A stretch of DNA of 44,172 nucleotides. Source: Calditerrivibrio sp. Lineage in GTDB: Bacteria > Chrysiogenota > Deferribacteres > Deferribacterales > Calditerrivibrionaceae. The notes under the pieces are model-generated. The model saw only the letters and a list, made by a program, of their open reading frames with translations. It was not told the DNA's origin and made no database searches. Both the position numbers and the translations under genes were made by a program. Numbering within the stretch: position 1 is the first letter of the stretch; each line of letters starts with the position of its first letter. The DNA lies in the NCBI GenBank assembly GCA_026415135.1, contig JAOAHS010000060.1:1-44172 (forward strand), read 5' to 3'. Below, one piece after another: positions 1 to 44,172 of this stretch.

Positions 1-19
1 ACCAATCCCAACCTTTTTC

Positions 20-48
20 TTGATGTTTTGTAAAAATACTGCTATTTT
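20..48 (+). promoter_or_regulatory. possible sigma-70 promoter of leuS
   Basis: A TTGATG box at 20-25 and a TATTTT box at 43-48 are separated by 17 bases. A start near base 55 would leave a leader of about 30 bases before leuS. The boxes match consensus only moderately. Bases 1-85 hold no other gene or structure that I can see; in particular there is no T-box-like leader. Confidence 0.35.
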
Positions 49-85
49 TTCTGTTAAAAAAGTTTGAAAATTGGAGGCTGTTTTT

Positions 86-2647
86 ATGAAGTATAATCCA
101 TCGGTTATTGAAAATAAATGGCAGAAGATATGGGAAGAGAGAAAGGTTTTTAAAGTGGAGATGGATGGATCAAAACCTAAATTTTATTGTCTTGAAATGT
201 TCCCCTATCCTTCTGGTAAGATACACATGGGTCATGTGAGAAATTATGCCATTGGGGATGTTATCTCCAGGTACAAATTTATGCAGGGGTTTAATGTGCT
301 GCACCCTATGGGATGGGATGCTTTTGGTCTACCGGCAGAAAATGCTGCCATCAAAAATAATGTTCATCCAGCAAAATGGACCTATTCAAACATAGAAAAT
401 ATGAAATCTCAGCTTAAAAAGATGGGTTTGTCTTACGATTGGGACAGGGAGATAGCTACCTGTGATCCAGAGTACTACAAATGGGAACAGATGATCTTTT
501 TACAGATGCTGGAGAAAGGGTTGGTTTATAGAAAAAAGTCATTACAAAATTGGTGTGAAGATTGTCATACAGTGCTTGCTAATGAGCAGGTGGAGGATGG
601 CAGGTGCTGGCGTTGTGGAGAAGAGGTTACCAAAAAGGAGATAAATAGCTGGTATTTTAAAATCACTGACTATGCTGAGGAACTTCTTGAGTGGACATAT
701 AAATTACCTGGATGGCCAGAAAAGGTCTTAATAATGCAAAGAAACTGGATAGGTAAGTCCTATGGTGCGGAAGTGGATTTCAGGGTGGACGGAGAAGATA
801 CGGTGATAACTGTGTTTACCACAAGGCCAGATACCTTGTATGGGGCAACATTCATGCTTCTTGCGCCTGAACATCCTTTGGCAAAAAGCCTCATTAAGGA
901 TACCGATAAAGAAAAGGATGGTCTGGCTTTTATAGAATCTATTTTAAAAGAAGATAAAGTAAGCCGTATGGCGGATGATAAGGAGAAAAAAGGTTTTTTT
1001 ACTGGGAAGTATACAATCAATCCCCTTACTGGCTACAAGATGCCCATTTATATAGCTAATTACATCCTTATGGACTATGGTACTGGGGCAGTTATGGCTG
1101 TGCCAGCCCATGATGAGAGGGATTTTGATTTTGCAAAGAAATATAATCTGGAGATAATTGTGGTGATCAAACCCCATGATAGGGATCTGGTTCCTTCTGA
1201 GATGACAGAAGCGTATACTGAACCCGGCATAATGATTAATTCTGACAAGTTTAATGGTATGGATAGTGAAAGGGCAAAGGCTGAGATAACAAGCTATTTG
1301 GAGTCCTTGGGGATAGGTAAGAAGACAGTAAATTTTAGATTAAAGGATTGGGGGATATCCAGGCAGAGGTATTGGGGAGCACCTATACCTATAATATATT
1401 GTGATGATTGTGGGACTATTCCTGTACCTTATGAAGATCTGCCGGTGAGGTTACCTCTTGATGTAGAATTTACAGGGATTGGTAACCCACTTGATAAGTC
1501 TGAATCTTTCAAGAATGTGAAATGTCCAAAGTGTGGTAAAGACGCTACAAGGGAAACGGATACAATGGATACATTTGTGGAGTCTTCTTGGTATTTCTTA
1601 AGATACTGTTCACCAAAAAATGACAATGCTCCGTTTGATAAAGATGAGGTGAAATATTGGATGCCGGTTGATCAATATATAGGTGGTGTAGAACATGCTA
1701 TTTTGCACTTATTATATTCGAGATTTTATACAAAGGTATTGAGAGATCTTGGTTACATAGATTTTGATGAACCTTTTGAAAGGTTGTTAACGCAGGGGAT
1801 GGTTTGTAAAGAGACTTATAGATGTAGTGAGCATGATTGGCTTTTCCCTGAAGAGGTGGAAGGTGGAAAATGTGTCCATTGTGGTAAGGGAGTCGAAGTG
1901 GGTAGAGTGGAAAAGATGAGTAAGTCCAAAAAAAATGTTGTTGATCCGGATAGTCTTATCGAGGAGTATGGTGCGGATACTGCAAGATTGTTTTCACTTT
2001 TTGCTTCTCCACCTGAGAAAGATCTTGAGTGGAGCGAGCAAGGGGTTGAAGGTTCGTTTAGATTTTTGGGTAGGGTTTGGAGACTGATTACCAAAAATAT
2101 AGAACTTTTTAGCTACAGCTTTTCTGGTGAATACACCTGCGATAGCAAAGTAGCAAAAGATATTTTGTATTACATGAATGCTACTATAAAAAAAGTTACT
2201 CTCGATATAGAAAAATATCAGCTAAATACTGCTGTAGCTGCAATTATGGAATATTCGAACAATCTCCAGGATGTTGAGCCTAACCTCTCCACAGAAGCTG
2301 AAAGGTACTATTTTAAAGTAGCCCTTGAGAATCTAATGATACTTCTTGCGCCTTTTACCCCTCATATAGCGGAAGAATTGTGGCACCTCACTGGTCATGA
2401 GGGGTTGATAGCGTATCAAAGGTGGCCCCAATACGATGAAAAATTGACAGTAAGGGATGAGGTTACCATTGCTGTTCAGATAAATGGTAAAGTTAGAGGT
2501 GAGATTGTTATTCAGAGGGGAACAGATGAAAGAGTGGTACTTGATATGGCTAAGAATGACTCAAAGGTTTCGAAATATTTAGAAGGTAAAGCACTAGTAA
2601 AGGAAATTTATATTAAAGAAAAACTTGTAAGTCTGGTGGTAAAATAG
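86..2647 (+). CDS. leuS: leucyl-tRNA synthetase
   Basis: This cytoplasmic class I aminoacyl-tRNA synthetase charges tRNA-Leu. The 853-residue protein has the HIGH-type motif HMGH at residues 47-50, a CP1 editing region with the [13 protein letters not shown] signature, and KMSKS at 610-614. Cysteine pairs around residues 157-181, near the catalytic core, look like zinc knuckles, as in many bacterial LeuRS. I chose ATG at 86 because GGAGG lies at 73-77; a TTG at 71 is also in frame but overlaps that ribosome site. Length is normal for the family. It heads a leuS-lptE-holA group, the same order as in E. coli, so these are probably cotranscribed. Confidence 0.98.
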
Positions 2648-2667
2648 GGGTTTAACCCCTATTTACC
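2638..2667 (+). other. intercistronic hairpin across the leuS stop codon
   Basis: The end of leuS pairs with the spacer that follows: AAATAGGGG (2642-2650), loop TTTAA, CCCCTATTT (2656-2664). The stem can be lengthened outward to GGTAAA/TTTACC with one bulged A. No T-run follows, so it does not look like a classical intrinsic terminator. It may separate or stabilise leuS and lptE message segments, or act as a weak attenuator. Confidence 0.5.
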
Positions 2668-2683
2668 ATCAGCTGGGGCGTAT

Positions 2684-3172
2684 ATGTTTAAAAAATTACT
2701 TTTTTTGTTGTTACTGGTTATGGTTGGGTGTGGTTATCAGATTGTAGGGCTGGGGAAGTTACCAGATGCTAAATTTTATCTTGAGCGTATAATCAATATG
2801 GATAAGGAGTCTGATTTTTTTACCCTAATGGATGATGAATCAAAGATGTTTTTAAATACCCACAATATTCTTGCCTCTAAAGAAGATTATGATTATTCAT
2901 TAAGCTTGATGCTTAGCTCTGTGAATACTGACAGTTCCATAGTCTCAAAAACCAGCCAGACGATGCAGACTAACCTCACCTCTTCAGTAACAATTGTGGT
3001 AACAGATAAAAACGGTAAAAAGGTTTTCGAGAAAAACTATACCTCTACAAACAGCTATAATATCTCTAACAACATCTCTCTTAACATAGAAGAGAGAAAT
3101 AATGCATTTAGGAAGACGCTAAAAGGTATACTTTTAGATTTTCTTTATGATTTCGAAAAAGCCAAAAAATAG
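2684..3172 (+). CDS. lptE: LPS-assembly lipoprotein LptE
   Basis: The 162-residue protein begins with a lipoprotein signal peptide (basic FKK, a Leu-rich core, lipobox MVGC with the lipidated Cys at 16) and continues GYQIVG, which resembles the GYxL start of mature LptE. The remainder is a small alpha/beta protein rich in Ser, Thr and Asn. LptE plugs the LptD barrel that inserts lipopolysaccharide into the outer membrane. Sequence conservation in the family is low, so the call rests on the lipobox, the size and the leuS-lptE-holA neighbourhood. Its 3' end overlaps holA by 26 bases. The ribosome site is weak (GGGG about 10 bases before the ATG). Confidence 0.8.
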   Translation: MFKKLLFLLLLVMVGCGYQIVGLGKLPDAKFYLERIINMDKESDFFTLMDDESKMFLNTHNILASKEDYDYSLSLMLSSVNTDSSIVSKTSQTMQTNLTSSVTIVVTDKNGKKVFEKNYTSTNSYNISNNISLNIEERNNAFRKTLKGILLDFLYDFEKAKK

Positions 3173-4052
3173 ATTTATAATTGCTGGTAGCAGATACTTT
3201 TGTGAGAAGCAGGTTTCTAAGCTTTTAAAAGATACCAAGTCAGATAGTGTTAGATACTTTTATGGCGATGAATTTGAGCAAGAGGATTTTTTTGAGTATA
3301 TCATGTCTGTTCCCATCTTCTATGAAGAGAACATTGCTGTTTTAAAAGATTTCGATAAGATTAAAGAAAAAGTAAGATTGGAGATATTAGAAAAGCTTTC
3401 TAAGATGAAGGTAAACAGGGTATATCTTTTATTTTATGATGAAAAACCTAAAGAGGAAACATATAAAAAGTTTGCTGGCGATTATGAGATCTTTTTGGAG
3501 AATAAAAGATTGTTAAATCCAAGCTACGTAATGGATGCTTTTAAGGATTCTGGCATATCTATTAGCTATGATACAGCAAAATATATATTTGAAATGTGTA
3601 ATAAGGATCCTATGATTATAGATAATGAGGTGGAGAAGATAAAGATTTTTTTCAATTATAACAAACCTAAAAGTGATGAAGATATTATATCCTTATTGAG
3701 TTTTACCAAAACTGAGAGTATCTATCAGCTTATCAGGGCTTTTTTTAGTAAAGATATCCAGCGTTCCTTGTCTCTTTTGAAAGTTATTGTTGATGAGGGG
3801 GAGAGCCTTGAAAGGATTTTCTATGAACTTGTAAGACATATTATTAGTATAACCCTTTATCAGATTTCGCCTTCGCTTGTCTCAGAATATACATATACAA
3901 TAAATAATTACAAAGATTATCTTGCTAAGTGGAGTTTTGAGAAGGTTTCTGAACTTCTCGACGAAATTATGGAGATAGATTTTGGTATAAAAACCGGTCA
4001 GGAAAATTATTTAAGTGGTTTATATAGAATTATTTATAAGTTACGAGATTAG
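3147..4052 (+). CDS. holA: DNA polymerase III subunit delta
   Basis: The 301-residue protein is the delta subunit of the clamp loader, which opens the beta sliding clamp during replication. It follows the usual plan: an N-terminal AAA+-like domain (FIIAGSRYFCEKQ at the start; YLLFYDEKP near residue 90), a helical middle region and a C-terminal collar domain ending GLYRIIYKLRD. Family proteins diverge strongly, and the call is supported by length and by position after lptE. The ATG lies inside lptE and lacks a well-placed Shine-Dalgarno sequence, so translation is probably coupled to lptE. Confidence 0.88.
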   Translation: MISKKPKNRFIIAGSRYFCEKQVSKLLKDTKSDSVRYFYGDEFEQEDFFEYIMSVPIFYEENIAVLKDFDKIKEKVRLEILEKLSKMKVNRVYLLFYDEKPKEETYKKFAGDYEIFLENKRLLNPSYVMDAFKDSGISISYDTAKYIFEMCNKDPMIIDNEVEKIKIFFNYNKPKSDEDIISLLSFTKTESIYQLIRAFFSKDIQRSLSLLKVIVDEGESLERIFYELVRHIISITLYQISPSLVSEYTYTINNYKDYLAKWSFEKVSELLDEIMEIDFGIKTGQENYLSGLYRIIYKLRD

Positions 4053-4126
4053 ATTTAATGGCTTATTAATATTGCTCTTTAGATCCTTGTCGTGTAACTT
4101 GTTGATATGTCTTGTAAATAAAAGTA

Positions 4127-4155
4127 TTGACACGGCTAAATATATTGTTTATAAA
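4127..4155 (+). promoter_or_regulatory. strong sigma-70 promoter of the M23 peptidase gene
   Basis: TTGACA (4127-4132), a 17-base spacer and TATAAA (4150-4155) give a near-consensus promoter with an expected start near 4162. The 15 bases ending with the -35 box (4118-4132) are identical to those at 12646-12660, upstream of the DUF294 gene. Confidence 0.8.
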
Positions 4156-4169
4156 ACAGCTGTTTAATA
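4150..4169 (+). promoter_or_regulatory. palindrome over the -10 box and start site (candidate operator)
   Basis: AAACAGCTGTTT at 4154-4165 is a perfect 12-base palindrome. Extended to 4150-4169 it is a 20-base palindrome with a single mismatched pair (4153/4166). It covers the -10 box and the predicted start near 4162, the classical place for a repressor. The regulator is unknown. A 6-bp hairpin (TGAGCC/GGCTCA, 4177-4193) follows in the leader. Confidence 0.5.
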
Positions 4170-4237
4170 TCCAGTTTGAGCCTATGGGGCTCATCATAAT
4201 TTATTATTATTGGAGGGAAAAATAATAGGAGTTAGAA

Positions 4238-5215
4238 ATGTTTTGGAAAAGTTATATAGAAAAATTAATAGATTTTTTCAAAAAAAGAGATGAGCATGTA
4301 ACTGTACTGATATTCAAAGATTCAGGCTTGGGTGAGGTAAAAGCAAAAAATCTCCACCATTCGACTCTAAAGGCTGTGGCCATAGGTGCCTTGTCCTTCT
4401 TAGTTTTTGCATTTTTATCATTTTTAGCTGCTACTTTTTTGTTCAGTGAGAGGATGACGGCTCTTAGGTACTTTGCAGAAAACCAAGCTCTAAAGAAAAA
4501 GATTTCAGAGTACAATCGAAAGATATCAGAGATAGAGCAAAAGATGAATTATTTAAGTGAGTATGAAAATAAGCTTAGAAATCTATCCAATGAACTTAAG
4601 ATTACTCCAAAACAACTACCTCAGGGTGGAAGGGAAACCCCTCTTAATAGTTTAAATATAGAGTCAAAAATCTCTTCAGAGGATGTAGATAAAAAATTAA
4701 AAGATATCGATAAGCTTAAAAAACAGTTAGAAGAAAAAGAAAAGTCTATGTCCGAACTCCTTGATATGCTTAATACAATCAAATTGGTTGTAGACTCTAC
4801 CCCTACAATTTTGCCTGCAAATGGCTGGATATCAAGTGCTTATGGTAGAAGGATCTCACCTTTTGGCAGAGGTATGGTGTTTCATGAGGGGATAGATATA
4901 TCACTTAGACCTGGTACACCTATACGAGCTACTGCAGGTGGTGTTGTGGTATATGCTGGTTGGCAACAGGGGTATGGTAGACTTGTAGTTATAGATCATG
5001 GCTTTGGCTATAAGACAAAGTATGGTCATAACTCTGTTTTAAAGGTGAAAGTAGGACAAAGGGTGAAAAGGGGTACTGTTATTGCCCTTTCTGGGAATTC
5101 TGGGGATAGCACAGGGCCACATGTTCATTATGAGATAGTGATAGGTAATAAAACTGTGGATCCTATGAAATTCATGAAATCGAATAAAATAGCATCTATA
5201 TACTCTGGCAGATAG
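4238..5215 (+). CDS. membrane-anchored M23 (LytM) murein endopeptidase
   Basis: The 325-residue protein has a short cytoplasmic N-terminus, one membrane segment (about residues 45-70), a coiled coil (about 80-180, rich in Glu, Lys and Leu) and a C-terminal M23 domain (about 190-315). The zinc and catalytic residues are all present: H216 and D220 (HEGID) and the HVH pair H295/H297. It should therefore be an active peptidoglycan cross-link hydrolase in the periplasm rather than a degenerate EnvC/NlpD-type activator. An AGGAG ribosome site precedes the ATG. It has its own strong promoter with a palindrome over the start site. Its last 20 bases overlap the convergent NlpC/P60 gene. Exact cell-wall role unknown. 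Confidence 0.88.
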   Translation: MFWKSYIEKLIDFFKKRDEHVTVLIFKDSGLGEVKAKNLHHSTLKAVAIGALSFLVFAFLSFLAATFLFSERMTALRYFAENQALKKKISEYNRKISEIEQKMNYLSEYENKLRNLSNELKITPKQLPQGGRETPLNSLNIESKISSEDVDKKLKDIDKLKKQLEEKEKSMSELLDMLNTIKLVVDSTPTILPANGWISSAYGRRISPFGRGMVFHEGIDISLRPGTPIRATAGGVVVYAGWQQGYGRLVVIDHGFGYKTKYGHNSVLKVKVGQRVKRGTVIALSGNSGDSTGPHVHYEIVIGNKTVDPMKFMKSNKIASIYSGR

Positions 5216-6338
5216 TAGTTATTTTATAAGCTTTTTGCCATAGCCCTGTATTGTCATATAGTAATTTTTGTTTGATAACCTTGTTATATTTTGTATCGTT
5301 CAAACTTTCTACTGCATGGTATATAAGGTAGTCGTTGTCTATTTTTTCTCCAAACAGTACAATATGACCTTTCATATGGATGAAAGTGCAAAAAGCTGGA
5401 GCACTGTTTAGTGCTTTTAGAAAGCTATCCTTATTGCCTCCTTCCCAAAGGGTTTTACCCACTTCTGCTTGTTGTTTTGAATTTCGTGGTAGATCCACTC
5501 CAAAGAGCCTGAATATGTCTCTAATCAATGCAGAACAGTCCCTAAAACCATATTTGCCACCCCAGTCGTATGGTTGTCCAAGAAGTGATTCGAGAATATC
5601 CTTTACAACAGTTGTATCAAATTTTAAAGGGTGTGGCTTTAGTGAAGGGTCTGTAGTTATCTCTTTTGTTGTTCCATTTGGAAAAATTATATGAAATGTA
5701 TTGTTTGAAACTACTTTGTAGGGGATTCTTGAACCCAGTCCTATTGTCAGGTTATCAAGGATAATCTTATCAGATACAACTGCGAGCTTAGGTAATTCGA
5801 AGTATTTTTTGTAATCTTCGTAACTTTTTAATAAGATGTAATTCTTTTGTACCCATCCTCTGGTAAAAGAACTTTGTACATAATACCACTGTTTGTCTTT
5901 CGATGTGTGTAGAATTACAACAGGTTCAAAAGGTTCTATAAGGCTATATTGATTTCTGTCTATGGAGTCATGTTTGTTGTGGGTTAGCATCGCATAGGTG
6001 GGGTACATTTTTATATGTGTTCTTTTTGTGGTAATGCCAAATAAGTTTTTCTCTTGTAGGTGCTCAAGGTCTCTGTTGATTTCCAGCACTGATATAATCT
6101 TTTCATCAAGGGGCTCACGGTTTATAAACTTTATTCTACTTGATAGGTTATCGTGATATAGGTATCTTTGCTTAATATCGATAGGTGTCAAATGAGGAAA
6201 ATCTATAACATTGGCTGAAAACTCAATGTTTGTATAGATGGTTTGGTTTAGTTTGATGTAATCTATTTCATAGGCCAAGGCATTTATTGATAAAAATAGA
6301 CATACTAGAACTTTTTTTGTGTTGATTAACATACTCAT
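5196..6338 (-). CDS. SH3-domain NlpC/P60 cell-wall hydrolase
   Basis: The 380-residue exported protein has a signal peptide (about residues 1-22, cleaved near NALA/YEI), a central SH3-like region (about 100-170, including WYYVQSSFTRGWVQKNYILL) and a C-terminal NlpC/P60 papain-like domain. The catalytic residues are C268 (RDCSALI), H325 (GHIVLFG) and H341 (YHAVES). Such enzymes cut peptide stems of peptidoglycan. The architecture matches SH3b1/NlpC-P60 proteins. Two ATGs, at 6338 and 6332, are possible starts; neither has a Shine-Dalgarno sequence, and the predicted transcription start falls at about 6332-6335, so ATG 6332 on a leaderless message is likely. It converges on, and overlaps, the M23 gene. 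Confidence 0.86.
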   Translation of the reverse strand: MSMLINTKKVLVCLFLSINALAYEIDYIKLNQTIYTNIEFSANVIDFPHLTPIDIKQRYLYHDNLSSRIKFINREPLDEKIISVLEINRDLEHLQEKNLFGITTKRTHIKMYPTYAMLTHNKHDSIDRNQYSLIEPFEPVVILHTSKDKQWYYVQSSFTRGWVQKNYILLKSYEDYKKYFELPKLAVVSDKIILDNLTIGLGSRIPYKVVSNNTFHIIFPNGTTKEITTDPSLKPHPLKFDTTVVKDILESLLGQPYDWGGKYGFRDCSALIRDIFRLFGVDLPRNSKQQAEVGKTLWEGGNKDSFLKALNSAPAFCTFIHMKGHIVLFGEKIDNDYLIYHAVESLNDTKYNKVIKQKLLYDNTGLWQKAYKITTICQSI

Positions 6339-6340
6339 AT

Positions 6341-6369
6341 ATGATATATTTTTTTAAGGTTTAAGTCAA
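6341..6369 (-). promoter_or_regulatory. promoter of the NlpC/P60 gene, abutting its start codon
   Basis: On the minus strand TTGACT (6369-6364), a 17-base spacer and TATCAT (6346-6341) form a good promoter. The expected start is within a few bases of the ATG at 6332, leaving no room for a ribosome site. Confidence 0.6.
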
Positions 6370-6388
6370 GGACACTTGTGGAGTTGAA

Positions 6389-7453
6389 ATGGTCTTTAGG
6401 TTAAGATTAGATCTTAAGGCACTATTAGGATTGTCACTTTTACTGTTGATTGTAATTTTTTACATAAAACTTCAAAATGTTGTGAATATCTTTGCAGTAT
6501 CTTTTTTGATCTCCTATATTCTGATTCCAATGGTTCATTGGGTGGAGCGCTTATTAAAAGTTCCACGGGTGATAGCTGTTTTGTTAATATTTTCACTTTT
6601 TACATTTGTAGTGGTCCTCGTGGCAGTTTTTTTTCTGCCTATTTTATATGCTGAAGTGATATCGGTAATAAAAGGGGTACCCAGCTATTTAGAGTTACTT
6701 TTAAATAAAGTACAAACGTTGCTCAGCAGATACGGTTACAGCATCGATTTTAATCAAATGACTGGTTTTCTTTTTGCTAAATTAAAAGAACATGGGACTT
6801 TTATCTTAAGTAGTTCCATGATGATCTTGGGGTCTGTTTTTTCTTCTTTGTCTACTTTTTTGGGTCTGTTCATAATCCCTGTGTTAGTTTTCTATTTTTT
6901 AAAGGATTTTGAATATATTTTAAAAAAGATGCTAAGGTTGATCACTGACAATACAGGTATAGACTTTTTTTATTATAACAAACAGTTTAATGAGATTTTG
7001 AGGAAGTATTTCAGAGGGCAGTTGTTGGTCTGTTTTTGTTTGGGGTTGATGTATGGGGCTTTAAATTTTTTGGTGGGTATAAATGGAGGATTTGCTATAG
7101 GTTTTATTTCTGGCCTACTTAGTTTTGTACCTTATCTGGGTTTTATTTTTGGCATTTCTATTTCTATTATCATGGCTTACGTCCAATTTACAGATTTGCT
7201 ACATCCTTTTATGGTTTTGATCGGGTTTGGAGTGGTTCAGGGGATAGAGAGCTATTTGCTCACACCTAAATTGGTTGGTGAGAGCTTAGGCTTACACCCT
7301 ATTGCAGTTATATTTTCTCTGTTTGTTGGTGGGTATCTTATGGGTGTTGGAGGGATGATTTTGTCCATTCCAGTTGCAGCTTTTTTGAAGATTGTTTTAG
7401 GTAATTATCTGGAGTTTATTTCTAAGAACAAAAATGTTGATAACTTACCATAA
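6389..7453 (+). CDS. AI-2E family transporter (PerM-like permease)
   Basis: The 354-residue integral membrane protein has about eight hydrophobic segments, a large soluble loop between residues 85 and 140, and the conserved C-terminal region GIESYLLTPKLVGESLGLHP that marks the AI-2E/PerM family. Members export autoinducer-2 or ions, or are of unknown substrate, so the substrate cannot be told from sequence. GGAG lies just upstream of the ATG. It is divergent from the NlpC/P60 gene (50-base gap) and is followed 18 bases later by ribF, with which it may be cotranscribed. Confidence 0.9.
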   Translation: MVFRLRLDLKALLGLSLLLLIVIFYIKLQNVVNIFAVSFLISYILIPMVHWVERLLKVPRVIAVLLIFSLFTFVVVLVAVFFLPILYAEVISVIKGVPSYLELLLNKVQTLLSRYGYSIDFNQMTGFLFAKLKEHGTFILSSSMMILGSVFSSLSTFLGLFIIPVLVFYFLKDFEYILKKMLRLITDNTGIDFFYYNKQFNEILRKYFRGQLLVCFCLGLMYGALNFLVGINGGFAIGFISGLLSFVPYLGFIFGISISIIMAYVQFTDLLHPFMVLIGFGVVQGIESYLLTPKLVGESLGLHPIAVIFSLFVGGYLMGVGGMILSIPVAAFLKIVLGNYLEFISKNKNVDNLP

Positions 7454-7471
7454 AAATGATAACTTATCCCC

Positions 7472-8395
7472 ATGAAATTGATAAAAGGCTTAGAAAACTT
7501 TTTTATAGATAAAGGTTCTGCTATTACGATCGGTAATTTTGATGGGGTGCATATAGGGCACTCAGAGATCATAAAAAAAGTAGTCTCTTTGGCAAGAGAA
7601 AATGATCTATTATCTATAGTAGTTACGTTTGATCCCCATCCAGTAAAATTCTTTGGTGAAGAAATATTACTTTTAACAGATCTGGAAAAGAAAAATGAGT
7701 TACTTGAAGAGCTGGGTGTGGATTGCCATCTTGTATTAAATTTTAATAAAGAACTGATGTCGATGGATCCAGAGGTCTTTGTTAGGGAGATTATTGTAAA
7801 AAGGCTGAAGGCAAAATATGTGGTAGTAGGTTATGACTATAGGTTTGGAGCCAGGAGAAAGGGTGATTTTGAGTTACTAAAAATCTTTTCAAAAAAATAT
7901 GGGTATGAGGCTATCAAACATGAAAAAATAATTTTGGATAATCTAACAGTTTCCAGCAGCAATATTAGAAAATTGTTAAAAGATGGTGAGCTAAAGTTAG
8001 CAAGTTCCATGTTGGGTAGATTTTACTCTATAATAGGTAAAGTTATAAAAGGTGATGGTATTGGAAGACTTTTATCATATCCTACGGCTAACATTAAAGT
8101 AATAGAATACCAGACACCTAAAAATGGAACTTATGCTACAAAAATTAAGATAAAAGATATTATGTATGACTCTGTGACCAATGTTGGGTTTAGGCCTACA
8201 ATCCCTGGCAATCATGAACTAAGGATTGAGACCCACATCTTTGATTTTAATAACGATATATATGATGAAAAAGTGGAACTTTTTTTTGTGGATTATTTGC
8301 GAGAAGAGAAGAAGTTTGAAAGTTTTGATGAACTTAAGGTGCAGATCTCTGAGGATTGTAAAAGAGCAAAATATATTTTAAAGGGAAATGTATGA
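7472..8395 (+). CDS. ribF: bifunctional riboflavin kinase / FAD synthetase
   Basis: The 307-residue protein makes FMN and then FAD from riboflavin. The N-terminal nucleotidyltransferase domain has GNFDGVHIGH (about residues 22-31), TFDPHP and SSNIRKLL. The C-terminal riboflavin kinase domain (about 185-305) has the ATP/flavin-binding GRLLSYPTANIKV and GVRFRPT-like segments. Length is normal for the family. The ATG has no clear Shine-Dalgarno sequence (pyrimidine-rich TATCCCC precedes it), which suggests coupling to the upstream gene. It overlaps rimO by 4 bases (ATGA). Confidence 0.96.
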   Translation: MKLIKGLENFFIDKGSAITIGNFDGVHIGHSEIIKKVVSLARENDLLSIVVTFDPHPVKFFGEEILLLTDLEKKNELLEELGVDCHLVLNFNKELMSMDPEVFVREIIVKRLKAKYVVVGYDYRFGARRKGDFELLKIFSKKYGYEAIKHEKIILDNLTVSSSNIRKLLKDGELKLASSMLGRFYSIIGKVIKGDGIGRLLSYPTANIKVIEYQTPKNGTYATKIKIKDIMYDSVTNVGFRPTIPGNHELRIETHIFDFNNDIYDEKVELFFVDYLREEKKFESFDELKVQISEDCKRAKYILKGNV

Positions 8396-9687
8396 ATGTT
8401 GCATTTATAAGCTTGGGTTGTTCTAAGAATCAGACAGACCTTGAATATCTTATAGGGGATATGGTTGTGGAGGGATTTAATATCGTTACAGAAGTGGAAA
8501 AAGCGGATGCTATCATTGTAAACACGTGTGGGTTCTTACAAAGTGCCGTAAGTGAGGCAATAGAAAATATTTTAGATGTTGCCAAAAGAAAAAAGAAAAG
8601 GGCAAAGCTTATCGTATCTGGATGTATGGTGGAAAGGTATATGTCTGAAATAGCAAAAGAGCTGCCTGAAATAGATTTTTATACTGGCGTGGGTAAATTG
8701 AGTGATATTATATCTTTTTTAAAAAGAGGTGTAAAAGGATCTAAGGGGGAAAGGAGATTTTATGGGGAACACAGAGTACTTATAAACCCTAATTACTATG
8801 CTTATGTAAAGATCTCAGAAGGATGTAACAATAGATGTTCCTACTGTACCATACCATCAATAAGGGGTAATTTGGTGAGTAGATCCATGGAGGATATATT
8901 AAAAGAGACTGGGCAGCTTATATCAAAAGGTGTAAAGGAGATTATCCTTATCTCTCAGGATACAACCAAATATGGTATGGATGGGAAAGGTTATGGGATC
9001 TTAGATCTTTTGGAGAATCTTGTAAAGATTGAAGGTGATTTTAAAATTAGGCTTTTATATATGAATCCAGACGGTGTAAATGAGGCTCTTATAGATTTTG
9101 TAGCTAACCATGAGAAGATGATAAAATATTTTGAAATACCTGTTCAACATATAGATGATGATATATTAAAAAAGATGAATAGAAGATCCGATAGTAGTAA
9201 GATCAAATCTGTATTTAAATATATCAGGGATAAGGTTCCAAAAGCCTTTATTAGGACTACATTTATAGTTGGTTTTCCAGGTGAAGACGAACGAGCCTTC
9301 GATAAGCTTAGAAATTTTATTCTGGAATACAAACCGGATTATGCTGGATTTTTCCCATACTCAAGGGAGGAAGGTACTGTAGCATATACTTTTGGTGATA
9401 TTCCAGCTAAGTCTGTTGTGAAAAGAAGGATAACTGAACTGCAAAAAATACAGAAGAGAATTACTTCAGAGCGATTGAAAAAAATGAAAAAAGATATTAT
9501 TACTATTTTTATTGAGGGTATTTCTGAGGAAAACCCATTTCTTTATGATGCCAGAGCTGAATTTCAAGCTCCAGAGATTGATGGTAAAACCTTTGTTTTA
9601 GGTGGAGAGGTGAACAAAGGTTATGGGCCTTATAAAGCTAAGATAAGAAGGGTGATTTATCCTGACATATACTGTGAGTTAATATAA
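8392..9687 (+). CDS. rimO: ribosomal protein S12 methylthiotransferase
   Basis: RimO is a radical-SAM enzyme that adds a methylthio group to an Asp of ribosomal protein S12. The 431-residue protein has the UPF0004 domain with cluster cysteines C10, C46 and C78, the radical-SAM CX3CX2C motif (C145, C149, C152) and a C-terminal TRAM domain (about 365-430). The start LGCSKNQTDLE is typical of RimO rather than of the tRNA enzyme MiaB. It overlaps ribF by 4 bases and is followed 16 bases later by bamD. Confidence 0.96.
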   Translation: MNVAFISLGCSKNQTDLEYLIGDMVVEGFNIVTEVEKADAIIVNTCGFLQSAVSEAIENILDVAKRKKKRAKLIVSGCMVERYMSEIAKELPEIDFYTGVGKLSDIISFLKRGVKGSKGERRFYGEHRVLINPNYYAYVKISEGCNNRCSYCTIPSIRGNLVSRSMEDILKETGQLISKGVKEIILISQDTTKYGMDGKGYGILDLLENLVKIEGDFKIRLLYMNPDGVNEALIDFVANHEKMIKYFEIPVQHIDDDILKKMNRRSDSSKIKSVFKYIRDKVPKAFIRTTFIVGFPGEDERAFDKLRNFILEYKPDYAGFFPYSREEGTVAYTFGDIPAKSVVKRRITELQKIQKRITSERLKKMKKDIITIFIEGISEENPFLYDARAEFQAPEIDGKTFVLGGEVNKGYGPYKAKIRRVIYPDIYCELI

Positions 9688-9703
9688 AAATAGTGAGGTA
9701 TGA

Positions 9704-10465
9704 ATGAAAAGGTTTGGATTATTGTCGATAATTTTTTTAGTACTTTTAATTGTTGCATGTTCTTCAAAGGAGCCGCCTAAAAGGCCTGCTGAAGAGTGGC
9801 TAAAGGAAGGATTAGAGTATTTTCAGAAGAAGAAGTACCAAAAAGCTGCTGAGGCGCTGGAAAATGCAATAATAGAGTCAGATTCTCCAGAAATTGCTGC
9901 ACAGGCACAGCTTTTATTGGGTGATTCTTATTTCTTTATGAAGGAATATGAACAGGCTATACCTTCTTACAAAGAATATTTAAATATCCATCCGGATTCA
10001 CACGATGCTAAGAGGGCGATGTACAGATTGGCCCTGTCATACTATAATCAGATCGATACAGTTGATAGGGATCAGGAAAACACGGAACTGGCACTTAAGA
10101 CTTTTGAACAGTTAAAGGACAAGTATCCAGATTTTGCTGCTGAAAACAAGGTGGATAAAAAGATCTTAGAACTTAAGAATATGCTTGCTGAAAAAGAGCT
10201 GTATGTAGCAAAATTTTATTTTAGAATTAAAGAACCTAATGCAGCAATAAGAAGACTTGAATATCTTGTAAAACATTTTAAGGGAACAAAATCTTATCCA
10301 GAGGGATTGATTATGCTTGCAGAGCAGTATGTGGATAAGCCAGAAAAGGCTAAATATGTGGTGGAGCTTTTAACAGAACTCGCCAAAACTAAAGAGGGTG
10401 TGGTTTATCTGGATAGAATCTCTTCGGTACTTGCAAGATTAGAAAAAGCGCTCAGTAAAAAATAG
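9704..10465 (+). CDS. bamD: outer-membrane assembly lipoprotein BamD
   Basis: The 253-residue lipoprotein has a signal peptide with lipobox IVAC (lipidated C19), followed by tandem tetratricopeptide repeats. The segments AEEWLKEGLEYFQKKKYQKA, DTVDRDQENTELALKTFEQL and AKFYFRIKEPNAAIRRLEYL match the order and spacing of BamD/ComL. It acts at the periplasmic face of the outer membrane with BamA to insert beta-barrel proteins. It lies between rimO and serS, with gaps of 16 and 9 bases, so it is probably in one transcript with them. Confidence 0.93.
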   Translation: MKRFGLLSIIFLVLLIVACSSKEPPKRPAEEWLKEGLEYFQKKKYQKAAEALENAIIESDSPEIAAQAQLLLGDSYFFMKEYEQAIPSYKEYLNIHPDSHDAKRAMYRLALSYYNQIDTVDRDQENTELALKTFEQLKDKYPDFAAENKVDKKILELKNMLAEKELYVAKFYFRIKEPNAAIRRLEYLVKHFKGTKSYPEGLIMLAEQYVDKPEKAKYVVELLTELAKTKEGVVYLDRISSVLARLEKALSKK

Positions 10466-11740
<1,275 letters not shown>

Positions 11741-11763
11741 GGATATGGAATATGGAGTAGATT

Positions 11764-12435
11764 ATGTTGGTGGTAGCTGGACTACCCCTTGATTTTGAGT
11801 ACTATAGTATTCCAGAAGATCTAAAAGATATAATTCGAAATGCAAGTTTTGTTATAGGTGAAGAAAAAAAGAATGTTTTAAGGGTCCTAGCTCGTTGTGA
11901 TGCACGGGATAAGGAGTTTCTTTTATTAAACGAGCACACTAAAGCATCAGACTACCATTTAATGATTAAAAAAATCAAGGATAAAGATGTTGTGGTGATG
12001 TTTTCTGATGGGGGGACACCGTGTATAGCAGATCCAGGGTATAAATTTATCGATGCTTGTTATAACAACGGTGTAGAGGTTATTGCATATCCCGGTCCAT
12101 CAAGTATAACCTCTGCAATTTCCATCAGCGGTTTTTTTGCCGAGAGCTTTTATTTTGCCGGTTTTTTGCCTAAGGAGAAAAAAGAGCTACAAAGTTTTAT
12201 AAAAAAGATTGATGAGCTTAATGAAACCACAGTTATACTTGAAAGACCTTATGCCATAAAAAATATGGTGGATTTCCTCTTGTTAACAAAAAAGCGAAAA
12301 ATTTTTTTTGCAGTTAATATAGGGATGCCCAACTTTATATCTTTTAGAGGGACAGTTCAAAATCTTCTTAACTTTCTATCAAAAAATGATAAAATAAAAG
12401 CACCTTTTGTTGTTGTCTTAGAAAAAATCTGCTAA
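11764..12435 (+). CDS. RsmI-like tetrapyrrole-methylase-family SAM methyltransferase
   Basis: The 223-residue protein belongs to the SAM-dependent tetrapyrrole methylase fold. VVMFSDGGTPCIADPGYKFI, AYPGPSSITSAISISGF and FYFAGFLPKEKKE correspond to the central and C-terminal motifs of RsmI (16S rRNA C1402 2'-O-methyltransferase). It differs from canonical RsmI by being short (usually 270-290 residues) and by lacking the N-terminal PTPIGNLxD glycine motif, which is replaced by AGLPLDFEYYSIPEDL. It may therefore be an RsmI paralogue with another substrate; I leave the symbol empty. It lies 23 bases after serS and looks like the last gene of that transcript. Confidence 0.8.
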   Translation: MLVVAGLPLDFEYYSIPEDLKDIIRNASFVIGEEKKNVLRVLARCDARDKEFLLLNEHTKASDYHLMIKKIKDKDVVVMFSDGGTPCIADPGYKFIDACYNNGVEVIAYPGPSSITSAISISGFFAESFYFAGFLPKEKKELQSFIKKIDELNETTVILERPYAIKNMVDFLLLTKKRKIFFAVNIGMPNFISFRGTVQNLLNFLSKNDKIKAPFVVVLEKIC

Positions 12436-12494
12436 AATATAATTAAAATATAAAATAAAGATTAACATAAAAAGTAAATATTGGCTTGTTATAG

Positions 12495-12518
12495 TTTTAA
12501 AACCGCAAGGTTTTAAAA
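12495..12518 (+). terminator. hairpin downstream of the RsmI-like gene, possible terminator
   Basis: A perfect 10-bp stem, TTTTAAAACC/GGTTTTAAAA, is closed by the GNRA-type loop GCAA. The 3' arm carries a TTTT tract but no further T-run, so it is a weak terminator at best. The surrounding 281-base gap (12436-12716) also holds a TTGTATACAA palindrome (12550-12559) and the DUF294 promoter; I see no gene in it. Confidence 0.4.
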
Positions 12519-12654
12519 TAAAAAAACGTTATACGAGACGGGCTATATCTTGTATACAATTTGTATTTGATTATATATGCTTGATGGTAAATAAAAAAAC
12601 AAAAAGATAAATATTTCTTTATTATAAAAAATATGTAACAACTTGATAAAAGTA

Positions 12655-12683
12655 TTGACATTGTTTTTATAGTTTGTTATATT
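12655..12683 (+). promoter_or_regulatory. strong sigma-70 promoter of the DUF294-DUF4212-symporter genes
   Basis: TTGACA (12655-12660), a 17-base spacer and TATATT (12678-12683). The start should be near 12690, giving a leader of about 27 bases with AGGAG at 12705-12709. Confidence 0.8.
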
Positions 12684-12716
12684 TATGTTAACGATGCTTC
12701 TTAAAGGAGTTAATTT

Positions 12717-14624
12717 GTGTTTGTATTTTCTTTTGGAATAGAAACCGATAGGCTAAACGATATCCTGATAAGGTATGAGCCCTTTTCTGTTTTAAGCCCC
12801 TTAGAGATTGAGGAACTAACTGCTAAAATAGTTCTAAAAAAGTATAAAAAGGGCGAGATGCTAGTAACTCAGGGTCAGCCTGTGGAAAAGTGTATTAGAT
12901 TTGTATTGGATGGTTCTGCAAAAGTGTTTGTTATATCCGATACCGGGGATGAGGTTGTTGTTGATTACAGGTGTCAAGGGGATATCATTGGACTGTTGTC
13001 GATAGCTACAGAGGGTGGATCTTTGGTAAACGTTGTTGTTGTTGATGATTTGACCTGTTATGAGCTTTCAAAGGATGATCTATATGAACTTTTTTCTAAA
13101 AATTATAGATTTCTTGATAGCTTCCTAAACATATATGTAAAAAAATATCTTAGAAAGGTTAGTGCTGAGTTTAAAGAAAATGCTTTGTATTATGGCAGTA
13201 TAGATAGGCTGTTTTTTACATCACTTATATCTTATCTTGTGGTTAGTGACTATCCTTCTGTATCAAAAGATACATCAATACTGGAAGCAGCAAGGATGAT
13301 GATGGAGAAAAACTATAGCGCTGCTATTGTCTTAGAGAATGGGACAGCTCTTGGAATTATCACAGATAAGGATCTCCGAAAAAAAGTGGTAGCTAAAGGA
13401 TTAGATTATAATACACCAGTTAGTAGCGTTATGAGTTCTCCTGTTTTCACTGTGGAATCAGATATTACATGTTTTGAAGCTATAGTAAAGATGGTTTCCC
13501 TTGGTGTTCACCATCTTGTTGTCACAGACAACAGTAAGATATTAGGCGTTGTGGATAGTGAGTCACTGATGAATTTACAATCCTCCTCTCCTTTATCTTT
13601 TGCCCGTGAAATAGAGTTGCAGGAGTCAGTGGATCGTTTGTCAGAGCTCAGTGATAAGATAATAAATGTGTCTGCTACGATGTACAGAAATGGTTTTAGA
13701 GCTGAAAACATAACGAAGATAGTATCTGAGTTAAACGATAGAGTACTCAGGAGGATCATTGAGATCGGTATAAAGATTATAGGTGAGCCACCTGTTAGGT
13801 TTTGTTGGTTAGCTATGGGGAGTGAAGGAAGAAAAGAACAAACTTTTAGGACCGACCAAGACAATGGTATAATTTTTGAAGATGTTGATGATACCAGAAA
13901 AAAAGAGGTGGTTGCATACTTTAAATCTTTGGCTGAGTTTGTAAATGATGCCCTTATCAAATGTGGTTTCCCTCCGTGCCCGGGTAACTATATGGCAAGA
14001 AATCCTGAATGGTGCCAGCCTATATCTACCTGGAAAAGGTACTTTGAAAAGTTTTTTGCTATGCCAACAACAGATGCTGTTTTAAAAGGTCAGATTATCT
14101 TTGATTTTAGAGGGGTTTATGGTGATAAGAATCTCTCTTTGGAATTAAGAAACTTTATAAACAATTTAAAAAACAGATCCCTCTTTATAAATTTTATGGC
14201 AAAAGGTCTTGTTAATTATGGTTCCCCTCTAACATTTTTTGGGTCGTTTGTGACAGAGAAGGATGATAACGGTGATGAAACTTTTGATATCAAAAAAAAG
14301 GTACTTGCTCCACTTGTTGGTATAATCAGGCTTTTTGCTATAGAGGAGGGTTTAATGAGTTTATCTACTCTTGAAAGGATTAATGATCTTGTAAGGATAA
14401 GACACAAGGTCATCATAGAATACTATAGAGAAATAGAGCAGTCCTTTAATTTTTTACTCGATATAAGAATGCGTAATCAAATTTATCAATATATTTCAGG
14501 TTTAGAAGTAACCAATAACATAAAAGTTCAGTCCCTAAGTAGTATCGAGAGCAGAAATTTGAAATTGGCATGTCAGCTATTAGATAAGCTTCATGATGTT
14601 TTAAAAAGAAGGTATGGGTTATAA
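12717..14624 (+). CDS. cyclic-nucleotide-binding / CBS / DUF294 nucleotidyltransferase-like regulator
   Basis: The 635-residue cytoplasmic protein has four parts: a cNMP-binding (Crp-like) domain at about 20-150, two CBS repeats at about 175-295 (adenine-nucleotide sensors), a DUF294 putative nucleotidyltransferase domain with LAMGSEGRKEQTFRTDQDNG (from about residue 365), and a DUF294 C-terminal helical domain. The GSxxR and DQD residues expected of a GlnD-type nucleotidyltransferase are kept, so it may be catalytic. The start is GTG at 12717, 7 bases after AGGAG. This family is regularly encoded beside DUF4212 and acetate-type symporters, as here; a role in controlling the transporter is inferred. 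Ligand and target protein are unknown. Confidence 0.9.
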   Translation: MFVFSFGIETDRLNDILIRYEPFSVLSPLEIEELTAKIVLKKYKKGEMLVTQGQPVEKCIRFVLDGSAKVFVISDTGDEVVVDYRCQGDIIGLLSIATEGGSLVNVVVVDDLTCYELSKDDLYELFSKNYRFLDSFLNIYVKKYLRKVSAEFKENALYYGSIDRLFFTSLISYLVVSDYPSVSKDTSILEAARMMMEKNYSAAIVLENGTALGIITDKDLRKKVVAKGLDYNTPVSSVMSSPVFTVESDITCFEAIVKMVSLGVHHLVVTDNSKILGVVDSESLMNLQSSSPLSFAREIELQESVDRLSELSDKIINVSATMYRNGFRAENITKIVSELNDRVLRRIIEIGIKIIGEPPVRFCWLAMGSEGRKEQTFRTDQDNGIIFEDVDDTRKKEVVAYFKSLAEFVNDALIKCGFPPCPGNYMARNPEWCQPISTWKRYFEKFFAMPTTDAVLKGQIIFDFRGVYGDKNLSLELRNFINNLKNRSLFINFMAKGLVNYGSPLTFFGSFVTEKDDNGDETFDIKKKVLAPLVGIIRLFAIEEGLMSLSTLERINDLVRIRHKVIIEYYREIEQSFNFLLDIRMRNQIYQYISGLEVTNNIKVQSLSSIESRNLKLACQLLDKLHDVLKRRYGL

Positions 14625-14672
14625 GTTTATGGTCCTATTATGGACTATAAAATAACAATAAAGGAGGCTAGT

Positions 14673-14933
14673 ATGCAGGTCAATGAAAAGCTTCAGGCAT
14701 ACTGGAAGGAGAACCTAAAAGTTATCTTCATCCTTCTAGCTGTGTGGTTTGTTGTGTCGTATCTTTTTGGTATAATCATGGCTGATTCTCTTGATGCAAT
14801 CAGAATAGCAGGTTTTAAGTTGGGTTTCTGGTTTGCGAATCAGGGCTCTATTGTTATTTTTGTTATTCTTATCTATGTTTATGTTGCGTGGATGAACGCC
14901 ATAGATAAGAAATACGATGTGCATGAAGAATAG
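14673..14933 (+). CDS. DUF4212 small membrane subunit of a sodium:solute symporter
   Basis: The 86-residue protein has two membrane segments (about 18-40 and 52-75) after an amphipathic N-terminus; YWKENLKVIFILLAVWFVVS and the ending VYVAWMNAIDKKYD are typical of DUF4212. I chose ATG at 14673, preceded by AAGGAGG, over an ATG at 14640 without a ribosome site. It lies 13 bases before the large symporter gene, the invariant partner in this family, and is presumed to be its accessory subunit. Confidence 0.9.
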   Translation: MQVNEKLQAYWKENLKVIFILLAVWFVVSYLFGIIMADSLDAIRIAGFKLGFWFANQGSIVIFVILIYVYVAWMNAIDKKYDVHEE

Positions 14934-14946
14934 TGGGAGGTGTTAG

Positions 14947-16761
14947 ATGAGTATATTGGTTTGGACGTGGATTATAGTTGGTCTTTCTTTTGCTCTTTAT
15001 ATAGGGATTGCTATATGGTCAAAGGCATCATCCACTGGTGAGTTTTATGTAGCGGAAAAGCAGGTTCACCCTGTGGCTAATGGTATGGCGACAGCTGCTG
15101 ACTGGATGTCTGCGGCATCTTTCATCTCTATGGCTGGTATGATCTCTTTCATGGGTAGAGATGGTTCGATGTATCTCATGGGTTGGACTGGTGGTTATGT
15201 TCTTTTGGCACTACTACTTGCACCTTATCTTAGAAAGTATGGTAAGTACACAGTTCCCCAGTTTGTTGGTGACAGGTATTATTCTCAGACTGCTAGATTA
15301 GTTGCTCTTTTGTGTGCTATCTTTATATCAGTAGTTTATGTTGCTGGTCAGATGAGGGGTGTTGGTATCGTTTTCTCAAGGTTCCTTGAAGTTAGTATCA
15401 ATGCTGGTGTTATTATCGGTATGATTATAGTTCTTTTCTATGCTGTTTTGGGTGGGATGAAAGGTATTACTTATACTCAGGTTGCCCAGTATTTAGTTTT
15501 AATTATAGCGTACCTAATACCAGCTATTTTCATATCTATTATGATCACTGGTAATCCTATACCACCTTTAGGGTATGGTTCTACTGTTTCAGCAGGTGGT
15601 GGCCAGTTACTTGGTAGTGGAGAAGGTAAATATGTTTTGGATCTTCTTGATCAGCTCCACAAAGACTTGGGTTTTGCTGCTTACACAAGTGGACAGAAAC
15701 CACTTATAGATGTTTTCTTTATCACCTTTGCACTTATGGTGGGTACAGCAGGTCTTCCACACGTTATTATTAGGTTCTTTACAGTGCCAAAAGTTAAAGA
15801 TGCAAGAAGCTCTGCTGGTTGGGCACTGCTTTTCATTGCTATTCTTTATACTACAGCACCAGCTGTTGCAGCTTTTGCAAGAACAAACTTCCTTTTAACT
15901 ATCAATGGTAAAAAATATGAAGAAGCACCCAGCTGGTTTAAAAACTGGGAAAAGACAAAGCTTGTAGGTTTCCAGGACAAAGCGATTTATGAAACAGCAG
16001 ATGGTAAAAAGATCGCTGTTTATAAAACGAAAGATGGTGTTTTAAAATACAAAGATGGTAAAGAGGAGAAGGAGTTCAAGCCTGAAGGGATGAAGCTTGT
16101 CAAAGATTTTGATGGTATCATGACCATTGCAAAAGACCCAAATATAAACGAAGTTTCCGTTGATAGAGATATTATGGTTCTTGCAAACCCAGAAATTGCT
16201 AAACTTCCAGCTTGGGTTGTTGCTCTTGTTGCTGCTGGTGGTTTGGCTGCAGCTCTTTCTACCGCTGCTGGACTTTTGATAGTTATCTCATCTGCTATCT
16301 CCCATGACTTGGTAAAGTCTATTATTGCTCCTAACATGAGTGAAAAATCTGAGATGGTTTGGGCAAGGGTAGCAGCATTTTTGGCAGTGGTTGCTGCAGG
16401 GTATTTTGGTATTAATCCTCCTGGATTTGTTGCTCAGGTGGTGGCATTTGCATTTGGTCTTGCTGCTGCATCTTTCTTCCCAGTTATCATACTTGGTATT
16501 TTCTGGAAGAGAGCCAACAAAGAGGGTGCTATTGCTGGTATGCTTGTGGGTATAATATTTACTGCTTGGTATATCATCTATTTCAAATTTATAAATACCG
16601 ATCCTAAGGCATGGTGGTTTGGTATATCTCCTGAGGGTATTGGTACTGTTGGTATGATTCTTAACTTTGTGACAATGGTTGTAGTTTCTCTTATGACAAA
16701 GGAACCACCGAAAGAGGTGCAGGATCTTGTAGAGAGCGTTCGTTACCCAAGAGAATCTTAA
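14947..16761 (+). CDS. cation:acetate-type sodium/solute symporter
   Basis: The 604-residue inner-membrane protein belongs to the sodium:solute symporter family, with about 13 membrane segments (SKASSTGEFYVAEKQVHP and ANGMATAADWMSAASFISMAG near the start). A soluble insert of about 85 residues (roughly 325-405, rich in Lys, Asp and Glu) splits the membrane core. The insert and the DUF4212 partner match the VC_2705-type subfamily close to ActP, which suggests acetate or another short carboxylate driven by sodium. GGGAGG precedes the ATG. A terminator follows directly. Substrate is inferred from the family only. Confidence 0.92.
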   Translation: MSILVWTWIIVGLSFALYIGIAIWSKASSTGEFYVAEKQVHPVANGMATAADWMSAASFISMAGMISFMGRDGSMYLMGWTGGYVLLALLLAPYLRKYGKYTVPQFVGDRYYSQTARLVALLCAIFISVVYVAGQMRGVGIVFSRFLEVSINAGVIIGMIIVLFYAVLGGMKGITYTQVAQYLVLIIAYLIPAIFISIMITGNPIPPLGYGSTVSAGGGQLLGSGEGKYVLDLLDQLHKDLGFAAYTSGQKPLIDVFFITFALMVGTAGLPHVIIRFFTVPKVKDARSSAGWALLFIAILYTTAPAVAAFARTNFLLTINGKKYEEAPSWFKNWEKTKLVGFQDKAIYETADGKKIAVYKTKDGVLKYKDGKEEKEFKPEGMKLVKDFDGIMTIAKDPNINEVSVDRDIMVLANPEIAKLPAWVVALVAAGGLAAALSTAAGLLIVISSAISHDLVKSIIAPNMSEKSEMVWARVAAFLAVVAAGYFGINPPGFVAQVVAFAFGLAAASFFPVIILGIFWKRANKEGAIAGMLVGIIFTAWYIIYFKFINTDPKAWWFGISPEGIGTVGMILNFVTMVVVSLMTKEPPKEVQDLVESVRYPRES

Positions 16762-16765
16762 ATTT

Positions 16766-16795
16766 ATGGGGGCCTAAGGCCCCATTTTTTATTTG
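16766..16795 (+). terminator. intrinsic terminator after the symporter
   Basis: ATGGGG(G)CC pairs with GGCCCCAT around the loop TAA (one bulged G), followed by a T-rich tail from 16785. It ends the DUF294-DUF4212-symporter transcript. Confidence 0.9.
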
Positions 16796-16811
16796 TAATA
16801 GTCAAAAAGTC

Positions 16812-16879
16812 TTTACAAAATTTACACCATATTAAGAACTTTTACACCACATTTACTTTTATTCATCTATAACTAAAAT
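16812..16879 (+). promoter_or_regulatory. promoter region of the nitrite reductase gene with repeated TTTAC motifs
   Basis: TTTACT (16852-16857), a 16-base spacer and TAAAAT (16874-16879) make a plausible promoter. TTTACACCA occurs twice, at 16821-16829 and 16841-16849, exactly 20 bases apart; TTTACAAAA at 16812 and TTTACTTTT at 16852 continue the series at roughly helical-turn spacing. This looks like tandem sites for an activator such as a response regulator. I see no FNR-type (TTGAT-N4-ATCAA) or HcpR-type palindrome. Confidence 0.45.
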
Positions 16880-16907
16880 AGAGTCAAAAAACCAAAGGAG
16901 GTATTTG

Positions 16908-18641
16908 ATGAAAAAAGTTTTGATACTTTGTTTAGGTTTTATGTTGGTTTCCTTTGGTGGAGTGGCGTTTGCAGCAAAAACAACACCCGACAAAACCCCT
17001 GATTATGCTAAGGTGGTTCAAAAAGGTGTTGACTTTACAATATGCTATGGGTGCCACGACACTGTAAAAGAATTAAGGGGTATGGGCAAACACTCAAAGA
17101 TTGCATGTGAAAATTGCCATGGGAACATTCAAGAGCATTTGAAAAATCCTAAAAATCATCCCGTTGTATTCACAGAATGGCAAGCTTGTGGTAAATGCCA
17201 TAAGGAGCAGTTCGAGACATTTATGCAGGTTAATAAACATAGGCCAGCAAGGGATGAGAAGTCTCAGTTAACAAATAGGTCACCAAACCCATTTTGGGAT
17301 AAGCTGATGATGGGTCATGGTTTTACGAAGGAACATTCCCTTACAAGAAGCCATCCTTTTGCACTTCTTGATCAGATCTTGGTTGATAGGGCTACTGGTG
17401 GAAGGTTTCAGCCTAAAAACGGATGGATGTATGTGAGTGATGGACCTAAAAAGATATGGGATGTTTTAGTGGATACACAGCCTGATGTAAAAGAGCACAA
17501 AGTGCATATGAAGCAGACTGCAGCAGCTCTTAATCCAGTCTGTTTCTCATGTAAGACACAAGATCATATTTTAGATTGGGCATATATGGGTGATCCAAAT
17601 GTTGGGGCACCATTCTCAAGAAAAAGCAATCCTGTTGAGATGATAAACTCTAAAAAGATGCAACACGGTCTCACATGCTATACCTGCCATGATCCCCATG
17701 CAGCTAAACCAAGGATCGTTAGAGATGCCCTTATAGCTGCACTTACAAAGCCAGATGGAGATACATTGTGGCACAAAGATCCAAATAAAACTAAATTTAC
17801 CGTTAAAGATATGGGCATGAGGGGTTATACAAGGAAGATTGCAATTCTTGAAAAGTATGACTCAAAACTTCAGTGTGGCCAGTGCCATGTGGAGTATGTA
17901 TGTAACCCTGGATTTGAGCGTAAGAGTGGTAAACCTGTAACCTTTGATGATATAAGGACAAACCATTTTCCATTTAAAGATGTGTTCTCAATCTATGATC
18001 ACTATGTAAATCAGCTTGACTTTACAGATTTTATACATCCACTTACCGGAGCAAAACTTATCAAGTTCCAGCATCCAGAGGTGGAAGCATTTTATAACTC
18101 CAAGCATGACAAGGCAGGGGTTGGATGTGATACATGCCATACTCCTAAGATGAAGGATAAAAAGAGTGGTAAAGTTTATACTTCTCATTTTGCCGTATCA
18201 CCAAAACACAATCTGAAAGCTTCCTGTCTGTCTGGAAATTGTCATAAGGGCTGGACTGAAGAGGATGCTAAGCATTCTATAGATTCAGTAAAAGCATACA
18301 TAAAGGGTAAGATGAGGAAGGCAGAGTTCTGGCTATCTACACTTATAGATAAGATAGTAGAAGCAAGGAATGCTGATCTGCCTGCTGATATCATTGCAAA
18401 AGCACAGGATTATCATGTCAGGGCTCACTTCTTATGGGAGTGGTGGACAGCTGAAAACTCTGATGGTTTCCATAATCCTCAGCAGGCAAGGGAATCTCTA
18501 GCACAGTCGATAGATGCATCCATGGCTGGTGTAAAACTGATAGATGATGCTCTAAAAGCTAAGAAAGCAGCAGCACAGCAGGCTGCTCAAACTCAAACAC
18601 AAACTCAAACCCAGACTCAACCCCAACAGCAGGCAAAATAG
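16908..18641 (+). CDS. octaheme cytochrome c nitrite reductase (ammonia-forming)
   Basis: This 577-residue periplasmic enzyme should reduce nitrite to ammonium with six electrons. After a signal peptide (residues 1-22) there are eight heme sites: CYGCH 46-50, CENCH 67-71, CGKCH 94-98, CFSCK 212-216, CYTCH 257-261, CGQCH 323-327, CDTCH 407-411 and CLSGNCH 440-446. The fourth is the CXXCK site of a lysine-ligated catalytic heme. Y330 and C332 (HVEYVC) and Q388/H389 (QHPE) match the active site of the Thioalkalivibrio octaheme enzyme, where the Tyr and Cys are covalently linked; R161 or R166 is the likely catalytic Arg. Three extra N-terminal hemes separate it from pentaheme NrfA. The last heme site is CX4CH, and the tail is Gln/Thr-rich. 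ATG 16908 follows AGGAGG; no NrfH-type donor is adjacent. Confidence 0.92.
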   Translation: MKKVLILCLGFMLVSFGGVAFAAKTTPDKTPDYAKVVQKGVDFTICYGCHDTVKELRGMGKHSKIACENCHGNIQEHLKNPKNHPVVFTEWQACGKCHKEQFETFMQVNKHRPARDEKSQLTNRSPNPFWDKLMMGHGFTKEHSLTRSHPFALLDQILVDRATGGRFQPKNGWMYVSDGPKKIWDVLVDTQPDVKEHKVHMKQTAAALNPVCFSCKTQDHILDWAYMGDPNVGAPFSRKSNPVEMINSKKMQHGLTCYTCHDPHAAKPRIVRDALIAALTKPDGDTLWHKDPNKTKFTVKDMGMRGYTRKIAILEKYDSKLQCGQCHVEYVCNPGFERKSGKPVTFDDIRTNHFPFKDVFSIYDHYVNQLDFTDFIHPLTGAKLIKFQHPEVEAFYNSKHDKAGVGCDTCHTPKMKDKKSGKVYTSHFAVSPKHNLKASCLSGNCHKGWTEEDAKHSIDSVKAYIKGKMRKAEFWLSTLIDKIVEARNADLPADIIAKAQDYHVRAHFLWEWWTAENSDGFHNPQQARESLAQSIDASMAGVKLIDDALKAKKAAAQQAAQTQTQTQTQTQPQQQAK

Positions 18642-18665
18642 TAGATATAATATTTAAATATTGAG

Positions 18666-18694
18666 AAAGGCGGCTTTAAGCCGCCTTTATTTTG
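18666..18694 (+). terminator. intrinsic terminator after the nitrite reductase
   Basis: AAAGGCGGC pairs with GCCGCCTTT around TTTAA, followed by TATTTTG. Read-through would reach the ResB/CcsA genes that start about 40 bases later, so it may set a high ratio of enzyme to maturation proteins. Confidence 0.85.
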
Positions 18695-18732
18695 TATTGA
18701 AATGTTGGTAAATTTTATATAAGGTAGAAAAG

Positions 18733-20115
18733 ATGAAAAAAATATTGGATTTTTTCAGTTCATTAAAGTTAGCGTTAATATTATTTTTCATATTAATTTT
18801 AATGTCTGCAATAGGCTCTTTTATTTCAGCTGCAAATCCAACCTCTGGGCTTATAGATTTTCTGAGTAGATCAACAGGTAAAAGCCATCAACAGATAGTA
18901 TTTTTTTTGCAGAGGTATGGTTTGTTGGATCTGTATCATTCGAAGATTTTTGTAGTTTTATTAATATTTTTTACCATTAACATTGTTGTATGTACCCTTA
19001 AGAGATTACCCAGTATAGTAAAGATTTTTTTAACTGATGTAACTAATACTTTTAAAGTAAATGAAGAAAAAGAAGCCGTTAAGATCTCCTCTGATAAAGA
19101 AACAAAAGATATTATTAACCAATTATATCAAATTTTCAAAGGTTATAAGACTGATGAAAGGACCTTAGAAGATAACGTCATCTATTTTAGGGCAGAAAGG
19201 GGAAGGGTAAGTAGAATTGGAGTACATGTGGTTCATTTCGGTGTATTAGTGCTAATTTTATCGGGCATAATGGGTAACATGTTCGGCTACAATGGGAATA
19301 TAGCTATATTAGAAGGTGATATTGATGACACTGTTATAATGAAGGATAATAAAAGCTTTAAACTACCTTTCAGTGTTAAGTTAAACAATGTTTTGGTGTC
19401 ATATTATGATAACACCACAAAGCCGAAAGATTTTAGTTCTGAAATTGTTATTAAAAAAGATGGAAAACCAGATGAATTTTATACTATAGGTGTTAATAGA
19501 CCTTTAAAGTATGAAGGCTTAAAAATATTTCAAGCAAGTTATGGATTTTATCCCTCTAAGGATGTTCAATTTAAGTTTCTATACAGAGGTACTGAAGGGG
19601 AAAAGAGAATTTCTGCTAAGATGGACGAACTTGTTAGTATCACTAATGAATTGGGACTTGTTGTAAGGGATTTTATACCTTCGTTGAGTATGGATAGTGA
19701 GGGTAAGCTTATAAATATAAACGATGTTATGATTAACCCTGCTGTATTAGTGGAATTCTTTTATAAAGGTGCCTCACAAGGGATAGTCCCTATACTTGCA
19801 AATTATCCGGATACTTGGAGGTTTCAGGGATTTGATCTGCAGTTTGAAAAAGCGTATGGTGTGCAGTTTTCTGTTTTTTCTATAAATTATAATCCATTTA
19901 TACCCCTTATATATATTGGTTTTGTCTTACTGTCTGTTGGTATAGTCATAGCATATATAGTGGAACATAAAATCATATATATAAAGATCGTTGATAATGG
20001 TAAAAGGAGAGAAATTATAATGTCAGGATACAGGCATCGATTCAAGCAGGATACATTAAGTATGCTTGAATCCATTGGAAGAAAGATTGATCAATATTTG
20101 GGAGTGGAAAAGTGA
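18733..20115 (+). CDS. resB: cytochrome c biogenesis protein ResB (Ccs1)
   Basis: The 460-residue membrane protein of the System II heme-ligation complex has two N-terminal membrane segments (about 10-30 and 75-95), a third near 160-180, a large periplasmic domain (about 185-385) and a C-terminal membrane segment (about 390-412). KILDFFSSLKLALILFFILILMSAIGSFI is the typical ResB start. ResB and CcsA carry heme and reduced apocytochrome together. It overlaps ccsA by four bases (GTGA) and directly follows the octaheme reductase, so its job here probably includes that enzyme. Confidence 0.93.
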   Translation: MKKILDFFSSLKLALILFFILILMSAIGSFISAANPTSGLIDFLSRSTGKSHQQIVFFLQRYGLLDLYHSKIFVVLLIFFTINIVVCTLKRLPSIVKIFLTDVTNTFKVNEEKEAVKISSDKETKDIINQLYQIFKGYKTDERTLEDNVIYFRAERGRVSRIGVHVVHFGVLVLILSGIMGNMFGYNGNIAILEGDIDDTVIMKDNKSFKLPFSVKLNNVLVSYYDNTTKPKDFSSEIVIKKDGKPDEFYTIGVNRPLKYEGLKIFQASYGFYPSKDVQFKFLYRGTEGEKRISAKMDELVSITNELGLVVRDFIPSLSMDSEGKLININDVMINPAVLVEFFYKGASQGIVPILANYPDTWRFQGFDLQFEKAYGVQFSVFSINYNPFIPLIYIGFVLLSVGIVIAYIVEHKIIYIKIVDNGKRREIIMSGYRHRFKQDTLSMLESIGRKIDQYLGVEK

Positions 20116-21158
20116 ATGATAGTTTGATGTTTGGTGTTGCTTCTTTGATGTATTTGCTGTCGATGTTTTTTTATATTGTCCATCTATTTGTAAGAAAAAA
20201 AATGATAGGATTGTTAGCTACCTATACATGCTTTCTTGGGTTTATAATACATACTGTTGCTTTTCTTGGTAGATGGTATCATTTGTATGTCAAGTTTAAT
20301 ATGCCCATAATCCAGTCTATACCTATTACTAATCTTTACGAGTCGTTACTGTTTTTTGCGTGGAGTATCATTTTAGGTAATTTTATAATAGAAAAATGGT
20401 TTAAGACCCGTCTATTTGGAGCTTTTATCACAGCAATTGCAGGTATGTCTATTGCTTTTGTAGATGCTGTTGGAGCTAGTAAGTTAGTTCAACCGGTGCT
20501 CCCTGCTTTAAAAAGTAACTGGTTATTGGCTCATGCATCGTTGAGCTTTTTGGCATATGCGGCGTTTACTTTATCTTTCAGTGCTGCAATTGTTAATTTA
20601 GCAACAAAGTGTAATAATAGAAAAAGTATGGTTTATCTTTTTTGGACTTTGTCGTTTTCTGTGTTCATCTATACTACTGGGATTATTCTAACTAATGTTG
20701 CATTTAAATTGACTAAGGGTACTAATCTGTTAAAAGCTTTTGAAGGATTGGGTATCTTCCTTTGTTTGGGCTTTTTTGTAGTATTTGCATTCGTATGGAT
20801 TTTGGGTGTTAAAATAGGTGCTTTTTTATCTAAATTTATACCCGAGCAACTATCCATAGAGATGGTGGAATTTAGGTTTATTTCTATAGGTTTTTTGATA
20901 TTTACAATTGGGGGGCTTGTGTTTGGTGCGATTTGGGCTGATATATCTTGGGGTAGATATTGGGCTTGGGATCCAAAGGAAACGTGGGCTTTTGTAACAT
21001 GGCTTGTTTATGCTTTTTACCTTCATATGAGATTGATAAGAGGGTACGATGGTCTTAGATCATCGGTACTTGCTGTTATTGGATTTTTGATTACTATTTT
21101 TACATACATAGGGGTAAATCTACTCATGCCGGGGTTGCATTCTTATGGTGGGATGTAA
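20112..21158 (+). CDS. ccsA: cytochrome c biogenesis protein CcsA (ResC-type heme handling)
   Basis: The 348-residue protein has about eight to nine membrane segments and the tryptophan-rich heme-binding motif WAWDPKETW at residues 284-292, with flanking histidines expected as heme ligands (for example the HLR-type H near 305 and LHSYGGM at the end). It belongs to the heme-handling family of CcmC, CcmF and CcsA. The start is GTG, overlapping the resB stop. With ResB it forms the complete System II synthetase. In Wolinella a fused homologue, NrfI, is dedicated to the CXXCK heme of NrfA, and a similar specialisation here is possible. The 156-base gap to the convergent mtgA holds only AT-rich sequence. 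Confidence 0.95.
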   Translation: MNDSLMFGVASLMYLLSMFFYIVHLFVRKKMIGLLATYTCFLGFIIHTVAFLGRWYHLYVKFNMPIIQSIPITNLYESLLFFAWSIILGNFIIEKWFKTRLFGAFITAIAGMSIAFVDAVGASKLVQPVLPALKSNWLLAHASLSFLAYAAFTLSFSAAIVNLATKCNNRKSMVYLFWTLSFSVFIYTTGIILTNVAFKLTKGTNLLKAFEGLGIFLCLGFFVVFAFVWILGVKIGAFLSKFIPEQLSIEMVEFRFISIGFLIFTIGGLVFGAIWADISWGRYWAWDPKETWAFVTWLVYAFYLHMRLIRGYDGLRSSVLAVIGFLITIFTYIGVNLLMPGLHSYGGM

Positions 21159-21188
21159 ATATAGTTTTTTTAATGTTTAGGTTAGGCA

Positions 21189-21219
21189 CTTATAAAATAA
21201 CTTATAAAAAAGTTTTATA
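21189..21219 (+). other. AT-rich repeat/hairpin between convergent ccsA and mtgA
   Basis: CTTATAAAA is repeated at 21189 and 21201, and the second copy pairs with TTTTATA about ten bases on (7-bp A/T stem, loop AAG). It is too AT-rich to be a convincing terminator, but it is the only structure I see in the gap between these convergent genes. Confidence 0.2.
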
Positions 21220-21314
21220 GCTTTTGGGGTAGATTTCATATTAGGTATACAAGTCCAGAATTCAGTGAATATTAAATATATAGATGATAGTGGTGTATTT
21301 TTGCCCATAATTGT

Positions 21315-22019
21315 TTATTGATCTTTTTTGTAACCTTCTATTGTTTGTATTCTGTTAAGAATTATTTTTGTCCTATTGGTTACAAACTTTTGGTTGCTTT
21401 TTGGGTGATATTTGATGGGGTTGGGTAGTATAGCTGCCAGTTGAGCGGCTTCTATTGGTGAAAGGGCAGAGGCTGGTTTTCCATAATAAAACTTTGCTGC
21501 CTCTTGTACTCCAAAAATACCATCACCAAGCTCGGCGATATTAAGATATATCTCAAGTATCCTTTTCTTGGATACCACTTGTTCCATTCGATAAGTGAGT
21601 ATAGCCTCTTTGATCTTTCTCAAGGGGTTTTTAGTGGGAGAAAGATATATATTTTTTACCACTTGTTGGGAAATTGTGCTGGCACCATACTTAAATCTTC
21701 CAGATTTGAAATTCTCTTCAAAAGCGTTTTGTATTGCTTCAAAATCAAAACCATCATGTTGCCAAAATTTTGAATCTTCAGAAACTATAACAGCTAATCT
21801 CATAGGTCTTGAAATTTGATTAAGTGGAACCCACGTGTGTTTAATTGTCTTTTTAATCCCCTTGTTCTCCCATTGTTTCATTCTGTATTTCATAAATGAT
21901 GTGGGGATAGGGTTCTCTTTTGCTAACCTTTTTACATCGTAGAAAAAAGCAGGGACAACGTATACAAAAGAACCTAATATGAATAGTATAATAATTAACA
22001 ATAATATCTTTTTGATCAT
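21315..22019 (-). CDS. mtgA: monofunctional peptidoglycan glycosyltransferase
   Basis: The 234-residue GT51 enzyme polymerises lipid II into glycan strands at the periplasmic face of the inner membrane. It has an N-terminal membrane anchor (about 3-25), the catalytic motif with E81 (SEDSKFWQHDGFD), GASTISQQVVKN, and the family motifs RKIKEAILTYRMEQ and KKRILEIYLNIAELG. There is no transpeptidase domain, which fits MtgA rather than a class A PBP. The ribosome site is weak (CGGA). It is divergent from glnK and convergent with ccsA, and is transcribed alone. Confidence 0.95.
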   Translation of the reverse strand: MIKKILLLIIILFILGSFVYVVPAFFYDVKRLAKENPIPTSFMKYRMKQWENKGIKKTIKHTWVPLNQISRPMRLAVIVSEDSKFWQHDGFDFEAIQNAFEENFKSGRFKYGASTISQQVVKNIYLSPTKNPLRKIKEAILTYRMEQVVSKKRILEIYLNIAELGDGIFGVQEAAKFYYGKPASALSPIEAAQLAAILPNPIKYHPKSNQKFVTNRTKIILNRIQTIEGYKKDQ

Positions 22020-22161
22020 TTAATCCGCTTTTAAATAACGTTTAAGAGTTGTTATTCTATTTTTGGTGGATCAATTTAATCTGGGTCATGCACTGCTTTA
22101 TAAAGCTTATTAAAAGTTTTTGCAAGTAATATTTTTATGTTGATATTTCAAAGGCAACATT

Positions 22162-22178
22162 TGATTAAAAAATAATCA
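22162..22178 (+). promoter_or_regulatory. inverted repeat upstream of glnK
   Basis: TGATTA, five A residues, TAATCA: a perfect 6-bp inverted repeat centred about 84 bases before the predicted glnK start. That is a usual distance for an enhancer-binding activator of a sigma-54 promoter, but the sequence is AT-rich and is not a canonical NtrC site. Confidence 0.3.
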
Positions 22179-22228
22179 CTTGAGGTGTTAGCTAAAGATA
22201 AAATCCTTGTTTTTTCATATCTATTTAT

Positions 22229-22244
22229 TGGCATGTTTGTTGAA
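22229..22244 (+). promoter_or_regulatory. sigma-54-like promoter of glnK-amtB
   Basis: TGGCATG, four bases, TTGAA matches the -24/-12 consensus TGGCACG-N4-TTGCW at all but two positions, with the correct spacing. The start would lie near 22254, before AGGAGG at 22265. Sigma-54 control of glnK-amtB is well known in other bacteria. The GC of the -12 element is changed to GA, which weakens the call. Confidence 0.5.
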
Positions 22245-22249
22245 GATAA

Positions 22250-22615
<366 letters not shown>

Positions 22616-22624
22616 GAGGATAAA

Positions 22625-23908
22625 ATGAAAAAGATATTTTTTGTTTTAATGCTTTTAGCTTCATCTGCAGTGGGTTTTGCCAGTGATAAACCTACTCTTA
22701 ATGCGGCAGATACAGCGTGGGTTATAACAGCTACTGCCCTTGTGATGCTTATGACACCTGCTGGGCTGGCTCTCTTTTATGGTGGGATGACAAGAAGTAA
22801 AAATATCCTAAATACCATAGGTATGAGTTTTATGGGTTATGCGGTAGCATCGGTTTTGTGGGTGGTAGTTCTCTTTAGTTTAGCATTTGGTCCTGATGTG
22901 GGTGGTATAATAGGTAGTCTGGATCATGTCTTTCTAAATAATATAAAGATTAGTGATTTGCAGGGTACAATACCAAAAATTCTTTTTGTTGTCTTTCAGA
23001 TGACTTTTGCTGGTATTACGTTGGCTCTCGTGAGTGGTTCTATTGTGGAGAGGGTAAAGTTTGGTTTTTGGATGGTTTTTAGTGTGTTATGGTTAATACT
23101 GGTGTATGCTCCAATTGCCCATTGGGTATGGGGTGGAGGCTTTATCGGTGCTATGGGTGCCCTTGATTTTGCTGGTGGGACAGTAGTGCATATAAATGCT
23201 GGTGTTAGCGGGTTGGTTTTAGCACTTCTTGCTGGAAAAAGAAGGGACTATGGTAAAACAGCCATAATTCCATCTTCAATAGCATTAACAGTGTTAGGAG
23301 CTGCATTGTTATGGTTTGGCTGGTTTGGCTTTAATGCTGGTAGCCAGTTGGCTGCTGATGGGATTGCTGCAAATGCGTTTTTGGTCACAAATACTTCTGC
23401 TGCTATGGGGGCAATTACATGGATCATTATTGAGTGGATTGTTGCAAAGCGTCCAACAATGCTTGGCGCAGCATCTGGTGCAATAGCTGGTCTTGTTGCC
23501 ATAACACCTGCAGCTGGTTTTGTATCTGCACCAGCATCAGTTTTGTTTGGTATTTTATCTGGAATAGTGGGTTTCTTTGGTGTGTTTGTGCTAAAGAGCA
23601 AGCTCAAGTATGATGACTCCCTCGATGCTTTTGGGGTGCATGGTCTTTGTGGGATGTTGGGGGCAATTCTTACGGGGGTCTTTGCAAGTCCAGAAATAAA
23701 CCCTATAGGTAAGGGGCTCTTGTATGGGAATCCAGGTCAGGTTTGGGTACAGTTTGTGTCTGTAGTTGTTACTATAGTCTATTCGGCGATTTTAACTGCG
23801 GTTATCTTCTATATTACAAAGTTATTTGTGTCTGTTAGGGTGGATGATGAGGCAGAACTAAAAGGTTTAGATGAAGTTGAACACGGAGAGAGGGGATTTA
23901 ATATATAA
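22625..23908 (+). CDS. amtB: ammonium transporter
   Basis: The 427-residue Amt/Rh channel has a signal-like N-terminus (about 1-19) and eleven membrane segments. The pore twin histidines are H189 (VVHINAGVSG) and H339 (FGVHGLCGMLG), and the family motif DFAGGTVVHINAG is intact. It should take up ammonium across the inner membrane. It forms one transcript with glnK, and an intrinsic terminator follows. Confidence 0.97.
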   Translation: MKKIFFVLMLLASSAVGFASDKPTLNAADTAWVITATALVMLMTPAGLALFYGGMTRSKNILNTIGMSFMGYAVASVLWVVVLFSLAFGPDVGGIIGSLDHVFLNNIKISDLQGTIPKILFVVFQMTFAGITLALVSGSIVERVKFGFWMVFSVLWLILVYAPIAHWVWGGGFIGAMGALDFAGGTVVHINAGVSGLVLALLAGKRRDYGKTAIIPSSIALTVLGAALLWFGWFGFNAGSQLAADGIAANAFLVTNTSAAMGAITWIIIEWIVAKRPTMLGAASGAIAGLVAITPAAGFVSAPASVLFGILSGIVGFFGVFVLKSKLKYDDSLDAFGVHGLCGMLGAILTGVFASPEINPIGKGLLYGNPGQVWVQFVSVVVTIVYSAILTAVIFYITKLFVSVRVDDEAELKGLDEVEHGERGFNI

Positions 23909-23910
23909 TT

Positions 23911-23940
23911 GGGCAGGGTAACCTGCCTTTTTTTATTTAT
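23911..23940 (+). terminator. intrinsic terminator after amtB
   Basis: GGCAGG, loop GTAA, CCTGCC, followed by seven T residues and more T-rich sequence. It ends glnK-amtB. Confidence 0.92.
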
Positions 23941-23963
23941 AGCTGTAATTTAATAAAAAAAAC

Positions 23964-23992
23964 TTGACTTTGACCCTATTAAAAATTATAAA
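23964..23992 (+). promoter_or_regulatory. sigma-70 promoter of tig-clpP-clpX-lon
   Basis: TTGACT (23964-23969), a 17-base spacer and TATAAA (23987-23992). The expected start is near 23999, leaving a leader of about 70 bases. Confidence 0.75.
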
Positions 23993-24017
23993 ATCTATTC
24001 TTACTTGGTAGAAATTA

Positions 24018-24032
24018 AAGGGACGGTCCCTT
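24018..24032 (+). promoter_or_regulatory. palindrome in the tig 5' leader
   Basis: AAGGGAC-G-GTCCCTT is a perfect 7-bp inverted repeat around one base, about 20 bases downstream of the predicted start and 36 before the tig ATG. It stands out as GC-rich in an AT-rich leader. It could be a repressor site for the protein-quality operon, or a short RNA hairpin. It is not a CIRCE or a sigma-32 element. Confidence 0.45.
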
Positions 24033-24068
24033 GTTTATCCATAGAAAAAATCTTTAAAGGGGTAAGAA

Positions 24069-25397
24069 ATGAAATTTAACGTATCAGATGCTGAGAATTC
24101 TCAGAAATTGCTTGAGATTGAGTTGCCTTATGAGCAATACACCAAAGAATTTGAAAAACAGCTTAATAAGATCCTTCCTTCAGTAAAATTACCGGGATTT
24201 AGGGTAGGTAAAGCTCCAAAGGAGATGGTGAGAAAGGAATTCAAACATAAACTCAGTGTACAAGCTCTTGAAGAAACCATAAATAGTGCAATATCTAAAG
24301 CTATTAAAGAATCTGGTGTTGTTCCCTTAAATATTCCAGTTGTCAAAGATGTTGTTTTTGAGGATGATAAGCCTATTACATTTAAAGTGTTTGTTGATGT
24401 TTATCCTGCTGTGGAGGTTAAAAATTATAAAGGCTTTGAATTTGAAAGGGAACTCAGGGTTGTATCTGATGAGGATGTTGATGAGGTTTTGGAGAGTTTA
24501 AGGCATCAGCATGCGGTTTTTGAGGTGGCTGACGATGGCTATGAGGTTAAAAATGGTGATAGGGTTGTAATAGATTTCGTTGGTAAAATAGATGGGGAAG
24601 AGTTTGAAGGGGGTAAAGCTAGCAATTATACGCTTGATATAGGTAGTAAAAAGTTCATCGAGGGTTTTGAAGAGGGTATAATAGGGATGAAGAAGGGGGA
24701 GACAAAAGATATAAAGGTGGTTTTCCCGAAAGATTATAGTGAAAATCTTGCTGGGAAGGAAGCTGTTTTTACTGTGACTGTCCATGAAATAAAGCTTAAA
24801 AAACTACCAGAATTAAACGATGAATTTGCTACTACTGTGGATCCTAACATAGAAAATTTGGAGAAGTTGAAAGAGAGTATTAAAAAGGAGATCGTTGATG
24901 AAACTGAGCTCATAAATAAGGAACAGTTTTATGACAAACTTATTCAGAAGCTCGTAGAGGAAAACCCATTTGACCTACCCCAATCCATGATAGATGAGCA
25001 AAGTAGAAACTTAGCAGATAGAGCAATAAAAAACTATTGTAGGATGTATGGCTTAGACCCGAAAAAAGTGGATATCGATCCGGATAAGATCAAGGATAAT
25101 TATAGAGATCAAGCTATTCTGCAGACAAAGGGTGCAATTTTACTAAATGCTATTGCCGATAAGGAGAATATAGTTGTGACTGATGAGGATGTTGATGCTA
25201 AAATAAAAGAATATGCTGAGACCCTTAAAATGAGTTTTAATGATTACAAAGATCTTGTTATAAAAAATGGAACGATTAACACAATAAAAAACAACGTTCT
25301 TGTGGATAAAATTTATGATTTTCTATGCTCTGTGAATAATGTTAAGGATACATACGTAACATTAAAAGAGGTAAGAGAAAGGGAAAAAGTAAGTTAG
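24069..25397 (+). CDS. tig: trigger factor, ribosome-associated chaperone and prolyl isomerase
   Basis: The 442-residue protein has three parts: a ribosome-binding domain (1-110, with [18 protein letters not shown]), an FKBP-type prolyl isomerase domain (about 150-240, with [21 protein letters not shown]) and the C-terminal helical chaperone arms. It binds nascent chains at the ribosome exit. GGGG/AAGGGG lies just before the ATG. It heads tig-clpP-clpX-lon, an order shared with many bacteria including E. coli. Confidence 0.97.
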
Positions 25398-25407
25398 GGG
25401 TGGACAG

Positions 25408-25995
25408 ATGAGTTTTTTTGTCCCATATGTCATAGAACAGACTGGAAGAGGAGAAAGGGTATACGACATATACTCAAGACTCCTTAAAGATAGGATCATT
25501 TTTTTGGGCACAGCTATAGATGATTATGTGGCTAACATTGTTGTTGCTCAAATGTTGTTTTTAGAAGCAGAAGACCCAAAAAAGGATATATATTTATACA
25601 TTAATAGTCCAGGTGGTGTGATCACAAGTGGCCTTGCTATTTACGATACCATGAACTATATAAAACCAGATGTATCAACAATCTGCATCGGACAGGCTGC
25701 CAGTATGGGAGCAGTATTGCTTGCATGTGGTGCAAAAGGGAAAAGGTTTGCTTTGCCAAATACACGAATTATGATACATCAGCCTCTGGGTGGGTTTCAG
25801 GGGCAAGCTAAGGATATTGAGATACAGGCAAAAGAGATATTAAGACTCAAAGCCAGAATCAATGAGATCCTTGCAGAGAGAACCCAAAAAACGATTGAAC
25901 AGATTGACGCTGATTGTGATAGGGACTTTTTTATGAGTGCTGAAGAAGCAAAAGCCTATGGTTTGATAGATGAGGTTATTACGAAAAAATCTTGA
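25408..25995 (+). CDS. clpP: ATP-dependent Clp protease proteolytic subunit
   Basis: The 195-residue serine protease forms the tetradecameric chamber used with ClpX. Its catalytic triad is S99 ([14 protein letters not shown]), H124 (IMIHQPLGG) and D173 ([12 protein letters not shown]). A short propeptide may precede [29 protein letters not shown] precedes the ATG, 10 bases after tig. Confidence 0.98.
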
Positions 25996-26046
25996 ATATA
26001 ATAATTACAGTTTTATATTAATTGCAATGAACTTTTGAGGTAATTT

Positions 26047-27303
26047 ATGAAGAAGAAAAAAGATGGGATGTACTGTTCATTTTGTGGCAGGCACCAGGAA
26101 GAGGTTAATAAACTTATTGCAGGTGTAGATGTTTTCATATGTGATGAGTGTGTTAGGATATGTGATGATATATTAAAAGAGGAAGCTGTATCCAACAAAG
26201 ATGCTATCAATACTCAAAATCTTCCTACTCCTGATAAGATTAAAGAGGTGTTAGACCAATACGTAATAGGGCAGGATGCTGCCAAGAAGACTTTGAGTGT
26301 TGCAGTATATAACCACTACAAAAGAATCTTTTTCAAATCGAATAATGACATAGAAATTGAAAAATCTAATATCCTCCTTATCGGTGCTACTGGTACAGGT
26401 AAGACCTTATTAGCAAGGACATTGGCTAAAACGCTGAATGTTCCTTTTGCCATCTCAGATGCGACCACACTCACTGAAGCTGGTTATGTTGGTGAAGATG
26501 TGGAACATGTTATTTTGAGGCTGTTGCAAGCAGCAGATTTTGATGTAGAAAAAGCTCAGAAAGGGATTGTTTTCCTTGATGAGATAGATAAAATATCCAG
26601 GAAGTCTGAAAATGTTTCCATTACAAGGGATGTCAGTGGAGAGGGTGTCCAACAAGCCCTTTTAAAGATTGTTGAAGGTACTATTGCAAACGTTCCACCA
26701 CAAGGGGGAAGAAAACATCCTAATCAGGAGTTTATTCAAGTGGATACTACGAATATACTTTTTATCTGCGGGGGTGCTTTTGAGGGGCTAACTGAGGTGA
26801 TAAAACATAGAATAGGGAAAAAAGCTGTTGGTTTTAAAAGTAGTGAGGAGTTAAAATCTGTAAATGAGATGAGTAAATCGGATATCCTCAAGCATGTCCA
26901 GCCCGATGATCTCATCAAATATGGCCTTATTCCAGAGCTTGTAGGTAGGCTTCCTGTAGTTGCTGTATTGGATGATCTTGATGAGGATGCCCTTATAAAA
27001 ATCCTTGTAGAACCTAAAAACTCTATTGTGAAACAGTACAAGGAGCTATTTAAAATGGATAATGTGGAACTTACGTTTACAGATGGTGCGCTAAGAAGTA
27101 TTGTGAAAAAGGCGATAGAGCGTAAGACAGGTGCCAGAGGGTTAAGGGCTATAATAGAGGAGATCATGACTGATATAATGTTCAAGGTACCTTCTATGAA
27201 GGATCTGGTGGAGTGTGTGATAACTGAAGAGACAGTCCTAAACAAAACAGAGCCCCTTTATATATATAAGAAAGAGAAAGAGAGGAGTAAAGAGATTGCC
27301 TGA
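26047..27303 (+). CDS. clpX: ATP-dependent Clp protease ATP-binding subunit
   Basis: The 418-residue AAA+ unfoldase feeds substrates to ClpP. It has an N-terminal C4 zinc-binding domain (C10, C13, C32, C35) for adaptor and substrate recognition, Walker A GATGTGKT at 113-120, pore loop GYVGED, Walker B VFLDEIDK near 178, the RKH-type segment [11 protein letters not shown], and the sensor-2 [13 protein letters not shown] lies before the ATG. Its last 8 bases overlap the lon start. Confidence 0.98.
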
Positions 27304-29614
27304 GAAAACTATGTATAGGCAATACCCTCTTATCCCTATTAGGGATGCTGTCCTATTACCTTTTACCATAAATGCGGTATTTATAGGTAGAGAAAAGTCT
27401 ATAAATGCTATCAGGATAGCTGAAGCCTCTTCGAAGCTTGTTTTCGTTACGTTGCAAAAGTCGTCTGAAATAGAAAATCCCAATCTAACAGATATTTATG
27501 ATATAGGGGTAGTTGCCAGGATATTGCAATCTTTGAAACTACAGGATGGTTCGTATAAGGTCCTTTTTGAAGGTATTAGAAGGGGTAAGATTGTAAATTT
27601 CATCAATACAAATGAGTCAATTTTTGCTGAGGTGCTGGAAACGGAGGAATTTTTTGAACAGACCCCCTTCTTTGAATATCTTAAAACAACACTTTTTGAG
27701 ACATTTCGAAGATTTGTAAGGACAACCGGTAAGCTTACTAATGATATGTTAAATGCGATAATGGATCTTGATGATATCGTAAAACAGGTTTACACGATAA
27801 CTATACATAGCATTACAAAACTTGAAGATATACAAAGTGTTTTAGAGATAGATGATCTTGATGGCAAGATAGAAAAGCTCATTGAACTTTTGGAGATTGA
27901 GATAGAGCTTTTTAAACTCGATGAAAAGATAAAAAACAAGGTGAAGTCTCAGATTTTGAAGAATCAAAAGGAATACTATCTCAACGAGCAGTTAAAAATT
28001 ATAAACAAAGAGCTCGGTAGAGAAGATGATTTAAAAGCTGAGTTTGATGAACTGGAATCAAAGATTAAAGCTTCAAAGATGCCTGAAAATACTCGGGAAA
28101 AGGCATTGAAAGAGCTCAAAAAATTAAGACTAATGCCACCTATGGGGGCAGAAAGTACAGTGTCTCGTAACTATCTTGATTGGTTGCTAAGTATACCATG
28201 GGGAGAATATACGGAAGATAAAGCTGATATAAGTGAAGCTGAGTCTATACTGGATCGAGACCATTATGGGCTTGAAAAGGTAAAAGAGAGGATTCTGGAG
28301 TATTTGGCAGTTAAACAGGTGGCAAATGATCTTAAAGGTCCTATAATCTGTTTTGTGGGTCCTCCGGGTGTAGGTAAAACATCTCTTGCAAAATCTATTT
28401 CGGAGTCTTTGGGAAGACGATTTATTAGAATGAGTCTCGGTGGCTTAAGGGATGAAGCTGAGATCAGGGGACATAGGAGAACTTATGTTGGTGCTCTGCC
28501 GGGTAAGATTGTGCAGGGGATAAAAAAAGCTGGGACGATGAACCCTGTTTTCTTGTTGGATGAGATTGATAAATTAAGTAGTGATTTCAGAGGAGACCCT
28601 GCTTCAGCGCTTTTAGAAGCCCTCGATCCAGAACAGAACATCGGTTTTGTAGATCACTATCTTGAGGTGGAACTCGATCTGTCAAAAGTTTTTTTTATCA
28701 CAACAGCTAACAGATTAGATACCATACCTCATCCTCTAAGAGATAGGATGGAGGTTATAAATATTAGTGGTTACACCGAGTTGGAAAAGCTAAATATTGC
28801 TAAAAACTTCATAATCCCAAAACAGCTAAAGTTATATAATATTCAAGGTAAAATTGAGTTTACGGAGAAGGGGATACTTGATGTGATAAGATACTATACA
28901 AGGGAGGCTGGTGTAAGGAACCTTGAAAGAGAGATAGCATCTCTTGTTAGGAAAGGGGTAAGGGATATACTTAAGAATGGTTTGAATTCAGTCATAATCA
29001 CCCAGAAAAAAGTGGAAAAGTATTTGGGTGTAAAAAAATTTACTTATGATATCGCGAAGCTCAAAAAAGAGGTAGGTGTTTCTACGGGGCTTGCCTGGAC
29101 ACCGTATGGTGGTGATCTATTACAGATAGAAGTGGCTTTGATGCCGGGCAACGGGAAGCTGACAGTTACTGGGCATCTGGGTGATGTTATGAAGGAATCA
29201 GTAAACATTGCCCTAAGCGTGGTAAAAAGTAAATCTGATAAATACAAGATCCCCTCTTATAAATTCAAAGATTACGATATCCATGTTCATGTTCCTGAAG
29301 GAGCAGTCCCAAAAGATGGGCCTTCGGCAGGTATAACGATAACTATAGCATTATTATCTATCTTCTCTGGTTTACCTGTGGATAACAGTTTTGCTATGAC
29401 TGGTGAAATTATTTTAAGGGGTAAGGTGTTAGCTGTGGGGGGAATCAAAGAGAAGGTTTTGGCTGCTGTTAGATCTGGGATTACAAAAATTATTTTACCA
29501 ATAGAGAACAAAAAAGACTTGACAGAGATTCCAAAAGAGGTTAAAAATAAAATTCAGGTCTATTTTGTAGAAGATATTGATGAAGTAGCAGAATTGACCT
29601 TAGTAAAAATATAA
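27296..29614 (+). CDS. lon: endopeptidase La (Lon protease)
   Basis: The 772-residue ATP-dependent protease degrades misfolded and regulatory proteins. It has the N-terminal LAN substrate domain (about 8-205), a helical region, an AAA+ module (Walker A GPPGVGKT at 355-362; Walker B FLLDEIDK) and a Ser/Lys protease domain with catalytic S677 (DGPSAG) and K718 (GGIKEK). The TTG at 27296 is preferred because AGGAG (27283-27287) is spaced correctly for it; the next in-frame ATG at 27311 is too far from that site. It overlaps clpX by 8 bases. Confidence 0.97.
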
Positions 29615-29632
29615 AAAATGGGGTGAGTTAAA

Positions 29633-29851
29633 TTGGCTATTAATGCTGTAGTAAAAGTTGATGGTGACAATGTGGATCAAGCTCTCAAGCTCCTTAAGAA
29701 AAAGGTAGAAAGAGAGGGGCTTGTTAGAGAGATCAAAAAGCATGCTTACTACGAGAAGCCTACAGAGGTAAAGCGAAGAAAAATTCTTAAGGCCCGTAGG
29801 AAACAGCAAAAGCTTGTACGTAAGCTACAGGAAAAGTATAAGTATTTATAA
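29633..29851 (+). CDS. rpsU: 30S ribosomal protein S21
   Basis: The 72-residue basic protein VDGDNVDQALKLLKKKVEREG...KKHAYYEKPTEVKRRKILKARRKQQK is standard bS21, which helps position the 3' end of 16S rRNA in initiation. The start is TTG at 29633, after GGGGTGAG; an ATG alternative does not exist. It lies 18 bases after lon and is closed by a strong terminator, so part of its message probably comes from read-through of the protease operon. Confidence 0.96.
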   Translation: MAINAVVKVDGDNVDQALKLLKKKVEREGLVREIKKHAYYEKPTEVKRRKILKARRKQQKLVRKLQEKYKYL

Positions 29852-29856
29852 TATGT

Positions 29857-29880
29857 AAGCCGCCATTGGCGGCTTTTTTT
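29857..29880 (+). terminator. intrinsic terminator after rpsU
   Basis: AAGCCGCC, loop ATT, GGCGGCTT, then a T-run that runs into the stop codon of the convergent sensor kinase. Read on the minus strand the same hairpin follows the kinase stop but lacks a T-run. Confidence 0.93.
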
Positions 29881-31867
29881 ATACTTTCTTTATCGGAAGC
29901 AGGATCTTGAATGTTGTTCCTTTATTTTCCTCTGATTCTACAAGGATCTTGCCTGCATGTTTTTCTACTATGAGTTTGACCATGTAAAGTCCTAAACCGC
30001 TCCCCTTAGGTTTTGTGGTATAAAGGGGTTGGAATATTATATCTAATTTATCCTTTGGAATACCACATCCATTATCAGAGACTTCTATGATGGCAAAAGC
30101 CCTATTTTCTATTATGATCTTATGCATTTCTACTTTTATAATACCTTTATCTTTGATCGCCTGAATGGCGTTTATGATGATGTTTTCAAACATCTCCACA
30201 ATCAGATCGGGATCGCATTCAACTTTTTCGGTAAGGTAATCAGTCAGTAAAACCTCTATATTTTTGCCAAAGGTGTGGGTGGAAAGGGTATGCTTTATTA
30301 AGTTGGAAAGATCAACTGACTGATATTTTAATTCTAATCCTTTTGTAAAAGACTGTAGCTGTTTGACTAAGTTTGTGGCTCTTTTAAATACAGTAAACGT
30401 CTTGTCTATTGTCTCTGAGATAACTGGATCATTGTTTAGTTCTTTTATTACTAACAGGTAGTTATTCATGCCTGATAACAGATTGTTAAAATCGTGTGCC
30501 AAACCTGAAACCAATATCTCCATATTTTTTTCTGCTTTTAATTGTTCAATCTCTTTTGTAAGATTTATCGTATCCGTAAGGTCTTTGCCCTCTACTATGA
30601 TATATTTGATGTCATTGTTCAAAAGTATTGGGGTAAAAGAAAAATAGTAGATCCTTTCGGTGCTACCTTCCATTTTTATGTTTATATTTGTGGTGATCTT
30701 CTGTTTTTCCTGAAGAACTTCTTCCAACTTTGAGTCTATTTTTTTTACGAGCTCTTCGCTGGCAGAGAAGAGAGGATAATTTGTTAGATGGAGACCTTTT
30801 AATTTATTTTTTTCTGCATTCATTGTTTCTATTGTTAGTTTGTTGGCTTCTAAAGTATGACCAGTTTTGTCGAGGAGAACGATTATATGGTTTGCATTAT
30901 CGAAAATACTAATAAATTTTATTTTTTCTATCTCTAACTCGTTTGTTCTTTTTAAGACTGCCTGTTTTAGAAAGTAATTGATAACGAAGAGTAAAAATAA
31001 ACCTATACTCAAAAGGATTATGACATAAATAAATGGAACGTAATTGAATTTTTTTAACTGGTATATTCCAAACCATTTTTCTCTGAGTTCTTCCATTTCG
31101 GCTTTTGTTATCTTTTTCATACCGTTTTCCACTAAGGCTAAGACTGATTCGTTACTTTTAAGAGATGCCCTGTGGAGATGATTGGTGAAAATAGGTTCTG
31201 GGAGAATCTTGAATTCCTTTTGTAGTCCATATCTGTGAAGCAAATAGAAGCCTGTATTTATACCAATGGCAAAAGCAGAAATATCATGGTTTTTAGCTGC
31301 GATCAATATATCCTCATCTGAAGGGAATTCATTTATATTCCTGAAATTTAGAGATTTTAACACGTTTACAGTTGCACCACCTTTTTTGGTAGCTATCTGG
31401 AAAGATTTTAAGTCGTGGACATTGGAGATACCAGTTATATTTTTGTGATAAAAGATATGGGTATCGACCTTTTCATAAGGAGAAGAAAAGGAGTAGATCT
31501 TTTCCCTTTCAGGGTTTTTAAAAAGGGTATCTATGATATCGTATTTACCTTCTTTCATCTCTTGTTGGGCGATGTTCCATTCTTTTGCATATATTTTTAC
31601 TCTGATGCCAGTTTTGGATTCAAACTTTTTCCAAAGATCAATACTAAAACCTGTGAGCTCCCCCTTTTCATTTATGAAGGAATAAGGGGGATAATTGTTG
31701 TCAATTACTATTTTGAGTTCATCTTTTGCTGTGAGTACCTTGCTAGTGAGGGAGAATATAAAAATGCAAACAAGAAGAATAATCTTAATGAAAAAGATTT
31801 TTGTCAATTTTCTACTCAAACCAGTTTTTTTACTAAAAAAATCTACAATGATAATAGTAACTCCCAA
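29879..31867 (-). CDS. sensor histidine kinase with extracellular solute-binding (family 3) sensor domain
   Basis: The protein has up to 662 residues: an N-terminal signal/membrane segment (about 22-48), a periplasmic family-3 solute-binding domain (about 50-275, beginning LKIVIDNNYPPYSFINEKGELTGFSIDLW), a membrane segment (about 280-302), a PAS domain (about 315-430), a phosphoacceptor helix with H458 in LAHDFNN, and an ATPase domain (N-box ENIIINAIQAI; DNGCGIP; GSGLGLYMVK). This design senses an amino-acid-like ligand and phosphorylates an unseen partner; no response regulator lies nearby. The start is uncertain: no in-frame ATG exists near the N-terminus. TTG at 31867 opens the frame but has no ribosome site. 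GGGAG at about 31861-31865 would instead suit the ATT or ATC codons at 31855-31850. Confidence 0.9.
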   Translation of the reverse strand: MGVTIIIVDFFSKKTGLSRKLTKIFFIKIILLVCIFIFSLTSKVLTAKDELKIVIDNNYPPYSFINEKGELTGFSIDLWKKFESKTGIRVKIYAKEWNIAQQEMKEGKYDIIDTLFKNPEREKIYSFSSPYEKVDTHIFYHKNITGISNVHDLKSFQIATKKGGATVNVLKSLNFRNINEFPSDEDILIAAKNHDISAFAIGINTGFYLLHRYGLQKEFKILPEPIFTNHLHRASLKSNESVLALVENGMKKITKAEMEELREKWFGIYQLKKFNYVPFIYVIILLSIGLFLLFVINYFLKQAVLKRTNELEIEKIKFISIFDNANHIIVLLDKTGHTLEANKLTIETMNAEKNKLKGLHLTNYPLFSASEELVKKIDSKLEEVLQEKQKITTNINIKMEGSTERIYYFSFTPILLNNDIKYIIVEGKDLTDTINLTKEIEQLKAEKNMEILVSGLAHDFNNLLSGMNNYLLVIKELNNDPVISETIDKTFTVFKRATNLVKQLQSFTKGLELKYQSVDLSNLIKHTLSTHTFGKNIEVLLTDYLTEKVECDPDLIVEMFENIIINAIQAIKDKGIIKVEMHKIIIENRAFAIIEVSDNGCGIPKDKLDIIFQPLYTTKPKGSGLGLYMVKLIVEKHAGKILVESEENKGTTFKILLPIKKV

Positions 31868-31884
31868 ATTGTGTATGTATAGAA

Positions 31885-31913
31885 AGTATAATTGGGATTA
31901 ACAGCTTTGTCAA
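31885..31913 (-). promoter_or_regulatory. strong sigma-70 promoter of the sensor kinase
   Basis: On the minus strand TTGACA (31913-31908), a 17-base spacer and TATACT (31890-31885). The expected start near 31878 lies only about 11 bases before the TTG codon at 31867. It makes the kinase separately expressed from the tadA operon upstream. Confidence 0.75.
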
Positions 31914-31939
31914 ATGGTTTATCTAAAATTTTACAAGTT

Positions 31940-32398
31940 TTACATTTTTCTGAGATTTTTAAAGAAGTTTTGCATCAGTGATCTTATCTTATCTTCAAAG
32001 ATCCCATATTCGTATTCAACGGAATGATTTAAAGTTTCTATATCAAAAATCTTTGCATTGGAGATTACGCCACCAAATTTGGGCTCAAGTATACCAAAAA
32101 CGACCCTTTTAATTCTAAAGTGTAAAATAGCCCCAGCACACATTATGCAAGGTTCTAATGTAGAATAAAGGGTACATTCGTTTAGTCTCCAATCACCAAG
32201 CTTTTTGGCAGCTCTTTTTAGAGCTATTATTTCTGCATGATCGAGGGAATTTTTGGTCACCCGTTTTTTGTTGTAGCCTGTGGAAAGTATTGTGTTCCCA
32301 TGTACAACGATTGCTCCAACCGGTACATCGTTGTACTTTAGAGCTCTTTTTGCCACCTCTATGGTTTTAGCCATGAAAATATTATCTAAGTCGGTCAT
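31940..32398 (-). CDS. tadA: tRNA-specific adenosine deaminase
   Basis: The 152-residue zinc deaminase converts A34 to inosine in the tRNA anticodon. The zinc ligands and catalytic acid are H54 and E56 (HAEI) and C84/C87 (PCIMC). Length and motifs fit TadA. It overlaps rsmE by 4 bases and appears to be the last gene of the proB-led minus-strand operon. Confidence 0.94.
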   Translation of the reverse strand: MTDLDNIFMAKTIEVAKRALKYNDVPVGAIVVHGNTILSTGYNKKRVTKNSLDHAEIIALKRAAKKLGDWRLNECTLYSTLEPCIMCAGAILHFRIKRVVFGILEPKFGGVISNAKIFDIETLNHSVEYEYGIFEDKIRSLMQNFFKNLRKM

Positions 32399-33102
32399 TG
32401 TCCAGAGGTATCTATTAAGATCTTTACATATCCTGTGAATATGATTGCTGCGGTTTCCGATTTTAAGACACCTTTTATGGGTGATATCTTTTTAAAACCT
32501 TTGTTTTGCAATGTTTCGAGTTCTACATCTTCAAATCCACCTTCAGGTCCTATTAACAAGCCAACTGATTTTGTGGTTAGATCGATTTTTTCTTTTGATG
32601 AACATCTTTCATAGAGAACAAAGTTTTCTTGCGTTTTGGGGGTTATATCTGATAGATCTACAGCATCTTCAACAACTGGTAAAAAGTTGTGTTCCGCTTG
32701 CAAAAAGCCTTTGTAGAGTAATTTTTTCATCCGTTCAGAGGTGCTTGTGTTTATACCTTGAAAGCTTCTTTTAGTGATTACCGGGATCAATTTTGTAATC
32801 CCTATTTCCCCAAGCTTTTCTATAGCTGAATCGAGGTACTCCCGCTGAATGATACTTAAGTAGACATCCAACTCATAATTCGGTTTATCGTGGGGTTGTT
32901 TACTGTTTAGGGTGAATATACCAGACTTTTTCATTCCAAAATAGAACTGGTACTCTCCAACTTCTTTGTCATTGATGAATATAAATTTGTCTCCAATCTT
33001 TGTTCGTAAAACATTTTTGATCTGATGGTACAGATCATCTTCGATCTCTATCTCTTCTTTGAGCTCATTTTGGATGTAGAATCTTTTTAGTTTTTCAAAC
33101 AT
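32395..33102 (-). CDS. rsmE: 16S rRNA (uracil-1498-N3)-methyltransferase
   Basis: The 235-residue SPOUT-class methyltransferase has an N-terminal PUA-like domain and a C-terminal trefoil-knot SAM site with LLIGPEGGFEDVELE and LKSETAAI. It methylates N3 of U1498 in 16S rRNA. It overlaps prmA by 16 bases, a pairing that is very common in bacteria, and tadA by 4. Confidence 0.94.
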   Translation of the reverse strand: MFEKLKRFYIQNELKEEIEIEDDLYHQIKNVLRTKIGDKFIFINDKEVGEYQFYFGMKKSGIFTLNSKQPHDKPNYELDVYLSIIQREYLDSAIEKLGEIGITKLIPVITKRSFQGINTSTSERMKKLLYKGFLQAEHNFLPVVEDAVDLSDITPKTQENFVLYERCSSKEKIDLTTKSVGLLIGPEGGFEDVELETLQNKGFKKISPIKGVLKSETAAIIFTGYVKILIDTSGQ

Positions 33103-33872
33103 TTAGTCAACCTCACAGCAGTCCATCCATTCTTATTTGATATTTTTTCAATACTGTAATTTACAAGGTTTAAATTCTCTAAAAAAGATTTTAGTTCATC
33201 TGTTAAAATACCTGATAAAATGATGATGTTTGGATCCAACCTCAGGATATCACCTCTTATTTTTAACAGCACTGAGCTTATAATGTTTGCTATGACTATA
33301 TCCAGTTTGACATTTTTGATGGAATCTGGTGTACCTGCCCAGAATAGAATGTCAGTGGCATTATTAAGCATCATATTTTCCTTTGTGTTTTTGATTGCCA
33401 AACTATCGTTGTCAAAGGCCAAAACCTTTTTAGCTCCAGAAACCTTTGCTGTTAAAGCTAATATGCCAGTACCACATCCTATATCTAATACAGTCTTACC
33501 AGCACAACATTCTTCTAAAAGCTCTGCAGCTAACTGTGTTGTAGGATGATTTCCGGTACCGAAAGCAAGAGATGGATTTATCAAAATACAGCTCTGGGAA
33601 TCCCTTTCATTAGCATCAAAAATATATTTTATGTTTGGTGTTAGTTGACCTGCTCTTAGGAACTCTTTCCATTTGTACTCCCAACCACTGTTTTCTATGC
33701 TGTTTATGGAGTAGTTTTCAATAAATGGGGTAATGTCCTGTAGGAGACTTTCTTCACAGTAAATGGTGAACGTTTTTACACTATCGAAATCATCTTCTAC
33801 CATATAGATCCCAATACTTTCTAAAAACTCTTCAAGCCCTTCTTTGAAAGTATGAAATTTGATCTCTAACAT
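33087..33872 (-). CDS. prmA: ribosomal protein L11 methyltransferase
   Basis: The 261-residue SAM methyltransferase has the conserved NPSLAFGTGNHPTTQLAAELL segment and the SAM motif VLDIGCGTGILALTA. NIISSVLL corresponds to the usual NILA motif. PrmA trimethylates ribosomal protein L11. It is a little shorter than the E. coli protein (about 293 residues), mainly in the N-terminal substrate domain. It overlaps trmL by 7 bases and rsmE by 16. Confidence 0.92.
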   Translation of the reverse strand: MLEIKFHTFKEGLEEFLESIGIYMVEDDFDSVKTFTIYCEESLLQDITPFIENYSINSIENSGWEYKWKEFLRAGQLTPNIKYIFDANERDSQSCILINPSLAFGTGNHPTTQLAAELLEECCAGKTVLDIGCGTGILALTAKVSGAKKVLAFDNDSLAIKNTKENMMLNNATDILFWAGTPDSIKNVKLDIVIANIISSVLLKIRGDILRLDPNIIILSGILTDELKSFLENLNLVNYSIEKISNKNGWTAVRLTKCLKN

Positions 33873-34339
33873 ATCAGGCCTTTGAAATTGTTTCTTCTTA
33901 ACATATCGTAAAGAACAATAGCCACAGAATTGGATAGATTGTGGCTTCTTATTTTATCACTCATGGGTATTTTGTAAAGTTTATCCCTGTATGTTGATCT
34001 TATATGGTCTGGTAATCCAGCCGATTCATTACCAAATATCAGGATGATTTTATCGCTTTCTGGTATTTCTGGGTAGATTTTTGTACCAAACTTACTCAGA
34101 AAAGCATATTCGAACTCTTTTTCATCATAGAGTGAGGCAAATTCATTAAAGCTATCTATCTTTTTAATCCTAACATGTTCCCAGTAATCTAAGCCAGCTC
34201 TTTTAAGGTATTTGTTGGAAAGGGAAAAGCCAAGCTTACCAATTAGGATCAGTTCCACATCGGTACCGGCACATAATCTTGCAATATTACCTGTGTTTTG
34301 AGGTATTTCTGGTTCAAAGAGGGCTATTTTTATCTCCAT
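33866..34339 (-). CDS. trmL: tRNA (cytidine/uridine-34-2'-O)-methyltransferase
   Basis: The 157-residue minimal SPOUT enzyme has the TrmL signatures IALFEPEIPQNTGNIARLCAG, LIFGNESAGLP and IPMSDKIRSHNLSNSVAIVLYD. It methylates the wobble nucleotide of tRNA-Leu isoacceptors. It begins the base after rsfS ends and overlaps prmA by 7 bases. Confidence 0.94.
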   Translation of the reverse strand: MEIKIALFEPEIPQNTGNIARLCAGTDVELILIGKLGFSLSNKYLKRAGLDYWEHVRIKKIDSFNEFASLYDEKEFEYAFLSKFGTKIYPEIPESDKIILIFGNESAGLPDHIRSTYRDKLYKIPMSDKIRSHNLSNSVAIVLYDMLRRNNFKGLIC

Positions 34340-34675
34340 CTAAATGTCCACCTTTTCACAGGCTCCCCAGATGGATTCGAGTTTGTAGTAGTCCCGTTCG
34401 TTTTTCCCCATTATGTGTATAAGAATACTACCAAAGTCTATACATACCCACTTGGAGATACCGTATCCTTCATCTTTGAGTTTGGTTAGTTTTTCCTGTT
34501 TGCATACCTCTTCGACGTAGTCGGCGAGGGTTTTTATATGGGTTTCGGAGTTTCCAGTGCAAATGATGAGATAATCGGCTATGGATGAAACCTCTTTTAT
34601 CTTATATATTACAATATTTTCAGCCATTTTCTCTGATAATTTTTCTTTAATCTTCTTTATTACCCCTTCTAACAT
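34340..34675 (-). CDS. rsfS: ribosome silencing factor
   Basis: The 111-residue protein is of the RsfS/Iojap family: SIADYLIICTGNSETHIKTLADYVEE and WVCIDFGSILIHIM are its core. It binds uL14 and blocks subunit joining in starvation. It overlaps nadD by 7 bases, its common partner. Confidence 0.94.
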   Translation of the reverse strand: MLEGVIKKIKEKLSEKMAENIVIYKIKEVSSIADYLIICTGNSETHIKTLADYVEEVCKQEKLTKLKDEGYGISKWVCIDFGSILIHIMGKNERDYYKLESIWGACEKVDI

Positions 34676-35316
34676 TCTTCCTCCTGGTAGAGCTTTTTTT
34701 CTATAATGTAGTTGTAAACTTTATCGGGTAAGTAATCTAACATCTTGTTATCTTTTATCATCTCCCTGATATCTGTGCTTGATATGGGGATTTCTTTTAT
34801 TTTTGTCAATATTATTTTTTCAGACATACCAAACTGGAAATCTTCTATGTTGATCACATATTTAAGTAGTTTTGGGGGTATTTTTAAAAGCATTGATTCT
34901 ATTGGATGTTCGGGTCGGTTTACAACTACAAAGTTGGATAGTTTAAAGAGCTCCTGCCAGTTTTGCCATGTCTCTATTGTTGAAAAGATATCAGTACCTA
35001 CAACAAAAAAAAGCTCATTTGGTTTGTATATTTTGTTGAAATCGAGTAGAGTAAGATAAGTGTAAGATTTTTTGTCCCTTTTAACCTCTATGTCTGATAT
35101 ATCAAAAATGTTTTGATCCAAATCCTCAGTGGCAAGTTGTAGCATTCTTATCCTATCCGATGGTGATGCTATCGGATAATTTTTGTGGGGTGGTAGCTTG
35201 GCAGGGATAAAAAGAAATTTATCGAAGTTAAATATTTTTTGAACTTCTGTTGCTAAGTTTATATGCCCTTTATGAACAGGATTGAATGTGCCTCCAAATA
35301 GAGCTATCTTTTTCAA
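34669..35316 (-). CDS. nadD: nicotinate-nucleotide adenylyltransferase
   Basis: The 215-residue enzyme makes deamido-NAD from nicotinate mononucleotide and ATP. Motifs: GGTFNPVHKGHINLA at the start (nucleotidyltransferase HXGH type), FIPAKLPPHKN, and ISSTDIR near residue 180. It overlaps rsfS by 7 bases and lies one base from proA. Confidence 0.95.
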   Translation of the reverse strand: MKKIALFGGTFNPVHKGHINLATEVQKIFNFDKFLFIPAKLPPHKNYPIASPSDRIRMLQLATEDLDQNIFDISDIEVKRDKKSYTYLTLLDFNKIYKPNELFFVVGTDIFSTIETWQNWQELFKLSNFVVVNRPEHPIESMLLKIPPKLLKYVINIEDFQFGMSEKIILTKIKEIPISSTDIREMIKDNKMLDYLPDKVYNYIIEKKLYQEEEC

Positions 35317-35317
35317 T

Positions 35318-36547
35318 TTATCTTATCTGTCCCGTACCGAATATTTGATACTTTGTTGTTGTAAGGTCTTTTGCACCCATAGGACCCCTGCAATGAAGTT
35401 TTTGAGTACTTATACCTATTTCAGCTCCTAAACCAAATTCCCCTCCGTCTGTAAAGCGGGTAGATGCATTGACATATACTGCAGCTGAATCTACCATGTC
35501 TAAAAATTCCAAGGCATTGGTGTAGTTTTCTGTAACTATCGCGTCTGAATGACCTGAACCATACCTATTTATATGTTCTATTGCTTCAGCTAATGAGTCT
35601 ACAACTTTAATGGAAAGCTTAAGATCAAGGTACTCTTCACTCCAATCCGATTCTGTTGCTGGCTCTACATGCCTAAAGTTTTGTGCACGTTCACAACCAA
35701 CCAATTTTACGTTGTGATTGTGGTAGATTTCCACCATTTCAGATAAAAATTCATTAGCAATAGCATGGTGTACTAAAAGGGTCTCCATAGCATTACAGAC
35801 ACCTGGCCTACTAACCTTAGCATTGAGTGCTATATTGATTGCCATATTTTTATCTGCAAACTGATCGATATAAACGTGGCAGACACCTTTATCATGTTTT
35901 ACTACTGGTATTAACGAATGCTCTGTTACGTAAGAAATCAATGCCTCACCTCCACGTGGTATGATGAGGTCAATATACTGTTTAGCTTTTAACATGGTAT
36001 TCAAAATCGTTCTGTCTGGATCGATGACTAAAGTAACTATATTTTCATCGAGGTGACATTCATCTAAAGAGATCTTTATGATCTTTTCAAGGGATTTATT
36101 GGAAAAGGTGGCCTCTTTACCCCCTCTTAATATGGAGATATTGCCAGATTTTATACATAAAGAAGCGGCATCTATGGTAACATTAGGTCTTGATTCATAA
36201 ATAATCCCTATCACACCAATTGGTACACGAACTTTGTTTATCTTGAGCCCATTTGGTCTTGTTATACCATACTCTACTATCCCCAGCGGATCTTCTTGTT
36301 TTACTATATCAATTACGCTTTGTATCATGGCATCTATTCTTTTGTCATTTAGAATAAGGCGATCAATGATGGAATTCTTTAAGTTATTTTTTTGGGCTTC
36401 TTCGAGGTCCTTTAGATTTTCTTTTAGGATATCTGATCTATATTTATCAAGGTTTTTAGAGATGGTTTGAAGTAGCTGATCCCTTTGGGTTGAGGTCAGT
36501 TTGATTATTTTTCTTGAGGCCTCTTTAGCTCGTTTTAAAAATTCCAT
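35318..36547 (-). CDS. proA: gamma-glutamyl phosphate reductase
   Basis: The 409-residue NADPH enzyme reduces gamma-glutamyl phosphate to the semialdehyde, the second step of proline synthesis. Motifs: IYESRPNVTIDAASLCIKSGN, ILRGGKEA, and the catalytic cysteine segment RPGVCNAMETLLVH. I chose ATG 36547 (start MEFLKRAKEASRK) because GGAG lies 6 bases upstream; an ATG at 36559 overlaps that site. It overlaps the proB end by 23 bases, so the two are translated from one message. Confidence 0.94.
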   Translation of the reverse strand: MEFLKRAKEASRKIIKLTSTQRDQLLQTISKNLDKYRSDILKENLKDLEEAQKNNLKNSIIDRLILNDKRIDAMIQSVIDIVKQEDPLGIVEYGITRPNGLKINKVRVPIGVIGIIYESRPNVTIDAASLCIKSGNISILRGGKEATFSNKSLEKIIKISLDECHLDENIVTLVIDPDRTILNTMLKAKQYIDLIIPRGGEALISYVTEHSLIPVVKHDKGVCHVYIDQFADKNMAINIALNAKVSRPGVCNAMETLLVHHAIANEFLSEMVEIYHNHNVKLVGCERAQNFRHVEPATESDWSEEYLDLKLSIKVVDSLAEAIEHINRYGSGHSDAIVTENYTNALEFLDMVDSAAVYVNASTRFTDGGEFGLGAEIGISTQKLHCRGPMGAKDLTTTKYQIFGTGQIR

Positions 36548-37688
36548 CATTAACTCCATTTTTTTTGATTATGACAAGATCATCTTTGTGTATAACTTCA
36601 TCGCTGATTTTATAACCTAAAAGCTCCTGAATCTTTTCTGTTTTTTGACCCTTAATCTTTTTTAAGTCTGAAGAGGTATATCTGGTTTTACCCCGCGCAA
36701 TTTCCATTCCATAAATATCTGTGATCCTGACTATGTCACCAATATTAAATTTGCCGGTGATATCAAGAATACCAGAAGGCAGTAGTGATCTATTCATATC
36801 GAGGATAGCTCTGACTGCACCGCTATCGATGATGATTTCACCTTTTGGAGTTGCTGCATAGGCTATCCAGAACTTTTTTCTATCAATTGCATCTTCTATG
36901 TGGGAAAAGAAAGTACCAATTATCTCACCTTTTAAAAATCTGATAATATTTTCTGGTTTTTTCCCATTTATTATACCCACGTAGCATCCCGAATCCAAAG
37001 CCTTTTGGGCTGCCATTATCTTTGTTTTCATACCGCCAGTACCAACACCTGAAATGGAGTCCCCTGCAACATTTAAAATATCTTTGTTAAAATATTTCAC
37101 TTCGTTTATAAGTGTGGCATTGGGACACTTTGACGGGTTTTTATCAAATAGTCCATCTACATCGGATAAAATAAGCAAAAGATCTGCACCAATAAGACCA
37201 GATACAAGGGCTGATAGATTATCATTGTCTCCAAAAGTATCCACATATTTTATTTCGTTTGTGGCTACAGTATCGTTTTCGTTTATAATAGGTATAACAT
37301 TCAAGTCGAGCAACTTTTTTAAAGTGGAGCGGGCGTTTAAATACCTTTTTCGGTTTGCAAAGTCTTCTTTTGTTAACAGTATCTGTCCCACGTTCATATT
37401 GTATCTATTAAAGGCTTCTTCGTAATATAAGATTAGCTTTGCTTGCCCTACGGCAGCACAAGCTTGTCTATCTACTATATTTTTTGGTTTAGAATCAAAA
37501 CCTAAAGTTTTAAAACCTGCAGCAATAGCACCAGAGGATACGATTACAACATCTTTTACGTCGTTTTTGATTATATGAATAGCATGAGCAAGTTCAGCGA
37601 GAAACTTTTTGTCTATTTCATCCTTTCCTGCAACGATGCTGCTACCAATTTTTATCACTAAGGTGTTTATCTTGGGCAATTTCCTCAT
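36525..37688 (-). CDS. proB: glutamate 5-kinase
   Basis: The 387-residue enzyme phosphorylates glutamate, the first and usually proline-inhibited step of proline synthesis. It has an amino-acid kinase domain (LVIKIGSSIVAGKD, SSGAIAAGF, NENDTVATNEI, GTGGMKTKIMAAQKA) and a C-terminal PUA domain (about 285-365). ATG 37688 is chosen from the family's start; the frame is open a further 156 bases upstream, but those residues look non-coding. No Shine-Dalgarno sequence precedes it. It leads the eight-gene minus-strand operon down to tadA. Confidence 0.93.
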   Translation of the reverse strand: MRKLPKINTLVIKIGSSIVAGKDEIDKKFLAELAHAIHIIKNDVKDVVIVSSGAIAAGFKTLGFDSKPKNIVDRQACAAVGQAKLILYYEEAFNRYNMNVGQILLTKEDFANRKRYLNARSTLKKLLDLNVIPIINENDTVATNEIKYVDTFGDNDNLSALVSGLIGADLLLILSDVDGLFDKNPSKCPNATLINEVKYFNKDILNVAGDSISGVGTGGMKTKIMAAQKALDSGCYVGIINGKKPENIIRFLKGEIIGTFFSHIEDAIDRKKFWIAYAATPKGEIIIDSGAVRAILDMNRSLLPSGILDITGKFNIGDIVRITDIYGMEIARGKTRYTSSDLKKIKGQKTEKIQELLGYKISDEVIHKDDLVIIKKNGVNDGIFKTS

Positions 37689-37697
37689 GTTTGCTTT

Positions 37698-37703
37698 AAT
37701 ATA
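37698..37703 (-). promoter_or_regulatory. probable -10 box of the proB operon
   Basis: TATATT on the minus strand lies 9 bases before the proB ATG, so transcription should start within two or three bases of that codon. The best upstream -35 candidates, TATTGA at 17 bases or TTGATT at 15, are weak. Confidence 0.4.
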
Positions 37704-37741
37704 CAAAATTCTTAAATAAATCAATAGGACAATAAAAAAAC

Positions 37742-37770
37742 TTGATTTTTCTTTTGTAGCATGGTATATA
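37742..37770 (+). promoter_or_regulatory. sigma-70 promoter of the rimP-nusA-infB operon
   Basis: TTGATT (37742-37747), a 17-base spacer and TATATA (37765-37770). The expected start is about 37777, exactly where a hairpin begins. Confidence 0.7.
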
Positions 37771-37776
37771 AAAAAC

Positions 37777-37804
37777 AAGTGGGTATTCTCCCACTTATTT
37801 TTTT
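37777..37804 (+). terminator. terminator-shaped hairpin at the 5' end of the rimP leader
   Basis: AAGTGGG, loop TATTCT, CCCACTT, then A and seven T residues. It has the form of an intrinsic terminator but starts at the predicted +1 of the rimP operon, 20 bases before the ATG at 37824. It could be an attenuator, or a 5' hairpin that protects the message. Confidence 0.55.
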
Positions 37805-37823
37805 GTGCAAGGCAGGAAAAGTT

Positions 37824-38291
37824 ATGAGAGAGAAAAATAGTCATATCGTAGAAAGGGTTAAAGAATACGCTAAAAAATTAGCAGAAGAAAATAGTGTAGA
37901 AATTTTTGATGTTCAGTTTGTGAGGGAGCCGTCTGGATATGTGCTCAGGATATATCTAGATAAAGAACATTTGACCCTTGAGGATTGTGCTATTTTTAGC
38001 AAAGAGATTTCTAAATGGCTTGATACGGAAGATTTTATAGAACACAAGTATAACCTTGAAGTATCCAGCCCCGGTTTAAATAGACCTATAAGGGGCATTG
38101 AAGATTTCAAAAAGTATGTTGGTAAGAAATGTAAGATAGAGCTTTTTAAGAAAGATGAAAATGGGAGAAAAAGCTACACAGGGTATATAAAATCTGTGGC
38201 TGGTGATGTGATACAGTTGGAATATAAAAGCGATATCTTTACTGTGTGTTATAACGATATAAAGAAAGCACATCTGGAGTATGAATTTTAA
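37824..38291 (+). CDS. rimP: ribosome maturation factor RimP
   Basis: The 155-residue protein helps assemble the 30S subunit. EIFDVQFVREPSGYVLRIYLD, and YNLEVSSPGLNRPIR are the RimP signatures. I chose ATG 37824, preceded by AGGA; the frame is open 63 bases further upstream, but that stretch covers the promoter end and the hairpin. It heads rimP-nusA-infB-DUF503-rbfA-truB. Confidence 0.94.
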   Translation: MREKNSHIVERVKEYAKKLAEENSVEIFDVQFVREPSGYVLRIYLDKEHLTLEDCAIFSKEISKWLDTEDFIEHKYNLEVSSPGLNRPIRGIEDFKKYVGKKCKIELFKKDENGRKSYTGYIKSVAGDVIQLEYKSDIFTVCYNDIKKAHLEYEF

Positions 38292-38318
38292 AGAAAATTA
38301 TAGATTTCAGGAGGAATG

Positions 38319-39605
38319 ATGATAAAAGAGATCTTAAAAGTAGCTGATGAAATAGGGCGGGAAAAAGGTTTTAGTAGAAAGGTTATTTCTGCTGCCCTAA
38401 GGGATGCTATTTATAAAGCCCTTGTTAAGAAAATAGGGGACTACGGTGAGCCGGTAGTGGAGATAGATCTTGAAAAAAATATTTTTAATATCAAGGTGCC
38501 CAAAGAGGTTGTGGAGGATGTGGATAGTTCCTGGCATGAGATCCTTTTGGAAGATGCCATAAAGATTGATAAGGATGCTTATTTGGGTAAGGTAATTATG
38601 GTGCCTGTAACAATCGAAGAGATTGGTAGGCAGCTTGCGACTACCGTTAAAACACGACTATTTGAAAAGTTAAGGGAAGCTGAGAAGGATATCGTTTATT
38701 CAGAGTTTCAAAACAAGGTGGGTGAAATAATCACAGGCATTGTTCTTAAAACGGACAAAGATGGTGTAACTGTGTCGATAGGTAAAACAGAAGCTCTTTT
38801 ACCAAAGCGGGAGATGATCCCTGGGGATTATTATTCCAGAGGTGATTATATTAGGGCTTTACTGCTGGAGATAAAGCTGGTAAAGGGGTGGCCTCAGCTT
38901 ATATTGAGCAGGACGCATCCTCAATTTTTGAAAAAGCTTTTTGAGTCTGAGATACCAGAGGTGTTTGATGGAGTTGTTGAGATCAAGGGGGTTGCAAGGG
39001 AGCCAGGTGACAGGGCAAAAGTAGCTGTATACTCTACAAATAGCAACATAGATCCAGTGGGAGCCTGTATCGGTATAAAAGGGGTAAGGATCAACGCTAT
39101 CAGTAATGAATTAAGGGGTGAGAAGATAGATGTTATTCTTTGGTCCCCTGATCCTGTAAAATTTGTTTGTGCCTCCATATCTCCAGCGGAAGTGATATTG
39201 ACCAATATTTTTGAGGATGAATCTACCCTTGAGATTGTTGTTCCAGATGATCAGTTGTCTTTAGCAATTGGCAAAAAAGGGCAGAATGTGAAGTTGGCAT
39301 CTATTCTTACAGGATGGAAGTTGGATATCCTGAGTGAAAGTGAATATAATGCCATTAGAAAACAGCGACTTTTAGAGCAGGAACAGGAGATGAAGGAGTT
39401 CTATCAGATATACAGTTTGGAGAATTTATCTATTTTGACCCCTGATATGATCTCTAAGCTCATGACAGCTGGGATTACAGATCTTGAAGTGCTTACTACC
39501 TCTTCTGTGGATCAGGTTTCTGAAGTGTTGGGTATTTCCCAAGATGAGGCTATAGAGTTAATAAATGCTGCTATTGACTACATATCTGATAAGTTAGAGG
39601 ATTAA
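38319..39605 (+). CDS. nusA: transcription termination/antitermination factor NusA
   Basis: The protein of about 428 residues binds RNA polymerase and modulates pausing, termination and antitermination. It has the N-terminal polymerase-binding domain (1-125), S1 domain (about 130-200), two KH domains (about 205-345, with GACIGIKGVRINAISNELRGEKIDVI and LAIGKKGQNVKLAS) and a short helical C-terminus (about 360-428). ATG 38319 has AGGAGG 4 bases upstream; the preceding ATG at 38316 is one base from that site and is less likely. Confidence 0.96.
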   Translation: MIKEILKVADEIGREKGFSRKVISAALRDAIYKALVKKIGDYGEPVVEIDLEKNIFNIKVPKEVVEDVDSSWHEILLEDAIKIDKDAYLGKVIMVPVTIEEIGRQLATTVKTRLFEKLREAEKDIVYSEFQNKVGEIITGIVLKTDKDGVTVSIGKTEALLPKREMIPGDYYSRGDYIRALLLEIKLVKGWPQLILSRTHPQFLKKLFESEIPEVFDGVVEIKGVAREPGDRAKVAVYSTNSNIDPVGACIGIKGVRINAISNELRGEKIDVILWSPDPVKFVCASISPAEVILTNIFEDESTLEIVVPDDQLSLAIGKKGQNVKLASILTGWKLDILSESEYNAIRKQRLLEQEQEMKEFYQIYSLENLSILTPDMISKLMTAGITDLEVLTTSSVDQVSEVLGISQDEAIELINAAIDYISDKLED

Positions 39606-39615
39606 AAATCTGGTT

Positions 39616-39645
39616 TACAGTTTGCTTTATGTCGTGTATTATAAT
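39616..39645 (+). promoter_or_regulatory. possible internal promoter before infB
   Basis: A perfect TATAAT (39640-39645) follows TACAGT (39616-39621) at an 18-base spacing in the 67-base nusA-infB gap. It could give infB extra transcription within the operon. Confidence 0.4.
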
Positions 39646-39672
39646 GGTATCTAAATTTTAGAGGTGTAGTGA

Positions 39673-42642
39673 ATGAATCGTTTTAAAGTTTCAGAATTGG
39701 TGAAGAAAGGGATTGTGGCATACGAAGACTTAAAGGAGAGGCTTAAGAACATCGGTATAGATATTTCAGGGGAAAATGATGAGTTGGCTGAAGAGACTTT
39801 GAGTTCTGTAGGAGTGGATATTAAAAAGCTGCATCTGGACAAAAGACAGGAGTTGTTAAAACAAGCCATTGATAGACGAAAAAGACACTCGAAGGTAACA
39901 GAGGTAATCGTAAAGGATACTAAGGATACAGGTGCAGACAGTGCCAAAAGGAAGTTGACTAAAGAAGAGCTTCTGAAAAAGAAATTAGAGCTTGAAAAGA
40001 GTTTGAAAAAGGTGGATGCTGATAGGGAAAAAGCAAAAGAAGAGCAGGTAAAGATCGATACAGAAAAAGTAGCTGAAATCCCAACACAACATGAAGATAT
40101 CCAAAAAGATCAAAATATATCTACACCAATAAAAGAAGAAGAGGTGATAACTGAGGTGCCAGAGGTTGTGGTTGCTAAAAGTTTTGAACTTACACCTACT
40201 GGGCAGGAAGTGCCAATAGATGCTACCAAGCAAAAAAAGGAAGAACATGGCAAAGGATTCCATAGCAAAAAACAATGGGGTGATAAAAGACAGAAAGATG
40301 GTTCTACTGGGCAAGGGGGGCAAAGGGATTATAAGGGTAGACATCATAGGGATGATGTAAGAAAACATGATGGACAAAAAGGAGCAAGACCTCCTCATCC
40401 TGGCAAATTGGTGCAAAAGGATTCAGGGCAAAGTCGTGATACAAAGGGGCAGCCAAGACCTCATGAAGATCGTCAAAAATTTCAAAAACCCCAAAAACCC
40501 CAACACTCCGAAAAAGGTAAAAAAACTGAGATAAAGGATAAAAGTACAGCATTCTCTCCTGTAACTGATGTATTGATAGAAGATAAGGAGTTGATTGTAA
40601 AGAAAAAGAAATGGGAAGAGGATGTGCCAGAAACCCCAGTTGAGGAAAAGGATATAGAGTCAAAAAAGGTAAAAGTAAAAAAATCTATATCAAAAAAAGA
40701 GAAAAACCTTAAACAGAATATACTTGAGGATTTGGAACTGCTTGAGTTAGAAAAAGAAGTAGAAGTAGAAAAACTAGCTGAAGAAGAGTTTGTAGAAGAA
40801 GTTGAAGAAAAGGTCAAAAAGGTAGCAAAAACAAAGGAAAAAGAAAAAGAAGAGTCGAAGGAGCCAAAGGTTTTTGTTAGACCTTCTAAGATAACAATTG
40901 GAGAAGCTATCTCTGTAAATGATTTGGCTGGTTTACTCGGGGTAAAAATTCCTGAGATTATAAAGAAATTGATGGGTATGGGGATGTTTGTCACTGCTAA
41001 TCAATCAATTGATGCAGAGACTGTACAACTTATAGCAATGGACTATGGTGTTGAAGTAGACGTCAAAACTATTTCAGAAGAGGATCTTTTGCCTAAATAC
41101 GAGTCCAAGCCTGAAAACCTAAGACCAAGGCCACCAATAGTGACAGTAATGGGGCATGTTGATCATGGTAAGACATCTTTGCTTGATGCCATTAGAAAAA
41201 CAAAAGTAGCTGAAAAAGAGGCAGGTGGTATTACACAACATATTGGTGCCTATGAGGTGGATATAGATAGAGGTAAAATTGTGTTTCTGGATACACCGGG
41301 GCATGAAGCCTTTACGACATTAAGGGCAAGGGGGGCTAATGTTACCGATATAGTAATCCTTGTGGTTGCTGCAGATGATGGGGTTATGCCTCAAACGAAA
41401 GAGGCTATAGATCATGCAAGGGCAGCAGGGGTGAGAATTGTTGTGGCTATAAATAAAATAGATAAACCTAATGCAAATCCAGAAAAGGTTAAAACACAGC
41501 TTGCCGAGTATGGTATCATATCCGAAGAGTGGGGTGGTGAGTATCAATTCCAGGAGATTTCAGCTAAAAACAGGATAGGGATTGATGATCTTTTGGAAAG
41601 GGTATTGTTGGAAGCTGAAATGTTAGAGCTAAAAGGGGATTACGTAAAGCCTGCAGAGGGTATTATCATAGAATCCAGATTGGATAAACAAAAAGGTGTA
41701 TCGGTATCTCTGATTGTCAAAGATGGGGTGTTGCGTGTGGGAGATACCTTCATAGCTGGTGTACACTATGGAAAGGTTAGAGCTATGTTTAACTATGCTG
41801 GTAAAAATATCAAAGAGGCTGGTCCATCGATACCTGTGGAGCTAATGGGTTTTAGTGAGGTGCCAGAACCTGGTGAGACCCTTTTAGTTGTGCCCAATGA
41901 GAAGATTGCAAAACAGATTGTGGATATCAGGCTACAAAAACAGAGGGAAAAGGATGAAGCTGCTAAAGCTAAACTGACCCTTGATGATATCTTCAATAAA
42001 ATCAAAGAGGGGGAAATTAAAGATCTTAATATTATACTTAAAGCCGATGTTCAGGGTTCGTTAGAAGCGTTGAAATCATCATTGGTGAAGCTCTCTAATT
42101 CTGAAGTTAAGGTGAAGATCATTCATGATGGTGTTGGTGGAATCAATGAATCTGATGTTTTATTGGCAATGGCTTCGAAGGCAATTATTATAGGTTTTAA
42201 TGTTAGACCAGATGCCAAAGCTAAGACTGTTGCTGAAAGGGAAAAGATAGATATAAGGCTTTATTCTGTCATATATCAAGCTATAGAAGAGGTGCAAAAA
42301 GCAATTGAGGGGATGTTAACCCCTGAAATCAAGGAAAATATTATTGGTAAAGTAGAGATTAGAAAGGTTTTCAGTGTTCCGAAGGTGGGTAAGGTTGCAG
42401 GTTGTTATGTTTTAGAAGGTAGGATAGTGAGAAATGCAAATGTTAGAGTTATAAGAGATAATATAGTTATTTATACTGGTAAGATCAATTCCCTTAAACG
42501 GTTTCAGGATGATGTTAGAGAGGTTGTGGCTGGCTATGAATGTGGACTTGGCATAGCTAATTATAATGATATCAAAGAGGGTGATATATTAGAAGTCTTT
42601 GAAATGGTTGAAGAGAAAAAGCTGCTAAAGGATGTAGAATAG
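39673..42642 (+). CDS. infB: translation initiation factor IF-2
   Basis: The 989-residue GTPase places fMet-tRNA on the ribosome. An N-terminal IF2-associated helix domain (1-55) is followed by a long charged, low-complexity linker (about 70-410: Lys/Glu-rich, with a Gly/Gln/His/Arg/Pro-rich part near 195-285), a second IF2-N domain (about 415-470), and the G domain with GHVDHGKT at 494-501, DTPGHEAF and NKID. Domains II, III and IV (fMet-tRNA binding) complete the C-terminus. It is long mainly because of the linker. GAGGTG precedes the ATG. Confidence 0.97.
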
Positions 42643-42924
42643 ATGGTAATTGGAACGCTTCTTTTAGAAATGGATATTCCTGCTGCAAGATCATTGAAAG
42701 ATAAAAGAAGTGTTGTTAGTAGTTTTAAGGCAAAACTAAGGAGTAAGTTTAATGTATCTGTGGCTGAGGTTGGGGACAAGGAGATATGGAATAGAGCTTA
42801 TATTGCTGTGGCTATTGTGGGTGAAAATGCTGGTTTTATAGATTCCCAGCTTCAGGAGGTAATAAAATTTACCGAATATTTAAAAGATGCTGTAATTGTT
42901 GATATAAAACAGGAGATTATTTGA
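42643..42924 (+). CDS. DUF503 family protein (YlxP-like)
   Basis: The 93-residue protein, starting MVIGTLLLEMDIPAARSLKDKRSVVSSFKAKLRSKFNVSVAEVGD, is a clear DUF503 member, a small ferredoxin-like fold. The family sits between infB and rbfA in many bacteria and is thought to act in ribosome assembly; its biochemical role is not settled. The ATG follows the infB stop codon immediately, and the 3' end overlaps rbfA by 4 bases, so translation is tightly coupled. Confidence 0.93.
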   Translation: MVIGTLLLEMDIPAARSLKDKRSVVSSFKAKLRSKFNVSVAEVGDKEIWNRAYIAVAIVGENAGFIDSQLQEVIKFTEYLKDAVIVDIKQEII

Positions 42925-43274
42925 TGAAGAAAGAATCCTTTAGAGATAGAAGGGTGGGTGAACTGTTAAAGGAAGAGATTGCACGGATTGTTCAGTTTGA
43001 GGTAAAAAACCCGAATATACATGGTGTTATAATCACGGATGTTACAGTCACAAAAGATCTCAGTCTTGCTAAAGTGTATATCAGCAGTTATGATGGTACC
43101 GATGTGGAAATGCTTAAAAGTGAATTGGAGCATTCCAAAAGTTTTATCTACTCAAGATTGAAAAAGTCTATAAAAATCAAAAGAGTGCCAGATCTCACTT
43201 TTTTTATCGATAATACATTAGATTATGCTGATAGGATTGAAGGTTTGATAAAGAAGATTTCCCACCCTGAATAA
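42921..43274 (+). CDS. rbfA: ribosome-binding factor A
   Basis: The 117-residue KH-like protein matures 16S rRNA and the 30S subunit. RRVGELLKEEIARIVQFEVKNP, ITDVTVTKDLSLAKVYIS and RVPDLTFFIDNTLDYADRIE are family signatures. It overlaps DUF503 by 4 bases (ATGA), and its TAA shares a base with the truB ATG (TAATG). Confidence 0.95.
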   Translation: MMKKESFRDRRVGELLKEEIARIVQFEVKNPNIHGVIITDVTVTKDLSLAKVYISSYDGTDVEMLKSELEHSKSFIYSRLKKSIKIKRVPDLTFFIDNTLDYADRIEGLIKKISHPE

Positions 43275-44172
43275 TGAATGGCTTTATAAATTTATACAAA
43301 GAAAAAGGGTTGTCTTCCCATTTTAATATAAAAAAACTTTCTAAAGTTCTAAATAATTGTAAAGTGGGACATACTGGCACATTGGATCCTTTGGCAGAGG
43401 GGGTTCTACCGGTTTGCATTAATGAAGCTACTAAGCTTGCCTCGTATGTTATGGCAGAGGATAAAGAGTACCAAACTAATGCTATTTTGGGTTTTAGGAC
43501 TGATACTTTTGATATCACAGGTAAGATCTTGGAAAGAAGTGATGGCTATGTACCGACGATTGAAGATATAAAGGAGACTGTGAAGGGATTTGAAGGGGAA
43601 ATAGAGCTTGTAATCCCATCTTATTCTGCAGTGAATATTCAAGGGAAAAGAGCCTATGAACTTGCAAGGAAGGGTTTGATAGAAAATGCTGGTTTTAAAA
43701 AGAGTTTTATATATAGCATTGAAGTAATAAAGTACGATTACCCCTTTTTACAGTTAAAACTATCAGTCGAAAAAGGAACGTATATAAGAAGTGTAATTGA
43801 TCGGTTGGGTGTTAGGCTTGGAACTTTTGCCACAATGGAATCCCTTTTAAGATTGAGGAGCGGAGTTTTTGGTATATCGGAATCTTTAAAGGTTTGTGAA
43901 ATTGAAGAAATGATAAAACATAATACCTATGATTTTTTAACTCCGATAAATAGAGTACTGGACTGGAGTAGAGTGATTGTGGATGACAGATATGTACAAC
44001 TTGTCAAAAACGGTGTATCCCTCCATAAAAACAAATATCTTTACATACCTGAGGAAACAACAAAATGTGTTTTCATTACAAATAAAGAGGGTGTTCTTCT
44101 TGCTATTGCTGAAAAATTTAAAGATGATATCCCTTTTAGAAATATAAGGATTTTTAATGATGATAGGTTTAG
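43274..44172 (+). CDS. truB: tRNA pseudouridine-55 synthase, 3' end cut by the window
   Basis: An open frame of 299 codons starts at ATG 43274, overlapping the rbfA stop by one base, and runs off the window edge without a stop. The product has the TruB motif GHTGTLDPLAEGVLP with catalytic D38, SYSAVNIQGKRAYELARKG, and GTYIRSVIDRLG. It makes the universal pseudouridine 55 of tRNA. The C-terminal PUA-like part (from about 225) is nearly complete, so only a few residues should be missing. Confidence 0.95.
   Translation, partial: MNGFINLYKEKGLSSHFNIKKLSKVLNNCKVGHTGTLDPLAEGVLPVCINEATKLASYVMAEDKEYQTNAILGFRTDTFDITGKILERSDGYVPTIEDIKETVKGFEGEIELVIPSYSAVNIQGKRAYELARKGLIENAGFKKSFIYSIEVIKYDYPFLQLKLSVEKGTYIRSVIDRLGVRLGTFATMESLLRLRSGVFGISESLKVCEIEEMIKHNTYDFLTPINRVLDWSRVIVDDRYVQLVKNGVSLHKNKYLYIPEETTKCVFITNKEGVLLAIAEKFKDDIPFRNIRIFNDDRF

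Follow-up and report, generated by a model that had tools for sequence, protein, structure and literature searches.

An octaheme nitrite reductase gene followed by resB-ccsA in Calditerrivibrio

The window (the whole 44,172-nucleotide stretch of DNA that was analysed, contig C60 of a Calditerrivibrio genome of 1.98 Mb and 99.96% completeness) carries on its forward strand the gene onr, encoding an octaheme cytochrome c nitrite reductase (ONR), with genes for System II cytochrome c synthesis behind it and a glnK-amtB pair further downstream (22250..23908). The features of the locus, with residue counterparts in the Thioalkalivibrio enzyme (TvNiR), are as follows:

16894..16901, + strand: Shine-Dalgarno-like AAAGGAGG ahead of the onr ATG, from the sequence
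16908..18641, + strand: onr, octaheme cytochrome c nitrite reductase, 577 aa (phmmer, fold, tree)
16908..16976, + strand: predicted Sec signal peptide of ONR, MKKVLILCLGFMLVSFGGVAFAA, by eye from the translation
17388..17390, + strand: R161, counterpart of the catalytic R131 of TvNiR, aligned within DRAxGGRFQ and invariant in 41 ONRs
17541..17555, + strand: heme 4 site CFSCK, in which K216 is the active-site heme ligand (TvNiR K188), from the alignment of 41 ONRs
17886..17903, + strand: HVEYVC, residues 327-332, with the heme 6 ligand His327, E329 (Ca-ligand position) and Y330/C332 (TvNiR Y303/C305)
18069..18074, + strand: Q388-H389 of QHPE 388-391 (TvNiR Q360, H361)
18225..18245, + strand: heme 8 site CLSGNCH, CX4CH replacing CXXCH, from the sequence and comparison with other ONRs
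18666..18688, + strand: terminator-like hairpin between onr and resB, from the sequence
18733..20115, + strand: resB (ccsB), System II cytochrome c synthase subunit (PF05140, 230 bits)
20112..21158, + strand: ccsA, System II heme handling/lyase subunit with the WWD motif WAWDPKE (TIGR03144, 222.7 bits; cut-off 187.6)
22250-22615, + strand: P-II regulator, glnK (PF00543, 120 bits)
22625-23908, + strand: ammonium transporter, amtB (PF00909, 413 bits)

The onr frame starts with ATG, and a chance or wrong frame is ruled out by the 577-aa open reading frame together with its phmmer match to a solved ONR (E = 3.5e-148 over 509 residues). Since a Sec signal peptide is predicted at its N-terminus, the enzyme is expected to be periplasmic; residues 1-30 were of low confidence in the predicted model, and the C-terminus (residues about 554-577, window 18567-18638) forms a low-complexity Gln/Thr/Ala tail. 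Promoter-like matches for onr were fewer than in shuffled sequences. Directly 5' of onr (12717-16761) lie genes for a CBS/cNMP DUF294 protein, a DUF4212 small subunit and an SSF symporter, and another Calditerrivibrio (L002) has the same gene order, which did not recur at ONR loci from beyond the genus.

The reading of this gene as an octaheme nitrite reductase in the initial annotation was borne out by sequence, predicted fold and phylogeny. In phmmer searches against the PDB the best match, over nearly the whole mature protein, was the ONR of Trichlorobacter ammonificans (8rv0; 498 bits, 48% identity), followed by that of Thioalkalivibrio (2ot4, 3f29; 480 bits, 44% identity), as against at most 91 bits for NrfA. 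An AlphaFold model built from 41 ONR sequences (pLDDT 87.5, pTM 0.86) superimposed on these two enzymes with target-normalised TM scores of 0.95 and 0.94, respectively, and rmsd values of 1.7-1.9, and thus has the ONR fold; the scores to NrfA were 0.63-0.72, and MccA gave no significant fold match. In a tree of 110 rows including NrfA, HAO and OTR, which was inferred by a quick search and holds some long branches, the window ONR was nested with those of Calditerrivibrio and of Geovibrionaceae (SH-aLRT 100 for each), and these nested sets were independent of the long branches. The closest named relatives of the host genome are Calditerrivibrio, and the ONRs of congeners are 78-79% identical to this one. 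Positions 16908-18641 hence encode an ordinary octaheme nitrite reductase, a member of a known family.

Eight heme c attachment sites were found, as had been claimed: CYGCH (residue 46), CENCH (67), CGKCH (94), CFSCK (212-216), CYTCH (257), CGQCH (323), CDTCH (407) and an eighth at residue 440. The last of these departs from the earlier description, in that CLSGNCH is a CX4CH and not a CXXCH motif. Checking of the translation placed K216, HVEYVC with Y330 and C332, and QHPE with Q388 and H389 where they had been reported, and the spacings given for TvNiR also proved right, since its K188, Y303 and H361 give 115 and 58 residues against 114 and 59 here. The grouping of active-site residues around heme 4 was examined through one-to-one alignment with structurally solved ONRs, in which R161, K216, Y330, C332, Q388 and H389 matched R131, K188, Y303, C305, Q360 and H361 of Thioalkalivibrio; the same residues and E329 were invariant among 41 ONRs. 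The protein therefore has the fourth-site CXXCK, the catalytic Arg, Lys, Tyr and His, the Glu and Gln of the Ca site and the active-site Tyr-X-Cys pair of the family, the middle residue of that pair being V in Calditerrivibrio and N in TvNiR. A thioether between Y330 and C332 is predicted. Heme 4 would be where the six-electron reduction of nitrite to ammonium takes place, with K216 of CFSCK as the proximal ligand, whilst R161, Y330 (with its predicted link to C332) and H389 would form the distal pocket.

The eighth heme site distinguishes this enzyme from both solved ONRs, the site being CLNCH in TvNiR and likewise a CXXCH in T. ammonificans, which belongs to another phylum. Across 95 ONRs the eighth motif was of the CX4C type in 40, the window ONR included, and CXXCH in 55, and with the motif's own columns removed from the alignment its type required five changes on the tree. 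All sampled Deferribacterota ONRs had CX4C at this position. A limited search of open-licence literature found no relevant description of CX4CH in an ONR. The CX4CH motif is known from tetraheme cytochromes c3, and for this reason we regard it at heme 8 as a tolerated loop and not as new chemistry; the loop changed several times within the family. Some variants were seen around the site. In one genome (G027; locus L179, reverse complement of 6575-6595, the same gene as at L095) the site reads CLTGKCY, the heme-8 His having been replaced by Tyr (codon TAC) in an otherwise intact frame, and Mucispirillum-type ONRs (L048-L054, L094, L096, L106, L109-L116) have an insertion of some 20 residues right behind the CX4CH. 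At the other end of the protein, two ONRs of family f6 (L171 in G030, L173 in G029) begin with lipoprotein-like signals, FSGCS and VAGCT, which suggests that these may be membrane-anchored.

The two genes behind onr, on which the initial annotation made no comment, encode a ResB-domain protein and a CcsA protein with the WWD motif, and so belong to a System II synthase. Wherever the flanking sequence is long enough, they follow onr on the same strand in families f1 (Calditerrivibrio), f5 (Geovibrionaceae-type) and f7 (Mucispirillum-type), which are three of the four ONR-bearing Deferribacterota families; Calditerrivibrio nitroreducens and other Deferribacterota share the gene, the CX4CH heme 8 site and the onr-resB-ccsA order, and differ in sequence divergence only. 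By tblastn and profile search, resB-ccsA was absent beside onr at all ONR loci examined outside the phylum. In a phylum set of 51 genomes, ONR was found in 28 and a strong standalone ResB in 24. Amongst the 39 of these that are at least 90% complete, 23 had both, one had ONR only (family f6), none had ResB only and 15 had neither, such that a strong standalone ResB accompanied ONR in 23 of 24 genomes and occurred in 0 of 15 others; these are raw counts that include shared descent. Two exceptions coincide with contig ends, one just past resB where onr would be expected (G007) and the other inside resB (G048). The four genomes of family f6 have ONR and no ResB, despite the same CXXCK and CX4CH sites. 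The PF05140 profile also matched frames that are fused and CcsBA-like, some 840-990 aa in length, and lie away from onr (G001-G003 and several of G039-G048).

The host also encodes System I, with CcmA, CcmB, CcmC, CcmE and CcmF clustered on contig C27. Its CcmE carries C-x3-Y (CPSKY), as does the Desulfovibrio variant of System I. System I genes were found behind onr elsewhere: in Rhodoferax (L075, L078, L081) onr is followed by an NrfE/CcmF-type gene together with one that is NrfG-like, whilst a Hydrogenophilaceae genome (L076) has ccmA and ccmB in this place, the series running on through additional genes to one of the NrfE type. The heme lyases adjoining onr therefore derive from both System I and System II, though most ONR loci outside the phylum have no heme lyase adjacent.

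On this gene linkage and co-occurrence, the evidence tips somewhat towards ResB-CcsA being a dedicated System II lyase that attaches heme to ONR. The pair would mature ONR, and the CXXCK is probably the site served; other host cytochromes c could use System I. The precedents are NrfI of Wolinella, NrfEFG of E. coli and SirEF of Shewanella, where the neighbour of the heme lyase genes likewise encodes a multiheme reductase, one of whose heme sites is non-standard (PMC12285233, PMC6976685, PMC10663686). The present case differs from them in that ResB and CcsA are unfused, the enzyme is octaheme and the host has System I as well. A broader proposition, to which we give even odds, is that Deferribacterota keep the unfused ResB-CcsA solely for ONR (for the CXXCK site, the CX4CH site or both) and mature their other c-type cytochromes by System I, in convergence with NrfI, NrfEFG and SirEF. 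Within this proposition, CX4CH as the cause of the need is weakened by family f6, which has CX4CH and no ResB, and by several Nitrospirota and Myxococcota-like ONRs with CX4CH and no adjacent lyase. A strict requirement of CXXCK for ResB-CcsA is weakened by the same family, and since its ONR has identical sites without ResB, the pair is not universally required.

These f6 genomes also speak for the main alternative, that ResB-CcsA belongs to the general machinery of System II, or has been inherited along with onr as a passenger, and plays no particular part in maturing ONR. Adjacency is by itself no proof of function, and the terminator-like hairpin, which was present in the same gap at the other Deferribacterota loci checked, parts onr from resB, so that the two may be separate transcripts. 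However, the ONR-less genomes of the phylum lack a strong standalone ResB, ResB without ONR occurs in 0 of the 39 near-complete genomes, and the host possesses CcmABCEF; we thus consider this alternative doubtful, at well below even odds. A 2025 review counts the Wolinella NrfI as the one System II lyase so far confirmed for CXXCK, and describes the solution in other such organisms as unknown (PMC12285233). The conserved onr-resB-ccsA cassette, being absent from ONR-less relatives, offers a testable second case.

ONR was the sole PF02335 protein retrieved from the host genome by profile search, and napM, A, D, G and H lie together on contig C11. Elsewhere, the neighbours of onr include nap genes, both in a MAG of Geobacter (L030) and, within the Deferribacterota, in family f6 (L171, L172), and this linkage in two phyla supports a route from nitrate through nitrite to ammonium. 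Because the genome has a single gene of the NrfA/ONR type together with napMADGH, nitrate ammonification by Nap followed by ONR is the best reading, with nitrite putatively supplied by the periplasmic nitrate reductase encoded away from onr.

With regard to the electron donor, no NrfH-type quinol dehydrogenase lies beside onr, in agreement with the initial annotation, and the genome search for NrfH- or CymA-type cytochromes that it had called for retrieved one NapC/NirT multiheme protein, away from onr. This sole PF03264 match, on contig C29, is 517 aa long, contains 11 CXXCH motifs and carries a hydrophobic helix at its N-terminus. Every one of the 39 near-complete phylum-set genomes had PF03264 matches, whether ONR was present or absent, which argues against a quinol dehydrogenase specific to ONR and makes the protein a candidate for a general quinol-dehydrogenase hub. 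It is likely to be the quinol-side donor, in which case electrons would pass from menaquinol through this membrane multiheme cytochrome to ONR, either directly or by a periplasmic carrier. The outlying family f10 instead has an NrfH-size PF03264 match of 163-165 aa, and in G002 and G003 this gene lies just 3' of a pentaheme NrfA gene, in contrast with onr.

Published surveys bear on the same pathway in the genus. One lists C. nitroreducens as nrfA-positive and as producing ammonium from nitrate (PMC6896113, Table 2), whilst another reports its genome to be without NrfA-like cytochromes (PMC11896075). That its enzyme is an ONR explains both. Its ONR had already been listed (PMC5433712), so the presence of ONR in Calditerrivibrio is not new; the present analysis confirms that a hot-spring Calditerrivibrio carries the octaheme and not the pentaheme ammonifying enzyme.

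Taken as a whole, a periplasmic ONR fed with nitrite by Nap and with electrons by the NapC/NirT route is the explanation we favour, at a probability of about 0.9, activity and electron route being inferred from the genome. The claim that ammonium is made from nitrite by an octaheme enzyme and not by NrfAH is upheld by the single PF02335 protein, by napMADGH and by ammonium formation in C. nitroreducens, but its corollary, that no other enzyme shares in this, is only likely, because an OTR-type octaheme gene, a second candidate, is also present in the genome.

An unlikely alternative is that ONR mainly serves to detoxify nitrite, or to reduce hydroxylamine, sulfite or some other oxyanion, in place of nitrite respiration. 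It is consistent with sulfite complexes among the solved Thioalkalivibrio structures, with a survey in which Seleniivibrio and Mucispirillum carry nrfA and nap yet are not recorded as reducing nitrate (PMC6896113, Table 2), and with the Onr of a termite symbiont having been proposed as a nitrite detoxifier (PMC12887300); the onr-nap linkage in two phyla, the ammonium formed from nitrate by C. nitroreducens and napMADGH in the host itself argue for respiration. More improbable still is that the OTR-type cytochrome serves as the main nitrite reductase with ONR as an accessory. Its gene on contig C35 (L140:8743-10131, G000:C35) scored 582 bits with TIGR04315 (cut-off 375), yet OTR was not found in the other Calditerrivibrio genomes compared, of which G006 and G008 keep onr, and the gene adjoins, as judged by eye, apparent sulfur amino-acid genes and not nitrogen genes.

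That the window protein is itself a relative of HAO, MccA/SirA or pentaheme NrfA can be dismissed almost with certainty, for although a common multiheme ancestry and the Pfam match, Cytochrom_C552 (PF02335), a family that also covers NrfA, might suggest it, sequence, tree, residues and fold contradict it. Pentaheme NrfA or NrfAH is ruled out by the eight hemes, the lack of an adjacent NrfH, the separate NrfA group in the tree and the fold, and MccA by the lack of a fold match. NrfA, HAO and OTR each formed one side of a branch, so that the placement with HAO or OTR that was looked for as a refutation did not appear; HAO is ruled out by its separation (support 98), by the CXXCK and by the absence of any PF13447 match from the host genome, in a search that was positive in 13 of the 51 phylum-set genomes, and OTR, whose eight sites are CXXCH with no CXXCK among them, by its separation (support 99) and by the TIGR04315 match being another gene. 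Across those 51 genomes, ONR (28 genomes) and HAO (13 genomes) were almost mutually exclusive, both being present only in G027.
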